A stretch of 64,000 nt of DNA from Salipiger sp. IMCC34102. Lineage in GTDB: Bacteria; Pseudomonadota; Alphaproteobacteria; Rhodobacterales; Rhodobacteraceae. The translations under genes and the position numbers were made by a program. The DNA is taken from assembly GCF_004145405.1 (NCBI RefSeq), contig NZ_SELQ01000009.1, positions 1 to 64,000 on the forward strand, given 5' to 3'. Below are positions 1 to 64,000 of this stretch, piece by piece. Below the pieces are notes generated by a model. It worked only from the letters and a program-made list of their open reading frames with translations. It was not told the DNA's origin and did no database searches. How positions within the stretch are numbered: position 1 is the stretch's first letter; every line of letters starts with the position of its first letter.

Positions 1-1
1 G

Positions 2-424
2 ATCGAGCGCCGCGGCAAGCCCGGCATGATTGTCAGCGATAATGGGACGGAGCTGACCAGTAACGCGATCCTGCGGTGGTGTTCCGAGCACCGGGTCGAA
101 TGGCACTACATCGCGCCGGGCAAGCCGGTGCAGAACGGTTTCGTCGAAAGCTTCAACGGCCGGATGCGCGACGAGCTGCTCAACGAGACCATGTTCCGCA
201 ATCTGGCCCATGCGCGGATCGTGATCGCAGCCTGGGCTACGGACTACAACACCGAGCGCCCCCATTCGGCCTTGGATTACCAGACCCCGGCTGCCTACGC
301 GCGGACCCTGACCACCGCAATCGCCCGCCCCGCTGCGCGAGATGAAAGCTCCGCGCGCCGGGCGATTGCTCAACCTGCGCCAACCGGCGTAAACACTAAC
401 CGGGCTCCGGTCGTGGCTGGATGA
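2..424 (+). CDS. IS3-family transposase OrfB, C-terminal part (cut by window start)
   Basis: The reading frame is already open at the window edge, so only the C-terminal part of the transposase is visible. It shows the end of the DDE integrase core: an SDNGTE block with the second catalytic Asp, and about 35 residues later the [12 protein letters not shown] block with the catalytic Glu. The tail has the usual integrase ending ([19 protein letters not shown]). IS3-family OrfB catalyses copy-out/paste-in transposition, normally as a frameshifted OrfAB fusion. The stop lies inside the inferred terminal repeat at 418-442, which is normal for these elements. The catalytic blocks look intact, but the first Asp and OrfA lie outside the window, so activity cannot be judged. 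Confidence 0.9.
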
Positions 425-442
425 AAGTTCAGTGGCAGGTCA
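418..442. repeat. Right terminal inverted repeat of the IS3-family element
   Basis: Read on the minus strand this starts TGACCTGCCACTGAA and runs on into TTCATCCA. It begins with TG and resembles, from memory, the ends of IS407-group IS3 elements. It covers the transposase stop codon, so the element should end at about base 442. The left repeat and any target duplication lie outside the window. Confidence 0.6.
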
Positions 443-698
443 CGGGGAGCGCGGCCAACGGAATGACGGCGCCCATTCCCTCACTTCACCCTCGGCTGGA
501 CGGTTCCGGGCCTGAAATTGTAGAATTGGCAATCTCGGTCCGGATGTTGCGGCACGTTGCGGCAGAAGACGGAAAAAATTGAGAAGGGGCCCTTCCTACC
601 CCGTGCGGGTGAAAGGGACCCGTTTTCAATTAAACCGGAAAAATGCAGATATTACGGTATTCTGCGGCGGTGAGCGGCAGCCCTGCTACAACCGCCGG

Positions 699-1142
699 TC
701 AGGGACCGGCATCATCATGTCCGCATGTCGATGGCCACTCAGTAGCTCCGATCGAGGCGGCATTCATGGCGTCTTCGACCCTCGAAATTGCCGCGAGGCG
801 TTGGTGGCCGGAGAGCACGCGCCCTGCGCCACGAAGGAATATCGAACGGACATCCCGCCCTTCCGGCTTCAGAGTCCATCCCAATGCTTGCAGGGCTTTT
901 TCGGCCGTCGCCCGCAGTTTTCGGCGTGTCTCACGCTCCGCAACGTGCGGCAATACATATGCGATCTCATGGTCCTCGCAGCCATGATGCCGCTGGATCT
1001 CGAGGCGGACGAGACTTCCGGGAGCGCGGGCCTCAAGCCATATGGCAACGTCGCGGGCGTCCGTTTCGAGCCGCCTCGCCGCCGCGCGGGTCCTCTCCAT
1101 GGCAGCAAGAGTTTCGGGAGACCTGGTAGGGTAGTCGTGCAT
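699..1142 (-). CDS. Hypothetical protein, about 147 aa
   Basis: I do not recognise a family. The start at 1142 is chosen because GGAAGGA lies 5 bases upstream; a longer frame reaches 1232 without a better ribosome site. The protein is soluble, mixed helical and rich in Arg and Glu, with a middle segment RLEIQRHHGCEDHEIAYVL and no membrane segment. It lies downstream of the recombinase at 1302-2708 in the same direction with a 159-base gap, so it may be island cargo or a passenger of the recombinase module. The 256 bases between it and the IS end (443-698) hold no gene I can support. Confidence 0.45.
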   Translation of the reverse strand: MHDYPTRSPETLAAMERTRAAARRLETDARDVAIWLEARAPGSLVRLEIQRHHGCEDHEIAYVLPHVAERETRRKLRATAEKALQALGWTLKPEGRDVRSIFLRGAGRVLSGHQRLAAISRVEDAMNAASIGATEWPSTCGHDDAGP

Positions 1143-1301
1143 GGGTTCCTTCCGATCGTTCATGTCTGGTGCCAGGTGTCCGATCTGCCGAGGTGGGCAC
1201 CGGCAGCACTCGCCGTCCGCCTCGATGTCCATGCCAGGCTCTCCCTTGCCGGCGGCACTTTCGGCGTCTCGTTAACAGACCGCCCTGCGGACCAACTGAG
1301 G

Positions 1302-2708
1302 CTACACGCGCAAGGTCGTGGGAGATGACCTCAGGCCGGCAATGCGTGCCCCATGATCGCGTGCGGCCCTCATCCCTTGGGCGTGATCGTAGCTGTCCAT
1401 GGTCGTGGCGGCGCTCTTGTTGCCGATGAGCGCTGGCGCCAGGTATCCGCCGCTCTGAATTTCTTCTGAGGCCTCGGTCGCGGCATTGTCCCTGACCCGA
1501 TGAATGCTCACGCGCACGCCGAGGTGCTTGCAGGTGAGATCGCCGACCAGACGGCCAAGTTGCGCCGAGGTGATGGCCGCGCCCATATCGATCACGCTCG
1601 GAAAGAGCGCCGGCCCGTCATCGAAGAGTGGCCGGAAACCCCGCTGGTAGTCGTCAAGAGCCGACCACAGCACGGGGTTGATCAAGACTTTGTCATAGCC
1701 GGCGAACCGCTTCTTCGCCTCACGCATTTTCAGCACGCGCCCGGGCAGCACGACATGGACGTGGGGCTTTTCGAGGAGAAATACGGTCGTCCCCATAGCC
1801 AGGTGCGACAGTGCCCTTGCCCGCTGCGGCAGGGCCGCAGCAAAGGACAGCAGCAGGCCGTTACGGAAGTCACGTGCGACATGCAGACCTCGAAGGCCAT
1901 TCTCCCGTGCCGCGGCCATGAGATCGACGCCGAGATCGAAAATCGTCGATGCGCCGACGATCTGCGCGCCGGTCTTCGTCGGCCGGCCCGCGACCTTGGC
2001 GAGGGCATCATGTCGCGCGATGACATGATCGCATCCTGCGCTCTGGAAGCCGGGATCCGCCACGACGCGAAAGCCGGAGAGGATGCGCGACAGATAGTCG
2101 GAGACGCTCCGATCCGAGACACCGTCGGCCCTCAGGTCCGTCGCGTAGACGTTGAACGAGGTACCCGAGGGGGGCACCTCTCGACCGAAAATGGCCGACG
2201 CGCGACGCCATCGCGTCAGGGCATGCGCCACGGCCTGAACATGGTTCGCGCTCCATTTCTCGGAATGAGGTCCAGGCTCACTGATCAGTTTCGCTATGAG
2301 CTTGCCCTGCCACTCCTCTGGGAGTGACGAGATTGCTGACCGAGCGCGCTCGTCGATCGACTTTGCCCCCACCTTCGGAGTGCACCGGCTCTGGCGCAGG
2401 ACCTGGCCAATCATGCCCGCGACCGGGACGCCCCACAGGACGGGCGCACCGAGTTGCACGTATGCGAGCTCGGAAGCAGCATATTCTGTCCCGAGGCGCG
2501 CGGAGAGCGCACCGAGATAGCCGGATATTTCCGTGCGGTCCGGCACGGGCATGGGCCAGCGCACATCGCCGCGCCACTCCGAAAAGCCACGCACCGAGCG
2601 GAGAACGGGCCCGGGATCGACGCCTGGTCGATCCCGGCCGAAGGCCTCGCGGAATTCCTCTGAGGAGCACAGTGCGGCCCGCCCGGACTGAGATTTCGTG
2701 ACCCGCAT
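1302..2708 (-). CDS. Tyrosine recombinase (second recombinase of the island module)
   Basis: A site-specific recombinase-like protein of 468 aa. The C-terminal half carries a recognisable catalytic core: a first Arg in ALPQRARALSHLAMG, an H-x-x-R pair (H403, R406 in IHRVRDNAATEA) and a candidate nucleophile Tyr440 in SAATTMDSY. The normally conserved LGH is IGN here (Asn430). The start is taken at 2708, where the ATG overlaps the stop of the 61-codon ORF as TGATG and has GGAG upstream; an in-frame start at 2780 would overlap that ORF completely. It is translationally coupled behind the 697-aa recombinase. Two recombinases plus a small protein recall the TnpA/TnpB/TnpC layout of Tn554-type elements, which is an inference from architecture only. 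Confidence 0.75.
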   Translation of the reverse strand: MRVTKSQSGRAALCSSEEFREAFGRDRPGVDPGPVLRSVRGFSEWRGDVRWPMPVPDRTEISGYLGALSARLGTEYAASELAYVQLGAPVLWGVPVAGMIGQVLRQSRCTPKVGAKSIDERARSAISSLPEEWQGKLIAKLISEPGPHSEKWSANHVQAVAHALTRWRRASAIFGREVPPSGTSFNVYATDLRADGVSDRSVSDYLSRILSGFRVVADPGFQSAGCDHVIARHDALAKVAGRPTKTGAQIVGASTIFDLGVDLMAAARENGLRGLHVARDFRNGLLLSFAAALPQRARALSHLAMGTTVFLLEKPHVHVVLPGRVLKMREAKKRFAGYDKVLINPVLWSALDDYQRGFRPLFDDGPALFPSVIDMGAAITSAQLGRLVGDLTCKHLGVRVSIHRVRDNAATEASEEIQSGGYLAPALIGNKSAATTMDSYDHAQGMRAARDHGARIAGLRSSPTTLRV

Positions 2709-2893
2709 CAGGAGATCTCCCGCCTTTTTGCATTGGCCGGTCGTTCCGATCGCGTCGCCTGATGGGCTTGGCAGGTGCACCCGGGTCCCGGCTCAGGGTC
2801 GACGACGAGACGGGAATGTTGGTCGAAGATCGCGTCCACGCGGGTGCGGAGCAGCTTTCCGTGATCCGATCGCTTCTGAAGTGGGGTCTTCAT
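2708..2893 (-). CDS. Small ORF (61 aa) between two recombinases
   Basis: The frame begins with ATG overlapping the stop of the 697-aa recombinase by four bases (ATGA, 2890-2893) and ends with TGA overlapping the ATG of the 468-aa recombinase. This double coupling is the main evidence that it is translated. The product is basic (many Lys, Arg and His) with a CTC pair near the C terminus and no family I recognise. By position it could correspond to a small accessory protein such as TnpC of Tn554-like elements, but there is no sequence evidence for that. Confidence 0.5.
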   Translation of the reverse strand: MKTPLQKRSDHGKLLRTRVDAIFDQHSRLVVDPEPGPGCTCQAHQATRSERPANAKRREIS

Positions 2894-4983
2894 CCTCTGT
2901 TCCTTTTCTTCTTTGTTTTTTCGGGCTTCCGGGACTTCTGATCGGCGAGGTATTTGCTCCACCTGTCGAGGGCGAGGTCCTCGTCGATCTCGGCATAGTG
3001 CGCGAGCGTCGTCTCCAGTCGCTTGTGACCGAGCAGACGCTGGACATCGGGCAGCCGATCCGGGTCTTCCCTGAGCCAGAGCCAGCCAAGGAAATGCCGG
3101 TAGAGATGCGGGTTCATCTTGAACCCCACGATCCGTTTCGTGTGCCGGACGAGACGCTCGAGCAAGCCGGCATAGGGTTGCCCCGGTTCGCCCCCTTCCC
3201 CCTGTGACGGGAAAAGGAATGGATTTTCGTCGTCTCCTGCTCGCAGAGCCTTCGGCCGGACCTTCTCGACAAACAGCTTCAACCGGGCTGAAGCATGCTC
3301 ATCAAGCGGTATATGCAGGTCCGGATCGTCGCTGTCGCGCCCTTTCACCTGCACATTCGGAACGACGATACGTGCCGTATTTCCGATCCACGAAATCCAG
3401 GACATGCGGATGCCAGTGATGTTGGCCCGCCGTGGTGCCCGCGCCAGTAGAATGTCGCTGGCGATGGCGCACATGATGTCCCGGGCCTCTTCAGGTCCGA
3501 GCAGGTCCATCCTGGTCTTGCCGCGGCACTTCCGTTTCCGATTGTCGATGATCGAGTTGACCTCGTCGGTCAGGATGTCGCTCAGATCGATCAGCCGCTG
3601 CTGGCGATCACCGATGATCTGCCGCAGCCGTGCCTTGTTACGACGCGAGATGCCAGTCTCGCCGATCGCATGTTCGTTGATATGCCCGGCGATGGCATTC
3701 ACGTCGTCGGCGCTTCGACCGATGTAGTCCCGCGCCAGCTTCTTCAGCGTCTTCCCGACCGACTCGGCATAACTGCTGGGAAACTCGTCGTCGGAGTTTC
3801 CGGAACTCAGAACGTCGAGGACGCTCTCGATGACATCCGGATCAGTATATTCTGTCAGGTCCTCAATAAGATATCCTGTCGAGGCGTAGAGCGCCTTCGC
3901 TCCCGCGATCAGCTGGTAGCGCCGGTTTTCGAGAGTCCTCTCGCTCCATGTCTGTCCGGGCAGGAGGAAACCAGCCGACTGCCGCTCTTCCTCGGTGCGC
4001 TTTCGGCCCCCGTTCTTCTTTTTCAGAAGGGCTTTCTTCGGGTTCACCGGGAGCGTGGACTCGTCGGCGTCCAACTGCGCGAGGAACGCTTCTTCCGACA
4101 GCCCATCACGAGATGCCTCGCCCCTCAGCCACCGGCTGACAGGCCCGTCGAACTCGGAGAGCAACTCGGAAAAGACCGAGGCATCGACGCCATACTTGTT
4201 CCTCCCGTCCGGGAACGGGTGCTCCACCACGCTGAACCCATAGGAGCTGAAGTCTGCATCGGCCGCGAGGCGTGTGCAGAGCGCCGAGATGCGCTGCACG
4301 TGCTTCTTGCAAGTCGCCTCACCCTTCGGGCTGACCGCGAGCCGGTGCAGATAGTATTCGTGCAGGACCTCTGTGGAGATTTCACAAGGTGAAATTTTCC
4401 GCTGGTAGAGGAAATGGAAGAACGTCCCCGAGATCAGCTTCAGGTCATCTGGGCAATCGGACTCCGACAGCACATCGTGGATTTCGCGATAGATGCCAGC
4501 CACGTCCCGAATTCCGGACGGCCGGTTTCGACCGCCATGAGAGTGAATAGCCGCCAGGATGTCGGATTTGTAGGTGGCGAAGCTGTTTTCCGTAAGGTCG
4601 AGGGTTGCAGCCGACCAACTCGACAATTTCTCGATCGCGCGCCGGCGATCCACGATTTCGATCTCGGCCACCCAACCCGCGGCCTTCAGAAATGCCTTGA
4701 GACGGGAGATGAGCACACGGTTGCGGCTGTCGGATTTCTCATCCCCTGTCGGGCGGGCCAGGTCGCTCATCAGGCGCGAATAGGTCATCTGACCCGCCGG
4801 CATCGGCAAGTGGATACCCATAACCTCGCCGAGCGCATCGAGCGTTTTCCTGTCCGACCGGATGCCGGGGATCTCGAGAATATCCTGCACAGCCCGCGGG
4901 TTCAGACCCGCCTGCAGGGCGAGCGCTCGCTTGCTGCTCCCGGACGCCCCGAGATAATCCCGAATTTGATCTTGAACCGTCAT
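2890..4983 (-). CDS. Large tyrosine recombinase/integrase (697 aa) with N-terminal HTH
   Basis: A site-specific recombinase predicted to integrate or excise the island. Residues 1-60 look like an XRE-type helix-turn-helix (QAGLNPRAVQDILE). A long middle region precedes the C-terminal catalytic domain, which has Arg I in RAPRRANITGIR, then H626 and R629 (HLYRH), H653 (LGHKRLETT) and the nucleophile Tyr663 (AHYAE). All catalytic positions are present, so it should be active. It ends in a Lys/Arg-rich tail. The length is well above the roughly 300-400 aa of phage-type integrases and closer to the TnpB recombinase of Tn554. It is first in a coupled three-gene set, 27 bases downstream of the 85-aa HTH protein. 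Confidence 0.88.
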   Translation of the reverse strand: MTVQDQIRDYLGASGSSKRALALQAGLNPRAVQDILEIPGIRSDRKTLDALGEVMGIHLPMPAGQMTYSRLMSDLARPTGDEKSDSRNRVLISRLKAFLKAAGWVAEIEIVDRRRAIEKLSSWSAATLDLTENSFATYKSDILAAIHSHGGRNRPSGIRDVAGIYREIHDVLSESDCPDDLKLISGTFFHFLYQRKISPCEISTEVLHEYYLHRLAVSPKGEATCKKHVQRISALCTRLAADADFSSYGFSVVEHPFPDGRNKYGVDASVFSELLSEFDGPVSRWLRGEASRDGLSEEAFLAQLDADESTLPVNPKKALLKKKNGGRKRTEEERQSAGFLLPGQTWSERTLENRRYQLIAGAKALYASTGYLIEDLTEYTDPDVIESVLDVLSSGNSDDEFPSSYAESVGKTLKKLARDYIGRSADDVNAIAGHINEHAIGETGISRRNKARLRQIIGDRQQRLIDLSDILTDEVNSIIDNRKRKCRGKTRMDLLGPEEARDIMCAIASDILLARAPRRANITGIRMSWISWIGNTARIVVPNVQVKGRDSDDPDLHIPLDEHASARLKLFVEKVRPKALRAGDDENPFLFPSQGEGGEPGQPYAGLLERLVRHTKRIVGFKMNPHLYRHFLGWLWLREDPDRLPDVQRLLGHKRLETTLAHYAEIDEDLALDRWSKYLADQKSRKPEKTKKKRNRG

Positions 4984-5010
4984 GTCTTCACTCCCGTGCT
5001 TGGCTGGCGC

Positions 5011-5268
5011 TCACTCGAGATCGAGAGCCGCCCTCCGTACGGGGCGGATCCGATGCTCGAAGAGCGCCAGCCAATCGGGGTGCACGAGCCAGCTCTTGCC
5101 AGGCTTTGTCCCGTCCAGGAACACCCTGCCCCTTTCGGTCACGGTCCCTTTCACGATCCAGTCGCGGATCGTCCGAGGGTGTCGCCGCAGTTTCTTGGCG
5201 ACGTCTGCTGTTGTCAGGTATCCGGCGTGGTTTTCATCTTCGGTGGTCTGCGTTTTATCCTCGGACAT
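5011..5268 (-). CDS. Excisionase-like helix-turn-helix protein (MerR/HTH_17 type)
   Basis: An 85-aa protein whose core (YLTTADVAKKLRRHPRTIRDW followed by a wing-like GKSWLVHPDWL) matches the small winged-helix DNA-binding fold of excisionases and MerR-like proteins. The start at 5268 has AGGAG about 8 bases upstream. It lies 27 bases before the large recombinase and is probably co-transcribed with it. Its likely role is to direct recombination (excision) or to regulate the module by binding near the attachment site, by analogy with Xis proteins. Confidence 0.7.
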   Translation of the reverse strand: MSEDKTQTTEDENHAGYLTTADVAKKLRRHPRTIRDWIVKGTVTERGRVFLDGTKPGKSWLVHPDWLALFEHRIRPVRRAALDLE

Positions 5269-5385
5269 CTTGGTCTCCTCTTTGCTACAAGAGGGACCTA
5301 CGCCCCGGCGGGGCGGCTCCAAAACGCGGGCGCAATCTTTTTTGGAGGCTCGGCGAAAACCCGGCGATGAGCGGCGAACAGGGAT

Positions 5386-5429
5386 CTGCTAATTTTGCGA
5401 TTTCCGCCGCAGGTTAGCCCGATTAGCAG
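5386..5429. repeat. Inverted repeat upstream of the recombinase operon
   Basis: CTGCTAAT (5386-5393) and ATTAGCAG (5422-5429) form perfect 8-base arms separated by 28 bases, in the gap between vsr and the HTH gene. The position upstream of the minus-strand recombinase operon would suit an operator or an attachment/accessory binding site for the HTH protein. This is inference; no second copy was found. Confidence 0.35.
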
Positions 5430-5479
5430 CAATAACCATGCGTCGGTGCGTGCGCTTGGCGAGCACCGTTCAATGGCTT

Positions 5480-5920
5480 TCAACCGAACTCGCGATGCCG
5501 ACTGCCACTTCGAATGAAATCGATGACTTCTTCGATCAATGCTTGGTCCGCTTGCTTTCCGATTGCGCATTCCCAGACGATCGCAGTTCTCCAGCCCAAT
5601 TGGTGAAGCTCCTCCAGAGCACGAGCATCCCGAGCCACATTCGCGGAGAACTTCCCCCTCCAAAACTCCACATTGCTGGAAGGCATCGTGGCTTTGGGGC
5701 ATCCTGCATGTCTATGCCAGTAGCATCCATGTACCTGAACCGCGACATTCCACTTGCGGAGAACTATGTCCGGCGACCCCGGCAATGATCGAACGTTCAC
5801 ACGATAGCGATATCCGGCGGCATGGAGCGCCTTCCTGAGAAGCATCTCGGGCTTGGTGTTCTTGCCGCGGATGCCAGACATCATCCGCGAGCGCGTCTTC
5901 TTGTCGACGATGTCTGTCAT
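5480..5920 (-). CDS. vsr: Very short patch repair endonuclease Vsr
   Basis: A 146-aa nicking endonuclease that cuts 5' of the T in T:G mismatches arising by deamination of 5-methylcytosine. The sequence has the family's opening (DKKTRSRMMSGIRGKNTKPE), the catalytic Asp in LPGSPDIVL and the metal/zinc-site stretch VHGCYWHRHAGCP. Length is normal for the family. It is divergent from the C5 methyltransferase at 6007, the usual partner, with an 86-base intergenic region that must hold both promoters. Pairing with a methyltransferase implies that the methylated cytosine sites in this genome are protected from mutation. Confidence 0.93.
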   Translation of the reverse strand: MTDIVDKKTRSRMMSGIRGKNTKPEMLLRKALHAAGYRYRVNVRSLPGSPDIVLRKWNVAVQVHGCYWHRHAGCPKATMPSSNVEFWRGKFSANVARDARALEELHQLGWRTAIVWECAIGKQADQALIEEVIDFIRSGSRHREFG

Positions 5921-6006
5921 GACAATGATTTGGCTCCAACTGGCAGATTTTCGACCTGGTTCCTGACGGCAAACCTAGTAGAACACCTCGAATCCGGAGG
6001 TGTGGT

Positions 6007-7500
6007 TTGGCGAAGGAATATGCAATCATCGACCTTTTTGCCGGGCCTGGCGGGCTGGGAGAAGGCTTTTCGCGCGCTGGCCAGGAAGCCGAGGCGAAAG
6101 CGCGCATCCACTTGTCGGTCGAGATGGAGCCCCATGCGGTCCAGACGTTGCGCCTTCGGTCGTTCCTTCGCAGTTTCGAGAATTTCCCTCGAGAGTATCA
6201 TGATGCGCTCAATGCGGGTCGTGGTCTGCCCGACTGGACAGAGCTGTATCCGTCAAACTGGCAGCAAGCCAACGCTGAGGTGAGACAACGGGTGCTCGGC
6301 CAAGAGGGCGTTTTCGAGGAGCTTGCCGTCGAGTTGGACAGAGCGCGCGAGATCCATCACGGCGATACGATCCTGATCGGAGGACCCCCATGCCAAGCCT
6401 ATTCCCTCGCCGGGCGTTCCAGAAACAAGGGCAAGCAGGGTTACGTGCCGGAAGATGATGACCGGCACTATCTCTATCGTGAATACGTGCGGATCCTGAA
6501 CCGCCTCGAACCAAGCGTGTTCATCATGGAGAACGTCAAGGGAATGCTGTCGTCCAGGGTCGATGGCGGCGGCATCTTCAGTCGCGTGCTCGATGATCTC
6601 GAAGCCGCCGGCGAACATGGGTATCGCCTTCTGCCTCTTGCAACGACGCCGCCTGCCGACGGTGAAAGAGCGGATGGCCGCGATTTCCTGATCCGGGCAG
6701 AGCAACATGGCGTCCCGCAGGCTCGGCATCGCGTGATCGTGCTTGGGATCCGCAATGACATTCCGATTCCCGCAATCGATGCTCCACTGCTCGGGGAACC
6801 CCAGCCCTCTGTCACTGTTTCGGAAGCGATCGATGACCTCTGGCGCCTTCGCAGCGGCCTGAGTCGCAAGGACAGCGCGTCGGCCTGGCACGAGGCTGTG
6901 CGCGAACAAGCCGAGCGGATCGCGCGCGACAAGGGCATAGAGCCTGATGTCCGCCACATCGCGCGTGATGTCGCAAAGGCAAACTCCCGGCCTGAGCTTC
7001 GGACAGCGCGCATGAGAGGTAACGGCGAATTCCTTCCGAACCACCTTCGCGACTGGCTACTGGACGACACGCTCGCCGTGTCGCTTCACCACGAGACCCG
7101 GGGGCACATCCCCGCGGACTTGGGCCGATATCTGTTCTCGGCGGCGTACTCCCGCGTCCATGACCAGGCGCCGAAGCTCTCGCAGTTTCCAGAATTTCTG
7201 CAGCCCGAGCATCGAAACCGCGGCTCGGGAGACTTCGCGGACCGCTTCCGGACCCAGGTCGCTACGCGTCCATCGACGACGGTGACGAGCCATATATCCA
7301 AGGACGGACACTATTTCATCCATCCTGACCCTAACCAATGCCGCTCTCTCACCGTGCGAGAGGCTGCTCGGCTTCAGACCTTTCCCGACAACTACTTCTT
7401 CTGCGGTCCGAGGACCATGCAGTATCATCAGGTTGGAAATGCGGTTCCCCCCTACCTTGCCTATCAGATCGCGAAGGCAGTCCTGCGGCTTGTCGGTTGA
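6007..7500 (+). CDS. dcm: DNA (cytosine-5-)-methyltransferase
   Basis: Transfers methyl groups from S-adenosylmethionine to C5 of cytosine in a short target. All main motifs are visible in order: motif I IDLFAGPGGLGEGF, motif IV GGPPCQAYSLAG with catalytic Cys129, motif VI MENVKGML with Glu175, motif VIII QARHRVIVLG, motif IX RPSTTVTSHI and motif X QVGNAVPPYLAYQI. The 497 aa include an enlarged target-recognition region. The start is TTG at 6007, preceded by GGAGG with good spacing. Vsr is divergent upstream, and the MORC/Z1 operon converges from downstream, leaving 27 bases. It is probably the modification arm of that system; the target sequence cannot be read from the protein. Confidence 0.94.
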   Translation: MAKEYAIIDLFAGPGGLGEGFSRAGQEAEAKARIHLSVEMEPHAVQTLRLRSFLRSFENFPREYHDALNAGRGLPDWTELYPSNWQQANAEVRQRVLGQEGVFEELAVELDRAREIHHGDTILIGGPPCQAYSLAGRSRNKGKQGYVPEDDDRHYLYREYVRILNRLEPSVFIMENVKGMLSSRVDGGGIFSRVLDDLEAAGEHGYRLLPLATTPPADGERADGRDFLIRAEQHGVPQARHRVIVLGIRNDIPIPAIDAPLLGEPQPSVTVSEAIDDLWRLRSGLSRKDSASAWHEAVREQAERIARDKGIEPDVRHIARDVAKANSRPELRTARMRGNGEFLPNHLRDWLLDDTLAVSLHHETRGHIPADLGRYLFSAAYSRVHDQAPKLSQFPEFLQPEHRNRGSGDFADRFRTQVATRPSTTVTSHISKDGHYFIHPDPNQCRSLTVREAARLQTFPDNYFFCGPRTMQYHQVGNAVPPYLAYQIAKAVLRLVG

Positions 7501-7527
7501 ACCCTCCGCTACGCTTTAGGTTGCGGC

Positions 7528-8325
7528 TCAGCTTTCCGCGGTTGCGAACGGGCGCGACGCGGGAAGGTCGTCCGTGACGCCTGCCACGCGAAAGAAGATC
7601 TTCTCGATCTCCCGTGTCAGGACCGACTGCTCCAACTCCCCGAGATCGATGATCTCGTTGCGCAGCCTGACCATCTTCGTGGCGGCACGCATCACTTCCT
7701 CCATGCGCCCGCGGCCGATACGCCCGGATGTCACCATCCAGGCGGACGCAATGGCCCGGGCCAGCTTGCGGTCCCCTGCAAGTGATGCGCGCTCGAAGAT
7801 CTGAACCATCGCGTCTTCACTCAGGGCGTGCACCAACTGCCACCTGTCGACCGAGCCGGGGCCGAGATCGAGGGTGACCCCACGGATCCAGAGTCTCTGG
7901 AACGCATTGCGCACGCCGCCCCGAAAGCGCTCCAGATTGCGATCCGGGAACCGCCACGAGACGACATCGGCCAAAAGCGCCGACGACAGGAATGCCCAGA
8001 CGTCGTCCCTCAAGGCCTCGCCCGTCGAAAGGATGTCCTGATCGCCGAGCCAAGTGGTCACTTCCGCGTCGAATGCAGAGCGCGACTTCTGGTCCGAGCT
8101 TTCCGGAAACCCGTGCCTTTCCGCGATCTGCCTGATCTCCCGGGCGATATCGACAGCGGATTCGGCACTGACCGATCCCCCGCTGGGGGCGAACCAGAGG
8201 AAGGAGGAATGCTCGTCGAGGATGTCGAGCACTTCCTTCACGGTCGGCACCTCGCTCCCGACGTCGTCGATGATCTGCATCACGCCCAGCTCGTTCAGGC
8301 GAGGCAACAGCAGGACACGTGTCAT
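7528..8325 (-). CDS. Uncharacterised protein, last gene of the MORC/Z1 operon (DUF6339-like?)
   Basis: A 265-aa soluble protein, largely helical and acidic, beginning MTRVLLLPRLNELG. There is no signal peptide or membrane segment and no motif I can assign to an enzyme. It resembles, from memory, proteins labelled DUF6339 that occur beside Z1/PD-(D/E)XK genes, but this is tentative. The ATG overlaps the stop of the preceding gene by four bases (8322-8325), so it is translated as part of the operon. Fixed linkage to ATPase, helicase and nuclease genes suggests a structural or sensor subunit of the same defence complex. Confidence 0.65.
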   Translation of the reverse strand: MTRVLLLPRLNELGVMQIIDDVGSEVPTVKEVLDILDEHSSFLWFAPSGGSVSAESAVDIAREIRQIAERHGFPESSDQKSRSAFDAEVTTWLGDQDILSTGEALRDDVWAFLSSALLADVVSWRFPDRNLERFRGGVRNAFQRLWIRGVTLDLGPGSVDRWQLVHALSEDAMVQIFERASLAGDRKLARAIASAWMVTSGRIGRGRMEEVMRAATKMVRLRNEIIDLGELEQSVLTREIEKIFFRVAGVTDDLPASRPFATAES

Positions 8326-9233
8326 TCGCCTTCTCCGACCTGTGCAGCAGCCATGATTGTTGCGCGGAAACGTCCCGGAGCGCCGGCCATCTCCGCCCTG
8401 ATTTTGTTGAGGGATTGCCCGGGGAACGCCATGTCCAGCCAGTTCCTGACCTGATCCCCCACCGAGCCCTCGACACAGTCAGCGAGCGCCTCGTCGCAAT
8501 CGGGCATGGCGACAACGTTCTCGATCATCTGGGACATCACATCCCCCAGCACCGCCTGGACCGTCGCCGGATCACCCGCGACGAAGCGCTCGCAGAGTTC
8601 GGTGTTGTCGGCGTTCACGTAGACCCGCACGGCACCGCCGAAGTCGGCGTCAAGCAAGCCGCTGCGCCAATGCACATACCAAGGTGCCGAGGCATGCGGC
8701 TGGCCGGTGAATGCCGACGCGAAACTGATGGTCTCGAGTGGGAAGCGTGCTGCTCCGCCATCCTCGAGCAGGATGTCCTTGCGGTCTGTCCAGAGTCTGG
8801 CGCCCGTCATTGCCGGCGAAAGCACACCGGGACTGACAGGCTCTGCATCCAGCACGATCCCTGCCTCCAGCAGAAGGCGCCCGGACAAGCGCGATCCCGT
8901 CACGACAGCACGGGCCTCGAATTCGGGGGCGGAAGGCACAAGCTTTCTCGTCTGGATTCGGTCCATTCTTCTGGGCATCTTCCCTGAGCCGGTTCCGGCT
9001 TTCAGGACAAGGGCCATCGAAAGCTGGTCGAGCGGAATGTCGAGCTGCGCCGCCGCCCGCTCGAAATCGATCTCGAAACCGACACTGACCTCCAGGTCCC
9101 GTTCATAATCCCAGCCTTCGAAGATATCGGTGGCCGGCACCAGCGGTTCACCCGGATCGCCGAGCCGCCACCCCATGAACCCCACTGAGGCCGGATCAAG
9201 ACGACTGAAGGGAAATGCAACACGCTGATTCAT
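8322..9233 (-). CDS. Uncharacterised protein, fourth gene of the MORC/Z1 operon
   Basis: A 303-aa protein beginning MNQRVAFPFSRLDPASVGFMGW that I cannot place in a named family. The N-terminal half is beta-rich and acidic, the C-terminal half helical. No catalytic signature, signal peptide or membrane segment is seen. It overlaps the MORC ATPase stop by four bases (ATGA at 9230-9233) and the next gene by four bases, so it is translationally coupled on both sides. It is probably an obligatory partner of the ATPase; an adaptor or DNA-recognition role is a guess. Confidence 0.65.
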   Translation of the reverse strand: MNQRVAFPFSRLDPASVGFMGWRLGDPGEPLVPATDIFEGWDYERDLEVSVGFEIDFERAAAQLDIPLDQLSMALVLKAGTGSGKMPRRMDRIQTRKLVPSAPEFEARAVVTGSRLSGRLLLEAGIVLDAEPVSPGVLSPAMTGARLWTDRKDILLEDGGAARFPLETISFASAFTGQPHASAPWYVHWRSGLLDADFGGAVRVYVNADNTELCERFVAGDPATVQAVLGDVMSQMIENVVAMPDCDEALADCVEGSVGDQVRNWLDMAFPGQSLNKIRAEMAGAPGRFRATIMAAAQVGEGE

Positions 9234-11062
9234 GTGCCCGCCTCCTCAAGCGACAGCCGCAACCCGATGGCCGCCTCTTCGGGCACGGGCACCCTGCAGA
9301 CGACCCTGCCCGCCATGGTGCCGATTGCCATGCTCTCGCCCGGCTCCGTAGCGTCCGCGACGGTGAGGTCGAGGACCTGCCCGGTAAAGCCGACGTCCAC
9401 ATCATCCGGAGATGCGATACCCCCGTCCATGACCAGGTGCGGCACGGCCTTCAGGACAAGGTCTGTTGATCGTCCATCGTTCGACAGATCCGCTTCGAAG
9501 ACGGCGATCTTCCGCCCGGCATCGATTTCCAGATGTGAGAAGCGGGGCGAAGACACTCTTGTCCGTTTCGTCGTTCCACCTCCGCCGCCTCCGGTTCGGC
9601 GGCCGGGGCCCTTGGCCGATCCCCCCTCCAGCAACCGGCCCATGAGCGTCGCTGTGGCCGCGAGGGACTGTCCCTTTTCTTCCGACTGTCCTGAAGCGGA
9701 CAGCGGATTGGCGAAGGTGCGCGCGGCCTCGTTGATCCGCTTCAGTCCGACATTCACGAAGGTCTTCGAGCGTCCTTTGGGAAGGTTGTCAGGAATCCAG
9801 TCGTCGTGCGCCGGTGGTTCGGCGTCGGCGAATGCCGCTTCGACCTCGTCGTCATCCGAGCAGACGAAAACGCCCCCCCATTCGAACCGTGCATCCGAGA
9901 ACGCCTCGCCTTCGACATACTTGACGACCAGCTCGACCGGCCGCATCAGCGCGATGTGGCTGGCCTGTTTCGGGAACGGGCTATGGGCACGCAGTGCGGC
10001 CGGATTCCGATCGGAGCGCAACCCCTTGACCATGGCAATCCGGCCCAGATCCATGGCCGGACGCTGGCTGCGGACGATCTGGCCGCCACCTGACCTGATG
10101 TCCGAAAGCGCCCGGGCGAAATGATCGAGCGGCGGATAGTCTTCCGGATCGGGAACGTGGATATTCTGTCCCTCCACGTCGATGGACACCGAGAGCTTCC
10201 GATGACCCGGCGTGTCCCTGCACATCCTCGGCCAGAAATTCCAAAGGACGGTCTCGAGCAGATGCGGACCGACTGGGAGCCGCTCATCCTCTTCGTCTTC
10301 CTCATCGAGGCGGGGCGAGACGATCATGATCGTCGTCCCTGTCGCTTCGGCGCTTCGTTCGGGCAGACCGAGCAAGCCTGCCAGACGAATAGCCTCATCC
10401 CCTGAGAACGGCTCCACTCCGCTCGTACCGTCGAGACTTCCCCACCAGTGTCGCCCAGTAAATCGCTTCCGCACATCACCTTCGATCGCCGCGAAGGTTC
10501 CGCCAAGGCGGCATGCCATGAGCCTGCGAACCGGAAGGCCGTCGCAGGTCGTCTGGCTGTCGACGAGAATTGTCGAGTGGCGGCTCAACGCATAAAGCGA
10601 CGTCTTTCCGTAACCATATGTTCCACCGCCATGATGGGTGTCGCGGGCGGCGCCGACATTCCGCATGAAATTCACGAAATCCGGATCTTCCGGCCCATCT
10701 GCCACAAGGTCCGCTCGGGTTGGCCCCGAAAGCCCGCTTGTCCCGAAATCAGCGATCTCGAAGACTTCGAGGCTTTCTCCCATCAGCTCCTCCTGAAGAA
10801 GAGCAGCGTCGGCGTCCTTCGGAATTTCCGCGAACACGCGACCGCGGAGCGCAGCGAATTCCTCGCCCCGAAGAACCCGGCTTCGCAGCATAACCTTCGG
10901 TCCTTGGTCCGGCAGCGTGGCGTCCATCGAGTTCTGCAACGCTTCGCGGATAACCGTCTGCAGAAGGCCGAGCGCCGGCCGCCCGAGAAGGCGTCTGAAG
11001 CCCTCGCCGGTAATATTTCCCGTCGTGGCGAAAGGTTCGCTGTAGAGCTCCATCGACTTCAT
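9230..11062 (-). CDS. MORC/MutL-like GHKL ATPase of a predicted restriction system
   Basis: A 610-aa ATPase with the three GHKL boxes: N box REALQNSMDA (E40, N44), G1 box IADFGTSGLSG (D105) and G2 box GGGTYGYGKTS (145-155). Spacing fits the MORC/Hsp90/MutL superfamily, in which ATP binding dimerises the protein to clamp DNA. The C-terminal half has no family I recognise; a Gly-rich linker (TGGGGGGTTKR) lies at about 490-500. The gene is third of five in a coupled operon, overlapping its neighbours by four bases on each side. By analogy with MORC-linked restriction-modification systems predicted by comparative genomics, it is likely the clamp or motor controlling the nuclease. Confidence 0.85.
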   Translation of the reverse strand: MKSMELYSEPFATTGNITGEGFRRLLGRPALGLLQTVIREALQNSMDATLPDQGPKVMLRSRVLRGEEFAALRGRVFAEIPKDADAALLQEELMGESLEVFEIADFGTSGLSGPTRADLVADGPEDPDFVNFMRNVGAARDTHHGGGTYGYGKTSLYALSRHSTILVDSQTTCDGLPVRRLMACRLGGTFAAIEGDVRKRFTGRHWWGSLDGTSGVEPFSGDEAIRLAGLLGLPERSAEATGTTIMIVSPRLDEEDEEDERLPVGPHLLETVLWNFWPRMCRDTPGHRKLSVSIDVEGQNIHVPDPEDYPPLDHFARALSDIRSGGGQIVRSQRPAMDLGRIAMVKGLRSDRNPAALRAHSPFPKQASHIALMRPVELVVKYVEGEAFSDARFEWGGVFVCSDDDEVEAAFADAEPPAHDDWIPDNLPKGRSKTFVNVGLKRINEAARTFANPLSASGQSEEKGQSLAATATLMGRLLEGGSAKGPGRRTGGGGGGTTKRTRVSSPRFSHLEIDAGRKIAVFEADLSNDGRSTDLVLKAVPHLVMDGGIASPDDVDVGFTGQVLDLTVADATEPGESMAIGTMAGRVVCRVPVPEEAAIGLRLSLEEAGT

Positions 11063-12057
11063 TCCGCAAATCCTTTCAACACGCTTTCCATATCCTCGTG
11101 GGGAACAAGAAAGTCGCGAGCATGCGAAAGATCAATTTCATAGGAAAGCCTCGCGACACCTGCCGGCAAGACACCGGCCGAGAAATCACCGGGCGTCAGT
11201 CGCGGAAACCCCGGCTCTACGCGATAGATGTCCAAGCCTTCGAAAGAGAAACGCGTACGGTTCCACCTGTCGTCATCAGGCGCGTCGCACCCCAGCTTGC
11301 CCAGAGCCTCGGTCAGACGGTGGGAGTCGGCACCAGCCTCGATGATCGACTTGCACAGACCGGATACAGACAGGTTACCCTCCTCAGCCCTTTCCAGGCG
11401 AACGTGCGTCAGAAGAAGTGTGCCCCCCCCCGGCGGATCGAGCTGCAGTATCCCATTGATGCCCAGACGCCCGGCATCCGCACGTCCCGACGTCTTCACC
11501 TCCAGCGCACGGTCACCGCTCCGGAAGTCGTGTCGCTGGCCGAAGGGCCCGGTCCACGATGAAATGGCGCCAGGCTTCAGATCCACAATCCGTTTCAGGA
11601 TCAGCAACTCGCCGACCAACCCCATGACCTCTGCCGACGACGGATCCTTGCGGCCACGGCCCATCAGAAGTGCCCTGAAATCCGATATCGTTCCCGACAC
11701 GGCCTTGGCAGGCGCCTGCCCGTCGCGAAGTCTGATCAGGATTTCACCTGCCAGCTCCGCAAAGACGTTGTCGAGCTTTCGGTCGGAAACCATCACGTCG
11801 ATGAAGGACACAGAGCTTCCGTCCATAGTGAACGTGCTAACGTCGGCGAACAGGTTCGGCCCTGATCCCAGATCCTTCGGCGGTGATCTTCTGCCGAAAG
11901 GAACAAGCAAGCGCGGCTCGCCCTCCGGCCCCACGGCATACAGGGCCGGACCGTATCCCGTCTCGACGCGGCTGTTCAGGGTCGGCACCTCGAGCCGTCC
12001 GTCACCTCCACCGGTCGACCTCAAACGGCTCCAGAACTCCCGTGCGCCGTCAGGCAT
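11059..12057 (-). CDS. PD-(D/E)XK motif endonuclease (DUF4420 type)
   Basis: A 332-aa predicted nuclease. The start at 12057 (MPDGAREFW) is chosen because it overlaps the helicase stop by eight bases; the frame is open upstream only as a shadow of the helicase. The core shows an acidic helix Glu150 (MGLVGELLIL), Asp177 (QRHDFRSGD) and the E-x-K dyad Glu186-Lys188 (ALEVKTSG), the order and spacing of a PD-(D/E)XK site. It matches the DUF4420 family found with Z1 proteins. It is second in the operon and is the obvious cleavage subunit, cutting DNA that lacks the cognate methylation or bears another non-self mark. Confidence 0.8.
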   Translation of the reverse strand: MPDGAREFWSRLRSTGGGDGRLEVPTLNSRVETGYGPALYAVGPEGEPRLLVPFGRRSPPKDLGSGPNLFADVSTFTMDGSSVSFIDVMVSDRKLDNVFAELAGEILIRLRDGQAPAKAVSGTISDFRALLMGRGRKDPSSAEVMGLVGELLILKRIVDLKPGAISSWTGPFGQRHDFRSGDRALEVKTSGRADAGRLGINGILQLDPPGGGTLLLTHVRLERAEEGNLSVSGLCKSIIEAGADSHRLTEALGKLGCDAPDDDRWNRTRFSFEGLDIYRVEPGFPRLTPGDFSAGVLPAGVARLSYEIDLSHARDFLVPHEDMESVLKGFAE

Positions 12058-14674
12058 CCTGAGGCTCCCGTGGTTCGCCGATTTCCTCCAACTCGTCCTC
12101 TTCGAACTGATCCGCGGCCGGTGCATCCAGTTCCACAGCGAAGTAGCCGCCCGAGCGATCCTTCTGCCCCGGAAAGACGATACCGAACCCCATGACATCC
12201 TCGACTGCGTCGAGAGGAACACGCGTCTTCGTTGGCCCCTTTGGTGGAGATTTGCCATCGATCGGGTAAAGCAGCAGTAAGGGCACCTTGGGCCGAAGGG
12301 ATTTCAGGTTCGTCCAGTCTTCCTTTCCGTCGAATTCGGCTATGCGTTCGGGCTCTGCATCGACAAGAATGTCCCGTTTGGACATAAGCGCCTTGATGTC
12401 CGCATAGTGATCGGGCGACGCCTCCAGCCGCGAACGGCGTATCGTCCGGACCTGTCCAAGTTCACCGAGTTCCCGCGTTGAGCTCGTGTCGCTCCGCGGT
12501 TGCATGACGGCGACGTTCCAAGGTCCGAATGTCTCTCCCATCTCGTCAAGATATCCGAGAAGATGCGGCTTCTTCAGATCCATGTGCTCATTGCAGATGT
12601 CGGTTGCCACGATGAAGCTTCGGATCGCTTCGAAAGGCACCTGTCTGAAAAGCACGTGGCTCCCCTCGTCCGCTCTCGTCGCGGCCACCTCGGCGCACGC
12701 GTCGACGAGGTTTGCTGCAGCGCGCCAGTTGCCCCGCAGAATATCCGCTTTCCGGTGATCAAAGCGGATCGTCTGAACATGCTGGCCGTCGTAGCTCATG
12801 CTGGTCCGATGAACGTGTTTCATCTTTGCGGCCGACGTGATGGCCATGCCGGGAATCGACCGGACCTTAACGGCGAACTGCATCGGCGTCAGATTGCGGG
12901 TGTTGTATTCGGCGATGTCGTCCCTGATCTCCTCTTCAATTCGCGCCAAGGCCCGAAAATTCGCGATCAGGTCCGCAGTGGTCCACAGCCGCGGAAGGTC
13001 GTCGTAACCAGGCCGGTATCCGAACCAGCGCCCCATCTGGAGAAGCGTATCGTATTGCTTCGAGGTCCTCAGGAAATAGGACACTGTCAGACCCTCGAGA
13101 GTCAGGCCGCGCGCCAGGACCGTGCCTCCGACCACGATGCAAGTGACGGGACCGTTCTCGTAGTCGAGCCGCCGATCGCTTTTTCCGTTTTCGACCGGGA
13201 AGGTCAGCGCGGCCAGAACATCCGGCAGATAGTCACGGACGGTCTCGAGACTCTCCGGAATCCGGTCCGCGCCCGGAGGCGCCGTGCGCTCGACCTCGTC
13301 AAGGAAAAGCGCGTCGAACCGTGCGCCCGTCTCTCCGGAACCGGAAACGATGTCGGGGCCATGCGTTTCGATCCAGTTTCTGATCAGGTCGGACATGTAA
13401 TCGTGCTGGGCAACATACTGCGACGAGTGAACCAGCATCGACATGTGCTTGTCCTGATGCCCACGTGACCGCCGGATCGCGCAACTGGCGAGGAACCACA
13501 TGATCGCATTCTCGAGGCTTGCCGTCATGATCGGACGGAAGCTTTCCTTCTCGTCGTTTCTGGTTGGTCGGATCAGGTCCGGGTCTTCCTTGGCAAGCAG
13601 CCGCACCATGTCGCGACCGTCGTCTTCCTCTTCGGCCGAGTCGCTTCCGAATACTTCTGCCGCCCCGAAGTAACCGATCGGTTTCTCGAGCGCCGTGATA
13701 AAGTCGGCAGGATACAGATCATCCAGATCCTCCTGATTGAACGGGAACGGATCGATGAAAACATTCGCGAACGGTGTCGCGGTATACCCGACATACGAGA
13801 CTGCCGGTAGCTCGGCCAAGACTTGCCGGATCGCCTCGTTGATCCGGGTCATGTCGAAATCCCCCCTCGATGAATTGACGGATGCCTGATCGCATTCGTC
13901 ATCGATCAGCAGAACCTTTAGCTTGTCCATGACGATCTTCGGGGTCTTCCTGATCGTCTTACGTAGGGCACGGAGGCGGCTGACCTCTTTCTTCATCACG
14001 ATGAGCTGCGCATGACCCTCATGCGGCATCGTGAAGGCGCCGTTGGCAGGATGGCTGAAGTCACCATTTTCGTCGCTGGTGGTATACAGCTCCCACAGGT
14101 GCCTGTGCCTTCCGACAACGTCCTTGGCAAAGCGATCCTGGGTCTGCTTCCTGAGCTTGTTCGTCACGCCGCCCAGTACGATGATCAGGTTGTAGCCAGC
14201 ATCGACGGCCTTCGCTATCACGGCCGTCATGTTGGCCGTCTTTCCGGATTGGACATAGCCAACGACAAGCCCACGGCATCGAAACTGATCCTTCGCGGGG
14301 TTGTCGAGGAGTGAAACCACTTCATTGGACGCTTCATCCAGCGACCGGATCGTCTCTTCGGCCCAGCCTTTCGTGTTCAGAAGATAGGCGTGAAGTGCAG
14401 GCCAATGACGATCGTTGCCTCGAGGACCGTCATACCACTTTTCCCGATCCGCGATTATGGAGTTCTTCCGGAGGATCACGACATCCTGCTCCGTTGCTCG
14501 CACCCGCTGCACTGCCTCATCGAGGTCCGAGATCATTTGCTCGGTGAAACTCATGCCCCAGCTCTCGAGGTTCTCTCTCACTGCCGCTGCAACCTGTTCC
14601 AAGTTGTCGTAGTTCGACTTGCGGTCTCGAATTTCCTTTTCGAACTTGAGAACCTGTGGTGACGCGTTTGTCAT
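12050..14674 (-). CDS. Z1-domain SF2 helicase/translocase
   Basis: An 874-aa superfamily 2 ATPase and first gene of the minus-strand operon. Walker A is GYVQSGKT (139-146), Walker B LLIDDECD (258-262 for DDECD), motif III is SYVGYTATPF, and an arginine-finger motif QMGRWFGYR follows GGTVLARGLTLEG, so the helicase core is complete. The DDECD and QMGRWFGYR variants are typical of the Z1 family. It should translocate on or remodel DNA and feed the PD-(D/E)XK nuclease encoded next. Upstream are an A-rich leader and a small inverted repeat where a promoter is expected. Confidence 0.88.
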   Translation of the reverse strand: MTNASPQVLKFEKEIRDRKSNYDNLEQVAAAVRENLESWGMSFTEQMISDLDEAVQRVRATEQDVVILRKNSIIADREKWYDGPRGNDRHWPALHAYLLNTKGWAEETIRSLDEASNEVVSLLDNPAKDQFRCRGLVVGYVQSGKTANMTAVIAKAVDAGYNLIIVLGGVTNKLRKQTQDRFAKDVVGRHRHLWELYTTSDENGDFSHPANGAFTMPHEGHAQLIVMKKEVSRLRALRKTIRKTPKIVMDKLKVLLIDDECDQASVNSSRGDFDMTRINEAIRQVLAELPAVSYVGYTATPFANVFIDPFPFNQEDLDDLYPADFITALEKPIGYFGAAEVFGSDSAEEEDDGRDMVRLLAKEDPDLIRPTRNDEKESFRPIMTASLENAIMWFLASCAIRRSRGHQDKHMSMLVHSSQYVAQHDYMSDLIRNWIETHGPDIVSGSGETGARFDALFLDEVERTAPPGADRIPESLETVRDYLPDVLAALTFPVENGKSDRRLDYENGPVTCIVVGGTVLARGLTLEGLTVSYFLRTSKQYDTLLQMGRWFGYRPGYDDLPRLWTTADLIANFRALARIEEEIRDDIAEYNTRNLTPMQFAVKVRSIPGMAITSAAKMKHVHRTSMSYDGQHVQTIRFDHRKADILRGNWRAAANLVDACAEVAATRADEGSHVLFRQVPFEAIRSFIVATDICNEHMDLKKPHLLGYLDEMGETFGPWNVAVMQPRSDTSSTRELGELGQVRTIRRSRLEASPDHYADIKALMSKRDILVDAEPERIAEFDGKEDWTNLKSLRPKVPLLLLYPIDGKSPPKGPTKTRVPLDAVEDVMGFGIVFPGQKDRSGGYFAVELDAPAADQFEEDELEEIGEPREPQDA

Positions 14675-14712
14675 GATACTGCCCTTCTCAAATCTTTTTT
14701 TAATTACTTCTG

Positions 14713-14736
14713 CTTGATCCCCGCGGACGAATCAAG
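14713..14736. promoter_or_regulatory. Inverted repeat upstream of the Z1 operon
   Basis: CTTGAT (14713-14718) and ATCAAG (14731-14736) form 6-base arms around a 12-base spacer, 39 bases before the helicase start and next to an AT-rich stretch (14690-14706) unusual for this GC-rich DNA. It is a candidate operator of the defence operon; short arms make chance likely. Confidence 0.25.
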
Positions 14737-14977
14737 CGACGGGGATTGCCAGTCCTGATTTCATCCCAGTGATGTGCCGATAATGAAGCCGAATTGGCCG
14801 AGTTCTATTAAAGACGTTATATCCTTTGTATCCTGCTCTGACGATCAAGCTCATGCAACCGTAGCTGCCCCGCCCGCCTGATAAGGAAAGCATCGAAGAA
14901 GCGCTGTTGTATCGACGACTACACCATTCCAATTCCACCGCATGCAAGTTCCGAATGACCTCGCCCCTGAAGTCGAC

Positions 14978-15190
14978 GAGGCGGCGGTTTTGGGTAAACA
15001 TGTTCGCGTGTCCGGCTCGCCCCATCTCGGCGATCAGTGACAGGGCCTCTGCCGAGCGGGCGTGATCGAAGGTCTCCTGGATGTCATCGGTCAGGAAGGC
15101 CGCGAAGCAACAGACAGAGGCACTGCTTGCCCACGCTGCGGCCGTTCTCGTCGGCCAGCGAGCCCTGCCTCTGCCCCCTCTACGCACTTG
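14978..15190 (-). pseudogene. Decayed C-terminal fragment of an SMC/YhaN-like ATPase
   Basis: On the minus strand, LTDDIQETFDHARSAEALSL and the following FTQNRRLVD (about 15097-14978) look like the Walker B/D-loop/H-loop end of RecF/SMC-type ATPases (usual form DDxxxxFDxxR...FTHHxxL). Just upstream, in a different frame, ADENGRSVGKQ resembles the segment preceding the signature motif in such proteins. The signature itself is missing and the frames do not join, so this is a deleted, frameshifted remnant, not a gene. The open frame continuing to 14732 has no similarity I recognise. It suggests that another island gene was lost at this edge. Confidence 0.4.
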
Positions 15191-15898
15191 GTGTCACCAC
15201 GAGGTACTTGCCCGGGCGACTCTTCTGTGGCACTCCTCCGAACATACGCAGAGAAGTCGCTCTCCAACACGTTGATTTCGTTAATGGTCTCCCGCCCCTA
15301 CCGCCGGAGCCAAATTTCCCTCGATTGACTGTCTATCGGATCGAGCATCTGGTACGTAAAAGTCATGGGGCCGCCCTAACCGCAAGCTGCGCCTTGCGCC
15401 CCGGCCAAGGCGGCACGTTCGGGTGGTGATCTCGATCGAAAAGCAAGCGCGTCATGCCCCGCGGGTGGTGTCATGGATATCGGCCTTGCGAGACCCGTAA
15501 ACCTGATGCTCCGGAAAACTGAGCGAAGCGGCACTGGCGGTCTAGCCTTCCGGAGATTTCACCGTGGTCCTGCGACAAGATGACTTGCGCGCAAGGCTAA
15601 AAACGTGATCGACGCGGCCCGTTGCGCCTTGCACCATGTGCGCAACGCCGTGAGCGGCGGGATCGGGCTCCGAAATACTGGACAGGCGTGCGCCATGTAT
15701 GCTCCACCGGGTATCAGAGCTTGATCGAATCTCGAGATGGGCGACATTTTCGCAAGGGAGGGGTGCGATGATGGGTCTTGCGCAAGGCGAGCCGGACGAT
15801 GCGCTTGCTGCCGTGGTCAATCCAGACCTCAAGAAACCTGCTTCTGCCTTCGGGAACTGCTCAACGGGCGGCTCTATCAGACGTCGGAGGAAGACACG
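15191..15898. other. Non-coding island/core junction
   Basis: About 700 bases without a gene I can support on either strand; open frames here are short with unnatural compositions. It probably contains the right edge of the island and, near its end, the promoter of the crotonase operon. No tRNA, att duplication or clear terminator was seen. Confidence 0.5.
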
Positions 15899-16717
15899 AT
15901 GACACCTGACGCCACCGCGATGACGGATGACCTCCTCCAGCGGCACGATACGGGCGGCGTCTGCGTTCTGACCTTGAACGCGCCCGGCTCGATTAATGCT
16001 CTGTCCGAGGCCATGCTGTCCGCCCTGTCCGCGGCATTCGACGCCATCGCCGCCGATGCCGACGTCAAGGCCGTCGTCCTGCGCTCGGGCGGCAGGCATT
16101 TCTGCGCGGGCCACAATCTCAAGGAGATGACCGCAAGGCGCTCGGACCCCGACGGGGGCTACCAGTATTTCCAGGATCTCTTCGCGCTCTGCTCGGCGAT
16201 GATGCTGCGGGTTGTGCGCCTGCCGCAGCCCGTGATCGCGGAGGTGCGCGGGATCGCGACCGCCGCCGGCTGCCAACTGGTCGCCTCCTGCGATCTTGCC
16301 GTGGCGGCCGAGGACGCGACCTTTGCCACCTCGGGTGTGAACATCGGCCTGTTCTGCTCCACCCCCATGGTGGCGCTGGGACGCAACGTGGCCGCCAAGC
16401 ACGCGATGGAGATGCTGCTTCTAGGCGACTTCCTGCCCGCCGCCCGCGTGGCCGAGATGGGCCTGGTGAACCGCGTGGTCCCGCTGGCCGAGCTCGAGGA
16501 CACCGCGATGGAACTGGCCCGCAGGATCGCCGAGAAGTCCCCCGCCGCCGTCAAGATCGGCAAGCGTGCCTTCTACGAACAGCGCGAGATGCCGCTGGAG
16601 GACGCCTATGCCTACGCCGGCCGTGTCATGGCCGAGAACATGATGGCCCGGGACGCCGAGGCGGGGATCGGTGCCTTCACCCGCAAGGAGCCCATGCCCG
16701 ACTGGACGGGCGAATGA
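15899..16717 (+). CDS. Crotonase-fold protein, ECHDC3-like, lacking both catalytic Glu
   Basis: A 272-aa enoyl-CoA hydratase/isomerase superfamily protein. The CoA-binding and oxyanion-hole segments are present (RHFCAGHNLKEM and GIATAAGCQLVASCD). The two glutamates of true hydratases are replaced: the first by Gln126 in GCQLVASCD, the second by Gly146 in FATSGVNIGLFCS. This FATxGVNxGLFCSTP pattern is that of the ECHDC3 group, whose reaction is poorly defined. The start at 15899 follows GGAGGA at 8 bases. Its stop overlaps the acyl-CoA synthetase start by four bases, so the two act together, perhaps on a CoA thioester made by the synthetase. Confidence 0.85.
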   Translation: MTPDATAMTDDLLQRHDTGGVCVLTLNAPGSINALSEAMLSALSAAFDAIAADADVKAVVLRSGGRHFCAGHNLKEMTARRSDPDGGYQYFQDLFALCSAMMLRVVRLPQPVIAEVRGIATAAGCQLVASCDLAVAAEDATFATSGVNIGLFCSTPMVALGRNVAAKHAMEMLLLGDFLPAARVAEMGLVNRVVPLAELEDTAMELARRIAEKSPAAVKIGKRAFYEQREMPLEDAYAYAGRVMAENMMARDAEAGIGAFTRKEPMPDWTGE

Positions 16718-18324
16718 TCTTCGACGGACCCGAACTGGCGCGCACCGACGCCAACCATACCGCCCTGTCACCGGTATCGATCCTGAAACGGGTCGAACGG
16801 GTCCATCCCGAACTGCCCGCTCAGATCCACGGAAGGATCCGCCGCACCTGGGGCGAGGTTGCCGTGCGGTGCAAGCGGCTGGCCTCGGCCCTCGCCGCGC
16901 GCGGCGTGGGCAAGGGCGACACCGTGGCGCTGCTCGCACCGAACATCCCCGAAGCGCTGGAATGCGCGCTGGCCGTGCCGATGCTGGGCGCGGTGCTGAA
17001 CGCCAACAATACCCGGCTCGACGCGGGCACCATCGCCTACATCCTGTCGCACGGCGAGGCGAAGGTGCTTCTGGTCGACACCGAACTGTCAGGCCTGGCG
17101 CGCGATGCCATCGCCGCGTCCGGTCGCGATCTTCTGGTCATCGACATCGAGGACAGCGAAGGCCCCGGAGGAGAGCGCATCGGCGCGCTCACCTACGCGG
17201 CGCTGCTGGACGAAGGCGATCCCGATTTCGGCTACACCCTGCCGGACGACGAATGGGACGCGATCGCGCTCAACTACACGTCGGGCACGACGGGCCGGCC
17301 CAAGGGGGTCGTCTATTCCCACCGTGGGGCCTGGACCAACGCGGTCAACAATGTCGTCACCTGGGAGATGCCGCATCATCCCGTCTATTTGTGGACGCTG
17401 CCGCTGTTCCACTGCAACGGGTGGTGCTTTCCCTGGACGATCACGCTTCTGGCCGGCTGCCACGTCTTCCTGCGCGCGCCCCGCGCCGAGGCGATCTACG
17501 ACGCCTTCGCCGACCACAATGTCACGCATCTATGCGGTGCACCCATCATCATGTCGATGATCGCGGGTGCCGCCGAGAAGCGCGCGTTTTCCCAGAAGGT
17601 CAAGATGATGACGGCCGCGTCACCGCCCCCGGCCTCGGTCATCGGCAAGATGGAGGAGATGGGTATCTCGATCACCCATGTCTACGGGCTGACGGAAGTC
17701 TACGGCCCCGCCGTCGTCTGTGCCGAAAAACCGGCGTGGTCGGACCGGCCCATGGGCGAACGCGCCCTCTTGAAATCGCGGCAAGGCGTGGCCTACGAGC
17801 TGGAGGAAGACGTGCTCGTGCTGAACCCCGAGACCGGTCTGCCGGTGCCCTGGGACGGCGAAACCCAGGGCGAGATCGTGTTCCGCGGCAACATCGTGAT
17901 GAAAGGCTACCTCAAGGCCCCCGAGGAAACCGCCAAGGCGTTCAAGGACGGCTGGTTCTGGTCGGGCGACATCGCGGTGCAGCACGCCGACGGCTACATC
18001 GAGATCCGCGACCGCGCGAAGGACATCATCATCTCGGGCGGCGAGAACATCTCCTCGATCGAGGTGGAGAAGGCGCTCTATTCCCACCCCGCCGTAGGCC
18101 TCGTCGCCGTCGTCGCCATGCCCGACGAGACCTGGGGGGAAGTGCCCTGCGCCTTCGTCGAGCTGGCCGGTGCCGCCACCGAGACGGAGCTTCTCGATCA
18201 TGCGCGGGAGAGGCTGGCGGGATACCAGCGCCCCAAGAAGATCGTTTTCGGCGATCTTCCGAAGACCACGACCGGAAAGATCAAGAAGAACGAACTGCGG
18301 GATCGGCTTCGCCCATCCGGCTAA
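16714..18324 (+). CDS. AMP-forming acyl-CoA synthetase
   Basis: A 536-aa adenylate-forming ligase converting a carboxylic acid, ATP and CoA to acyl-CoA. Motifs: P-loop-like YTSGTTGRPKGV, aromatic motif YGLTEVYGP, the WFWSGDIAVQHADGYIEIRD block, hinge RAKDIIISGGENISS and the C-terminal catalytic Lys in TTGKIKKNELRD. Length is standard. It belongs with medium-chain or methylmercaptopropionate-type ligases; beside a DmdA-like demethylase, a DmdB-like role (3-methylmercaptopropionate to its CoA ester) is plausible but unproven. It is coupled to the crotonase and lies 24 bases before the demethylase-like gene. Confidence 0.87.
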   Translation: MIFDGPELARTDANHTALSPVSILKRVERVHPELPAQIHGRIRRTWGEVAVRCKRLASALAARGVGKGDTVALLAPNIPEALECALAVPMLGAVLNANNTRLDAGTIAYILSHGEAKVLLVDTELSGLARDAIAASGRDLLVIDIEDSEGPGGERIGALTYAALLDEGDPDFGYTLPDDEWDAIALNYTSGTTGRPKGVVYSHRGAWTNAVNNVVTWEMPHHPVYLWTLPLFHCNGWCFPWTITLLAGCHVFLRAPRAEAIYDAFADHNVTHLCGAPIIMSMIAGAAEKRAFSQKVKMMTAASPPPASVIGKMEEMGISITHVYGLTEVYGPAVVCAEKPAWSDRPMGERALLKSRQGVAYELEEDVLVLNPETGLPVPWDGETQGEIVFRGNIVMKGYLKAPEETAKAFKDGWFWSGDIAVQHADGYIEIRDRAKDIIISGGENISSIEVEKALYSHPAVGLVAVVAMPDETWGEVPCAFVELAGAATETELLDHARERLAGYQRPKKIVFGDLPKTTTGKIKKNELRDRLRPSG

Positions 18325-18348
18325 CACCCCTCAAGATGGAGAGAGACC

Positions 18349-19503
18349 ATGGCGCACGAACTCGAATTTGCCCAGTTCAGCTTCGGCACGCAGGTGCGCA
18401 AGTCCCCCTATTCCGACGCGGCCCTGCGATGGGGGGCGAAGGGCTTTTCCGTCTACAACCACATGTACATTCCGCGCGACTTCGGCGATCCGGCGCAGAA
18501 CTTCTGGAACCTCGTGAACGAGGCGATCCTGTGCGACGTGTCCGTCGAACGGCAGGTCGAGATCACGGGACCGGACGCGGCGCGCTTTGCCCAGTTCATG
18601 AGCTGCCGCGATCTGTCGAAGACGCAGATCGGCCAGTGCAAGTACGTCCTGCTGACCGACCAGCATGGCGGGATCATCAACGATCCGATCATGCTAAAAC
18701 TGGCCGAGGATCGCTTCTGGTTCTCCATCGCCGACAGTGACGTGATCCTGTGGGCGCGTGGCCTTGCGGTGCATTCCGGCATGGACGTGCAGATCTCGGA
18801 ACCCGATGTCTCGCCCTTGCAGCTTCAGGGTCCGAAATCACGCGAGATCCTGCGCGCGGCCTTCGGCGACGCCCCGTCCGAGCTGAAATACTACCGTTTC
18901 ATGGAACACGACTGGGACGGCGTCCCGCTCATCATCTCTCGCACCGGCTGGTCGAGCGAACTGGGCTACGAGATCTTCCTGCGGGACGGGTCCGCGGGCG
19001 ACCGTCTGTGGGAACATCTGATGGCCGTGGGCGAACCGCTGGGACTGCATCCCGGCCATACCTCCAGCATTCGGCGGATCGAGGCGGGTATGCTGTCCTA
19101 CCATGCGGACATGACCCTTGCGAACAATCCCTACGAACTGGGCCTGGGCCGACTCGTCGATCTGGACATGTCGGCCGATTTCGTGAGCAAGGACGCCCTG
19201 ACCCGGATCCACGCGCAAGGCGTCTCGCAGAAACTCGTCGGCGTCGAGGTGGAGGGGGATCCATTCGTCGGGTCCAACGACTACTTCTGGCCCGTCCTCA
19301 AGGATGGCGCGCAGGTCGGAACGGTGACTTCGGCCATCTACTCCCCGCGCCTCGAGAAGAATATCGCCCTTGCCATGATCGCCTCCGCCCATGCCGAGAT
19401 CGGCACGCGGCTCGAGGTGAACAAGCTGAGCGAGACCCGCGCCTGCGTGGTGGTGCCCATCCCGTTTTTCGACCCCAAGAAATCGCTTGCCGCGCAAAGC
19501 TGA
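18349..19503 (+). CDS. DmdA-like/GcvT-family tetrahydrofolate-dependent demethylase
   Basis: A 384-aa aminomethyltransferase-fold protein. It shares diagnostic stretches with DMSP demethylase DmdA as I recall it: KGFSVYNHMYIP, VSVERQVEITGPDA, GGIINDPIMLKLAEDRFW and SEPDVSPLQLQGP. Such enzymes move a methyl or one-carbon unit from substrate to tetrahydrofolate. It is about 20 residues longer than the DmdA of roseobacters and differs in the middle, so it may be a paralogue acting on another S- or N-methylated compound. It is third in the operon with crotonase and acyl-CoA synthetase, and a TRAP binding protein follows 163 bases downstream, consistent with uptake and demethylation of a marine osmolyte. 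Confidence 0.75.
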   Translation: MAHELEFAQFSFGTQVRKSPYSDAALRWGAKGFSVYNHMYIPRDFGDPAQNFWNLVNEAILCDVSVERQVEITGPDAARFAQFMSCRDLSKTQIGQCKYVLLTDQHGGIINDPIMLKLAEDRFWFSIADSDVILWARGLAVHSGMDVQISEPDVSPLQLQGPKSREILRAAFGDAPSELKYYRFMEHDWDGVPLIISRTGWSSELGYEIFLRDGSAGDRLWEHLMAVGEPLGLHPGHTSSIRRIEAGMLSYHADMTLANNPYELGLGRLVDLDMSADFVSKDALTRIHAQGVSQKLVGVEVEGDPFVGSNDYFWPVLKDGAQVGTVTSAIYSPRLEKNIALAMIASAHAEIGTRLEVNKLSETRACVVVPIPFFDPKKSLAAQS

Positions 19504-19666
19504 ACCCTGGCGGCGTTCACGGCCCGCCCTTCGGGCGCAATGGCACGACCGCCGTCCGTCCGGCACTGCAAGAACGCGGTGGACATTTAGCCCGCGTATC
19601 GGTTCGATGCCCGCACCACGCCGACCTCGACCGTCGGTTGCCACGTTCCATGTAACAGGAGGATAC

Positions 19667-20755
19667 ATGATGGATCGTCGTTCATTCGTGCGCGCAGGCG
19701 TACTCGGTGCCACAGCGACGGCGCTCGCCGCACCGGCCGTCGCACAGGGCAATATCACCTGGCGCATGGTCACCACCTGGCCCAAAAACTTCCCCGGTCT
19801 GGGCGTCGGCGCGCAGCGCCTGGCCGATCGCATCACGGCCGCCTCGGGCGGACGCCTGACGGTGCAGGTCTTCTCCGCCGGTGAACTGGTCCCGCCGCTG
19901 CAATCGCTCGACGCCGTGATCGACGGCACCGCCGAGATGAGCCACGGCGCCGCCTACTACTGGCAGAACAAGTCCCCGGCCCTGGCGTTCTTCACCGGCG
20001 TGCCCTACGGCATGACGGCTCAGGAATTGGGCGCTTGGGTCCGCTTCATGGGCGGTCAGGAGATCTGGGACGAGGTCTACGACCAGTTCGGCGTCCAGGG
20101 CTTCCTGTCCGGCAACACCGGCACCCAGGCGGGCGGCTGGTTCAAGAACGAGCTGATGGGCGTCGAAGACGTTAGCGGCCTGCGCTTCCGCACCCCCGGC
20201 CTGGGCGGCCAGGTCTGGGAGAAACTGGGCGCGACGGTCACCAACATGGCCGCGGGCGAAATCTTCCAGGCGCTGCAATCCGGCACGCTGGACGCCGCCG
20301 AATTCGTGGGGCCCTACAACGACCTCGCCTTGGGCTTCTACCAGGTCTGCAAGAACTACTACTTCCCCAGCTTCGTGGAGCCGGGCCTCGCGACCGAGCT
20401 GGTCGTCGACAAGGCCAAGTACCAGGAACTGCCAGAAGACCTTCAGGCAATCGTCCGCGACTGCTCCCAGGCGGAATACGACATGGTCTCGGCCGACTTC
20501 GCGGCCAACGATCCCCGCGCGCTGCAGACCCTCATCAACGATCACGAGGTGAACGTGCTGCAATTCCCCGAGAGCATTCTCGAAGCGGGGGCGGAAGCGT
20601 CGATGGAGGTTCTGACCGAACTGCGCGACAGCGGCGATGCGCTTGTCCAGAGAACGGCCGAAAGCTTCGTCGAGTCGCTCAACGTGCTGCGGTCCCGGAC
20701 CCAGGACATCGACAGCCCCTTCGTTCAGGCGCGCCAGAAGTACCTGACGCTCTGA
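19667..20755 (+). CDS. TRAP transporter solute-binding protein, TakP/FcbT1-type
   Basis: Periplasmic substrate-binding subunit (about 362 aa) of a TRAP carrier. The N terminus has a twin-arginine-like signal (MDRRSFVRAGVLG then ALAAPAVAQG). The mature part begins NITWRMVTTWPKNFPGLG, typical of the group that binds 2-oxoacids or related carboxylates (TakP, COG4663). AGGAGG precedes either ATG of an ATGATG start; 19667 is given, 19670 is equally likely. It follows the DmdA-like operon on the same strand and is closed by a strong terminator. The permease genes lie convergently downstream. Confidence 0.88.
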   Translation: MMDRRSFVRAGVLGATATALAAPAVAQGNITWRMVTTWPKNFPGLGVGAQRLADRITAASGGRLTVQVFSAGELVPPLQSLDAVIDGTAEMSHGAAYYWQNKSPALAFFTGVPYGMTAQELGAWVRFMGGQEIWDEVYDQFGVQGFLSGNTGTQAGGWFKNELMGVEDVSGLRFRTPGLGGQVWEKLGATVTNMAAGEIFQALQSGTLDAAEFVGPYNDLALGFYQVCKNYYFPSFVEPGLATELVVDKAKYQELPEDLQAIVRDCSQAEYDMVSADFAANDPRALQTLINDHEVNVLQFPESILEAGAEASMEVLTELRDSGDALVQRTAESFVESLNVLRSRTQDIDSPFVQARQKYLTL

Positions 20756-20776
20756 TCCGGCGGATCGCCCAAGACG

Positions 20777-20807
20777 AAAGGCCCGGACAGCAGTGTCCGG
20801 GCCTTTT
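20777..20807 (+). terminator. Rho-independent terminator after the TRAP binding protein
   Basis: A perfect 12-base stem (AAAGGCCCGGAC / GTCCGGGCCTTT) with a 6-base loop, followed by T. It lies 22 bases after the dctP-type stop and before the convergent dctM stop. The A-rich left foot may let it work in both directions. Confidence 0.85.
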
Positions 20808-20876
20808 CGCGTTCGGGGCGCAGCACCTGCCGCCTTGCCATTTTGCTCGACGGGGTCCGCTGGCGGGACAGCGCCC

Positions 20877-22268
20877 CTACCCTGCGATCAATCTCGGCAA
20901 CCAGGTCACGATACCCGGAAATGCGAAGAGCAGCGCGATCGCGACGACCTGCAGGATCACGAAGGGGATGATCCCCTTGTAGATCGCCGAGGTCGGCATC
21001 TCGGCCGGGGCCACGCCGCGCAGGTAGAAAAGCGCAAAGCCGAAGGGCGGCGTCAAGAAGGACGTCTGCAGGTTCACCCCCACCAGCACGCCCAGCCAGA
21101 CCGGGTCCACGTCCAGCGCCAGCAGAACGGGGGCGGTGATCGGGATCACGATGAAGATGATCTCGAACGTGTCCAGGATGAAGCCCAGCAGGAACATGAT
21201 GCCCATGACCACCGCGACCGCGGCCAGCGTGCCGCCCGGCAGGTTCGACAGGAACTCGTGCACCAGGTTGTCGCCGCCCATCAGGCGGAACACGACCGAG
21301 AACACCGACGCCCCCAGCAGGATGATGAAGACCATCGACGTGATCGTGGCCGTGCTGATCACGGTCTGCCGCAGGATCGAGAACGACAGCCGCCAGCGCA
21401 GGGCGGCCAGGATCATCGCGCCCACGGCCCCGACCGAGGCCGCCTCCGTCGGGGTGGCGATACCGCCCAGGATCGAGCCCAGGACCGCCATGATCAGCAG
21501 CAGGGGCGGTACCAATGCCACCATGATGTCGCGTCCCAGCGTCGCCCGCTCCGCCGGATCCAGCGGGGTCGCGGGCATGGCCTCGGGGTCGGTGATCGCC
21601 TTGAAGATCGTGTAGGCCAGATACAGCCCGACCAGCAGAAGCCCCGGCAGAAGCGCACCCGCGAAGAGGTCCCCGACCGAAACCGGCACCGGTGCGAAGT
21701 TGCCCTGCGCCATCTGCACCTGGCTGTTGATGCCCGACAGCATGTCGCCCATGAAGATCAGCACGGTCGAGGGCGGAATGATCTGCCCCAACGTGCCCGA
21801 AGCGCAGATCACGCCCGTGGATATCTTCGGATCATAGCCCGCCCGCAGCATCGCGGGCAGCGAGATCAATCCCATCGTCACCACCGTCGCCCCCACCACA
21901 CCGGTGGAGGCCGCGAGCATCGCACCCACGATGATGACCGACATGCCAAGGCCGCCGCGGAGGTTGCCGAACAGCTTGCCCATGGTCAGCAGAAGCTGCT
22001 CGGCGATCTGGGATCGTTCCAGCATCACGCCCATGAAGATGAAGAGCGGCACCGCCACCAGCACCTCGTTGGTCATGAAGCCGATGTAGCGGTTGGGCAG
22101 CGAGCCGAAGTTCGACGGATCGAACACGCCCAGCGCCCAGCCCAGCGCCCCGAAGCCAAGGCTGACCCCCGCCAGCGAGAAGGCGACGGGAAATCCCAGC
22201 AGAAGAAAGCCGATGATCCCGAAGAACATCAGGCCCGAAAGCAGCTCGCCCAGCGTGACCGGATCCAT
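20877..22268 (-). CDS. dctM: TRAP transporter large permease (DctM)
   Basis: A 463-aa inner-membrane protein with about a dozen hydrophobic segments and family stretches such as FPVAFSLAGVSLGFG, GTLGQIIPPSTVLIFMGDM and PTEAASVGAVGA. It is the sodium-coupled translocating subunit of a TRAP carrier. The start at 22268 shares a base with the dctQ stop (TGATG), so translation is coupled. Length is normal. It is convergent with the solute-binding gene upstream of 20755, an arrangement different from the usual P-Q-M operon, so partnership is inferred from proximity and matching subfamily. Confidence 0.92.
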   Translation of the reverse strand: MDPVTLGELLSGLMFFGIIGFLLLGFPVAFSLAGVSLGFGALGWALGVFDPSNFGSLPNRYIGFMTNEVLVAVPLFIFMGVMLERSQIAEQLLLTMGKLFGNLRGGLGMSVIIVGAMLAASTGVVGATVVTMGLISLPAMLRAGYDPKISTGVICASGTLGQIIPPSTVLIFMGDMLSGINSQVQMAQGNFAPVPVSVGDLFAGALLPGLLLVGLYLAYTIFKAITDPEAMPATPLDPAERATLGRDIMVALVPPLLLIMAVLGSILGGIATPTEAASVGAVGAMILAALRWRLSFSILRQTVISTATITSMVFIILLGASVFSVVFRLMGGDNLVHEFLSNLPGGTLAAVAVVMGIMFLLGFILDTFEIIFIVIPITAPVLLALDVDPVWLGVLVGVNLQTSFLTPPFGFALFYLRGVAPAEMPTSAIYKGIIPFVILQVVAIALLFAFPGIVTWLPRLIAG

Positions 22269-22852
22269 CAGTGAAGTCCCTCGATTGCAGCCGCTTCGGC
22301 ATCCTGCGTGCCGACCGGGTAGGCCATGAGCGCCGGCACCAGATCGCGGCGGTTCGCCAGCACCAGGATAGAGCGGCAGATCATCGCGACCCCCTGCAGC
22401 GCCAGCAGTGCCGCGAAGCCGATGATGAACGTCTTGAGGATATAGAGGCCCGGCATCCCGCCGACATTGGCGGAGGCCTCCTGGTAGGACCAGGACCGCT
22501 GCACGAAGGGCAGCGAATAGACGGCGACGATATAGCAAAACGGCAGCAGGAACAGCAGCACCCCGACCAGATCGACCGCGGCCCGGGTCTTCAGCCGGGC
22601 CGGACGATAGAAGATGTCGACGCGCACGTGATCGTCCCGCAGCAGCGCGAAGCCCGCCACGGCCATGAACATCGCACCGTTGAGCCAGATGTAGAGATCC
22701 TGCAGCCACAGGTAGCTGGTGGAGAAGACGTAGCGCAGCACCACGACGGTAAAGCAGACGAGGACGATCCCCAGCGACAGCCAGGAGAATGTCTGACCGA
22801 CGATCCAGTTCAACCGGCTGATCGCCGCCGCCAGATAACCAAGAAGTCTCAA
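22268..22852 (-). CDS. dctQ: TRAP transporter small permease (DctQ)
   Basis: A four-helix inner-membrane subunit, 194 aa from the proposed TTG start at 22852. AGG lies 5 bases before that codon, within a GGGGGAGG run, and it begins the protein right before the conserved SRLNWIVGQTFSW helix. An ATG at 22939 would add 29 poorly conserved residues. The core has LGIVLVCFTVVVLRYVF and VRVDIFYRP, the typical DctQ pattern. It is coupled to dctM. In the carrier it joins the large subunit and helps dock the periplasmic binding protein. Confidence 0.85.
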   Translation of the reverse strand: MRLLGYLAAAISRLNWIVGQTFSWLSLGIVLVCFTVVVLRYVFSTSYLWLQDLYIWLNGAMFMAVAGFALLRDDHVRVDIFYRPARLKTRAAVDLVGVLLFLLPFCYIVAVYSLPFVQRSWSYQEASANVGGMPGLYILKTFIIGFAALLALQGVAMICRSILVLANRRDLVPALMAYPVGTQDAEAAAIEGLH

Positions 22853-23075
22853 ATCATCCTCCCCCGAAGTGGCAGACCGCGTTTGCCCGATCGAAATGGC
22901 GGGAATTACGGATGCGCCTTCATCCGCCGAGGGGCACAATCCGTCAACCTCGGCTTGCGTGATTTTGGAGCGTGCGCGGCTGAAACACCCGCAGAAGCAG
23001 CCGCAGAGAGGTATCGAGGGGCCCTGGGCCCGGTCTCGTCAGCGAATGATGACATGACGTGCGGCGCGTCCCGCG

Positions 23076-23927
23076 TCAGGCCAGGAAGTCCTCTATGGCG
23101 GCAGTGTAGATCTCGGGCCATTCGATCTGGGGCGCGTGGCCGCACCGCTCGACCACGTGCAGGCGGCAGTTCGGCATCAGTTTCCGCAAGTTCCCGGAAT
23201 GGGCGAAAGGCGAGAAATTGTCCTGCCGCCCCCAGATCGCCAGAGTCGGCGTTTCGATCCGCGGCAGCTTGGCGAGCAATGCGCGGCGCGGACCGGGCAG
23301 GAAGCCGTGCCTGCCGACGAGGCTTTCAAGCTGGCCGAGAAACCCCTGCCGGGCGCCGCCATCCTTCAGCAGGTAGAGACGCCGGGCCGCGAACCGCAGC
23401 AGCCGATCTCCGTTCCCGTTGCGCAGCGCGTTGCCCATGATCCGTAGCCCCGACGCGCTCGGTCGCAAGAGAGCCTGGCCCAGAACGACCGAAAAGGGGG
23501 CATCGAGATCGAGGAACGTGTCCGGCCCAAGGCCCGCGGGCGCGGTCAGCACCAGGCGGCGCACCCGGTCCGGTGCCGCATGGGCCACGTCCAGCGCGAT
23601 GCGACCCCCGAGGCTCCACCCGTCGAGATCGACGACGTCGAGCGAAAGTGCGTCGATGACGCCTATGACATGATCGCGCATGAGGTCGGGCGCGTAGCTG
23701 CACTCCGGGGGCTTGTCGGTCTTCCCGCTACCCAGAAGATCGAGCGCGATGACGCGACGTGCCCGGGACAAGGCTGCAACCGTCTCGGACCAATCCTCCA
23801 GCGTGCCACTCAATCCGTGCAGCAGGATCAGCGGGACGCCCCCCTCCCCCGCGCTGCGATAGCGCGTCCGGATGCCGTTGGCGGTGACGTATCGATCCTC
23901 GGACCAGGGCACGGCGGGGCCTTCCAT
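23076..23927 (-). CDS. Alpha/beta-fold hydrolase
   Basis: A 283-aa hydrolase with the oxyanion motif LILLHGLSGT, nucleophile elbow DGWSLGGRIA, acid Asp in IWGRQDNFSP and the catalytic His in ERCGHAPQIEWP, so the triad is complete. Substrate is unknown; the shape fits esterases or meta-cleavage-type hydrolases. The start at 23927 has AGGA 9 bases upstream; a GTG at 23948 is in frame. It stands alone, divergent from the DUF1178 gene. The 223-base gap before dctQ (22853-23075) holds nothing I can name. Confidence 0.85.
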   Translation of the reverse strand: MEGPAVPWSEDRYVTANGIRTRYRSAGEGGVPLILLHGLSGTLEDWSETVAALSRARRVIALDLLGSGKTDKPPECSYAPDLMRDHVIGVIDALSLDVVDLDGWSLGGRIALDVAHAAPDRVRRLVLTAPAGLGPDTFLDLDAPFSVVLGQALLRPSASGLRIMGNALRNGNGDRLLRFAARRLYLLKDGGARQGFLGQLESLVGRHGFLPGPRRALLAKLPRIETPTLAIWGRQDNFSPFAHSGNLRKLMPNCRLHVVERCGHAPQIEWPEIYTAAIEDFLA

Positions 23928-24087
23928 TGCAGGTGTCCTGCATCGCACCGCACGGGCGGCATTGCAAATCGGGCGTCGTTCCGGGCGGCGCTCGCGCGTT
24001 CATGTGACGCAAGCCTAGCGTGCCTTTGCAGTGGCAATGGAGGGCATGAGACCCTAGATCAGGCCGGACACCGCAGGGACCCACCAC

Positions 24088-24480
24088 GTGATCCGTTACA
24101 CCCTCCAATGCGACAAAGGCCACCGGTTCGACAGCTGGTTCGCAAGCTCCGACGCCTTCGACACGCTGCGCCGCGCGGGACACCTGTCCTGCGAGACATG
24201 CGGCTCGACCCGGGTGGACAAGTCCCTGATGGCACCGCGTATCGCCACAGAGGAGCCCTCCGCAGAGCCCGCCCCGCTGGAGAAACTGCGCCGTCACGTG
24301 GAATCCACAGCGACCTACGTGGGCGGATCCTTCGCCGAGGAGGCCCGCGACCAGCACGACGGAACCGCCCCCGCCCGACCGATCTACGGAGAAGCCACGG
24401 GTGCGCAGGTCCGCGCGCTGCTGCGCGATGAAGTCCCCGTCCTGCCGCTGCCCTTCCGGCCCAAGTCCAAGACCAACTGA
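24088..24480 (+). CDS. DUF1178 family protein
   Basis: A 130-aa protein starting at GTG with the family opening IRYTLQCDKGHRFDSWFASS and a zinc-ribbon-like C-x2-C (LSCETCGS), then VDKSLMAPRI. Function is unknown; the family is widespread in alphaproteobacteria. It ends PFRPKSKTN and is followed 27 bases later by the SDR gene on the same strand. Confidence 0.85.
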   Translation: MIRYTLQCDKGHRFDSWFASSDAFDTLRRAGHLSCETCGSTRVDKSLMAPRIATEEPSAEPAPLEKLRRHVESTATYVGGSFAEEARDQHDGTAPARPIYGEATGAQVRALLRDEVPVLPLPFRPKSKTN

Positions 24481-24507
24481 CACGTTCGACCTGAAAGGGA
24501 GATATCC

Positions 24508-25155
24508 ATGACCACACTGATCACCGGTGCCAACCGCGGCGTGGGCCGCGCGATGTTCGACCTTCTGGCCGAGACCGGCGACGAGGTCATCGGCACCCAC
24601 CGTGCAGCACCCGAGGGCCATTTCCTGCGGCTCGACGTGACCGACCCCGGCAGCATTCGTGCGATGGCCAGCGATTTCGGCGACCGCCCGCTGGACCTAC
24701 TGGTCTGCAACGCGGGCATCTTCGAGGATCGCGGCATGGCGTTGGAGAACGAGTATCCCGCCGACCTCTGGGCGCGGCAGTTCGCGGTCAACGTGACCGG
24801 CGTGTTCCTTTGCGTTCAGGCACTGCTGCCAAATCTGCGCGCGGCGAAGGGCAAGGTCGCGATCATCTCCTCGCAGATGGGCTCGAGCGAGATCGCCTCC
24901 GGCGGGTCCTACATCTACCGCGCCTCCAAGGCGGCGGCGGTGAACCTCGGGCGCAACCTTGCGGTCGATCTGAAGGAAGACGGGATCGCGGTCGGTATCT
25001 ACCATCCGGGCTGGGTCCAGACCGACATGGGCGGTGCCCGGGCGGCGATCACGCCGGACACCTCGGCGGCAGGTCTGATCGCGCGGTTCGGGGAACTTTC
25101 GGTCGACACCACGGGCGCATTTTGCACCTTCGACGGCACCCCGCACCCCTTCTAG
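24508..25155 (+). CDS. Short-chain dehydrogenase/reductase (SDR)
   Basis: A 215-aa classical-type SDR. The Rossmann motif is TGANRGVGRAM near the N terminus, NAG is in LLVCNAGIFEDRG, the catalytic Ser lies in IISSQMGS and the Tyr/Lys pair in YIYRASKAA. It would oxidise or reduce an alcohol/carbonyl substrate with NAD(P). The specific substrate cannot be inferred. AAGGGAG precedes the ATG. It probably forms a small operon with the DUF1178 gene. Confidence 0.88.
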   Translation: MTTLITGANRGVGRAMFDLLAETGDEVIGTHRAAPEGHFLRLDVTDPGSIRAMASDFGDRPLDLLVCNAGIFEDRGMALENEYPADLWARQFAVNVTGVFLCVQALLPNLRAAKGKVAIISSQMGSSEIASGGSYIYRASKAAAVNLGRNLAVDLKEDGIAVGIYHPGWVQTDMGGARAAITPDTSAAGLIARFGELSVDTTGAFCTFDGTPHPF

Positions 25156-25224
25156 GCACCTGCCGGATTGCCCTCGGGCGCGGGGTCGGCTAAAGGCCCC
25201 CTCGGATGACTTCGGGGGGACTTC

Positions 25225-26463
25225 ATGCCCACACTCGTGATGAAATTCGGCGGCACCTCCGTCGCCAACCTCGACCGGATCGCGCGGGCCTCCAAGCGGG
25301 TCGCGCGCGAAGTGGCGAACGGCTACAATGTGATCGTCGTCGTCTCTGCCATGTCGGGCAAGACCAACGAGCTGGTGGGCTGGGTGAACGAGACCTCAGA
25401 GCTCTTCGACGCGCGCGAATACGACGCCGTCGTTAGCAGCGGAGAGAATGTGACCGCGGGCCTGATGGCCCTGCGCCTGCAGGAAATGGACGTGCCCGCG
25501 CGCAGCTGGCAAGGCTGGCAGGTGCCGGTGCAGACGACGAGCGCCCACGCCAATGCCCGGATCGAGGCGATCCCCACCGAGAACATCGCGGCGAAGTTCG
25601 CCGACGGGATGCGCGTGGCCGTCGTCGCGGGCTTCCAGGGGATCAGCCCCGAGGGCCGGATCACCACGCTGGGACGCGGCGGCTCTGACACCACCGCGGT
25701 GGCGTTCGCCGCCGCCTTCGACGCCGAGCGCTGCGACATCTACACGGATGTCGACGGGGTCTATACGACCGACCCGCGCATCGCCTCGAAGGCGCGCAAG
25801 CTCGACCGGATCGCTTTCGAGGAAATGCTGGAACTGGCCTCGCTCGGGGCCAAGGTGCTGCAGACCCGGTCGGTGGAACTGGCGATGCGCTATCGCGTGA
25901 AACTGCGCGTCCTGTCCAGTTTCGAGGAACCGTCAGAAGACGCAGGAACGCTGGTCTGCGCCGAGGAGGATATCATGGAAAGCAATGTCGTGGCCGGAGT
26001 GGCCTATTCGCGCGACGAGGCGAAGATGACGCTGATCTCGGTCGCGGACCGTCCCGGCATCGCCGCCGCGATCTTCGGCCCTCTGGCCGAGGCCGGGGTG
26101 AACGTCGACATGATCGTTCAGAACATCTCGGAGGAAGGTCGCACGGACATGACCTTCTCCTGTCCCGTGGACCAGGTCCGCCGCGCGCAGGATGCGATGG
26201 AGAAGGCCAAGCAGGCCGGATCGATCAACTTCCACGACCTTGTCGCGGACGAGGCGGTGGCCAAGATCAGCATCGTGGGCATCGGCATGCGGTCCCACGC
26301 GGGCGTCGCCGCCAAGATGTTCGCCACGCTGCGCGACGAGGGCATCAACATCAAGGTCATTACCACCTCCGAGATCAAGGTCAGCGTGCTGATCGACCGC
26401 AAGTACATGGAACTGGCCGTCCAGGCGCTGCACGACGCCTTCGAGCTGGAAAAGGCGGACTGA
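25225..26463 (+). CDS. lysC: Aspartate kinase
   Basis: Phosphorylates aspartate, the first step towards lysine, threonine and methionine. The 412-aa protein begins with the KFGGTSVANLDRI nucleotide motif and has the GRGGSDTTAVAFAAA and TDVDGVYTTDPR blocks of the kinase domain. Two ACT domains follow (about 265-410), the usual site for feedback inhibition by lysine and threonine. Length and order are typical of alphaproteobacterial LysC. ptsP follows, a common Rhodobacterales pairing. thrC of the same pathway lies at 36.6 kb. Confidence 0.95.
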   Translation: MPTLVMKFGGTSVANLDRIARASKRVAREVANGYNVIVVVSAMSGKTNELVGWVNETSELFDAREYDAVVSSGENVTAGLMALRLQEMDVPARSWQGWQVPVQTTSAHANARIEAIPTENIAAKFADGMRVAVVAGFQGISPEGRITTLGRGGSDTTAVAFAAAFDAERCDIYTDVDGVYTTDPRIASKARKLDRIAFEEMLELASLGAKVLQTRSVELAMRYRVKLRVLSSFEEPSEDAGTLVCAEEDIMESNVVAGVAYSRDEAKMTLISVADRPGIAAAIFGPLAEAGVNVDMIVQNISEEGRTDMTFSCPVDQVRRAQDAMEKAKQAGSINFHDLVADEAVAKISIVGIGMRSHAGVAAKMFATLRDEGINIKVITTSEIKVSVLIDRKYMELAVQALHDAFELEKAD

Positions 26464-26561
26464 TCCCGAAGACGCTGGACGGCCAAGTGTTTCTTTAGGC
26501 GATCCGGGTCTCTATAGTGCAGCCTGCGCCCGGTTCGGGCCTGCCTTTGGAAACGTCCCCT

Positions 26562-28805
26562 ATGCCCGACCCGATCGAAAGCGAAAGCCGAAAACTGCTG
26601 GGCCGACTGCGTCAGGCGATGGCGGGCGATTCGGCAGGCCAGGAACGTCTGGACAAGATCGTCGGGCTGATCGCCTCCTCCATGCAGACCGAGGTCTGCT
26701 CGATCTACCTGTTCCGCGATGCCGACACGCTGGAGCTTTGCGCGACCGAAGGCCTGGCGGAGGAATCCGTGCACAAGACCCGGATGCGGCTGGGCGAAGG
26801 CCTCGTCGGGCGCGTCGCCCGCACGCGACGGGTCATCAATGCCGCCGACGCGCCCAGCGCCCGGGGCTTTCGCTACATGCCGGAGACGGGCGAGGAGCGC
26901 TATTCCTCCTTCTGCGGCGTGCCGATCCAGCGGCTGGGCGACGCGCTGGGCGTGCTGGTCGTCCAGTCCCGTGACGCGCGCGAATACAGCGCCGACGAGG
27001 TCTACGCGCTGGAAGTCGTGGCGATGGTCCTGGCGGAAATGACCGAGCTTGGCGCCTTCGTCGGCGAAGGCGCGGCCCTGTCGGCGCGTCACCAGCACCC
27101 GGTGATGTTCCGCGGCACCATAGCACAGGAAGGGGCCGCCGAGGGACGTGTATTCCTGCACGATCCCCGCGTGGTGGTGACCAACCCGATCTCGGACGAT
27201 CCCGCCCACGAAATGGAGCGCCTGCGCACCGCCGTCGAGGAGTTGCGCACCTCCGTTGACGCGCTTTTGTCGGGCAACCGCTCGATGACCAATGAACAGG
27301 TCGAGATCTTCGAGGCCTACCGCATGTTCGCCAATTCCCGCAGCTGGATGCGCCGGATGGAGGCCGACATCGACACCGGCCTGACGGCCGAGGCCGCGGT
27401 CGAGAAGGAACAATCGCTGGCCCGCACCCGGCTGACGCAGGGCGGCGACACCTACATGCGCGAGCGGCTCAATGACCTCGACGATTTGTCCAACCGCTTG
27501 CTGCGCATCCTGACCGGCCAGGGCCGCGATACCGGCGCCGAGATGCCGGAGAACCCGATCCTGATCGCCCGCACCATCGGTCCGGGCGAACTGCTGGACT
27601 ACGGCAAGAAGCTGCGCGGCATCGTGCTGGAGGATGGCTCCGTCGGAAGCCACGCCACCGTCGTCGCGCGGGCCTGGGCGATTCCGCTCATCATCAACGC
27701 CAAGGGCATCACGACCGAGGCGCTGAACGGCGACGCGATCCTCGTGGACGGCGATCAGGGTGTCGCCCACCTGCGCCCCGACGAGGCGGTGCAATCCGCC
27801 TTTCGCGACAAGCTGGCGATGCAGACCCGCGCGCAGGAACGCTATGCCTCGATCCGCGACGAGCCGGCGACGACGCTTTGCGGGACGACCATCGGGCTCT
27901 ACATGAACGCGGGCCTGCTGGCCGATCTGCCATCGCTGGAAAATTCCGGCGCGCTGGGGGTGGGGCTGTTCCGCACCGAGTTGCAGTTCCTGATCCGCAG
28001 CCAGATGCCCAAACGTTCCGAGCTGTCGGCGCTCTACCGGCGGGTCATGGATGCCTCTGCCGGCAAGCCGGTGGCATTCAGAACGCTCGACATCGGGTCC
28101 GACAAGGTGCTGCCCTACATGAAGCCCAACGACGAGCCGAACCCGGCGATGGGTTGGCGCGCGATCCGGGTGGGCCTCGACAAGCCGGGGATCCTGCGGA
28201 TGCAACTGCAGGCGCTGGTGCGCGCCGCGTCCGGTGGACCGCTGACGGTCATGTTCCCCTTCATCACGCTGCTGTCGGAATACCGGGCGGCCCGGGCGGA
28301 GCTTGACAAGGTGCTGGCGCGCGAACGTCGACTGGGCAATCCGCTGCCAGCGTCGCTCAGCGTGGGCGCCATGCTCGAGACGCCGTCGCTGGCCTTCGCC
28401 CCCGACGCCTTCTTCGAGGAGGTCGATTTCATCTCGGTGGGCGGCAACGACCTCAAGCAGTTCTTCTACGCCGCCGACCGCGAGAACGAGCGCGTCCGGC
28501 GGCGCTACGACACGCTCAACCACAGCTTTCTGTCGCTGATCGAACTGATCGTGAGCCGGTGCCGCGCGGCAGGCACGCCGATCTCGTTCTGCGGAGAGGA
28601 CGCGGGCCGCCCGATCGAGGCGATCTGTTTTGCCGCCTGCGGGTTCGACTCGCTGTCGATGCGCCCCACCTCGGTCGGTCCGGTCAAGCACCTGCTGCGC
28701 CGGGTCCATTTGGGCGAGGTGCGCGACGTCATGGCCCAGGCCCGCCATAGCGGAGAGCTGACGGTACGCGAAGCTGTCAGCGCCTACCTCAAGGGGCACA
28801 TGTAG
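26562..28805 (+). CDS. ptsP: Phosphoenolpyruvate-protein phosphotransferase of the nitrogen PTS (EI-Ntr)
   Basis: Enzyme I of the regulatory nitrogen PTS, passing phosphate from PEP to NPr. The 747-aa protein has an N-terminal GAF domain (about 20-165), the PEP-utilising N domain, the phosphorylated His364 in GSHATVVARAW, and the C-terminal TIM barrel with GVGLFRTELQFL, SVGGNDLKQF and the Cys motif ISFCGEDAGRP. The start at 26562 (MPDPIESES) matches family N termini; a GTG at 26517 would add 15 residues. It follows lysC by 98 bases. The output partners are not in the window. Confidence 0.94.
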   Translation: MPDPIESESRKLLGRLRQAMAGDSAGQERLDKIVGLIASSMQTEVCSIYLFRDADTLELCATEGLAEESVHKTRMRLGEGLVGRVARTRRVINAADAPSARGFRYMPETGEERYSSFCGVPIQRLGDALGVLVVQSRDAREYSADEVYALEVVAMVLAEMTELGAFVGEGAALSARHQHPVMFRGTIAQEGAAEGRVFLHDPRVVVTNPISDDPAHEMERLRTAVEELRTSVDALLSGNRSMTNEQVEIFEAYRMFANSRSWMRRMEADIDTGLTAEAAVEKEQSLARTRLTQGGDTYMRERLNDLDDLSNRLLRILTGQGRDTGAEMPENPILIARTIGPGELLDYGKKLRGIVLEDGSVGSHATVVARAWAIPLIINAKGITTEALNGDAILVDGDQGVAHLRPDEAVQSAFRDKLAMQTRAQERYASIRDEPATTLCGTTIGLYMNAGLLADLPSLENSGALGVGLFRTELQFLIRSQMPKRSELSALYRRVMDASAGKPVAFRTLDIGSDKVLPYMKPNDEPNPAMGWRAIRVGLDKPGILRMQLQALVRAASGGPLTVMFPFITLLSEYRAARAELDKVLARERRLGNPLPASLSVGAMLETPSLAFAPDAFFEEVDFISVGGNDLKQFFYAADRENERVRRRYDTLNHSFLSLIELIVSRCRAAGTPISFCGEDAGRPIEAICFAACGFDSLSMRPTSVGPVKHLLRRVHLGEVRDVMAQARHSGELTVREAVSAYLKGHM

Positions 28806-28820
28806 CGGCCCGTCCTTGGC

Positions 28821-29609
28821 TCAGCCTTGGCGCACCACCGGGGCGGCGGTACCGTTCAGCGCCGCGTGGAACTGGTCCAGCACCTTTTCCTCGCCATGCT
28901 GGCGGGCCAGTTTGCGCAGGCCGAAATGCACATGCGCCATCTCGACGTAGTACTGGGTGAAGGCGTAGTTCGTCCCCGCCCCGGCCGCCGCCCCGATCAG
29001 CGGCAAGGCCTGGGTCGCCAGCTTCTGCGTCAGCACGGCCGCGAACTTCGGTGCCACCCGCGCGATCAGCCCGTGCACCGCCGCCCCCGTGAGCCCCAGC
29101 CGTGCGCCGATGAAGGCGGTGTCGACACCCATGTCACCCGCCACGTCGCCCGCGCCGAAGACGCCCAGACACGCCAACCGCGTCTCGGGCGAGAGCGGGT
29201 CCTCTCCATAGCTTTCGGCAACGCCCTGGACCGCGCGGAAGATCATCGTGGTGGCGACCGGAAGTTCCGCCAGAGCGGTCGGCAGCCCCCCGACGCCCCC
29301 CAGCGCGCCGGACAGCGTGGCCAGCGCCTTGTGCGCCGCGTCGGTACGAACCGCCTGCCCCGCAAAACCCTCGCGCGAGCGCGCCGCCACGTCGAAGCTG
29401 CGCTGCAACGCATGCCGCGCCGCGGAGTCGATCTGGCCGCGTGCGCCCTTGGGCAACAGCTTGAGCGTATCGTCCACCTGACCGCCCACGAAGTTGATCG
29501 CGCGCATCAGCACGCCGTTGGCCCTTTGCTGCCTGCGGGCCAGCGCCTGAACGTCCGTCTGCACCTCCTGCGTCAGGGGCTCGTAATCATCTGCGTCGAT
29601 GGGTGTCAT
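28821..29609 (-). CDS. EcsC family protein
   Basis: A 262-aa protein from ATG 29609 (MTPIDADDYEPLTQEV); the frame extends further upstream without support. The body has the Ala/Gly-rich amphipathic pattern of EcsC (ALATLSGALGGVGGLPTALAELPVATTMIFRAVQGVA cut across 170-210, and DTAFIGARLGLTGAAV). EcsC proteins were named from a Bacillus ABC-transporter locus, and their role is undefined. It converges on ptsP with 15 bases between stops. Confidence 0.8.
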   Translation of the reverse strand: MTPIDADDYEPLTQEVQTDVQALARRQQRANGVLMRAINFVGGQVDDTLKLLPKGARGQIDSAARHALQRSFDVAARSREGFAGQAVRTDAAHKALATLSGALGGVGGLPTALAELPVATTMIFRAVQGVAESYGEDPLSPETRLACLGVFGAGDVAGDMGVDTAFIGARLGLTGAAVHGLIARVAPKFAAVLTQKLATQALPLIGAAAGAGTNYAFTQYYVEMAHVHFGLRKLARQHGEEKVLDQFHAALNGTAAPVVRQG

Positions 29610-29637
29610 GGCAGCCTCCGAGGGATCGAGGGAGAAC

Positions 29638-30162
29638 CTATGTCGTCTGCGCCGCATTGCAATCGCGGGCGGGCGCGACCTCGCCCTCGACACCGTCCCA
29701 TCCGCCGCGCCGCAGGGCGATGCCCAGGACGCGGTCGGGGTTGGTCGGCGGCGGCATGACCACGCCCTCAAGCTTTCGGAACCCGAAACGGCCGTAATAG
29801 GGCGCATCCCCCACCAGCATCATCCGCGGATGGCCCGCCTTGGCCGCCCGTTCGAGGCACCGCCAGATCAGCAGGGCGGCGATCCCCTCGCCCTGGTGGG
29901 TCGGGTGGACCGCGACGGGTCCCAGCAGGATCGCCCGCTTCATGCCCACCTGGACCGGCCAGTGCCGGATCGCGCCCGCCACCTGGCCATCGCCGTCCCG
30001 CGCCACGAGGCAGAGTTCCGGCACCGGGTCCACGCCATCCCGCAGGCGGTAGGAGGACAACGCCGTGCGCCCGGGCGCGAAGCACAGGTCGAACAGGGCC
30101 TCGACCTCCCACCAATCGTCGGGTCGTTCGGGTGCGGTGATGATCGAAGAGCTGTGCATCAT
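29638..30162 (-). CDS. GNAT family N-acetyltransferase
   Basis: A 174-aa acetyltransferase. The acetyl-CoA site is visible as LGPVAVHPTHQGEGIAALLIW (Q/R-x-x-G-x-G/A core, around residues 80-100), followed by MMLVGDAPYYGRFGFRKL, a signature of the group with the YYxRFGF motif. The acceptor is unknown. It lies 28 bases upstream of the EcsC gene in the same direction, and is divergent from the flavin reductase gene. Confidence 0.85.
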   Translation of the reverse strand: MMHSSSIITAPERPDDWWEVEALFDLCFAPGRTALSSYRLRDGVDPVPELCLVARDGDGQVAGAIRHWPVQVGMKRAILLGPVAVHPTHQGEGIAALLIWRCLERAAKAGHPRMMLVGDAPYYGRFGFRKLEGVVMPPPTNPDRVLGIALRRGGWDGVEGEVAPARDCNAAQTT

Positions 30163-30224
30163 TCCGTCTGGCCAGTGCTGCCTGACAGGCTAACTTGCCG
30201 CGCAACCGGATGAAAGAGAGACCG

Positions 30225-30830
30225 ATGTTCTATCGCCCCAAGGACGGCCACGGGCTGCCGCACAACCCCTTCAACGCCATCGTGTCGCCCCGGCCCATCG
30301 GCTGGATCTCGACCCGCGGGTCGGACGGACGGGACAACTTGGCCCCCTATTCCTTCTTCAACGCCGTGGCCTATACGCCGCCGCAGGTCATGTTCGCATC
30401 GATCGGCAACAAGCCGGACCGAGACGGCGCCAAGGACAGCCTCGCGCACATCCGCGAAACCGGCGTCTTCGCCTGCAACGTGGTGTCGTTGGCGCTCGCC
30501 AAGCAGATGAACGACAGTTCGGGCAGCTGGACCGCCGACACCGACGAGTTCGAGTTGACGGGTTTGGAAAAGGGCCAGTGCGACACCATCGACTGCCCCT
30601 ATGTCGTGGCAGCGCCCGCCGTGCTGGAATGCGAGTTACGCCAGATCGTGCCGCTCGAAGGCACCTACAACACCGCCGTCTTCGGAGAGGTCGTGGGCGT
30701 GCGCATCGACGAGGCCTGCCTGCGCGACGGTCAGTTCGACGTGACGACCTTCAACCCGGTCAGCCGCCTGGGGTATCGCGATTTCGCCGCGGTGACCGAG
30801 CTTTTCTCGATGGACCGTCCCGGGGAGTGA
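30225..30830 (+). CDS. Flavin reductase-like FMN-binding protein (DIM6/NTAB)
   Basis: A 201-aa split-barrel flavoprotein; FMN-binding stretches are SPRPIGWISTRG, NLAPYSFFNAVAYTPPQVMFA and the GVFACNVVS segment. Members reduce flavin or act as partners of monooxygenases. The start at 30225 (MFYRPKDGHG) follows GAGAG; a TTG at 30195 is in frame but less likely. It stands alone and is closed by a clear terminator. Confidence 0.87.
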   Translation: MFYRPKDGHGLPHNPFNAIVSPRPIGWISTRGSDGRDNLAPYSFFNAVAYTPPQVMFASIGNKPDRDGAKDSLAHIRETGVFACNVVSLALAKQMNDSSGSWTADTDEFELTGLEKGQCDTIDCPYVVAAPAVLECELRQIVPLEGTYNTAVFGEVVGVRIDEACLRDGQFDVTTFNPVSRLGYRDFAAVTELFSMDRPGE

Positions 30831-30847
30831 CAGCGTTCCGAGCTAAG

Positions 30848-30888
30848 CCTGTCCGGCGCGCGATGATCGCGCACGCCGGACAGGTTTT
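30848..30888 (+). terminator. Rho-independent terminator after the flavin reductase gene
   Basis: An 11-base perfect stem CCTGTCCGGCG (30848-30858) / CGCCGGACAGG (30874-30884), with a 15-base loop that itself contains CGCG/CGCG, followed by TTTT. It ends 3 bases before the convergent SulP stop. Confidence 0.85.
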
Positions 30889-30891
30889 GTG

Positions 30892-32514
30892 TCAGTGGCC
30901 GCCGCCCAGAACGCCCGTGCGCACCGAGTAATCGACGGCGAGCGCGTAATCGGGGTCATCGTCGCTGTCGACCATCAGGTGCCCCGCCTTCGACAGCAGC
31001 CGGTGGCAATCGCGCGACAGGTGCCGCAGTTGCAATTGCTTGCCCGCGGCCTCGTATTTGGCGGCGACGGCCTCGATCGCCTGCAGGGCGGATTGGTCGA
31101 CGACGCGGCTGTTCTGGAAGTCCACGATCACCAGGCCCGGATCCTCCTGCGGGCGGAACATCTCGTTGAAGCCCTCGGCGGAGCCGAAGAAGAGCGGCCC
31201 CTGAACCTGGTAGACCTTTGCCCCTTCGGGCGTGGTATAAGTGTTGGCAAAGATCCGGCTGGCGTTGCCCCAGGCGTAGACCAGCGCGCTGACCACGACG
31301 CCGACGAGCACCGCGGTGGCAAGGTCGGTCATCACCGTGACGACCGTGACCAGAACGATGACGAAGGCATCGGACTTCGGCACCTTGCGCATGATTGAGA
31401 AGCTGTTCCAGGCAAACGTCCCGATCACGACCATGAACATCACGCCTACGAGGGCGGCCAGCGGGATCTGAGCGATCAGACCGCTTGCGAAGAGGATGAA
31501 CGCCAGCAGGAACAGCGCCGCCGCGATCCCCGCCACCCGCGTACGCCCACCGGATTTCACGTTGATCATCGACTGCCCGATCATGGCGCAGCCCCCCATG
31601 CCGCCGAAGAAGCCGGTGATCGTGTTGGCCGCACCTTGCGCGATGCACTCCTGGCTGGCGCCGCCGCGCTGGTTGGTCATCTCTCCCACCAGGTTGAGCG
31701 TCAGCAGGCTTTCGATCAGGCCGATGGCCGCGAGGATCAGCGCGTAGGGCAGGATGATGCCCAGCGTCTCGAATGTCAGCGGAACGGCGGGGATATGGAA
31801 AGGCGGCAAGCCGCCCTCGATGGAGGCGAGATCCCCCACCACCGGCACGTCGATGCCGAAGAGAATCACGATCGCCGCCACGATCCCGATGCCCGCCAGC
31901 GGCGCGGGGACGAAGTTGGTGAGCTTGGGCATCAGCCAGATGATCGCCATGGTCAGCGCCGTCAGCGCCAGCATGGCATAGAGCGGCGGTCCGGACAGCC
32001 AGTCGCCGCCGGCCATGCCGTGGCCCGTCGCCTCTGCGGTGCCGGGCACCTGGAACTGCGTGAGCTGTGCCAGGAAGATCACGATGGCCAGACCGTTGAC
32101 GAAGCCCAGCATCACCGGGTGCGGTACCAGACGGATGAACTTGCCCCAACGCATGATCCCCACCACAAGCTGGATCAGCCCCATCAGCACCACGGTCGCA
32201 AAGAGGTATTCCACCCCGTGCACCGCGACGAGGCTGACCATCACCACCGCCAGCGCGCCCGTCGCGCCCGAGATCATGCCAGGACGTCCGCCGATCAGCG
32301 CCGTCACGAGCCCCACGATGAAGGCCGCATAAAGCCCGACGAGGGGTTCGACGCCCGCCACGAAGGCGAAGGCCACGGCCTCGGGCACCAGGGCCAGGGC
32401 GACGGTCAGGCCCGAAAGGACCTCGATCCGCAACCGGCCCGCGGTCAGCGGCGCACTGGGGTCGGTCAAGGCAATGGAATCGGCGAAGTTCGCCAAGAGC
32501 GCGCGGCGGGCCAT
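30892..32514 (-). CDS. SulP family anion permease with STAS domain
   Basis: A 540-aa inner-membrane transporter of sulfate, bicarbonate or similar anions. It has the N-terminal SulP stretch [20 protein letters not shown], many hydrophobic helices, the [20 protein letters not shown] loop and a C-terminal STAS domain (about 430-540, [20 protein letters not shown]). The start at 32514 gives [13 protein letters not shown]; upstream residues are not conserved in character. The substrate cannot be fixed; BicA-type bicarbonate transporters are among the close relatives. It is divergent from apt. Confidence 0.9.
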
Positions 32515-32716
32515 GCGGGGAATCCTGTCGTTTCGTGATGTCGGGGTGCCTGTAAGCCGCCGACGCGCGGTTGTCACCCCTGGCTGCGGGATAAGTGGTT
32601 GCGCGACCCGCGGGCAGGCCTCACAAACGAAGCCGGACCTGCCGGAGCGGTTCCTTGCGCGGCTGTCGCCGCACCTCGATGCGGTCACGGGCCGCGTTCT
32701 GACCCGAAGGACACCC

Positions 32717-33247
32717 ATGAAGACCGTCGAAGACTATATCCGCACGATCCCCGATTTCCCCCACGCGGGGATCATGTTCCGCGATGTCACCACGCTGTTC
32801 GCCGATCCGCGCGGCTTTCGCATCGCCATCGACCAGCTTCTGCACCCCTACGCGGGCATGCAGATCGACCGCGTCGTAGGATTGGAGGCGCGGGGATTCA
32901 TCCTGGGCGGCGCGCTTGCGCATCAACTGTCCAAGGGGTTCGTGCCAATCCGCAAGAAAGGCAAGCTGCCGGCCGCGACGATCGAACAGGCCTATACCCT
33001 CGAATACGGCGAGGCGGTGGTCGAGATCCACGACGACGCCCTGCAACCGGGCGAGCGCGTCCTGATCGTGGATGACCTTCTGGCAACCGGTGGCACGGCG
33101 GAAGCCGGGATCAAACTGTGCGAGCGGCTGGGAGCAGAGGTCGTCGGCTGCGCCTTCATCATCGACCTGCCGGACCTGGGCGGCCGCGCGAAACTCGAGG
33201 CGATGGGGATGGATGTCCACGCCTTGTGCGCCTACGCCGGCGCGTGA
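32717..33247 (+). CDS. apt: Adenine phosphoribosyltransferase
   Basis: Salvages adenine to AMP using PRPP. The 176-aa protein has the family opening ([20 protein letters not shown]), the substrate segment [14 protein letters not shown] and the PRPP-binding motif [19 protein letters not shown]. Length is typical. The start at 32717 lies after GAAGGACACCC. It is a single-gene unit between SulP and the convergent FAD oxidase. Confidence 0.96.
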
Positions 33248-33369
33248 CCTGCACCCCGCTGCGCCGGTTTTCCGACCTGGCCCGTTCGAGGCCCGCAGCG
33301 GAGGCAGTGTCCACACACGCAACGGCTTTGCCGCAGGCCTGAAATTGCGTGATTCCGATTAAGAAAGGG

Positions 33370-34779
33370 TTAACGCGCCCGCAGCACCGCGCCGGGATTG
33401 AGAATCCCGTTGGGGTCCAGCGCGTCCTTGATGCCGCGCATCATCGCAAGCTTCGCCGGATCACCATAGGTCTCCAGATCCCCGACCTTCAGCCGACCGA
33501 TCCCGTGTTCCGCACTGACCGATCCGCCAAGCGCGTGGGCCAGGTCGTGGACGCAGGCCTTCACCGCCGTCCGTTTGTCCTCGTAGTCGGACCTGTCCCG
33601 GCCCGCCGCGGGGAAGACGTTGTAATGCAGGTTGCCGTCGCCCAGGTGGCCGAAGCAGTTGATCCGCATGTCCCCGATCCGCGCCAGCGCCGTGCCGCCG
33701 CGTTCGATGAACTCCGGCACCGCCGAAAGCGGGACGGAGATGTCGTGCGAACTGACCGAGCCGATCCGGCGGTTCGCCTCGGGGATCTGCTCGCGAATAT
33801 CCCAGAACGCCTGACGGTCCGCGAGCGATTGCGCGATGACGCCATCGGTTACTAGGTCGCGCTCGAAAGCCGCCTCGAAAAGCGCCTCCAACGCCGCGTC
33901 GGGGGCCAGCCCCGCAGGCAGGCCCAGGTCGATCAGCACCATCCAGTCAGGCCGCGCGGCGAAGGGGGCCTTCACCTGCGGCCCCACTTCGTCCAGAAAA
34001 TCGAGGCCTTGGCGGTGGATGATCTCGAAAGCGGAAATGCCGTCCCCCAGCCGCTCCTGCGCCAGACCGAGCAGATCGAGCGCCGCCTGCGGCGACGGCA
34101 CGGCCAACAGCGCCGCCCCGATCCCCACAGGCCGCGGGACGAGACGCAGGGCCGCCGCCGTGATGATCCCCAACGTGCCTTCCGCGCCGATGAACAGGTC
34201 GCGCAGGTCGTAGCCGGTGTTGTCCTTGCGCAGGCGGCTGAGCCCGTGCCAGACCGATCCGTCGGCGCGCACGACCTCCAGCCCCAGGCATTGCGCGCGC
34301 GCGTTGCCGTAGCGCAGCACGTTGACGCCGCCCGCGTTGGTGGACAAGAGCCCACCGATCCGCGCCGATCCTTCCGAGGCGAGCGAGAGCGGGAACAGGC
34401 GGCCCATGGCCTCGGCCTCGGCCTGCACATCGGCGAGGATCGCGCCCGCCTCGACCACCAGCACGTTCTCGGACAAGAACCGGTCGCGGATCGCCGTCAT
34501 CCGTTCCAGCGACAGGATCAGCGGCGCGCCCTCCCCCGTCAGTTGGCCGCCGACCAGCCCCGTGCCACCGCCGTAGGGGACGACCGCGATCCGGTGCGCA
34601 TTGCAGTAGGCCAGCACGGTCGAGACCTCTTCGGTCGTGCCCGGCGCCACCACAAGCCCGCGGCCCCGGTAGCGGCCACGCGGTTCGGTGAGATACGCGT
34701 CGGAGACGTCGCGGAACGCCTTGGCAGGCAACCGGGCGCGCAGGTCGGCGAGCGTGTCATCATCGGCAGAGGTGAACAT
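33370..34779 (-). CDS. FAD-binding oxidase/dehydrogenase (GlcD / D-2-hydroxyglutarate type)
   Basis: A 469-aa flavoprotein oxidising a D-2-hydroxy acid. The N-terminal PCMH-type FAD domain has VVPYGGGTGLVGGQ and SEGSARIGGLLSTNAGGVNVLRYGNAR; the C-terminal cap has the metal-site motifs NCFGHLGDGNLHYN and GSVSAEHGIGRLK. D-lactate, glycolate or D-2-hydroxyglutarate are candidates; one subunit alone argues against the three-part GlcDEF. It is last in the surf1-thrC-protease-GNAT run, 13 bases after the GNAT stop. Confidence 0.88.
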   Translation of the reverse strand: MFTSADDDTLADLRARLPAKAFRDVSDAYLTEPRGRYRGRGLVVAPGTTEEVSTVLAYCNAHRIAVVPYGGGTGLVGGQLTGEGAPLILSLERMTAIRDRFLSENVLVVEAGAILADVQAEAEAMGRLFPLSLASEGSARIGGLLSTNAGGVNVLRYGNARAQCLGLEVVRADGSVWHGLSRLRKDNTGYDLRDLFIGAEGTLGIITAAALRLVPRPVGIGAALLAVPSPQAALDLLGLAQERLGDGISAFEIIHRQGLDFLDEVGPQVKAPFAARPDWMVLIDLGLPAGLAPDAALEALFEAAFERDLVTDGVIAQSLADRQAFWDIREQIPEANRRIGSVSSHDISVPLSAVPEFIERGGTALARIGDMRINCFGHLGDGNLHYNVFPAAGRDRSDYEDKRTAVKACVHDLAHALGGSVSAEHGIGRLKVGDLETYGDPAKLAMMRGIKDALDPNGILNPGAVLRAR

Positions 34780-34792
34780 CCCGATCCCCGTC

Positions 34793-35377
34793 TCAGCCCG
34801 TTTCGGTCTTGCCGCGCCGGTCGTGCCGCAAGTTGGCGTAGAGCACGTGATTGCGCCAGCGCCCGTCGATTTGCAGGTAACTTTGCGCGACCCCTTCGTA
34901 CTTGTAGCCAGTCTGTTCCAGAAGACGGCGCGAGGCGGTGTTCTCTGGCAGGCATCCGGCCTCGATCCGGCTCAGGTCGAGGGTGGTGAAGGCATAATGC
35001 ACGAGCCCCGCGATGGCCTCGCGCATGTAGCCCTGCCGGGCGAAGGGCGCGCCGATCCAGTAGCCCGTGGTGCCCGCCTGGGCCGGACCACGGCGGATAT
35101 TGTCGAGCGTGATCGCCCCCAGCAGCATGTCGTCGGACCGCCGGATCAGGAACAGCGGCAGGGCGGTCCCTTGCTGGATCGATCTTTGGGACCAGTAGAC
35201 GCGGTTGGTGAAGCTCTTGCGCGAAAAGTGGTCCGACGCCCAGGTCGGCTCCCAGCGCTGAAGGAAGTCCTGGCTGTCGCGGCGCAGGGCGGTCCAGGCG
35301 CGGAAGTCGGCATGGACCGGCGCGCGCAGGGTCATGCGTTCGGTTTCGAGCCGGACCTTGCGGCCGCGCCCCAGCAT
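34793..35377 (-). CDS. GNAT N-acetyltransferase, RimJ/RimL type
   Basis: A 194-aa acetyltransferase with the RimJ-like pattern LETERMTLRAPVHADF, GYWIGAPFARQGYMREAI (acetyl-CoA loop) and PENTASRRLLEQTGYKYEGV. Such enzymes acetylate protein N termini or amino groups. Its ATG shares a base with the stop of the M16 peptidase gene, so it is translated in the same operon. This order is common in Rhodobacterales. Confidence 0.88.
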   Translation of the reverse strand: MLGRGRKVRLETERMTLRAPVHADFRAWTALRRDSQDFLQRWEPTWASDHFSRKSFTNRVYWSQRSIQQGTALPLFLIRRSDDMLLGAITLDNIRRGPAQAGTTGYWIGAPFARQGYMREAIAGLVHYAFTTLDLSRIEAGCLPENTASRRLLEQTGYKYEGVAQSYLQIDGRWRNHVLYANLRHDRRGKTETG

Positions 35378-36639
35378 CAGGCGACGAGCCGCGCCCGCAG
35401 CGCATCCAGCATGGGCGCGTCATGGGCGGGACCGTAGAGCGTCAGGGCAGAGCCGGAGGTCAGCATGCCTTCGGCAAAGGCGCGCACGTCGCCGGTCGTC
35501 ACGGAATCGATCCGTTCGATGGTTTCGGCCAGCGGCGGGATCCGATTCCAGATCGCAAGCAGGCGCGCCAGTCGTTCGGCCCGGTGGCCGGGGGATTCGA
35601 GCCCCATCAGCAGACCGGCCTTCATCTGGGCGCGGGCGCGGGCGACCTCGGGGGCGGCGATGTCGCCTGCCGCACGCTTGAGCTCGTCCATGGTCACGGT
35701 CGCGAGTTGGCCGATATCCTCCGCCGAGGTGCCGGCGTAAAGCGTCGTCAGCCCCGTATCCTCGTAGGCGCCGGCCTGCGCGAAAAGCGTGTAGCACAGC
35801 CCGCGATTTTCGCGGATCTCCTGGAACAGGCGCGAGGACATGCCGCCGCCCATCAGCGTGGCGTAGATCTGCGCGGTATAGATCTCGGGGTCGCGGTAGG
35901 TCGGTCCCTCGAAGGCCATGGCGAAATGGACCTGCTCCAGCGCCTTGTTCTCGCGCCGCTCGCCGCCGACGAAGCGGGCAGGCTCGATCACGCTGGGCTG
36001 GGGCGAGCGCGGCAGGTGCCCGAAGAGGCGTTCGGCCTGTGTGACCAGTGCATCGTGGTCCACGGCCCCCGCCGCGGCGAGGATCATCTGGTCGGGGCCG
36101 TAGTGCTGGCTGACGAAGCCTTTCAGATCGTTGCGCGTAAAGGTCGAGACACGCTCTTCGAGACCCAGGATCGTGCGCCCCAGAGCCTGGTCGGGATACG
36201 CCGTCTCCTGCAGCCAGTCGAAGATGATGTCGTCGGGCGTATCCACCGCCTGGCCGATCTCCTGCAGGATGACGCCGCGCTCGACCTCGATCTCTCGGTC
36301 CTCGAACAAGGGATTCAGTAGGATGTCGGCGATCACGTCGAGGCCGAGGGCCACGTCCGATTCCAGCACCCGCGCGTAATAGGCCGTCACCTCGCGGCTG
36401 GTATAGGCGTTGATGTAGCCGCCCACGTCCTCGATCGCCTCCGCGATCTGGAGCGACGTGCGCTTGTGCGTCCCCTTGAAGGCCATGTGTTCCAGAAAAT
36501 GCGCGATGCCGTTCTGGGTCGGTGTCTCGTGCCGTCCCCCGGCGTTCACCCAGATCCCGACCGAGGCAGAGGCCAGGCCGGGCATGGTTTCGGTGACGAT
36601 GCGGAACCCGTTGGACAGCGTGTGCAGCTCGATGGTCAA
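35377..36639 (-). CDS. M16 family zinc peptidase (mitochondrial processing peptidase-like)
   Basis: A 420-aa metalloprotease. The inverted zinc motif HFLEH (H47, E50, H51) sits in NGIAHFLEHMAFKGTHKR, and a distal zinc-ligand Glu is expected in the REIEVERGVILQEI segment. The protein resembles the beta subunit of mitochondrial processing peptidase. It overlaps the thrC stop by four bases and the GNAT gene by one, placing it firmly in the operon. Its natural substrate in bacteria is not defined. Confidence 0.92.
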   Translation of the reverse strand: MTIELHTLSNGFRIVTETMPGLASASVGIWVNAGGRHETPTQNGIAHFLEHMAFKGTHKRTSLQIAEAIEDVGGYINAYTSREVTAYYARVLESDVALGLDVIADILLNPLFEDREIEVERGVILQEIGQAVDTPDDIIFDWLQETAYPDQALGRTILGLEERVSTFTRNDLKGFVSQHYGPDQMILAAAGAVDHDALVTQAERLFGHLPRSPQPSVIEPARFVGGERRENKALEQVHFAMAFEGPTYRDPEIYTAQIYATLMGGGMSSRLFQEIRENRGLCYTLFAQAGAYEDTGLTTLYAGTSAEDIGQLATVTMDELKRAAGDIAAPEVARARAQMKAGLLMGLESPGHRAERLARLLAIWNRIPPLAETIERIDSVTTGDVRAFAEGMLTSGSALTLYGPAHDAPMLDALRARLVA

Positions 36640-38018
36640 GACGCGATCCGATCCGTGATGATGGACTTCACGGCGTCAAGGTCCTTGGCCCGCGTGATCC
36701 GTTCGGGGCGGTCATACAGGTCCCCCATGCGGGGGGGCAAGGGCGGATGGAGGCCGGTCGCGGCCTCGACCGCGTCGGGGAATTTCGCGGGATGTGCCGT
36801 GGCGAGGGTGACCATCGGAACGGTGCCCAAGTGCGCCTCCGCCACGTGGGTGCCGACGGCGGTATGCGGGCAAAGCAGTTCCCCGTGACGGGCGTGGTAG
36901 CGCGTGATCGCGGCCCGGGTTTCGTTTTCGGAGGCGCGACCGGACAGGTAGGTGTCGCGCAGGGCGTCGATAGCCCCCTGGCTGACCGTGAAACCGCCGG
37001 ACTTCAGATCCTCCATCTGGGCCTTCACCGCCCCGCCGTCCTGGCCGTAGGCGTAGAACAGCGCCCGTTCGAAGTTGGAACTGACCTGGATGTCCATCGA
37101 GGGGCTGATCGTGGGCGTCACGCTTTCCTTGGTATAGGCGCCGGTTTCCAGCGTGCGGTGCAGGATGTCGTTGGTGTTGGTCGCCACCACCAGATCCGCG
37201 ATCGGCAGCCCCATGCGCTTTGCGACATAGCCCGCGAAGACGTCCCCGAAGTTGCCCGTGGGCACCGTGAAGCTGACCTTTCGCTGCGGCGTGCCGAGGC
37301 TGACGGCGGCGGTGAAGTAATAGACGACCTGGGCCAGCACCCTGCCCCAGTTGATCGAGTTCACCCCCGCCAGTCGAACGCTGTCGCGGAAATCGAAGTC
37401 GTTGAACATGTCCTTGACCATTGCCTGGCAGGTATCGAAATCCCCGTCGACGGCGATGGCGTGGACGTTGTCCTCGGACGGCGTGGTCATCTGGCGACGC
37501 TGCACCTCCGACACCCGGCCGTGGGGGTAGAGGATGAAGACATCTACCGCCTCCAACCCCCGGAACGCCTCGATCGCGGCAGACCCGGTGTCGCCGGAGG
37601 TCGCGCCCACGATGGTGACGCGGCTGTTCGAGCGGGTCAGCGCCGCTTCGAACATCTGGCCGATCAGCTGCATGGCAAAATCCTTGAAGGCCAGCGTCGG
37701 CCCGTGGAACAGCTCCAGCAGGAAATGGTTCGGCGCAAGCTGCACCAATGGCGCGCGGGCGGCGTGACCGAAGCCTGCGTAGGCGCGCGCGATCAAATCG
37801 CGGAATTCGACATCGGTGAAGGTCTCTCCGACGAAGGGGCGCATGACGGTATAGGCGACCTCCTCGTAGCTTTGCCCCGCCATCGCGGCGATGGTCTGCG
37901 CATCCAGCGTCGGGATCTCCTCCGGCACGTAGAGGCCCCCGTCGCGGGCGAGGCCGGTCAGCATCGCCTCCTCGAAGCTGAGGGTCGGCGCGTCACCGCG
38001 GGTCGAGATGTAGCGCAT
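36636..38018 (-). CDS. thrC: Threonine synthase
   Basis: A PLP enzyme making threonine from O-phosphohomoserine, 460 aa. The N terminus MRYISTRGDAPTLSFEEAMLTGLARDGGLY is typical of the long class (given across two segments), the PLP Lys is in LAFKDFAMQLIGQM, and GATSGDTGSAAIEAF and PTGNFGDVFAGYVAKRMG bind the phosphate. It starts 3 bases after the surf1 stop and overlaps the M16 peptidase gene by four bases. Confidence 0.95.
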   Translation of the reverse strand: MRYISTRGDAPTLSFEEAMLTGLARDGGLYVPEEIPTLDAQTIAAMAGQSYEEVAYTVMRPFVGETFTDVEFRDLIARAYAGFGHAARAPLVQLAPNHFLLELFHGPTLAFKDFAMQLIGQMFEAALTRSNSRVTIVGATSGDTGSAAIEAFRGLEAVDVFILYPHGRVSEVQRRQMTTPSEDNVHAIAVDGDFDTCQAMVKDMFNDFDFRDSVRLAGVNSINWGRVLAQVVYYFTAAVSLGTPQRKVSFTVPTGNFGDVFAGYVAKRMGLPIADLVVATNTNDILHRTLETGAYTKESVTPTISPSMDIQVSSNFERALFYAYGQDGGAVKAQMEDLKSGGFTVSQGAIDALRDTYLSGRASENETRAAITRYHARHGELLCPHTAVGTHVAEAHLGTVPMVTLATAHPAKFPDAVEAATGLHPPLPPRMGDLYDRPERITRAKDLDAVKSIITDRIAS

Positions 38019-38021
38019 GGA

Positions 38022-38681
38022 TCAAGTCTCCTTCGGGTGTCGCGAGCGGGCGATGAACAGGCCGGACATGGCCAGCCAACCGGCGGCCAGCAGGAACCAC
38101 GTGACCGCGTAGGATGCGTGGTCGTTGGGAATGCCCGCCGTTCCCACTGGCATCGGACGGGTCGGCCCCGGCAGGTCGCGGGCGACCAGCAAAACGGGAT
38201 CGGTCCCCAGCGCCGCTGCCATGGCGGGCAGGTCGCGGGCGAACCACAAGCCATCCTCGGGCTCTGGCGTGAAGCGATCGACTTCGTCCGGCCAGAGCAG
38301 GTTGCCGGTGACGGTGATCTTCCCTTCGGGCAAAGACGTGCCGCGGGCATCCAGCCCGACGAAGCCCGCGTCCACGAGGATCAGGCGGTCGGGCGTTCGG
38401 AACCCGCTGATCGTGCGGTAGCCGGCGCCTGTTTCCTCGGTGCTGACGAGGACGTGCAAAATATCACCGGTGAAGGCCCCCGTCGCGGTGACGGGAAGGT
38501 ATTCGTCGTCACTCTCGGTCGGATCGGTAGGAATCGCGACCGGGTCGGCCGCGATCTCGGCCTCGATCCGGGTCAGGATATCGGTTTTCCACGACAGCCG
38601 CTGCAACTGCCAGACGCCAAGGGCGATCAGCACCCCGGCCCCGGCGATTGCCAACAGGATCGGAAAGACGAGTTTTCGCAC
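38022..38681 (-). CDS. surf1: SURF1 family cytochrome oxidase assembly protein
   Basis: About 219 aa from a proposed GTG at 38681 with GAGG 8 bases upstream; a TTG at 38693 and longer frames are possible. Two hydrophobic helices (VFPILLAIAGAGVLIALGVWQ near the N terminus; YAVTWFLLAAGWLAMSGLF near the C terminus) flank a periplasmic domain. GVWQLQRLSWK is the family's hallmark. SURF1 supports heme insertion into oxidase subunit I. It follows the oxidase cluster but is separated from ctaE by a terminator, and is coupled to thrC. Confidence 0.88.
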   Translation of the reverse strand: MRKLVFPILLAIAGAGVLIALGVWQLQRLSWKTDILTRIEAEIAADPVAIPTDPTESDDEYLPVTATGAFTGDILHVLVSTEETGAGYRTISGFRTPDRLILVDAGFVGLDARGTSLPEGKITVTGNLLWPDEVDRFTPEPEDGLWFARDLPAMAAALGTDPVLLVARDLPGPTRPMPVGTAGIPNDHASYAVTWFLLAAGWLAMSGLFIARSRHPKET

Positions 38682-38793
38682 GAAGTGCCTCAAGTTGCGG
38701 TGACAGCGGCTTAACGCACATCTCGCAAGGGGTGAAGGGAGGAAAGGCACGACCCGAGGGAAGCGGACGCCCGGGCTTGCGCCCATTCCTACG

Positions 38794-38820
38794 AAAAAGG
38801 GCGGCCCTTGGGACCGCCCT
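38794..38820 (-). terminator. Terminator after ctaE
   Basis: On the minus strand a stem AGGGCGG / CCGCCCT (7 bases; the 10-base loop contains a further GTCCC/GGG pairing) is followed by TTTTTC. It lies 33 bases after the ctaE stop and would separate the oxidase operon from surf1-thrC, at least in part. Confidence 0.75.
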
Positions 38821-38852
38821 GATCGCGATGGCTCAATCGGCGACGTCCGCCG

Positions 38853-39659
38853 TCAGCCGCCCCAGACGTAGACGGCGGCGAAAAGGAACAGCCAGACCAC
38901 GTCCACGAAGTGCCAGTACCAGGCCGCGGCCTCGAAGCCGACATGCTTCTCGGGCGTGAAGTGGCCCGCGTAAACGCGGAACAGGCACACGAGCAGGAAG
39001 ATGGTTCCGATGATCACGTGGAAGCCGTGAAAGCCCGTCGCCATGAAGAAGTTCGCGCCATAGACGTTGCCCGACAGGCCGAAGGCGGCGTGGCTGTATT
39101 CGTAGGCCTGGAAGACGGTAAAGATCGCACCCAGTGCCACGGCGAGCATCAGGCCGTATTTCACGTCCTGACGGTTGTCCTCGTGGACCAGCGCGTGGTG
39201 CGCCCAGGTGGCGGCGGCGCCCGAGCAGAGCAGGATCAGCGTGTTGATGAGCGGCAGGTGCCACGGGTCGAAGGTCTCGATGCCCACGGGCGGCCAGACG
39301 CCGTCCACGGCGGGGCTGTCGGGACCCATGGGATAGAGGGCGTTCTTGAAGAACGACCAGAACCAGGCGGCGAAGAACATGACCTCGGACATGATGAACA
39401 TGATGAAGCCGTAGCGCAGGCCGATGCGGACGACCGGCGTGTGATCGCCGACGTTGCTTTCGGTGACCACGTCGGACCACCACGCGTACATGACGTAGAG
39501 CGTCAGCGCGAGGCCCACCAGGAACATCCAGGGACCGCCGCCTTGCTTGGGCATCCAGAGCACCGCGCCGAAGAGCATGATGAAGGCCGCCACGGCGCCG
39601 AGGAACGGCCAGACCGAAGGCGGCAGAATGTGGTAGTCATGGTCTTTCTCGTGGGCCAT
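38853..39659 (-). CDS. ctaE: Cytochrome c oxidase subunit III
   Basis: A 268-aa inner-membrane subunit of aa3-type oxidase with seven predicted helices. It begins [19 protein letters not shown] and carries the family's [20 protein letters not shown] and [19 protein letters not shown] segments. Length is typical. It is the last gene of ctaC-ctaB-small-ctaG-ctaE, 26 bases after ctaG, and is closed by a terminator. Subunit I is not in the window. Confidence 0.96.
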
Positions 39660-39685
39660 TGGCGGCTGTTCCCCTGCGGCTGTCT

Positions 39686-40294
39686 TCAGTTGTCGTCTAT
39701 GGCGGCGCCCGGCGTGGCGGTCAAGGTATCAGTCGCCAGGGCCGCCTGCTGTTCGGGCATGTCGATCTCGTAGAACGTGTAGCCCAGCGTGATCGTATGC
39801 ACGTATTTCGCGTCGCGATCCTCGACGATGCCGGGGTCGACGAAGAAGCTCACGGGCATCATCACGGTCTCGCCCGGCTGCAGGACCTGCTCGGTGAAGC
39901 AGAAGCACTCGATCTTGTCGAAGAACCCGCCGGCCTCGTAGGGGGTGACGTTGTAGGCCGCCTGGCCGGCCACGGGGCGATCGGTCGGGTTGTGCGCCTC
40001 GTAGAAGGCAAGGCCCGTCTCGCCGATGCGCAACTCCATCTCGCGCTGGGCGGGGGTAAAGGTCCAGGGCATGTCGCGGTCGAGCGAGGCGTCGAAGCGC
40101 ACGGTGATGGTCTGGTCGAGAATCGTGTCCGAGCCGGCCTCTGCCACGTTGGTGACACCGCCGAAGCCCGTGACCCGGCAGAACCAGCTGTAGAACGGGA
40201 CCGAGGCCCAGGCGAGCGCCCCCATCACCACCACGACCGTCACCAGTTGCGCCAGCGTGCGCTGCGCTCCCTTGAGGCGGGGAAACAAGGTCAT
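39686..40294 (-). CDS. ctaG: Cytochrome c oxidase assembly protein CtaG (Cox11)
   Basis: A 202-aa copper chaperone that delivers Cu(I) to the CuB site of subunit I. It has one N-terminal helix ([20 protein letters not shown]), the [13 protein letters not shown] motif and the copper-binding [10 protein letters not shown] motif. The periplasmic domain follows. It overlaps the 66-aa gene by four bases and precedes ctaE. Complete and typical. Confidence 0.95.
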
Positions 40295-40491
40295 TCGCTG
40301 TCCTCCTGCGGGATGATCTGGGGCCGCGCCACGTGGTCGTAGGTTTCGAATTGCCGGGCGTCACCCAGTTGCAGGACCTTCACCACCGTCAAGCCGAAGA
40401 CGATCACCAGAAAACCCAGCAGAAGCAGGCCCACGCCGGTGTTGCGACCGCGGCGACGCTGGTGGATTTCATGCTCGACTTTCAGTGCCAT
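40291..40491 (-). CDS. Small single-span membrane protein of the oxidase cluster
   Basis: A 66-aa protein with a basic N terminus (EIHQRRRGRN), one helix (TGVGLLLLGFLVIVFGLTVV) and an acidic tail. It starts directly after the ctaB stop and overlaps ctaG by four bases, so it is co-translated with both. Similar small proteins sit at this place in other Rhodobacterales, as I recall; an assembly role for the oxidase is inferred from position only. Confidence 0.78.
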   Translation of the reverse strand: MALKVEHEIHQRRRGRNTGVGLLLLGFLVIVFGLTVVKVLQLGDARQFETYDHVARPQIIPQEDSE

Positions 40492-41427
40492 CTAAAGGCC
40501 TCCCCACCGCAGCGCGGCTTCGATCCAGAGCGCACCGAAATGCGCGAACAGGTAGTAGAGCGAGATCTTGAAGGTGCGGATTTCGACCTTGTAGTTGTCG
40601 GCCTCGGCCTGCGCCTCTGTGCGGCGCCAGATCTCGTAACACCCTTTCAGGAACCAGATATTCATCACGACGGCGGTCGCCAAGTAGATCCAGCCGCCGA
40701 TGGGTGTGACACCCAGTCCCAGGGCGACCACCACGAGCGGGAGGCAATAGGCGAGCACGTGGTTGCGCGTCGCGCGGCGACCGTGCGTTTCCGTCAGCAT
40801 CGGCACGCCCGCGTCACCGTAGTCGGACTTCACGAAAAGCGCGAGCGCCCAGAAATGCGGTGGTGTCCACATGAAGACGAGCAGGAACATCAGCACCGAT
40901 TCGACGGAGATCCCCCCCGTCGCCACGGCCCAGCCGATCATCGGGGGGAAGGCACCCGCGGCCCCGCCGATCACGATGTTCTGCGGCGTGGCCCGCTTCA
41001 GCCAGATCGAGTAGATCACGACATAAAAGAAGATCGTGAAGGCCAGCAACCCTGCGGCCAGGAAGTTCGTGGCCAGCCCCAAGAGCACGACCGAAAACCC
41101 CGAAAGGGCCAGGCCCAGTGCCAAGGCCTCGCCCGCCTCGACCCGGCCGCCGGGAATCGGACGCTTGGCGGTGCGGCGCATGCGGGCGTCGATGTCGGCA
41201 TCCCACCACATGTTCAGCGCACCCGAGGCCCCGCCACCGACCGCGATGCACAGGATCGCCACGAAACCGATGAACGGATGCACGCTGCCCGGGGCGACGA
41301 TCATCCCCACCAATGCCGTGAAGACGACGAGCGTCATCACGCGCGGCTTGAGCAAGGCGAAATAGTCGCCCAGTTGCGCTTCGACGGGGGTTTCGGAGAC
41401 GGTCTCGTGCAGGCTCAAATCGGACAT
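40492..41427 (-). CDS. ctaB: Protoheme IX farnesyltransferase (heme O synthase)
   Basis: Adds the farnesyl tail to heme B to form heme O for the oxidase. From ATG 41427 it is about 311 aa with many membrane helices. The prenyltransferase Asp motifs are NMWWDADIDARMRRT and KSDYGDAGVPM, and LLKPRVMTLVVFTALVGM is the family's first helix. It lies 94 bases after ctaC. Heme A synthase is not in the window. Confidence 0.95.
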   Translation of the reverse strand: MSDLSLHETVSETPVEAQLGDYFALLKPRVMTLVVFTALVGMIVAPGSVHPFIGFVAILCIAVGGGASGALNMWWDADIDARMRRTAKRPIPGGRVEAGEALALGLALSGFSVVLLGLATNFLAAGLLAFTIFFYVVIYSIWLKRATPQNIVIGGAAGAFPPMIGWAVATGGISVESVLMFLLVFMWTPPHFWALALFVKSDYGDAGVPMLTETHGRRATRNHVLAYCLPLVVVALGLGVTPIGGWIYLATAVVMNIWFLKGCYEIWRRTEAQAEADNYKVEIRTFKISLYYLFAHFGALWIEAALRWGGL

Positions 41428-41521
41428 GGGCAGGCGACCTTCGGATGGGCGGACGGCCTTGCCGGTCGGGCAAGGCCGCAATGTTCGACGTGGGCCGGGA
41501 CGTCAAGGCGCCCCTTGTGGA

Positions 41522-42352
41522 TCAGGCGGGGTTCTGGGCCTGCGCCTCGACCAGCCAGGCGTCGTATTCTTCCTGGCTGACCGCTTTCACCGCGATCGGC
41601 ATGTAGGCATGATCGACGCCGCACAATTCGGAGCACTGGCCGAAGTAGACACCTTCCTGATCGACCTCAAACCACAGCTGGGCCAGACGACCCGGGACCG
41701 CGTCCTGCTTCACGCCGAAGGCGGGGATGGTCCAGGAATGGATCACGTCCGCGCCGGTCAGCTGCATGACCACCGTGGCGCCGACGGGCACCACCACCGG
41801 CTGGTCGACGGCCAGCTTGTAGAGGTCTTCGGTATATCCGTACTCTTCGAGCTCGTCGGGCTCCAGCATGAAGGATTCGAACGAGACGCCGTCGTCGACG
41901 TATTCGTAGCCCCAGTACCACTGGAAGCCGGTGACCTTGATGGTCACGTCGCCTTCGGGAATTTCCTGCTGGTTGAACAGCACCGGCAGCGAGAAGGCCC
42001 CGATGAACACCAGGATCACGATGGGCACGACGGTCCAGGCGATCTCCAGCGGGGAGTTGTGGGTGAAGCGGGCGGGCGTCGGGTTGGCCTTGCTGTTGTA
42101 CTTCAGCACGACCCAGGCGATCAGGCCGGTCACGAAGAGCGTGATGCCCGCGATGATCGCCAGCAGCAGACCGTCGAGCCAGTGCACGTCGCGCGCGATC
42201 GAGGTCGCGGCTTCCTGGAACCCGATGCCACCGGGGGTCGGCGCGCCGATGACCGGCAGATCAGCGGACACGTCCTGCGCCCAGGCGGTGCCGGTGGCCA
42301 GCGTCAGGCCCAGCGTGGCCCATCCGGTTTTGGCGATGTTGCTCAGACCCAT
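41522..42352 (-). CDS. ctaC: Cytochrome c oxidase subunit II
   Basis: A 276-aa subunit that accepts electrons from cytochrome c. It has a signal peptide ([19 protein letters not shown]), two helices (about 58-80 and 100-120), the aromatic electron-entry patch FQWYWGYEY and the binuclear CuA site [15 protein letters not shown] with the first His in [11 protein letters not shown]. The start at 42352 follows AGAGGGAT. It is first in the oxidase operon; a promoter should lie in the 171-base divergent gap before tldD. Confidence 0.96.
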
Positions 42353-42523
42353 TGTCGCATCCCTCTGGCTGTGCGCGGCGTGCGCAAGGGACCCCGAGTC
42401 CCGTTGTAAGTTGGCCCCCATGTCCCATATCCTGACGGACAACTCAAGAACCCCGGTTGCGGCAATCGGACGCTTGGCGGTCCGGGTTTCCTCGTCCTCT
42501 CTCTATCCTGTCAGGAGCCTTCC

Positions 42524-43942
42524 ATGTCCGACGCCCCCTTCCGCCCGTTCGACACCCACTTCGACCGCGACGCGGCCCTCGCCCACCTGCAGGAGGCAAC
42601 CCGCGGTGCCGATGACGGAGAGCTCTTCGTCGAACGCCGCCGGTCGGAGGCGCTGGTGCTGGACGACGGCCACGTGAAAACGGCGAGCTATGATGCCTCC
42701 GAAGGTTTCGGGTTGCGCGCCGTCCGGGGAGAGACGGCAGGCTATGCCCATTCCACGACGCTGGACGAGACCGCCCTGAAGCGCGCTGTGGCCACCGCCC
42801 GGTTGGCGGTGGGCGATGGAGGCGGTACCCTGGCCGAGGGGCCGCGCGGCACGAACGAGCGGCTCTACAGCGACGTCGACCCGGTCTCCGAGGCGAGCTT
42901 TCCGGCCAAGATAGACCTTCTGCGCCAGATCGACGCCTTCTGCCGCGACCTCGATCCCAGGGTGGTGCAGGTGACGGCGTCGCTCGCGGCGTCCCTGCAG
43001 GAGGTCTCGATCCTGCGCCCCGACGGCGCCCTGGTGCAGGATGCCCGCCCGATGAGCCGGATCAACGTGAGCGTCATCGTGGAAGAGAACGGTCGGCGCG
43101 AAGCCGGGTCCATGGGCGGCGGCGGGCGTGCGTCGCTTCTGGGACTGATCGCGCCGGAACACTGGCAAGGCGCCGCGCGAGAGGCGCTGCGCATCGCGCT
43201 CGTCAATCTGCAGGCGGAACCGGCACCCGCCGGCGTGCTGGACGTGGTCCTCGGACCGGGCTGGCCCGGCATCCTGCTGCACGAGGCGATCGGCCACGGG
43301 CTGGAAGGCGATTTCAACCGCAAGGGGGCCAGCGCCTTCGCGGGGCTGATGGGCCAGCAGATCGCCGCAAAGGGGGTGACGGTGCTGGACGACGGCACGA
43401 TCCCCGACCGCCGGGGGTCGATCACGGTGGACGACGAGGGGACGCCCTCTGCCCGCAACGTGCTGATCGAGGATGGCATCCTCGTGGGTTACATGCAGGA
43501 CCGCCAGAACGCGCGGCTGATGGGGGTGGAACCCACCGGCAACGGGCGCCGGGAAAGCTACGCCCATGCGCCGATGCCGCGGATGACGAACACCTTCATG
43601 CAGCCGGGCGCGGCCGATCCGAAGGACCTCGTCGCCGATCTCGCGGACGGGATCTACGCCGTGGGCTTCGGCGGCGGGCAGGTCGACATCACCAACGGCA
43701 AGTTCGTCTTCTCCTGCACCGAGGCCTACCGCGTGAAGGACGGTCGCATCGGGGCGCCGGTCAAGGGCGCCACGCTGATCGGCGACGGTGCGACGGCGTT
43801 GCAGAAGATCCGCGGAGTAGGCAATGATCTTGCCCTCGATCCCGGGATCGGAAACTGCGGCAAGGCCGGTCAATGGGTGCCGGTCGGCGTGGGCCAACCC
43901 AGCCTTCTGATCGGCGGCCTGACCGTCGGCGGATCGGCCTGA
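42524..43942 (+). CDS. tldD: Metalloprotease TldD
   Basis: The zinc-protease subunit of the TldD/TldE heterodimer that trims unfolded peptides and matures some modified peptides. The 472 aa contain the HExxxH motif HEAIGHGLEGDF (from H253), followed by NRKGASAFAGLMGQQ, and further conserved stretches (TNTFMQPG and GVGNDLALDPGIGNCGKAGQ). The start is ATG with AGGAG upstream. tldE/pmbA is not in this window. It is divergent from ctaC. Confidence 0.95.
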   Translation: MSDAPFRPFDTHFDRDAALAHLQEATRGADDGELFVERRRSEALVLDDGHVKTASYDASEGFGLRAVRGETAGYAHSTTLDETALKRAVATARLAVGDGGGTLAEGPRGTNERLYSDVDPVSEASFPAKIDLLRQIDAFCRDLDPRVVQVTASLAASLQEVSILRPDGALVQDARPMSRINVSVIVEENGRREAGSMGGGGRASLLGLIAPEHWQGAAREALRIALVNLQAEPAPAGVLDVVLGPGWPGILLHEAIGHGLEGDFNRKGASAFAGLMGQQIAAKGVTVLDDGTIPDRRGSITVDDEGTPSARNVLIEDGILVGYMQDRQNARLMGVEPTGNGRRESYAHAPMPRMTNTFMQPGAADPKDLVADLADGIYAVGFGGGQVDITNGKFVFSCTEAYRVKDGRIGAPVKGATLIGDGATALQKIRGVGNDLALDPGIGNCGKAGQWVPVGVGQPSLLIGGLTVGGSA

Positions 43943-44026
43943 GCGATGGGACCCAGGGCCGATTCACGTTTCATTAATGAAGCTGCCCGTAATCTGGGGA
44001 GGTAGCAGACGCGGGCAGATTCGATC

Positions 44027-45259
44027 TTGGCCAACCTTTCGCAGACTCCCCTGATCCCCCCGCCGGAAGACGTTATTTTCGACTGCCTGCGTCTGCTGCG
44101 CTCGCGCCGGGTCGGTCCGACGACCTGGCACCGGCTGATGGCCGATCACGGCAGCGCCGCCGAAAGCCTGAGGGCCTTGCCGGACATCGCGCGCGAGGCA
44201 GGCGTCACGGACTACCGCATCTGCCCCCCCGAGGTCATCGAGGCGGAGTTGCGCGCCGCCCGGGCCGCCGGGGCGAAACCGGTCCTGTGGGGCACGCCCG
44301 CCTACCCCGCCACACTGACGGACTCGGACGATGCCCCGCCGTTCCTCTGGGCGCTCGGCGATCTGTCGCTCCTCCACAGACCGATGATCGCTCTCGTGGG
44401 CGGGCGGGATGCCTCTTCCCTCGGGTTGCGGATGGCACGGAAACTGGCGCACGAACTCTCGCAAGAAAAATACGTCGTCATCTCGGGCCTCGCGCGGGGG
44501 GTGGACGCGGCGGGACATGCCGCGGCCCTGGAGGGCGGCACGGTGGCGGTGCAGGCCGGTGGGGTTGATACGATCTACCCGGCGGAAAACACCGATCTGG
44601 CTCACGCGATCGCCGATCGCGGGTTGCGGATTTCGGAAGGGGCCATGGGACTGCAACCGCGGGCGCGCCATTTTCCCGCGCGCAACCGCATCATCTCGGG
44701 CCTGTCGCGCGCGGTGGTCGTGGTGTAAGCCGCCGCAAGGTCCGGCAGCCTGATCACGGCCCGCAATGCCTTGGACCAGAACCGGGAGGTGTTGGCCGTT
44801 CCGGGGCATCCGTTCGACGCGCGTGCCGCGGGTTGCAACCTGTTGATCCGCGACGGCGCGGGCCTGGTGCGCGGCGCGCGGGACGTGATCGAGGCCGTGG
44901 GCCCCGCGATAACCGACGACGCCCCCGCCGACAGTGGTCGACCCGCCCGGGCGGCAGGTGAACGGGTACTCGCCGCTCCGCCACCGGCGCGGGGGGGCGC
45001 GACATCCAGCGCACCGGACGCGCCCGTGGCGCAGGCGATGTCCGACCTTCCACCCCCGCCCCCGTCGCGCTCCTTGGCCGAGGCGACGGCGCTGCACGCG
45101 CGTATCCTCGACCGACTTTCCCCCGCGCCGATCGCGGAAGACCAGCTGATCCGCGATCTGGATGCACGCCCCGGGCACGTCGCCCCCGTGCTGGTCGACC
45201 TCGAACTGGACGGCAAGATAGTCCGCCAGCCCGGCGGCATGCTGGCGCTGGTGTCCTGA
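44027..45259 (+). pseudogene. dprA: DNA-processing protein DprA, interrupted by an in-frame TAA
   Basis: DprA loads RecA on incoming single-stranded DNA during transformation. The frame runs from TTG 44027 through the Rossmann-like region (ALVGGRDASSLGLRMARKL, SGLARGVDAAGHAAAL) to SGLSRAVVVV, then hits TAA at 44726-44728. It continues in the same frame as AAARSGSLITARNALDQNRE to 45259, exactly where other DprA proteins read VVVEAAARSGSLIT. The codon expected is GAA, so one G-to-T change splits the gene at residue 234 of 410. The first half would still fold partly. Alternatives are a sequencing error or readthrough. The GGRDAS replacing the usual GARNAS hints at relaxed selection. Confidence 0.88.
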
Positions 45260-45320
45260 GCCGATCGGCGGACGCCCCCCCCTTCCAGATCAGATCCCGC
45301 CCATGGCCTGGGGGCTTCCA

Positions 45321-45349
45321 TTGACATCCCCAAGCCAACCGCCACATGG
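45321..45349 (+). promoter_or_regulatory. Candidate promoter of topA
   Basis: A perfect -35 TTGACA (45321-45326) followed after 17 bases by ACATGG, a weak -10, 39 bases before the topA start. A good -35 with a poor -10 is common in Rhodobacterales. No mapped transcript supports it. Confidence 0.35.
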
Positions 45350-45387
45350 TGCGCGGCCAATACCCCAGCCCTGCGAGCAGGATCTTC

Positions 45388-48087
45388 ATGCCAGTCGTCG
45401 TCGTCGAATCGCCTGCCAAAGCCAAGACAATCAACAAGTATCTCGGATCCGACTACACGGTTCTCGCCTCCTACGGTCACGTCCGGGACCTGCCGCCCAA
45501 GAACGGGTCCGTCGATCCCGACGACGACTTCCGCATGATCTGGGAGGTCGCGAGCGACTCCAAGAAACACATCAAGGCGATCGTGGATGCGCTGAAGGAA
45601 GACCCCAATCTGATCCTCGCCACCGACCCTGACCGCGAGGGGGAGGCGATCAGCTGGCACCTTGAGCAGGAGCTTCAGAACAAGCGCGGGTTGAAGATCC
45701 AGTCGGCGGAACGGGTGGTCTTCAACGCGATCACCAAGACGGCCGTGACCGAGGCCATGAAGACCCCGCGCCAGGTCGACGCGCCGCTGGTCGAGGCCTA
45801 CCTCGCCCGCCGCGCGCTCGACTACCTCGTGGGGTTCAACCTCTCTCCCGTGCTGTGGCGCAAGCTGCCGGGGGCGAAGTCGGCGGGGCGCGTGCAATCG
45901 GTCTGCCTGCGGCTCATCGTCGAGCGCGAGATGGAGATCGAGGCCTTTCGCCCGCAGGAGTTCTGGACCGTCAAGGCGGTGCTCAAGAATGCGCGGGGCA
46001 TGACCTACGAGGCGCGGCTGACGACCTTCAAGGGCAAGAAGGTCGAGAAGTTCACGCTGACCGACGCAACCCAGGCCGAGATGGCCGTCGCCGCCGTGGA
46101 AAGCCGCGATCTGACCGTGACCGCGGTCGAGGCGAAGCCCGCCTCGCGCAATCCCAGCCCGCCCTTCATGACCTCGACCCTGCAGCAGGAAGCCAGCCGC
46201 AAGTTCGGCATGGGCGCCAAGCACTGCATGAGCGTGGCCCAGCGCCTCTATGAAGCCGGGCTCATCACCTACATGCGGACCGACGGCATCGACATGGCCC
46301 CCGAAGCAGTCAGCGGTGCGCGCGACGCCATTGCCGCCCGCTACGGTCGCGATTACGTGCCGTCGGAGGCGCGGGTCTACAAGAACAAGGCCAAGAACGC
46401 GCAGGAGGCGCACGAATGCGTGCGCCCGACCGATATGTCCGTCAGCGCAGAGGACGCAAAGATCTCGGATGCGGACCAGCGCAAGCTCTATGACCTGATC
46501 TGGAAACGCACGCTTGCCAGCCAGATGGCGGCGGCCAGGCTGGAACGGACGACCGTGGACGTGGGCAGCGCCGACGGTCAGGTCGGTTTGCGTGCAACGG
46601 GCCAGGTCATGCTCTTCGACGGGTTCCTGCGTGTCTACGAGGAAGGCCGTGACGACACCCCGGACGAGGACGACAAGCGCCTGCCGCAGATCGAGCAGGG
46701 CGAGAAGGCACTCAAGGACAGCGTCGACGCCGAGCAGCACTTCACGCAGCCGCCGCCCCGCTACACCGAGGCCACACTGGTCAAGCGGATGGAAGAGCTC
46801 GGCATCGGACGGCCCTCGACCTATGCCTCGATCGTGACCACCATCCAGGATCGCGGCTACGTCGAGAAGGATCGCAACCGCTTGATTCCGCAGGACAAGG
46901 GCCGGTTGGTGACGGCTTTCCTGTCGAACTATTTCCACCGCTACGTGGAATACGATTTCACCGCCGATCTGGAGGACCAGCTCGATTCCGTCAGCGCGGG
47001 AGAGGCGGATTACAAGAAGGTGCTGGAGCGATTCTGGCGCGATTTCTCCGCCGCGATCGCCGAGACGGCGGATCTGCGCATCGGAGAGGTGCTCGACAAG
47101 ATCAACGAGGTGCTGGAGCCGCACCTCTTCCCGCCGACCGATGACGGCAGCGATCCGCGCCTGTGCCCCAACTGCGGCGAAGGGCGGCTGTCGATGCGTA
47201 CCGCCCGCGCGGGCGGCGCCTTCATCGGCTGCTCGAACTACCCCGAGTGCCGCTACACCCGCCCCTTCGGTCCGCCGGACCCCGAGGCAGAGGCTTCGGC
47301 CATCCCGCCCGACGGCAAGCTTCTGGGGGAAGACCAAGGCGACGAGATCCGCATCTTTAAGGGCCGCTTCGGCCCCTATGCCCAGCGCGGTCCGGTGACG
47401 GAGGACAACAAGAAACCGCCACGCCAGTCGGTGCCGAAGGAATGGGAGCCGGAAGCGGTCACGCTGGAAGAGGCCGTGCGCCTGCTCGCCCTGCCCCGGC
47501 TGATCGGAGAACACCCCGAGGACGGCGTGAACGTCTGGGCCAACATCGGCCGCTACGGACCCTACATCAAACACGCCGAAACCACGTCCCACAAGGGCGG
47601 CACGAACGCGAACCTCGAAGAGCTGGAGGACGTCTGGACGGTCGGCATGAACCGCGCCGTCCAACTGCTGGCCGAAAAGGTCGCAAGCCGCGGCAATCGT
47701 GGCAAGGCCGCGACCCCGATCCGCGAGATGGGCGAACACCCGCAAGCCGGCGGACCGGTGAATATCCACGACGGGAAATACGGGCCTTACGTGAAGTGGG
47801 AGAAGATCAACGCCACCATCCCCGACACGATCGATCCTGCCGACCTGACGATGGACCAGGCGGTGGAGTTGATCGCGGAGCGGGCCGCAAAGTCCGGCAA
47901 GAAGGTCACGAAAAAAGCAGCGCCAAAGAAGACTGCCGCCAAGAAGACGACCAAGGCCACGGCGACCAGGAAAGCTCCCGCCAAGACGACAACGACCAAA
48001 AAGCCGGCGGCCAAGAAGCCCGCACCGAAAAAAGCAGCGCCAAAGAAGACAGCTTCAAGCCCGGCGTCCGACGATGTGATCGAATGA
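45388..48087 (+). CDS. topA: DNA topoisomerase I
   Basis: A type IA topoisomerase that relaxes negative supercoils, 899 aa. It has the N-terminal TOPRIM (VVVVESPAKAKTINKYLGSD; ATDPDREGEAISWHLE), the active-site Tyr295 in EAGLITYMRTDG, a C4 zinc ribbon CPNCGEGRL...CSNYPEC at about 592-625, and later RFGPY/RYGPYIKH-type C-terminal repeats. The tail (about 845-895) is an extreme Lys/Ala/Thr-rich stretch, likely a DNA-binding extension. The start at 45388 (MPVVVVESP) matches the family; the longer frame adds unconserved residues. Confidence 0.97.
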   Translation: MPVVVVESPAKAKTINKYLGSDYTVLASYGHVRDLPPKNGSVDPDDDFRMIWEVASDSKKHIKAIVDALKEDPNLILATDPDREGEAISWHLEQELQNKRGLKIQSAERVVFNAITKTAVTEAMKTPRQVDAPLVEAYLARRALDYLVGFNLSPVLWRKLPGAKSAGRVQSVCLRLIVEREMEIEAFRPQEFWTVKAVLKNARGMTYEARLTTFKGKKVEKFTLTDATQAEMAVAAVESRDLTVTAVEAKPASRNPSPPFMTSTLQQEASRKFGMGAKHCMSVAQRLYEAGLITYMRTDGIDMAPEAVSGARDAIAARYGRDYVPSEARVYKNKAKNAQEAHECVRPTDMSVSAEDAKISDADQRKLYDLIWKRTLASQMAAARLERTTVDVGSADGQVGLRATGQVMLFDGFLRVYEEGRDDTPDEDDKRLPQIEQGEKALKDSVDAEQHFTQPPPRYTEATLVKRMEELGIGRPSTYASIVTTIQDRGYVEKDRNRLIPQDKGRLVTAFLSNYFHRYVEYDFTADLEDQLDSVSAGEADYKKVLERFWRDFSAAIAETADLRIGEVLDKINEVLEPHLFPPTDDGSDPRLCPNCGEGRLSMRTARAGGAFIGCSNYPECRYTRPFGPPDPEAEASAIPPDGKLLGEDQGDEIRIFKGRFGPYAQRGPVTEDNKKPPRQSVPKEWEPEAVTLEEAVRLLALPRLIGEHPEDGVNVWANIGRYGPYIKHAETTSHKGGTNANLEELEDVWTVGMNRAVQLLAEKVASRGNRGKAATPIREMGEHPQAGGPVNIHDGKYGPYVKWEKINATIPDTIDPADLTMDQAVELIAERAAKSGKKVTKKAAPKKTAAKKTTKATATRKAPAKTTTTKKPAAKKPAPKKAAPKKTASSPASDDVIE
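47909..48050 (+). repeat. Direct repeat in the Lys-rich tail of topA
   Basis: An exact 25-base direct repeat at 47909-47933 and 48026-48050 (117 bases apart, in frame). It encodes the KKAAPKKTA-type motif twice. Such repeats make the tail length prone to change by slippage or recombination. Confidence 0.85.
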
Positions 48088-48112
48088 TACCGCTCGCATG
48101 CGGCGCCGCGCG

Positions 48113-48141
48113 TTGACACTTCTGCGACGTGGCGTCACGTT
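48113..48141 (+). promoter_or_regulatory. Candidate promoter of the CoA-transferase genes
   Basis: TTGACA (48113-48118), a 17-base spacer, then CACGTT (48136-48141), 30 bases before the scoA-type start. It lies in the 83-base gap after topA. Confidence 0.35.
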
Positions 48142-48170
48142 CGGCCGCAACAATCTTGCGAGGTGAATCC

Positions 48171-48875
48171 ATGAAGAAAATCCATGACAGCGCTGCCTCG
48201 GCCCTCGACGGTCTGCTGCGCGACGACATGCTGATCGCCGCCGGGGGCTTCGGCCTGTGCGGCATTCCCGAGTTGCTGCTGCAGGCCATCAAGGATGCGG
48301 GCGTGACGAACCTTACCTTCGCCTCGAACAACGCGGGCGTGGACGATTTCGGCATCGGGATCCTGCTGGCAACCAAGCAGGTCAAGAAGATGATGTCGTC
48401 CTACGTCGGCGAGAACGCGGAGTTCATGCGCCAGTACCTCGATGGCGAGCTCGAGGTTGAGTTCAACCCGCAAGGCACGCTGGCCGAGCGGATGCGCGCG
48501 GGTGGCGCCGGCATTCCCGGCTTCTACACCAAGACCGGCGTCGGCACCCAGATCGCCGAGGGCAAGGACCACAAGGACTTCGACGGCGAGACCTACATCA
48601 TGGAACGCGGCATCGTCGCGGACCTCGCCATCGTGAAGGCCTGGAAAGCGGACGACACCGGCAACCTGATCTTCCGCAAGACCGCGCGCAACTTCAACGT
48701 GCCCGCCGCCATGTGCGGCAAGATCTGCGTCGCCGAGGTCGAGGAGATCGTGCCCCGCGGCTCGCTCGATCCCGACCACATCCACCTGCCCGGCGTCTAC
48801 GTGCACCGCATCGTGCAGGGAGAGCACGAGAAACGCATCGAACAGCGCACCACGCGCAAGAAGGAGGACGCGTAA
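48171..48875 (+). CDS. scoA: 3-oxoacid CoA-transferase subunit A
   Basis: A 234-aa alpha subunit of the type I CoA-transferase that moves CoA between succinyl-CoA and acetoacetate. Conserved stretches are AAGGFGLCGIPELLL, SNNAGVDDFGIGILL and the FNPQGTLAERMRAGGAGIPGF block (cut at 110-130). AGGTGAATCC precedes the ATG at 48171. Its stop overlaps the subunit B start by one base (TAATG). Likely role is ketone-body or polyhydroxybutyrate-derived acetoacetate use; the exact acyl substrate is not certain. Confidence 0.93.
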   Translation: MKKIHDSAASALDGLLRDDMLIAAGGFGLCGIPELLLQAIKDAGVTNLTFASNNAGVDDFGIGILLATKQVKKMMSSYVGENAEFMRQYLDGELEVEFNPQGTLAERMRAGGAGIPGFYTKTGVGTQIAEGKDHKDFDGETYIMERGIVADLAIVKAWKADDTGNLIFRKTARNFNVPAAMCGKICVAEVEEIVPRGSLDPDHIHLPGVYVHRIVQGEHEKRIEQRTTRKKEDA

Positions 48876-49501
48876 TGCCCTGGGATCGCAATCAGATGGC
48901 CGCACGTGCGGCGGAAGAACTCGAAGACGGCATGTACGTGAACCTCGGTATCGGGATTCCGACGCTGGTGGCGAATTACGTGGGCGACAAGGACATCACC
49001 CTGCAGTCCGAGAACGGGATGCTCGGCATGGGCCCCTTTCCCATCGAGGGCGAGGAGGATGCCGACCTGATCAATGCGGGCAAGCAGACGATCACCGAAC
49101 TGCCGCGGACTGCCTATTTCGATAGCGCGACCTCCTTCGGGATGATCCGCGGCGGCAAGATCGCCTGCGCGATCCTGGGCGCCATGGAAGTGGCCGAGAA
49201 CGGTGATCTGGCGAACTGGATGATCCCCGGCAAGCTGGTGAAGGGCATGGGCGGGGCCATGGACCTGGTGGCGGGCGTCAAGCGCGTGGTGGTCGTGATG
49301 GACCACCAGAACAAGAAGGGCGAGACGAAGCTTCTGAAGTCCTGCACCCTGCCGCTGACCGGCGCGGGCGTCGTGGACCGGATCATCACGAACCTGGGCG
49401 TGCTGGACGTGGTCGAGGGCGGCCTGCGAATCGTCGAATGCGCCGATGGTGTGACCGAGGACGAGATCTGCGCCGCCACCGAAGCGACCATCGTCGCGTG
49501 A
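48875..49501 (+). CDS. scoB: 3-oxoacid CoA-transferase subunit B
   Basis: A 208-aa beta subunit with the catalytic Glu in LQSENGMLGMG and the family's GIGIPTLVANY, GAMDLVAGVKRVVVVMDH and LPLTGAGVVDRIIT segments. It is translated together with subunit A from a TAATG junction, with GGAGGA just upstream. The pair forms the active heteromer. Length is typical. Confidence 0.95.
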   Translation: MPWDRNQMAARAAEELEDGMYVNLGIGIPTLVANYVGDKDITLQSENGMLGMGPFPIEGEEDADLINAGKQTITELPRTAYFDSATSFGMIRGGKIACAILGAMEVAENGDLANWMIPGKLVKGMGGAMDLVAGVKRVVVVMDHQNKKGETKLLKSCTLPLTGAGVVDRIITNLGVLDVVEGGLRIVECADGVTEDEICAATEATIVA

Positions 49502-49534
49502 TACAAACCGGGCCGGCCCCTTCCCGGGCCGCCC

Positions 49535-50371
49535 CTATCCCGCGGTGTTCACCGCGAAGACGCACCCATCGCTGACCAGCTCCGGCGGAGTCAGGCACAG
49601 GTTGCGCGCCACGGCAAAGGCCGCGAGCACCTTTGGCACGTAGCCGCGGGTTTCGGGATAGGGGGGAACGCCGTTCGCGTCCCGCACCGACCCCTCGCCC
49701 GCATTGTAGCCTGCGAGCACCAGGATCGGGTCGTCGTCGAAGTGCCCCATCAGCCAGTCAAGGTAGGCCACGCCCCCCGCGATATTCTGTGCAGGCACCA
49801 TGCTGTCGACCACCGCGAAACGCGCGGCGGTGTCGGGCATCAGCTGCATCAGCCCCTGCGCCCCCGCCCCGCTGACCGCATCCGCGCGGCCGCTGCTCTC
49901 GACCGCGATGAGTGCCAGCACCAGCGCGGGCGAGACGCGGGTGCCGACCGTGGCGCGGATGATGTCGATGCCATGCAGGCGCGCGATCTCGTTGAGCTCC
50001 TGAAGGCGCGGCGTGGGGACCGCCTTGCCTTCGGGCGGATCGGCCATGACCCGCAGCGCCTCCTGCAGGCGTCCCGGCCCGCTGGCCGCCCGGTCGGCGG
50101 AGACATGGCTCCAGAACCACTCCAGCCCGGACGGCTTGGGAACGACGGCCAGAACCTCGGAAGACGGGGGCGCGGAACGGTCCGCGCGGTCGGGACGCAT
50201 CGTGGCCGAGGGCGCGGCGGGGTCAATCTGGATCGTCAATCGCCGCGCGCCCTTCTCGGGCAGTCCCACCCGTTTGAAGGTAAAATCGGGCTGCAAGCGG
50301 TCCTGCGCGAAGCTCGAAGACGCGCAGAGTGTCGTCGCAAGCGCGATCGCGCGGCAAAGGGAGGTCAGCAT
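49535..50371 (-). CDS. Periplasmic lytic transglycosylase (SLT family)
   Basis: A 278-aa peptidoglycan lytic enzyme with signal peptide (CRAIALATTLCASSSFAQD). The SLT domain occupies about 150-265, with the catalytic Glu in LALIAVESSGRADAVS, then GAGAQGLMQLMPDTAARF and the GYNAGEGSV motif. It points away from the Tad locus and starts 348 bases before flp1. Such enzymes often open the wall for envelope machines, so a link with the pilus is possible but not shown. Confidence 0.9.
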   Translation of the reverse strand: MLTSLCRAIALATTLCASSSFAQDRLQPDFTFKRVGLPEKGARRLTIQIDPAAPSATMRPDRADRSAPPSSEVLAVVPKPSGLEWFWSHVSADRAASGPGRLQEALRVMADPPEGKAVPTPRLQELNEIARLHGIDIIRATVGTRVSPALVLALIAVESSGRADAVSGAGAQGLMQLMPDTAARFAVVDSMVPAQNIAGGVAYLDWLMGHFDDDPILVLAGYNAGEGSVRDANGVPPYPETRGYVPKVLAAFAVARNLCLTPPELVSDGCVFAVNTAG

Positions 50372-50719
50372 CCGAATGTCCTGCTCGACATGTATTTTCC
50401 AGCAGTGAAGCAGATCGGGCGGGAAAATTGAACGTGCCTGGCAAAAGCCGGTGCAAACCGATGCCGATTGACCTCATTTCCGCCACATCCGGGGGCAGCT
50501 ACGTCCGGTAGAGGAAATATTTACGAATTTTATCAGACCGTTGAAAGATTTCCTCGGGCAAGATCGGCACCGCACGAAAATGCGCCACCCCCGTCCAAAA
50601 GTTGACGCAAACGACCCGCTATAAAAGCCCCATCCAAGACGGGGGCCAGCCAGCGTGTTCGGACCACCTGCCCCGCAGAGGATCAGTTTTCAATCGAAAC
50701 CCCTTAGGAGGGATACCAA
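50372..50719. other. Intergenic region between transglycosylase and flp1
   Basis: 348 bases with no gene. It must contain the divergent promoters of the transglycosylase gene and the pilus locus. Its left half is GC-poor and holds a 12-base imperfect inverted repeat (50511-50555). A TATAAA at 50620 has no properly spaced -35. Confidence 0.6.
50511..50555. promoter_or_regulatory. Inverted repeat upstream of the Tad pilus locus
   Basis: GAGGAAATATTT (50511-50522) and AAAGATTTCCTC (50544-50555) are inverted copies with 11 of 12 bases matching and a 21-base AT-rich spacer. It sits about 165 bases before flp1. It may be a regulator-binding site or an upstream hairpin; no regulator is identified. 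Confidence 0.45.
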
Positions 50720-50917
50720 ATGACGAACTTCATCAAGAACTTCCTGACCGACGAAGACGGCGCCGTGACCGTGGACTGGGTCGTGCTGACCGCCGGCATC
50801 GTGGTCCTGGGTCTGGCCGTGGGCACCTCCCTGTCGTCGTCGATCACCACTAAAACCACCGAGATCGGGACTCAAATCTCGGGTGCCGGCAGCGACTCCA
50901 CGGAGACCACTCCCTAA
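50720..50917 (+). CDS. Flp-type IVb pilin, VDW subtype
   Basis: A 65-aa prepilin, the major subunit of a Tad pilus by position. It has a short leader ending FLTDEDG, the cleavage Gly14, then AVTVDWVVLTAGIVVLGLAVG as the hydrophobic assembly helix. Where classical Flp pilins have Glu-Tyr at +5/+6, this has Asp-Trp, a form common in roseobacters. AGGAGG precedes the ATG. A GC hairpin follows the stop. The prepilin peptidase that would cut it is encoded at 61058. Confidence 0.82.
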   Translation: MTNFIKNFLTDEDGAVTVDWVVLTAGIVVLGLAVGTSLSSSITTKTTEIGTQISGAGSDSTETTP

Positions 50918-50947
50918 TAAGAGAGCCATTTCCCCGTCATTTCGGAA

Positions 50948-50965
50948 GCGGGCCCAACGGCCCGC
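50948..50965 (+). terminator. Stem-loop between flp1 and flp2
   Basis: GCGGGCC / GGCCCGC, a perfect 7-base stem with a CAAC tetraloop, 31 bases after the flp1 stop and followed by CTCCTCGGTTT. It could terminate in part or protect a short, abundant pilin transcript. Confidence 0.5.
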
Positions 50966-51015
50966 CTCCTCGGTTTCCTCGAAGATCGCCTTCAATTTCC
51001 GAGCGACCATTCCTC

Positions 51016-51207
51016 ATGAAGAATTTCATTGAAAAATTTGTCACCAATGAAAATTGCGCTCTGACTTTCGACTGGGTCATCCTGACCATAGCTTTCGTGC
51101 TCCTCGGCGCGATCATAGGGACCAGTTTCGCCCCCGGTGTCGATACGGTCGCCGCCGACATCTCGAACGAGTTGAGCAGCGCGTCCCGGTCAGATTTGTC
51201 CAACTAG
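51016..51207 (+). CDS. Second Flp-like pilin with Gly-to-Cys at the processing site
   Basis: A 63-aa paralogue of flp1 (MKNFIEKFVTNENC then ALTFDWVILTIAFVLLGAIIG). The residue matching the cleavage glycine of flp1 is Cys14 (TGC against GGC). Prepilin peptidases require Gly at -1, so this protein may stay unprocessed or be non-functional. Codon use is AT-rich (AAT, AAA, TTT, ATT), unlike flp1 and its neighbours. No AGGAGG is visible upstream of the ATG. It may be a decaying duplicate or a specialised minor component. Confidence 0.7.
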   Translation: MKNFIEKFVTNENCALTFDWVILTIAFVLLGAIIGTSFAPGVDTVAADISNELSSASRSDLSN

Positions 51208-51517
51208 ATAGATCATCTCGCTCAACAGGGGTGGGGCACATGTCCCACGTCAGAGCGATAGGCGGAATTTTTCGGTCCAACAGATTCCTCGCATCAGAGC
51301 GAAATCAGCGCCGCCCGCTGGTCCAAGCCATAAGCAGCGTAAGGCAGATACTCTGCCGGACATGTCAGAACCGCCATAGTTCCGCCATCGTGAGACCATC
51401 AACCCCTGGCAGCTTAGAATGAAGTCCGTGGGGCATGGCGGTCAGACCACCATTGCCGTGCGGCACGTCATCGCGCCCGGCCCTTCCTGGGCGCGTCCTA
51501 ATTAAAGAGGTAATTCG
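51208..51517. other. Gap between flp2 and cpaB
   Basis: About 310 bases without a supported gene on either strand. The only structure I see is the stem-loop at 51472-51495, near the cpaB start. A separate cpaB promoter is expected here. Confidence 0.5.
51472..51495 (+). repeat. Stem-loop in the cpaB leader
   Basis: CGCGCCC (51472-51478) and GGGCGCG (51489-51495) form a perfect 7-base stem with a 10-base loop, ending 22 bases before the cpaB ATG. No T-run follows; an effect on mRNA stability or ribosome access is possible. Confidence 0.4.
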
Positions 51518-52390
51518 ATGCGAACTATCTTCGGACTGGTCCTGATCCTTGGTATCGGAATGGCGGGTTTTGCCGTCTTCATGGTGAAGGACTACATGAG
51601 CGCGCAGCAGGCCCAGTTGCAGATCGAGCGCGAGCGCGCCGCTCAGGTGGTCGAGGTCGTCGAGGTCATTGCCGCAGCAAACCCCATGACCTTCGGTGAC
51701 AGCCTTCGCCCCGAAGACGTCACTACCGTCGTGCACACCAAGGAGTTTCTGCCGGAGGGTGCCTTTGCCACCATGGAAGACCTCTTCCCGGAGGGAGAGA
51801 ACATCACCCGCAGCATGATCCGCCCGGTCGAGCCGAACGAGGTCATCCTGCTCAGCGACGTGACCGCCCCGGGAGAGATCGCCACGATCGCGCAGCAGCT
51901 CGATCCGCGCATGCGCGCCTTCACGTTCCGGGTCGATGTCTCGACCGGGGTCTCGGGTTTTCTGCGTCCCGGCGATTTTGTCGATGTCTACTGGACCGGA
52001 TCGGTGTCTGGGCGCGGTGGTGGCGATCAAACCTATCTCATCGGCAGTTCGATCCCGCTGATCGCGGTCGATCAAAGCACGGACCGGAACCTCGCCACCA
52101 CGCAGGTCCCCAGCACGGTGACTGTTCAGGTCAGCCCCGACGACGTCGCTCGCCTTGCGCAGGTCAAGTCGGAGGGTGGCTTGAGCCTGGCACTGGTCGG
52201 ACGCGATTCCAATGTCGACCCCGTTCCGGCCGGCGAACAGGCGATCTTCCTGCCGGAGCCCCCGGTCGAAGTGGCGGAAGCGCCGGTGGTCGAAGCGCCC
52301 GCCCCTGAACCTGCCGCGCCGGAGCGTTGCTATACCACAGTGCGGCGCGGCACCCAGGCGGTGCAGACCGAGATTGCCTGCTCCAACTAA
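51518..52390 (+). CDS. cpaB: Flp pilus assembly protein CpaB (RcpC)
   Basis: A 290-aa periplasmic component of the Tad machine. An N-terminal membrane anchor (TIFGLVLILGIGMAGFAVFMV) is followed by an SAF-like domain (about 60-120) and the CpaB domain with RAFTFRVDVSTGVSGFLRPGDFVDVYW (about 140-165) and a C-terminal Pro/Ala-rich stretch. AGAGG precedes the ATG. CpaB works with the secretin encoded next. Confidence 0.9.
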   Translation: MRTIFGLVLILGIGMAGFAVFMVKDYMSAQQAQLQIERERAAQVVEVVEVIAAANPMTFGDSLRPEDVTTVVHTKEFLPEGAFATMEDLFPEGENITRSMIRPVEPNEVILLSDVTAPGEIATIAQQLDPRMRAFTFRVDVSTGVSGFLRPGDFVDVYWTGSVSGRGGGDQTYLIGSSIPLIAVDQSTDRNLATTQVPSTVTVQVSPDDVARLAQVKSEGGLSLALVGRDSNVDPVPAGEQAIFLPEPPVEVAEAPVVEAPAPEPAAPERCYTTVRRGTQAVQTEIACSN

Positions 52391-52447
52391 ACGCGCAAGC
52401 GTCTCGGGCGCGCTTTCCTGCTTGGGACGCAGTGAGGATCGGACTTT

Positions 52448-52477
52448 GGCGACGGCCTTGGAATCAAAGCCGTCGCC
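52448..52477 (+). repeat. Stem-loop in the cpaB-cpaC gap
   Basis: GGCGACGGC (52448-52456) / GCCGTCGCC (52469-52477), a perfect 9-base stem with a 12-base loop, 58 bases after the cpaB stop. There is no T-tract, so termination is doubtful. Confidence 0.5.
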
Positions 52478-52506
52478 ATCCCCAGCCCGACAAAATTTTG
52501 GCTCTG

Positions 52507-52556
52507 TTGCAAGTTTTCGACATCAACTCCCACCGACAAGTCGTTGATTCTTGCAA
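52507..52556. promoter_or_regulatory. Nested inverted repeat upstream of cpaC
   Basis: Outer arms TTGCAAG (52507-52513) / CTTGCAA (52550-52556) enclose inner arms ATCAAC (52522-52527) / GTTGAT (52543-52548). It lies in a GC-poor patch 80 bases before the secretin start, and is a candidate operator or leader structure. Confidence 0.4.
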
Positions 52557-52634
52557 ATTTCAAACCTGCCGGTCATACCTGTCCCAAAGACGGAAAATAA
52601 CTTCCGCTACCAGTGATCCGAGAGGCAGGTCACG

Positions 52635-54059
52635 ATGAGCTACAAGACGACCCTCAAGGCCGTTGTCGCAAGTGTCGCGCTTGCCGTATCGTCCGTGCCC
52701 TCCGTGGCGCAGGCCCAGGGACTGCGCGTCGTGCGTGGGGCCGCGACGGCCCCGTTGGCGGTTCCGATGAACCGGGCGATCGTGGTCGAAAGCGACGAAC
52801 CCTTCACCGAACTGTCGATCGCGAACCCCGGCATCGCCGATATCCTGTCGCTGTCCGATCGGTCGATCTACCTGCTCGGCAAGGAGCCGGGCCGGACCAC
52901 CATGACCATCCTCGGCGTCGACGGGCGGCTGATCAGCAACGTCGAGGTGCAGGTCACGCCCGATATCGCGGAGTTCAAGGAACGGCTTCAGCAGATCCTG
53001 CCGGGCGAACATATCGAGGTGCGCACAGCCAACAACGGCATCGTGCTGTCGGGCACGGTCAGCTCCATTGCGCGGCTGGACCGGGCGCTGGAACTGGCCG
53101 AACGCTACGCGCCGGAACGCGTCTCGAACCTGATGAGCGTCGGCGGCACCCAGCAGGTCATGCTGAAGGTGCGCTTTGCCGAGATGCAGCGCTCGGTCAG
53201 CAAGTCGCTCGCCTCTTCCATCGCGGCGCAGGGCACCGGATTCAGCGGCGATCTGGGCGTGACCGGCGGGACAGGCAATCTCGTCGGATCGGGTGCGGTC
53301 GCCAACACGTTCTCCGGAAACACGCCCGCCAGCTCGGACGCCAACGGCGCATTCCTCTTCGGCTTCAACGCCGGCGGGCTCGAGGTCGGGATCCTGCTCG
53401 AAGCGCTGGAAAGTCGCGGCGTCGTCCGCACCCTGGCAGAGCCGAACCTGACCGCCCTGTCAGGGCAGGAAGCCACCTTCCTCGCGGGCGGCGAATACCC
53501 CGTTCCCGTGGCGCAGGAAGGCGGCCAGATCTCGATCGATTTCAAGCCGTTCGGGGTAGAGTTGAATTTCACCCCACGCGTGGTGGACCAGGATATCATC
53601 AACCTCGAACTCCTGGCAGCCGTCTCTTCCATCGACCCCAGCAACGGGTTCACGGCCAACGGATTTACTGTGGACGCCTTCCGCCGGCGCGAGACCTCGA
53701 CCACCGTCGAGATGCGCGATGGTGAAAGTTTCGCCATCGCGGGCCTGCTGTCGGACGACTTCACCGATCTCAACGGCCAAGTGCCCTGGCTCGGCGACAT
53801 TCCGGTGCTGGGTGCGCTTTTCCGCTCGACCGAATACAGCCGCCGTCAGACCGAACTGGTCATCATCGTGACCCCGCACCTCGTCACGCCGACCCGGGGC
53901 GAGGCGCTGGCTCTGCCGACCGACCGGGTGCAGCCGCCGACCGAGCGGGACCTGTTCCTCTTCGGGCGCGTCGCTGCGTCCAACGCACCTTCGGGCGGAG
54001 GTGCCGGAGAGGTCGCGCGCCAAGACTTCTCCGGGTCCTACGGCTACGTGATGGATTGA
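52635..54059 (+). CDS. cpaC: Tad pilus outer-membrane secretin CpaC (RcpA)
   Basis: A 474-aa secretin forming the outer-membrane pore for the pilus. It has a signal peptide (VALAVSSVPSVAQAQG), an N-terminal pilus/secretin region with the MNRAIVVESDEPFTELSIANP segment (cut at 45-65), a BON-like region and the secretin domain with the signature VPWLGDIPVLGALFRS at about 380-400, then ELVIIVTPHLV. Length is normal for CpaC. Its stop is near the start of the OmpA-like gene. Confidence 0.93.
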   Translation: MSYKTTLKAVVASVALAVSSVPSVAQAQGLRVVRGAATAPLAVPMNRAIVVESDEPFTELSIANPGIADILSLSDRSIYLLGKEPGRTTMTILGVDGRLISNVEVQVTPDIAEFKERLQQILPGEHIEVRTANNGIVLSGTVSSIARLDRALELAERYAPERVSNLMSVGGTQQVMLKVRFAEMQRSVSKSLASSIAAQGTGFSGDLGVTGGTGNLVGSGAVANTFSGNTPASSDANGAFLFGFNAGGLEVGILLEALESRGVVRTLAEPNLTALSGQEATFLAGGEYPVPVAQEGGQISIDFKPFGVELNFTPRVVDQDIINLELLAAVSSIDPSNGFTANGFTVDAFRRRETSTTVEMRDGESFAIAGLLSDDFTDLNGQVPWLGDIPVLGALFRSTEYSRRQTELVIIVTPHLVTPTRGEALALPTDRVQPPTERDLFLFGRVAASNAPSGGGAGEVARQDFSGSYGYVMD

Positions 54060-54073
54060 TGAGGAAGCGTGCG

Positions 54074-54721
54074 ATGACCATGAAGACGATGCTGGTGCTT
54101 TGTGTCGCGACCTTGGCGGGATGTGCGGCCGACGGCCGGTTCGACCGGCCCGTGGCGTCCGAACTGGATGCCAGCGGCTTCGGCAGTGCGACGGCGATGA
54201 ACCAGGCGGCGATGATGGGCCGCGGCGGGTCGGCGACCGACGTGCTTGCTTTGCGGTTCGCGCGCGAGGTCGAGTCGACCATCAACTTCGCCTTCAACTC
54301 CAGCGCCTTGTCGCCGCAGGCGCAGGCCACGTTGCAACGGCAGGCCGATTGGATCCGGCAATTTCCGGAGGTGCGCTTCTCGGTCTATGGACATACCGAC
54401 CTCGTGGGATCCAATGCATCCAACGAGGCACTGGGGCGCGCCCGCGCGCAAGCCGCGGTCGCTTATCTCGTGGCCCTCGGGGTCGACCGCAGCCGTCTTC
54501 GCGCGCTCGTCTCTTTTGGAGAAACGCGCCCGGTGGTCGCCACGCAGGCGCCGGAGCGGGCCAATCGCCGCACGGTAACGGAAGTGTCCGGCTTCGTCGG
54601 CGACGGGGGCCGTCCTACGCCGCTGAACGGAAAGTATGCGCAAGTCGTCTTCCGTGAATACATCGTCAGCGCGGTGCCGCCGTCGGAAATCCCCGAAAGC
54701 CAATCCACCATCGGGGAGTGA
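54074..54721 (+). CDS. OmpA-like lipoprotein of the Tad locus
   Basis: About 215 aa with a lipoprotein signal (LVLCVATLAGC lipobox) and a C-terminal OmpA peptidoglycan-binding domain (INFAFNSSALSPQAQATLQR, VYGHTDLVGS, RARAQAAVAYLVALGVDRSR). It probably ties the secretin to the cell wall, the role assumed for the OmpA-family member of many Tad loci. The start at 54074 has GAGGAAG upstream; ATG 54059, overlapping the cpaC stop, is the alternative. Confidence 0.85.
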   Translation: MTMKTMLVLCVATLAGCAADGRFDRPVASELDASGFGSATAMNQAAMMGRGGSATDVLALRFAREVESTINFAFNSSALSPQAQATLQRQADWIRQFPEVRFSVYGHTDLVGSNASNEALGRARAQAAVAYLVALGVDRSRLRALVSFGETRPVVATQAPERANRRTVTEVSGFVGDGGRPTPLNGKYAQVVFREYIVSAVPPSEIPESQSTIGE

Positions 54722-54765
54722 TGGGGGCCGCTCTGGGTATCACAAGCATGTGACGGGCCCCCATC
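54720..54765 (+). repeat. Long stem-loop after the OmpA-like gene
   Basis: GATGGGGGCC (54720-54729) and GGCCCCCATC (54756-54765) form a perfect 10-base stem that includes the stop codon; a small CACA/TGTG stem lies inside. No T-run follows. It may attenuate transcription or set a 3' end before cpaE. Confidence 0.5.
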
Positions 54766-54945
54766 GTCGCCAATCAACGCACAATGACGACGAATTTGAC
54801 CCATTCCTGCCCATATTGCCTGACAATTCTGGCCCAACGAACAAGCATCCCGAGAATCGGGAACTCGTGGGACCGGACGGCGGAAGGACTTCATCGACCT
54901 TCCTGACCCCCGGCCACGGCTGTTGAGGTTAGGACGACTGGTTGC

Positions 54946-56202
54946 ATGAATAGTATTGCCATAACACCGCTCGCGTCCCCGGCTCTCGTGGCCTGTACCG
55001 TCAGCCGGGACATCCAGCATTTCGATTTCCTGATCGAGGACATGGAGGCCGCCCTGGGCGAACGCTGGGGCGACCTTGGTTTCGCCGATGCCGCGACCTT
55101 CATGGTCCAGCCCGATGCCGCGACCATGGAATTCATCGCGATCGCCCTGACCCACGAGGACGAAAGCAGCATCGACGATGTCGTGGGCGTGATCGCCAAG
55201 GCGAAGGCCGCGGGGATCAAGGTCATCCTCATCGCCGAAGATCTGGGCCCTGCGATCCTGCATCGGCTGTTGCGCGAAGGCGGCGACGAGTTCGTCCCCT
55301 ACCCTCTTCCGGAGAACGCCCTGGCCGAAGCCATCGAGCGGGTGATGACCCCCGAGCCCGAAGCGGACGGCGGGGACATAAACCCCGAAACACCGCGCGC
55401 GTCCGCGCCGAATGGACAGCGCGAGGGTGTGTTGATCGCGGCCCATGGCATGGCAGGCGGCACCGGGTGCACGACCTTCGCCGTCAATCTTGCGTGGGAA
55501 CTGGCCAACGTGAACAAGAAGGGCGATCAGCCCCGCGTCTGCCTGATCGACCTCGACCTGCAATTCGGCACGACGTCGACTTACCTCGACCTGCCGCGCA
55601 GGGAAGCGGTGTTCGAACTGCTTTCCGACGTGGCCAACATGGACGCCACGTCGTTCATGCAGGCACTCAGCACCTACGATGGCCGTCTGAATGTCCTGAC
55701 CGCGCCGTCGGACATGATCCCGCTCGACCTGATCGGCCCCGACGAGGTCGCAGCCATCCTGGAGATCGCGCGGACGAACTTCGATTACGTCGTGATCGAC
55801 ATGCCCTCCGTCATGGTCGAATGGTCGCAAACCGTCCTCGAGACCGCGCATGTCTATTTCGCCCTGCTCGAGATGGACATGCGCTGCGCGCAGAACATCC
55901 TTCGGCTCAAGCGGACGCTGCAGTCCGAGGACTTGCCCTTCGAAAAGCTGCGCTTCGCGATGAACCGCGCCCCGGGCCTGACCGATCTGACCGGCAAGGC
56001 CCGAATCAAGCGATTGGCGGAATCGCTGGGGATCTCGGTCGAACTGATGATGCCGCAAGGCGGCAAGCAGGTTCCGCAGGCCTGCGATTATGGAACACCG
56101 CTGGCGGTCAGCGCGCGCAAGAATCCGCTTCGCCGCGAGATCGAGAAGCTCGCGGGCTCCATCCATCAGGTCAACTACGCCGACACCTCCGTGTCGGGCT
56201 GA
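54946..56202 (+). CDS. cpaE: Pilus localisation/assembly ATPase-like protein CpaE (TadZ)
   Basis: A 418-aa ParA/MinD-superfamily protein that places the Tad machine in the cell. An N-terminal receiver-like domain (about 1-135) precedes the ATPase part with a deviant Walker A AHGMAGGTGCTTFAVNLAW (around 165-183) and the CLIDLDLQFGTTSTYLDL switch. The signature Lys of the deviant Walker motif is absent at its first position, as in other TadZ proteins. It is 12 bases before cpaF. Confidence 0.9.
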   Translation: MNSIAITPLASPALVACTVSRDIQHFDFLIEDMEAALGERWGDLGFADAATFMVQPDAATMEFIAIALTHEDESSIDDVVGVIAKAKAAGIKVILIAEDLGPAILHRLLREGGDEFVPYPLPENALAEAIERVMTPEPEADGGDINPETPRASAPNGQREGVLIAAHGMAGGTGCTTFAVNLAWELANVNKKGDQPRVCLIDLDLQFGTTSTYLDLPRREAVFELLSDVANMDATSFMQALSTYDGRLNVLTAPSDMIPLDLIGPDEVAAILEIARTNFDYVVIDMPSVMVEWSQTVLETAHVYFALLEMDMRCAQNILRLKRTLQSEDLPFEKLRFAMNRAPGLTDLTGKARIKRLAESLGISVELMMPQGGKQVPQACDYGTPLAVSARKNPLRREIEKLAGSIHQVNYADTSVSG

Positions 56203-56214
56203 ACGAGGTAGACG

Positions 56215-57675
<1,461 letters not shown>

Positions 57676-57679
57676 GCCG

Positions 57680-58648
57680 ATGACCTTCCCCACCGAATTC
57701 TTCATCTACGCGATCATCTTCGGGGCGGTCCTCGCGGTCGTCCAGGGCGCCTACCTGGTGCTCTTCGGCAAATCGATCACGATGCACGGCAAGGTCAACC
57801 GTCGCCTGCAACTGCTGGAGAAGGGCGGCAACCGCGAGGAAGTGCTCGAGCAGCTCCGCAAGGAGATGACGCAGCATATCTCCTCCCAGCGGATCCCGCT
57901 CTACGCGATCCTTGCCCAGCGCGCGCAGAAGGCCAACATCGCCTTTTCCCCACCGCAGCTGATCATGCTGATGGCGGGCGTCAGCGCGATGGCCTTCGCT
58001 GCCATGACCGTCATGACCGAAGTGGCCCTGGGCACCCGCATCGCCCTGGGCATCGCGATGGGCGTCGGCGGCGTCTTCATGTGGGTCAACGGCAAGGCCA
58101 AGAAACGCATGGCCAAGATGGAGGAACAACTTCCCGAGGCCGTCGAGCTGATGGTCCGGTCGCTGCGGGTGGGACATCCGTTCTCCTCCGCCGTGGCGAT
58201 CGTCGCGCGGGAAATTCCCGACCCCCTGGGATCGGAGATGGGCGTCATCTCGGACGAGGCCGCCTACGGTCGCGACATCGGCGAATGCCTGAAAGCGATG
58301 GCAGAGCGGCTGGACAGCCAGGACATGCGGTTCCTCGCAGTGGCGGTGACGATCCAGCAGACCTCCGGCGGTAACCTGGCCGAGGTCCTGGCGGGCCTTG
58401 CCAAGGTCATCCGTGCCCGGTTCCGACTGTTCCGGCAGGTCAAGGCGATCACGTCCGAGGCCAAGATGTCGGGCAACCTGTTGTCGGCTTTCCCGCTGGG
58501 CGCATTGGTGCTGATCAACCTTGTCCAGCCCGGCTATTACGACGAAGTCATGAACGAGCCGATCTTCGTGCCCGCAGCCCTGGTCGTCGCGGCCTTCCTG
58601 AGCGTGAACCTTTTTGTGATGCGCCAGCTCGTCAACATCAAGGTCTAG
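57680..58648 (+). CDS. tadB: Tad inner-membrane platform protein TadB
   Basis: A 322-aa T2SSF-family membrane protein forming, with TadC, the platform turned by CpaF. Hydrophobic helices lie at about 5-25, 95-135 and 270-320. The cytoplasmic F domain has EEQLPEAVELMVRSLRVGHP and QDMRFLAVAVTIQQTSGGNLAEVL (split here at 195-220). It is tightly linked to cpaF and tadC. Confidence 0.92.
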   Translation: MTFPTEFFIYAIIFGAVLAVVQGAYLVLFGKSITMHGKVNRRLQLLEKGGNREEVLEQLRKEMTQHISSQRIPLYAILAQRAQKANIAFSPPQLIMLMAGVSAMAFAAMTVMTEVALGTRIALGIAMGVGGVFMWVNGKAKKRMAKMEEQLPEAVELMVRSLRVGHPFSSAVAIVAREIPDPLGSEMGVISDEAAYGRDIGECLKAMAERLDSQDMRFLAVAVTIQQTSGGNLAEVLAGLAKVIRARFRLFRQVKAITSEAKMSGNLLSAFPLGALVLINLVQPGYYDEVMNEPIFVPAALVVAAFLSVNLFVMRQLVNIKV

Positions 58649-58659
58649 GACGCACCGCC

Positions 58660-59625
58660 ATGCAAGCCTTCAATGACACCCTCGTTCAACTGCTCGGCCC
58701 GTTCGGCCCTGTCCTGCTCGTCGGCGCATTGGGGTTCGTTCTGATCCTTTGTGCGATCCCCGTGCTCCTGCATCGCAAGCCCGACCCGCTGGACAAGCTC
58801 AGGGCGGCCCCGACGAAGGTCGAGGCCACCCCCAAAGCCCAGAGGCTGCGGGAAGCCAAGAAGAAGGACCAGCTGGAGAAATACGCCAACTTCCTGGAAC
58901 CGCAGGACGCGCAGGAATACAGCGCCATCAAGCTCAAGCTTCTGCAGGCGGGCTACAAGAGCAAGAACGCCGTTCGGAACTACCACTTCGCGCAGTTCGC
59001 ACTGGGGATCGTCGGGCTGATCCTGGGCTTCATCTACGCGTTGCCCGAAATGGGGACGCCCGCGTCCACGACCCAGTCGATCGCGATGAAGATCCTGATC
59101 CCCGGCGGGGCGGGCTACCTGTTGCCGAAATACTGGGTCACCCGTCGCCAGGCCACCCGGATCCAGAACATCGAGGACGGCTTTCCCGACAGCCTCGATC
59201 TGATGCTGGTCTGCGTCGAGGCGGGCCAGTCGCTCGACCAGTCGATCCGCCGCGTCGCCAGCGAGCTGAAATCCGGTTTTCCGGACCTCGCCGAGGAATA
59301 CGAGATCGTCAGCCAGGAGATGAAGGCCGGCAAGGAGCGCGAATTCGTCCTGCGCGACATGGCCGAACGCTGCGGCACCACCGACATCACGAGCTTCACG
59401 ACCGTGATGATCCAAAGCGCGCAATTCGGCACCTCGATCGCCGATGCGCTGCGGGTCTATGCTGCGGAGATGCGCGAAAAGCGCGTGCTGAAAGCTGAAG
59501 AAAAGGCCAACAAGCTGCCTACGAAGATGACCGTCGCCACGATGATGTTGACCGTTCCGCCGCTGCTTCTCATTTTGATCGGACCGTCGGTTCATGGCAT
59601 GCTGGGCATGATGAACGGCGGCTGA
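58660..59625 (+). CDS. tadC: Tad inner-membrane platform protein TadC
   Basis: A 321-aa T2SSF-family partner of TadB. It has an N-terminal helix (LLGPFGPVLLVGALGFVLIL), a charged cytoplasmic stretch, two middle helices, the F domain with GFPDSLDLMLVCVEAGQSLD and a C-terminal helix (LTVPPLLLILIGPSVHGM). It begins 11 bases after the tadB stop and precedes the TPR genes. Confidence 0.92.
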   Translation: MQAFNDTLVQLLGPFGPVLLVGALGFVLILCAIPVLLHRKPDPLDKLRAAPTKVEATPKAQRLREAKKKDQLEKYANFLEPQDAQEYSAIKLKLLQAGYKSKNAVRNYHFAQFALGIVGLILGFIYALPEMGTPASTTQSIAMKILIPGGAGYLLPKYWVTRRQATRIQNIEDGFPDSLDLMLVCVEAGQSLDQSIRRVASELKSGFPDLAEEYEIVSQEMKAGKEREFVLRDMAERCGTTDITSFTTVMIQSAQFGTSIADALRVYAAEMREKRVLKAEEKANKLPTKMTVATMMLTVPPLLLILIGPSVHGMLGMMNGG

Positions 59626-59644
59626 ACGACAAGGCGAGGCACGG

Positions 59645-60187
59645 ATGACGCGCGGACGATCGGTCCTTTGGTTCGCCCTGCTTCTGGCGGCTTGCGGGCC
59701 GCCCTCATTCGAAACGGATGGCGTCTTCGCCCCCGGCATCGCGGGCGAGGCGACAACCGATGGGCTGGAAACCGGCCACCGGCTGATGGCCTCGGGCAAC
59801 TACGAACTGGCCTTGCGCGCCTATACCCGCGCCGCCGCCCAGCAAGGCCTGAACGTCGATACGCTCTCGGCGCTTGGTTCGGCCAACCTGCGGCTGGGAC
59901 GGCTCGGCCAGGCCGAAGAACTGTTACGCCGCGCCGTGCGCGAAGATCCCGGGTTTTCCCCCGCCTGGAACAACCTCGGCGTGCTTTTGATGGAGCGGCG
60001 CGAGTACGGCGAGGCAGCAGAGGTGTTCCGTCGCGCATTTGCCACGGACAACGGAAATTCGGACCGGATCCGGGCGAACCTGGCGCTCGCGCTTGCCAAA
60101 CGCGACGACGCGCTCTTTGTTGATGACCAACAGGACCAGCTCGATCTGGTCGTCATGGGCGCGGGCGAAACCGTGGACCCGCTTTGA
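59645..60187 (+). CDS. tadD: TPR lipoprotein TadD-like
   Basis: A 180-aa protein with a lipoprotein-type leader (LWFALLLAACG) and tetratricopeptide repeats at about 45-150 (GHRLMASGNYELALRAYTRA; TLSALGSANLRLGRLGQAEE; AWNNLGVLLMERREYGEAAE). TadD is thought to assist secretin assembly as a pilotin. It is 19 bases after tadC and followed by a second TPR gene. Confidence 0.86.
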   Translation: MTRGRSVLWFALLLAACGPPSFETDGVFAPGIAGEATTDGLETGHRLMASGNYELALRAYTRAAAQQGLNVDTLSALGSANLRLGRLGQAEELLRRAVREDPGFSPAWNNLGVLLMERREYGEAAEVFRRAFATDNGNSDRIRANLALALAKRDDALFVDDQQDQLDLVVMGAGETVDPL

Positions 60188-60213
60188 GGCAGTCGCAGAA
60201 AAGGACGCATTCC

Positions 60214-61053
60214 ATGCGCCACCCGATCCTGATCGCCCTTTCGGGGGTTCTTCTCCTGTCGGCCTGTGCGCGGGATGGCGACGCCGAGGTTCAGCGCGCG
60301 CTTCAGGACATGAACATCGCCGAGGAAACGAACCTCAACGACGTGATGATGACCGTCGCCGCGCCCGAGGAGGCGGTGAACTACTTCACCAAGGCGCTCA
60401 GCTCCGATCCCGGCCGGATCGATCTGCAACGCGGGCTTGCCGCCTCGTTGGTGCGCGCGGGACGCGCGACCGAAGGAGTGACGGCCTGGACCCGCGTGAC
60501 GCGGCACACCGCGTCCAACAACGACGACCTCGTGGAACTGGCCGATGCGCAGATCCGTGCGAACGACTGGGACACGGCGGCCATGACGCTGGCGGCCATT
60601 CCGCCGACGCATGAAACCTTCAACCGCTACAAGCTCGAGGCGATGATCGCCGACAGCCGACAGCAATGGGACAAGGCCGACGCCTTCTACGAGACGGCGG
60701 CGGGATTGACGACCACCCCCGCGGGCGTGATGAACAACTGGGGGTTCTCAAAGCTCACCCGAGGCGATTACCGCGGCGCCGAGCGTCTGTTCACCGACGC
60801 CCTGCGCCAGGACAGCAGCCTGTTCACCGCCAAGAACAACCTCGTGATGGCGCGCGGCGCGCAGCGGCAATATACCCTGCCGGTCGTTCCGATGGACCAG
60901 ACCGAACGGGCGCAGCTTCTCTACACGCTGGCGCTCACGGCGATCAAGCAAAGCGACGTGAGCATCGGCAAGACCCTCCTGACGGAGGCGATCGAGACGC
61001 ATCCCCGCCACTTCGAGGAAGCCTCCCGCGCGCTGCGCGCACTCGAGGTCTAG
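60214..61053 (+). CDS. Second TPR lipoprotein of the Tad locus
   Basis: A 279-aa protein from ATG 60214 (AAGGACG upstream), with lipobox LLLSACARDG and TPR-like repeats from about 60 to 270 (EEAVNYFTKALSSDPGRIDL; NNWGFSKLTRGDYRGAERLF). It looks like a longer paralogue of the neighbouring TadD. Its role in secretin or machine assembly is inferred from location and fold. It ends 4 bases before the prepilin peptidase start. Confidence 0.84.
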   Translation: MRHPILIALSGVLLLSACARDGDAEVQRALQDMNIAEETNLNDVMMTVAAPEEAVNYFTKALSSDPGRIDLQRGLAASLVRAGRATEGVTAWTRVTRHTASNNDDLVELADAQIRANDWDTAAMTLAAIPPTHETFNRYKLEAMIADSRQQWDKADAFYETAAGLTTTPAGVMNNWGFSKLTRGDYRGAERLFTDALRQDSSLFTAKNNLVMARGAQRQYTLPVVPMDQTERAQLLYTLALTAIKQSDVSIGKTLLTEAIETHPRHFEEASRALRALEV

Positions 61054-61057
61054 GCGG

Positions 61058-61549
61058 GTGTTCGCGCTCGACCCCCTGGCCGCGTGGTGGTTCCTTCTGC
61101 CTGCCGTCCCGGTCTCGCTTTGGGCGGCCTACGCTGATCTGTCCACCATGAAGATACCCAACAAGGCCGTGCTGACCCTTCTGGCAGGCTATGCGGTCTT
61201 GGGACTACTCGCCCTGCCGCTGGACGCCTACCTGTGGCGCTACCTCCACCTCGTGCTGGTACTCATCGGCGGCATCGCGCTGAACGTGGTGGGGGGTCTT
61301 GGTGCGGGCGACGCGAAATTCATGGCCGCCGCGGCCCCCATGGTGGCCGCCGCCGACGCGGGCCGCGTGTTGATGCTTCTGGGGGTGTGCATGTTGCTGG
61401 GCTTTGCGGTGCACCGCATCCTGCGCGCTACCCCCCTGCGCCGCCGCGTGCCACACTGGGCCAGCTGGGACTCCGGCCGCAAGTTCCCCTTGGGGCTGCC
61501 GCTGGCGCTGACGCTGCTGATCTACCTCGGACTGGCCGCATTGGGCTGA
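61058..61549 (+). CDS. cpaA: Prepilin peptidase CpaA (TadV)
   Basis: A 163-aa membrane aspartic peptidase that cuts Flp prepilins after Gly. The catalytic Asp residues are D27 in YADLSTMKIPN and D85 in GLGAGDAKFMAA. Five or so hydrophobic helices span the protein. It lacks the N-methyltransferase half, as is normal for TadV. The start is GTG 61058, 4 bases after the preceding stop. Its substrates should include flp1; flp2 lacks the required Gly. Confidence 0.92.
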   Translation: MFALDPLAAWWFLLPAVPVSLWAAYADLSTMKIPNKAVLTLLAGYAVLGLLALPLDAYLWRYLHLVLVLIGGIALNVVGGLGAGDAKFMAAAAPMVAAADAGRVLMLLGVCMLLGFAVHRILRATPLRRRVPHWASWDSGRKFPLGLPLALTLLIYLGLAALG

Positions 61550-61634
61550 TGCCGCCTGCCGGCGCCGATTTGTCCATCATTCGGCCTTAAAGTGGCGCGA
61601 TACTGTCCCCGCAACAGGTATCGAAGGTCTGCCC

Positions 61635-62945
61635 ATGAACATGCAAGCCAGCGGCGTCGTGGCACCGCCGCGCCCGAAATCCTTGGCCGAGATGCAGCTG
61701 CCGCTGCCGATGATGCGCGACATACTGATCAAGACCATGTTCCGCATGAGCGCCACGCAGGCCTCTGACATCGCGGGGCAGATCTGCCTGCCGATCAACG
61801 TCACGCAAGAGCTGATCGACATGGCCCGCGGCCAGCTTTTGCTGGAGGCGACCGGCACGCTGTCGGCCACCGCCGGCAACGAGATGGGGTATCAGCTGAC
61901 GGAAGCCGGCCGCGCGCGGGCGGCGGATGCGCTCAAGCAATCGGAATACTTCGGCGCCATGCCGGTCCCGCTGGATGTCTACAGCGCGCAGATCAAGCGC
62001 CAGTCGATCCGCAACATCCAGGTCTCGCGCGCCCGGCTCGAAGAGGCGATGGGCGATCTGATCCTGCCGCCCGCGCTGATCGGAAGCCTTGGCCCCGCCG
62101 TCAGCTCCGGCCGGTCGGTGCTGATGTACGGGCCCCCCGGCAACGGAAAATCCTCGATCTCGAACGGGATCCGCGACGCGCTGGGCGACAAGATCTACGT
62201 GCCGCGCGCGATCGAATACTCGGGCCAGGTCATCACGGTCTACGACCCGATCGTCCATTCCCAGGCCGAGGCCGAGGTGCAGGACCCGAATTCGCTGCGC
62301 CGCACCACGGGCATGTTCGACACCCGCTACGTCCGTTGCGAACGTCCCACCGTCATCACCGGCGGCGAGCTGTCGCTCGACATGCTGGACCTTGTCTACA
62401 ATCCCACCGCGCGGACCTATCAGGCCCCGCTGCAACTGAAATCCTCCGGCGGGGTCTTCATCGTCGACGACCTCGGCCGGCAGGCGGAACCACCGCAGAG
62501 CCTGGTGAACCGCTGGATCGTTCCGCTGGAGGAAAACAAGGACATCCTCGCGCTTCAATCCGGAGAGAAGTTCGAGGTCCCCTTCGACACGCTGGTGATC
62601 TTCTCGACCAACTTCCACCCCAACGCGATCTTCGACCAGGCCGCGTTGCGGCGGATCTTCTTCAAGATCAAGATCGACGGGCCCAGTCAGGAGGATTTCA
62701 TCAAGATCTTCAGCCTGGTCGCCCGCAAGAAGAACATGCCCCTCGACGAGAGGACGCTCGTGCATCTTCTCAAGGATCTCTACCCGCAGATCGACAACGT
62801 CTACGCCAACTACCAGCCGGTGTTCCTCATCGACCAGATGATCGCGATCTGCGATTTCGAGGGGCTGCCCTACCAGATGACGCCGGAACTGATGGACCGG
62901 GCCTGGGCCAACATGTTCGTCAAGGAAGAGGAGATCACCCGCTGA
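61635..62945 (+). CDS. AAA-type ATPase at the end of the Tad locus
   Basis: A 436-aa cytoplasmic ATPase with Walker A LMYGPPGNGKSSISNGI (around 165-180), Walker B VFIVDDLGRQAEP and a sensor-like VIFSTNFHPNAIFD; the N-terminal 130 residues precede the ATPase core. I know the type as an ATPase often placed beside roseobacter pilus genes, but its role is undefined. It starts 85 bases after cpaA. Positional linkage suggests pilus control or biogenesis. Confidence 0.78.
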   Translation: MNMQASGVVAPPRPKSLAEMQLPLPMMRDILIKTMFRMSATQASDIAGQICLPINVTQELIDMARGQLLLEATGTLSATAGNEMGYQLTEAGRARAADALKQSEYFGAMPVPLDVYSAQIKRQSIRNIQVSRARLEEAMGDLILPPALIGSLGPAVSSGRSVLMYGPPGNGKSSISNGIRDALGDKIYVPRAIEYSGQVITVYDPIVHSQAEAEVQDPNSLRRTTGMFDTRYVRCERPTVITGGELSLDMLDLVYNPTARTYQAPLQLKSSGGVFIVDDLGRQAEPPQSLVNRWIVPLEENKDILALQSGEKFEVPFDTLVIFSTNFHPNAIFDQAALRRIFFKIKIDGPSQEDFIKIFSLVARKKNMPLDERTLVHLLKDLYPQIDNVYANYQPVFLIDQMIAICDFEGLPYQMTPELMDRAWANMFVKEEEITR

Positions 62946-62981
62946 CTTGACGCCGGCCCCCGCGCGGCCCACTTCGGGGGC

Positions 62982-64000
62982 ATGGACCTGCCCCCGCTCT
63001 TTCACGACTGGTTCGCGCAGCGCGGCTGGTCGGTCCACCCGCACCAGCAGGCGATGCTGGACCGCGCCGATGCCCCTGCCCTGCTGCTGATCGCCCCCAC
63101 CGGTGGCGGCAAGACGCTGGCCGGTTTCCTGCCAACCCTGGCCGAATTGGCCGATGGGGGCCACGCAGGTCTGCATACGCTCTACGTCTCGCCGCTCAAG
63201 GCGCTGGCCGCCGATATCAAGCGCAACCTCGGCACCCCGATCGAGGAGATGGGCCTGCCGATCCGGGTCGAGGACCGCACCGGCGACACCAGTGCCACGG
63301 CGAAGAAGCGCCAGCGGGCCGACCCGCCGCACATCCTTCTGACGACCCCCGAGAGCCTGGCCTTGCTGACGTCCTACGAGGACGCGCCGCGCATCTTCGC
63401 GGGCCTGCAGCGCATCGTGGTGGACGAAATCCACGCGCTTGCGGAAAGCAAACGCGGCGATCAGTTGATGCTCGCCCTGTCGCGTCTGCAGGCGCTCTGT
63501 CCCGACCTGCGGCGCGTGGGCCTTTCGGCCACCGTCGAGGATCCCGGTGCCATCGCCCGGGGCCTGGCCTGTCACCCCGACCCGTGCGAGATCCTCTACG
63601 CCGATCCCGGTCCGGCCGCCGACATCTCGATGCTTGTGACCGACGAGCGCCCCCCCTGGGCGGGCGGTAATGCGCGATATTCGATCCCGGCGGTCCTGGA
63701 ACAGGTCAAGCAGCACAAGACCACGCTGATCTTTCACAACACCCGCGCGCAGGCCGAGATCTTCTTTCACAACCTCTGGCTCGCCAACGATACCGATCTG
63801 CCCATCGGTATCCACCACGGCAGTCTCGACCGCGACCAGCGCATGAAGGTCGAGGCGGCGATGGTGCGCGGGGATCTGCGTGCGATCGTCTGCACCGGCT
63901 CGCTCGATCTCGGCATCGACTGGGGCGACGTGGACCTCGTGATCCAGATCGGCGCGCCCAAGAACGTCAAACGCCTGATCCAGCGCATCGGCCGCGCCAA
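62982..64000 (+). CDS. DEXH-box helicase, ligase-associated/Lhr type (cut by window end)
   Basis: The frame is open from ATG 62982 to the window edge (339 codons seen). It shows the SF2 motifs HPHQQAML (Q-like), APTGGGKTLAGFLP (Walker A), VVDEIHAL (DEIH box), GLSATVEDP (motif III), TGSLDLGIDWGDVD (motif V) and QRIGRA (motif VI). This order and the compact opening fit the DEXH helicase found with a DNA ligase and a nuclease (ligase-associated DNA damage response). The ligase and exonuclease genes would be expected beyond the window. Confidence 0.9.
   Translation, partial: MDLPPLFHDWFAQRGWSVHPHQQAMLDRADAPALLLIAPTGGGKTLAGFLPTLAELADGGHAGLHTLYVSPLKALAADIKRNLGTPIEEMGLPIRVEDRTGDTSATAKKRQRADPPHILLTTPESLALLTSYEDAPRIFAGLQRIVVDEIHALAESKRGDQLMLALSRLQALCPDLRRVGLSATVEDPGAIARGLACHPDPCEILYADPGPAADISMLVTDERPPWAGGNARYSIPAVLEQVKQHKTTLIFHNTRAQAEIFFHNLWLANDTDLPIGIHHGSLDRDQRMKVEAAMVRGDLRAIVCTGSLDLGIDWGDVDLVIQIGAPKNVKRLIQRIGRA

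What the first reader, a model, noticed from the sequence alone, without database searches (positions are those of the whole stretch)
5480..14674. Compact MORC/Z1/PD-(D/E)XK cassette with Dcm and Vsr
Seen: five minus-strand genes (Z1 helicase, PD-(D/E)XK nuclease, MORC-like GHKL ATPase, two unknowns) with all four junctions overlapping by 4 or 8 bases, converging on a C5 methyltransferase that is divergent from vsr. Known: MORC/MutL-like ATPases with Z1 helicases were proposed as restriction-modification components from comparative genomics (Iyer, Abhiman and Aravind, 2008, as I recall). Inferred: a methylation-guarded, ATP-clamped nuclease system. The gene content is complete and every catalytic motif is intact, so it should be functional.
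Basis: partly seen in the sequence, partly recalled or inferred. Interest (0 to 1): 0.78.

Follow-up and report, generated by a model that had tools for sequence, protein, structure and literature searches.

The report
Methylation-guarded DNA-cutting defence gene cassette
A seven-gene block in a bacterium of the Paracoccus family looks like a mobile defence system that marks the cell's own DNA with methyl groups and attacks unmarked DNA; it is an apparently unnamed relative of a known anti-phage system, with two conserved proteins of unknown function.

Summary
Seven intact genes lie at 5480-14674. The five-gene core (Z1 helicase, DUF4420 nuclease, ATPase, two unknowns) keeps its order and strand in 80 of 87 rows (85 distinct loci, at least eight phyla). 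Dcm and Vsr usually lie beside it, on either side and in any orientation.

The ATPase is better called paraMORC2 than MORC: the MORC-defining motif is in 0 of 87 rows, the paraMORC2 ExxxH mark in 87 of 87. Its GHKL assignment rests on motifs and one weak profile match.

The closest named system is MZA. It shares Z1 and DUF4420 and, in one plasmid locus, also this Dcm-Vsr pair. MzaB and the AIPR protein MzaE are missing; paraMORC2 and the two unknowns stand instead.

On a tree of the core, parsimony needs at least seven exchanges between the usual Dcm and an E. coli-Dcm-type enzyme. This points to CCWGG as common self mark (inference).

Best reading: a mobile, methylation-guarded, ATP-driven restriction system, foreseen in outline by Iyer et al. 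2008. New variant of a known kind; function untested.

The parts
12050..14674 (-). Z1 helicase (SF2 motor, 874 aa); GYVQSGKT Walker A, DDE box, DTLLQMGRWFG Z1 motif
   Evidence: Pfam Z1 2.4e-69; PADLOC MzaC 1.1e-87; NCBIfam MzaC 366 bits against cut-off 1500; motif residues in 77 or 78 of 78 rows
11059..12057 (-). DUF4420 PD-(D/E)XK nuclease (332 aa), E150-D177-E186xK188
   Evidence: Pfam DUF4420 1.9e-43; E, D, E, K in 83 of 83 rows; NCBIfam MzaD 57 bits against cut-off 420
9230..11062 (-). paraMORC2-type ATPase (610 aa): N box E40/N44/D47, D105/G110, GGGTYGYGK, E415PPAH419
   Evidence: MORC motif 0 of 87, ExxxH 87 of 87; PADLOC PDC-M33A in 44 of 44 members scanned; N box aligned to a GHKL set, P 4e-4
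8322..9233 (-). g4, 303 aa, no Pfam, NCBIfam or PADLOC family; predicted beta sandwich plus helical C-terminal part
   Evidence: no family shared by more than 2 of 58 members; model pLDDT 91.5, pTM 0.65; weak RhoGDI/Wzt-type sandwich matches
7528..8325 (-). g5, 265 aa, DUF6339-related, predicted all-helical; W110, R125, G136, N140, R148, D171, R179 and R213 in 84 of 84 rows
   Evidence: DUF6339 in 31 of 61 members at E<=0.01; conservation; model pLDDT 92.4, pTM 0.88; no PDB or viral fold match at E<=0.001
6007..7500 (+). C5-cytosine methyltransferase (497 aa), the usual Dcm of this system
   Evidence: Pfam 1.5e-48; best PADLOC model DrmMII 1.5e-86; E. coli-Dcm subfamily only 65 bits against cut-off 710
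5480..5920 (-). Vsr mismatch endonuclease (146 aa)
   Evidence: NCBIfam vsr 131 bits against cut-off 97.85; PDB chain 1cw0_A, a DNA mismatch endonuclease, 2.7e-29
5011..5268 (-). small HTH/excisionase-like protein beside the cassette (mobility, not core)
   Evidence: HTH_17 6.7e-06, 26.7 bits against cut-off 27; excise domain 0.0076, below cut-off
2890..4983 (-). tyrosine recombinase (697 aa), likely mobility gene
   Evidence: Phage_integrase 1.7e-08; homology to L027 ends at 4878 inside this gene, 126 bases before the L027 contig ends

Best explanation
The cassette is a mobile, methylation-guarded restriction system. Dcm methylates cytosines of the host at one fixed site, most likely CCWGG. 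Vsr repairs the T:G mismatches that arise when methylcytosine deaminates. The Z1 helicase, DUF4420 nuclease, paraMORC2 ATPase, g4 and g5 form one complex. It engages DNA that lacks the mark; the Z1 motor moves along it using ATP, the ATPase closes as a clamp or switch, and the PD-(D/E)XK nuclease cuts. g4 and g5 probably recognise the site or hold the complex together. Shown here: gene content, conserved order, conserved catalytic residues, purifying selection, homology that ends at the block's Z1 edge in two relatives, repeated exchange of the methylase with an E. coli-Dcm type, and Vsr beside both Dcm types. Inferred: the complex, the CCWGG target, the clamp, the cutting, and the roles of g4 and g5.
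For: Core order kept in 80 of 87 rows. The usual Dcm lies within 1.1 kb of the core in all 56 tree rows of that class, in four side/orientation combinations (25, 18, 10, 3). Mobility: homology to L027 and L028 stops 14 and 26 bases before the Z1 start. Methylase exchange: 8 changes between the usual and the E. coli-Dcm class on the core tree, 7 without L012. In the closest exchanged pair, L060 and L063, the five core proteins are 70-84% identical while the Dcms differ in class (28% over 141 aa). The Dcms of L063 and L038 pass the E. coli-Dcm subfamily cut-off, 751 and 773 bits against 710. Background: 13 places at 230 bits or more, against 82 of 150 genomes with any C5 methylase. Vsr: 53 of 56 usual, 7 of 9 Dcm-type (6 of 8 without L012), 0 of 4 other methylases. 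Precedents: CglI and NgoAVII, whose N-proteins carry a Z1 domain, need ATP hydrolysis for cleavage by a partner nuclease, and little or no hydrolysis was seen with methylated sites for CglI (passages of PMC4267653); a Shedu nuclease with a GHKL domain protects against phage (passages of PMC12137116). An MZA-type locus carries the same Dcm-Vsr pair, 49% and 50% identical.
Against: No activity was tested. No sequence-recognition domain was identified in the core. Three rows (L012, L013, L094) have no DUF4420 between Z1 and the ATPase. L041 lacks g5 and most of Dcm although 9 kb follow, with Vsr kept. Ten of 87 rows have no Dcm found; only L101 of these has more than 6 kb on both sides. Four rows have other methylases without Vsr at 100 bits, so the mark is not CCWGG everywhere. 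CCWGG is inferred from class, not measured; the window's own Dcm is far from the E. coli-Dcm model. GHKL is weak by profile: no Pfam hit for P0005, 1 of 44 members at E 0.041; MutL comparison 7.6%, MzaB-type comparison 0.25%. The tree was built by the quick method, with long branches and 13 open forks.
Confidence: 0.64

Rival explanations
1. DISARM-like or BREX-like mode: the core senses DNA structure or replication state rather than one site, and methylation only damps it. Cleavage at a fixed site is not the mechanism, and the nuclease may be auxiliary.
For: The best PADLOC model for the Dcm is DrmMII. DISARM is described as repressed by methylation rather than triggered by a site, with a non-essential nuclease (passages of PMC9142583). 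No recognition domain was found in the core, and DUF4420 is missing in 3 of 87 rows.
Against: If any methylase would do, exchanges should draw on many classes; parsimony counts 7 changes between the usual and the E. coli-Dcm class and 10 with the other methylases added (without L012). Related Z1 systems with biochemistry (CglI, NgoAVII) are site-specific.
Confidence: 0.2
2. Abortive-infection system: the core is held off by host methylation and, when released, damages the cell's own DNA to stop phage spread.
For: MZA-type relatives carry an AIPR protein, a family named after abortive infection. Two unknown proteins leave room for an effector.
Against: AIPR queries found a relative in only 1 of the 87 rows, and not in the window. 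g4 and g5 match no toxin family. The GHKL Shedu protein was read as restricting the phage while the host stays viable (passages).
Confidence: 0.1
3. A repair or chromosome-handling function (a Vsr/MutL-like mismatch pathway) rather than defence.
For: Vsr is the partner of Dcm in repair; Iyer et al. mention possible recruitment to mismatch repair.
Against: Sporadic occurrence (4 of 292 genomes of the order with a near full-length ATPase match; 3 of 398 in the phylum) and homology limited to the block fit mobile defence better than house-keeping.
Confidence: 0.05

Closest known systems
MORC/paraMORC restriction operons with the Z1-type helicase (third type of Iyer, Abhiman and Aravind 2008, PMC2292703)
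   Same: Z1 helicase motif, E-D-ExK nuclease, GHKL-type ATPase, cytosine methylase and Vsr in one neighbourhood. The ATPase bears the ExxxH mark that the paper gives for paraMORC2.
   Different: The text I read (parts 1-3 of 4; figures are not held) does not discuss proteins like g4 and g5, their constant order, or methylase exchange; but the legend of its Figure 2 names uncharacterised domains Z2, Z3 and X1-X3, which may include them. It places paraMORC2 mainly in cyanobacteria and Gram-positives; most loci here are Pseudomonadota.
MZA anti-phage system (MzaA-E; Gao et al. 2020, recalled, not read; models in PADLOC and NCBIfam)
   Same: Homologous Z1 (32% to L163) and DUF4420 (29%) proteins, and in L163 the same Dcm-Vsr pair at 49% and 50%.
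   Different: No MzaB (MORC type by motif in the two loci tested) and no MzaE/AIPR; instead paraMORC2, g4 and g5. Order there is GHKL-Z1-DUF4420-AIPR, here Z1-DUF4420-paraMORC2-g4-g5.
CglI / NgoAVII ATP-dependent restriction systems
   Same: SF2 helicase with Z1 domain plus a separate nuclease and a methyltransferase (passages of PMC4267653).
   Different: Their nuclease is a PLD-B3 protein with its own recognition domain; the abstract lists three genes only, without a GHKL ATPase.
Corynebacterium diphtheriae BH8 island (PMC5379612, passages)
   Same: Z1 helicase, DUF4420 and Dcm-like methylase in one acquired island.
   Different: Has an EcoRII-like endonuclease; its three unclassified proteins were not compared with g4, g5 or the ATPase here.
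DISARM
   Same: The Dcm scores best with a DrmMII model; helicase, nuclease and methylase theme.
   Different: No Drm model other than DrmMII among the PADLOC hits shown for nine proteins (the Dcm list is cut at 25 of 56).
VcSduA, a Shedu nuclease with GHKL domain (such proteins were annotated paraMORC3)
   Same: GHKL ATPase with a PD-(D/E)XK nuclease; both activities needed against phage (passages of PMC12137116).
   Different: One fused protein with a DUF4263 nuclease domain; no Z1 helicase was mentioned in the passages seen.

Membership tests
Iyer 2008 Z1-type (third) restriction operon | SFII helicase with DThhQXuRhFG motif | tested here: met
   DTLLQMGRWFG in P0007; D542 78/78, T543 77/78, Q546-G552 78/78; Pfam Z1
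Iyer 2008 Z1-type (third) restriction operon | neighbouring RE-fold protein with E-D-ExK | tested here: met
   E150, D177, E186, K188 in 83 of 83 rows; 3 of 87 rows lack the gene
Iyer 2008 Z1-type (third) restriction operon | GHKL ATPase with S5 domain | tested here: inconclusive
   motifs in order and N box aligned to a GHKL set, P 4e-4, best of 20 shuffles 0.024; Pfam and two other profile comparisons negative; S5 not tested
Iyer 2008 Z1-type (third) restriction operon | cytosine methylase and Vsr nearby (frequent) | tested here: met
MORC family proper | GhXhhpXXRhl motif in the S5 domain | tested here: not met
   0 of 87 rows; the same pattern is found in 3 of 3 MORC-type controls, L108, L109 and L012
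paraMORC2 | conserved ExxxH in the C-terminal part of S5 | tested here: met
   EP..HD.W in 87 of 87 rows; that it lies in an S5 fold was not tested
MZA | MzaC and MzaD over curated cut-off | tested here: not met
   366 bits against 1500; 57 bits against 420
MZA | MzaB (GHKL) present | tested here: not met
   no MzaB match for P0005 at E<=0.01 or for 44 family members at E<=0.001; profile comparison 0.25%
MZA | MzaE (AIPR) present | tested here: not met
   AIPR queries hit 1 of 87 rows (L081), not the window
DISARM | DrmA helicase and DrmB DUF1998 | tested here: not met
   no Drm model but DrmMII among the hits shown
Type II restriction-modification | cognate sequence-specific endonuclease | tested here: inconclusive
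   no type II endonuclease model for the core proteins; specificity of the complex not testable here
CCWGG-specific methylase | methylates the inner C of CCWGG | not testable with these tools
   inferred from exchange with E. coli-Dcm-type enzymes and from Vsr

The most novel reading that the evidence does not exclude
This is a distinct, unnamed defence system with one fixed self mark. paraMORC2 with g4 and g5 (a beta-sandwich protein and a helical fold without match in the PDB) replaces the MORC and AIPR parts of MZA, and g4/g5 read CCWGG methylation in a new way. It follows that the 'orphan' Dcm-Vsr pair of E. coli K-12 would protect a cell against this and related systems, giving the orphan pair a place in the conflict between mobile restriction systems and their hosts.
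Probability: 0.35. Interest if true: 0.66.

Novelty: new variant of a known kind. Interest (0 to 1): 0.46.

Why it matters
The five-gene core is a clear case of a prokaryotic paraMORC tied to a helicase and a nuclease, the setting from which Iyer et al. derive the eukaryotic MORC chromatin ATPases. The methylase-exchange pattern gives a definite, cheap prediction (CCWGG; protection by E. coli Dcm). g4 and g5 are constant parts of the system without known function. My paper searches for DUF6339 (0 papers) and for PF10593, PF14390, PF19866, PDC-M33 and DUF4420 (2 papers, neither on this gene set in the passages seen) covered open-licence PMC papers only.

Tried and rejected
MORC proper: rejected by motif. 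MZA membership: rejected on cut-offs and missing genes. A core protein that changes together with the methylase (a specificity subunit): looked for in exchanged pairs. In L060/L063 all five core proteins are 70-84% identical; the lowest is the nuclease, but it is also the lowest core protein in a pair with the same Dcm class, L038/L055, 65%. No such subunit found.

Fold matches: g4 matches RhoGDI, Wzt and other sandwiches, TM at most about 0.5 by target and 0.29 by query; too general to name a function. g5: nothing at E<=0.001 in PDB or viral models. ATPase against PDB sequences: nothing as a single sequence, two chance-level rows (E 0.41 and 0.58) as a profile. Z1 single sequence against PDB: nothing; DUF4420: one row at E 0.037 to a V-type ATP synthase chain, taken as chance. 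Promoter and terminator scan: no excess over shuffles (2 against mean 2.0; 6 against mean 7.2). Insertion site: 9 of 9 genus genomes match, but the five best relatives only over 578-733 of the 1501 bases tested at 68-72% identity, in what I take by eye for an enoyl-CoA hydratase gene; no clean empty site was obtained. CCWGG methylation by DISARM was seen only as a passage of a review (PMC12926258); the Serratia DISARM motifs quoted in PMC9142583 differ. A search for this Dcm in plasmids at E<=1e-60 gave three records, all of which also appear among the Z1 hits.

Rows dropped or handled: of 87 rows, 74 with full-length Z1 and ATPase entered the tree; L013, L016, L017 and L100 were left out as near or exact copies (L100 without a check of its identity). 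L033 and L053 (partial or broken Dcm) were labelled by hand as the usual class. 5 tree rows without a Dcm had no label. Of the nine E. coli-Dcm-class rows, seven were scanned by NCBIfam; L052 and L055 were placed by BLAST. L012's Dcm lies 9.4 kb from the core beside an EcoRII-type nuclease, so counts are given with and without it. The search for related loci kept the best 80 of 317 relatives, found through the ATPase patterns GGTYG[YF]GK and [RCN][YF]TGRHWW, so conservation of those residues is partly by construction.
Full report
WHAT IS THERE. Five on the minus strand overlap by 8, 4, 4 and 4 bases: Z1 helicase, DUF4420 PD-(D/E)XK nuclease, an ATPase of 610 aa, g4 (303 aa) and g5 (265 aa). 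A C5 methylase (TTG start) converges on them and diverges from vsr. Vsr, Dcm, DUF4420 and Z1 pass their Pfam cut-offs; g5 matches DUF6339 weakly; g4 and the ATPase match nothing in Pfam or NCBIfam. PADLOC gives MzaC for Z1, MzaD for DUF4420, and PDC-M33A over residues 94-167 of the ATPase.

MORE THAN CHANCE. A search of GTDB species genomes with an alignment of the ATPase found 317 relatives; the best 80 were kept. With six loci from other searches and the window this makes 87 rows, of which L016/L033 and L017/L056 are the same stretches. The order Z1-DUF4420-ATPase-g4-g5 on one strand is found in 80 of 87. Three lack DUF4420 (L012, L013, L094). Of the other four, L051, L092 and L102 are cut by contig ends; L041 starts 1.2 kb before the ATPase and lacks g5 and most of Dcm further on, with Vsr kept. 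The tree labels name eight phyla: Pseudomonadota, Cyanobacteriota, Nitrospinota, Acidobacteriota, Planctomycetota, Chloroflexota, Rhodothermota and Verrucomicrobiota. In the window's order 10 of 292 genomes have any match, 4 of them (the window's own included) over nearly the full length; in the phylum 3 of 398 at E<=1e-40. dN/dS is 0.04-0.22 for each of the seven genes against L027 and L028.

MOBILITY. DNA homology to Paracoccus sp. R12_2 (L027, 94.8%) runs from 4878 to 14688, and to an uncultured Roseovarius (L028, 75%) from 5516 to 14700. On the Z1 side the ends are real: 6.4 kb and 1.0 kb of L027 and L028 beyond them do not align. On the vsr side the two contigs run out 126 and 485 bases later, so that edge is not fixed. 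A tyrosine recombinase (2890-4983) and an HTH/excisionase-like gene (5011-5268) lie on that side.

WHAT THE ATPASE IS. Iyer et al. 2008 separate MORCs, by the S5 motif GhXhhpXXRhl, from paraMORC families; paraMORC2 has a strongly conserved ExxxH. The MORC motif is in 0 of 87 rows and E-P-x-x-H-D-x-W in 87 of 87. The same pattern search finds the MORC motif in three of three MORC-type controls. The GHKL assignment is weaker than the finding suggests. Only 1 of 44 members reaches HATPase_c_3, at E 0.041. hhalign against MutL gives 7.6% and against two MzaB-type proteins 0.25%. The N-terminal part aligned to 30 GHKL proteins gives 34.9% with the N box in register, P 0.0004; 20 column-shuffled controls reach at best 0.024, and MutL as positive control 99.9%. 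I take it as a remote GHKL ATPase.

RELATION TO MZA. A Sinorhizobium plasmid locus (L108) reads MzaB-MzaC-MzaD-MzaE by PADLOC models, with methylase and Vsr beside it. An Agrobacterium plasmid locus (L163) has vsr and dcm divergent, then ATP-binding protein, Z1, PD-(D/E)XK and AIPR by annotation. Its Dcm and Vsr are 49% and 50% identical to those of the window, its Z1 32% and its nuclease 29%. HMMs of the window's ATPase, g4 and g5 find nothing at E<=1e-3 in five Z1-DUF4420 loci (L107, L108, L109, L163, L164). AIPR queries hit only L081 among the 87 rows; MzaB queries hit a separate GHKL gene in L012 and L013 and a short stretch in L095. So the two systems share motor, nuclease and, in L163, self mark, but differ in ATPase and remaining parts.

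THE SELF MARK. On a tree of joined Z1 and ATPase rows (74 rows; quick method, several long branches, 13 open forks) three methylase classes were placed: the usual class (56), an E. coli-Dcm/EcoRII-like class (9) and others (4); 5 rows have none. The second class needs 8 changes, all forced by starred branches, about as scattered as shuffled labels (mean 8.7); without L012 the count between the two classes is 7. Two of the seven such enzymes scanned pass the curated cut-off of that subfamily and five score 239-426 bits, while three of the four 'other' methylases scanned score 19-62. In a phylum sample this class (at least 230 bits) has 13 places, against 82 of 150 genomes with any C5 methylase: a minority class, drawn on again and again here. 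Vsr accompanies 53 of 56, 7 of 9 and 0 of 4 rows of the three classes at 100 bits or more; L103 of the last has a 41-bit piece. The simplest reading is that both main classes make the same mark, CCWGG, and that the core needs it. That E. coli Dcm methylates CCWGG is established knowledge; that this Dcm does so is inference. No core protein was seen to change together with the methylase.

THE TWO UNKNOWNS. g4 is modelled well within domains (pLDDT 91.5, pTM 0.65): a beta sandwich and a helical C-terminal part; the best PDB matches are general sandwiches with low TM. g5 is a confident helical model (pLDDT 92.4, pTM 0.88) without match in PDB or viral models at E<=0.001. It has a set of conserved charged residues (R125, R148, D171, R179, R213; 84 of 84 rows), which would suit a DNA- or nucleotide-binding site. 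That is a guess.

HOW IT MOST LIKELY WORKS. CglI and NgoAVII show that a Z1-containing helicase can couple ATP hydrolysis on unmethylated sites to cutting by a partner nuclease, with Z1 used for dimerisation in CglI (passages). A Shedu nuclease with a GHKL domain shows that such an ATPase can be needed for a PD-(D/E)XK nuclease in phage defence (passages). By these analogies the present core restricts DNA that lacks the mark. The site reader is probably g4, g5 or a C-terminal part of Z1. The main alternative is DISARM-like, site-independent sensing damped by methylation.

LITERATURE. Seen: PMC2292703 (parts 1-3 of 4, no figures); passages of PMC5379612, PMC7251935, PMC8011034, PMC12137116, PMC9142583, PMC12926258 and PMC4267653. 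Gao et al. 2020 (MZA) and Ofir et al. 2018 (DISARM) are recalled, not read. Nine paper searches listed no experimental work on this seven-gene set among the rows shown; the library holds open-licence PMC papers only.

VERDICT. Observation confirmed; interpretation partly supported. New variant of a known kind, with a testable target prediction.

Noticed in passing
window 1-424 and 1302-2780: The left edge carries what looks by eye like the end of an IS3-type transposase and a second recombinase-like ORF of 492 aa; no family search was run on either.
   Followed up: no
L012 16529-24251 (and L013): Two Rhizobiaceae plasmids hold, beside the core without DUF4420, a DEAD helicase / EcoRII-N-domain / MORC-type GHKL / HNH operon (like Iyer's second type) and a type II endonuclease with Vsr and Dcm: a stack of related systems.
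   Followed up: partly
L103 17965-19986 and L105 11093-13057: Cyanobacterial loci carry a second ATPase with an EIPAH motif a few kb beyond the core, next to an unusually long Dcm (674 and 698 aa).
   Followed up: partly
L081 2-1645: The one row of 87 with an AIPR relative near the core, possibly a neighbouring or hybrid MZA-type locus.
   Followed up: no
L053 4191-11849: Dcm, Vsr, Z1 and ATPase of this Devosia MAG locus fall into several frames each; decay or assembly error.
   Followed up: no
L041 1219-4123: g5 and most of Dcm are missing between a shortened g4 and an intact Vsr, although the contig goes on; an internal deletion or assembly error.
   Followed up: no
G000:C8:9020-9928: The window's genome holds one further C5 methylase (228 bits, PF00145) outside the cassette.
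   Followed up: no
L018 and L019: Genomes of the same family have distant ATPases of this kind near Vsr and Dcm relatives, but none of the window's Z1, DUF4420, g4 or g5 was found there by BLAST.
   Followed up: partly
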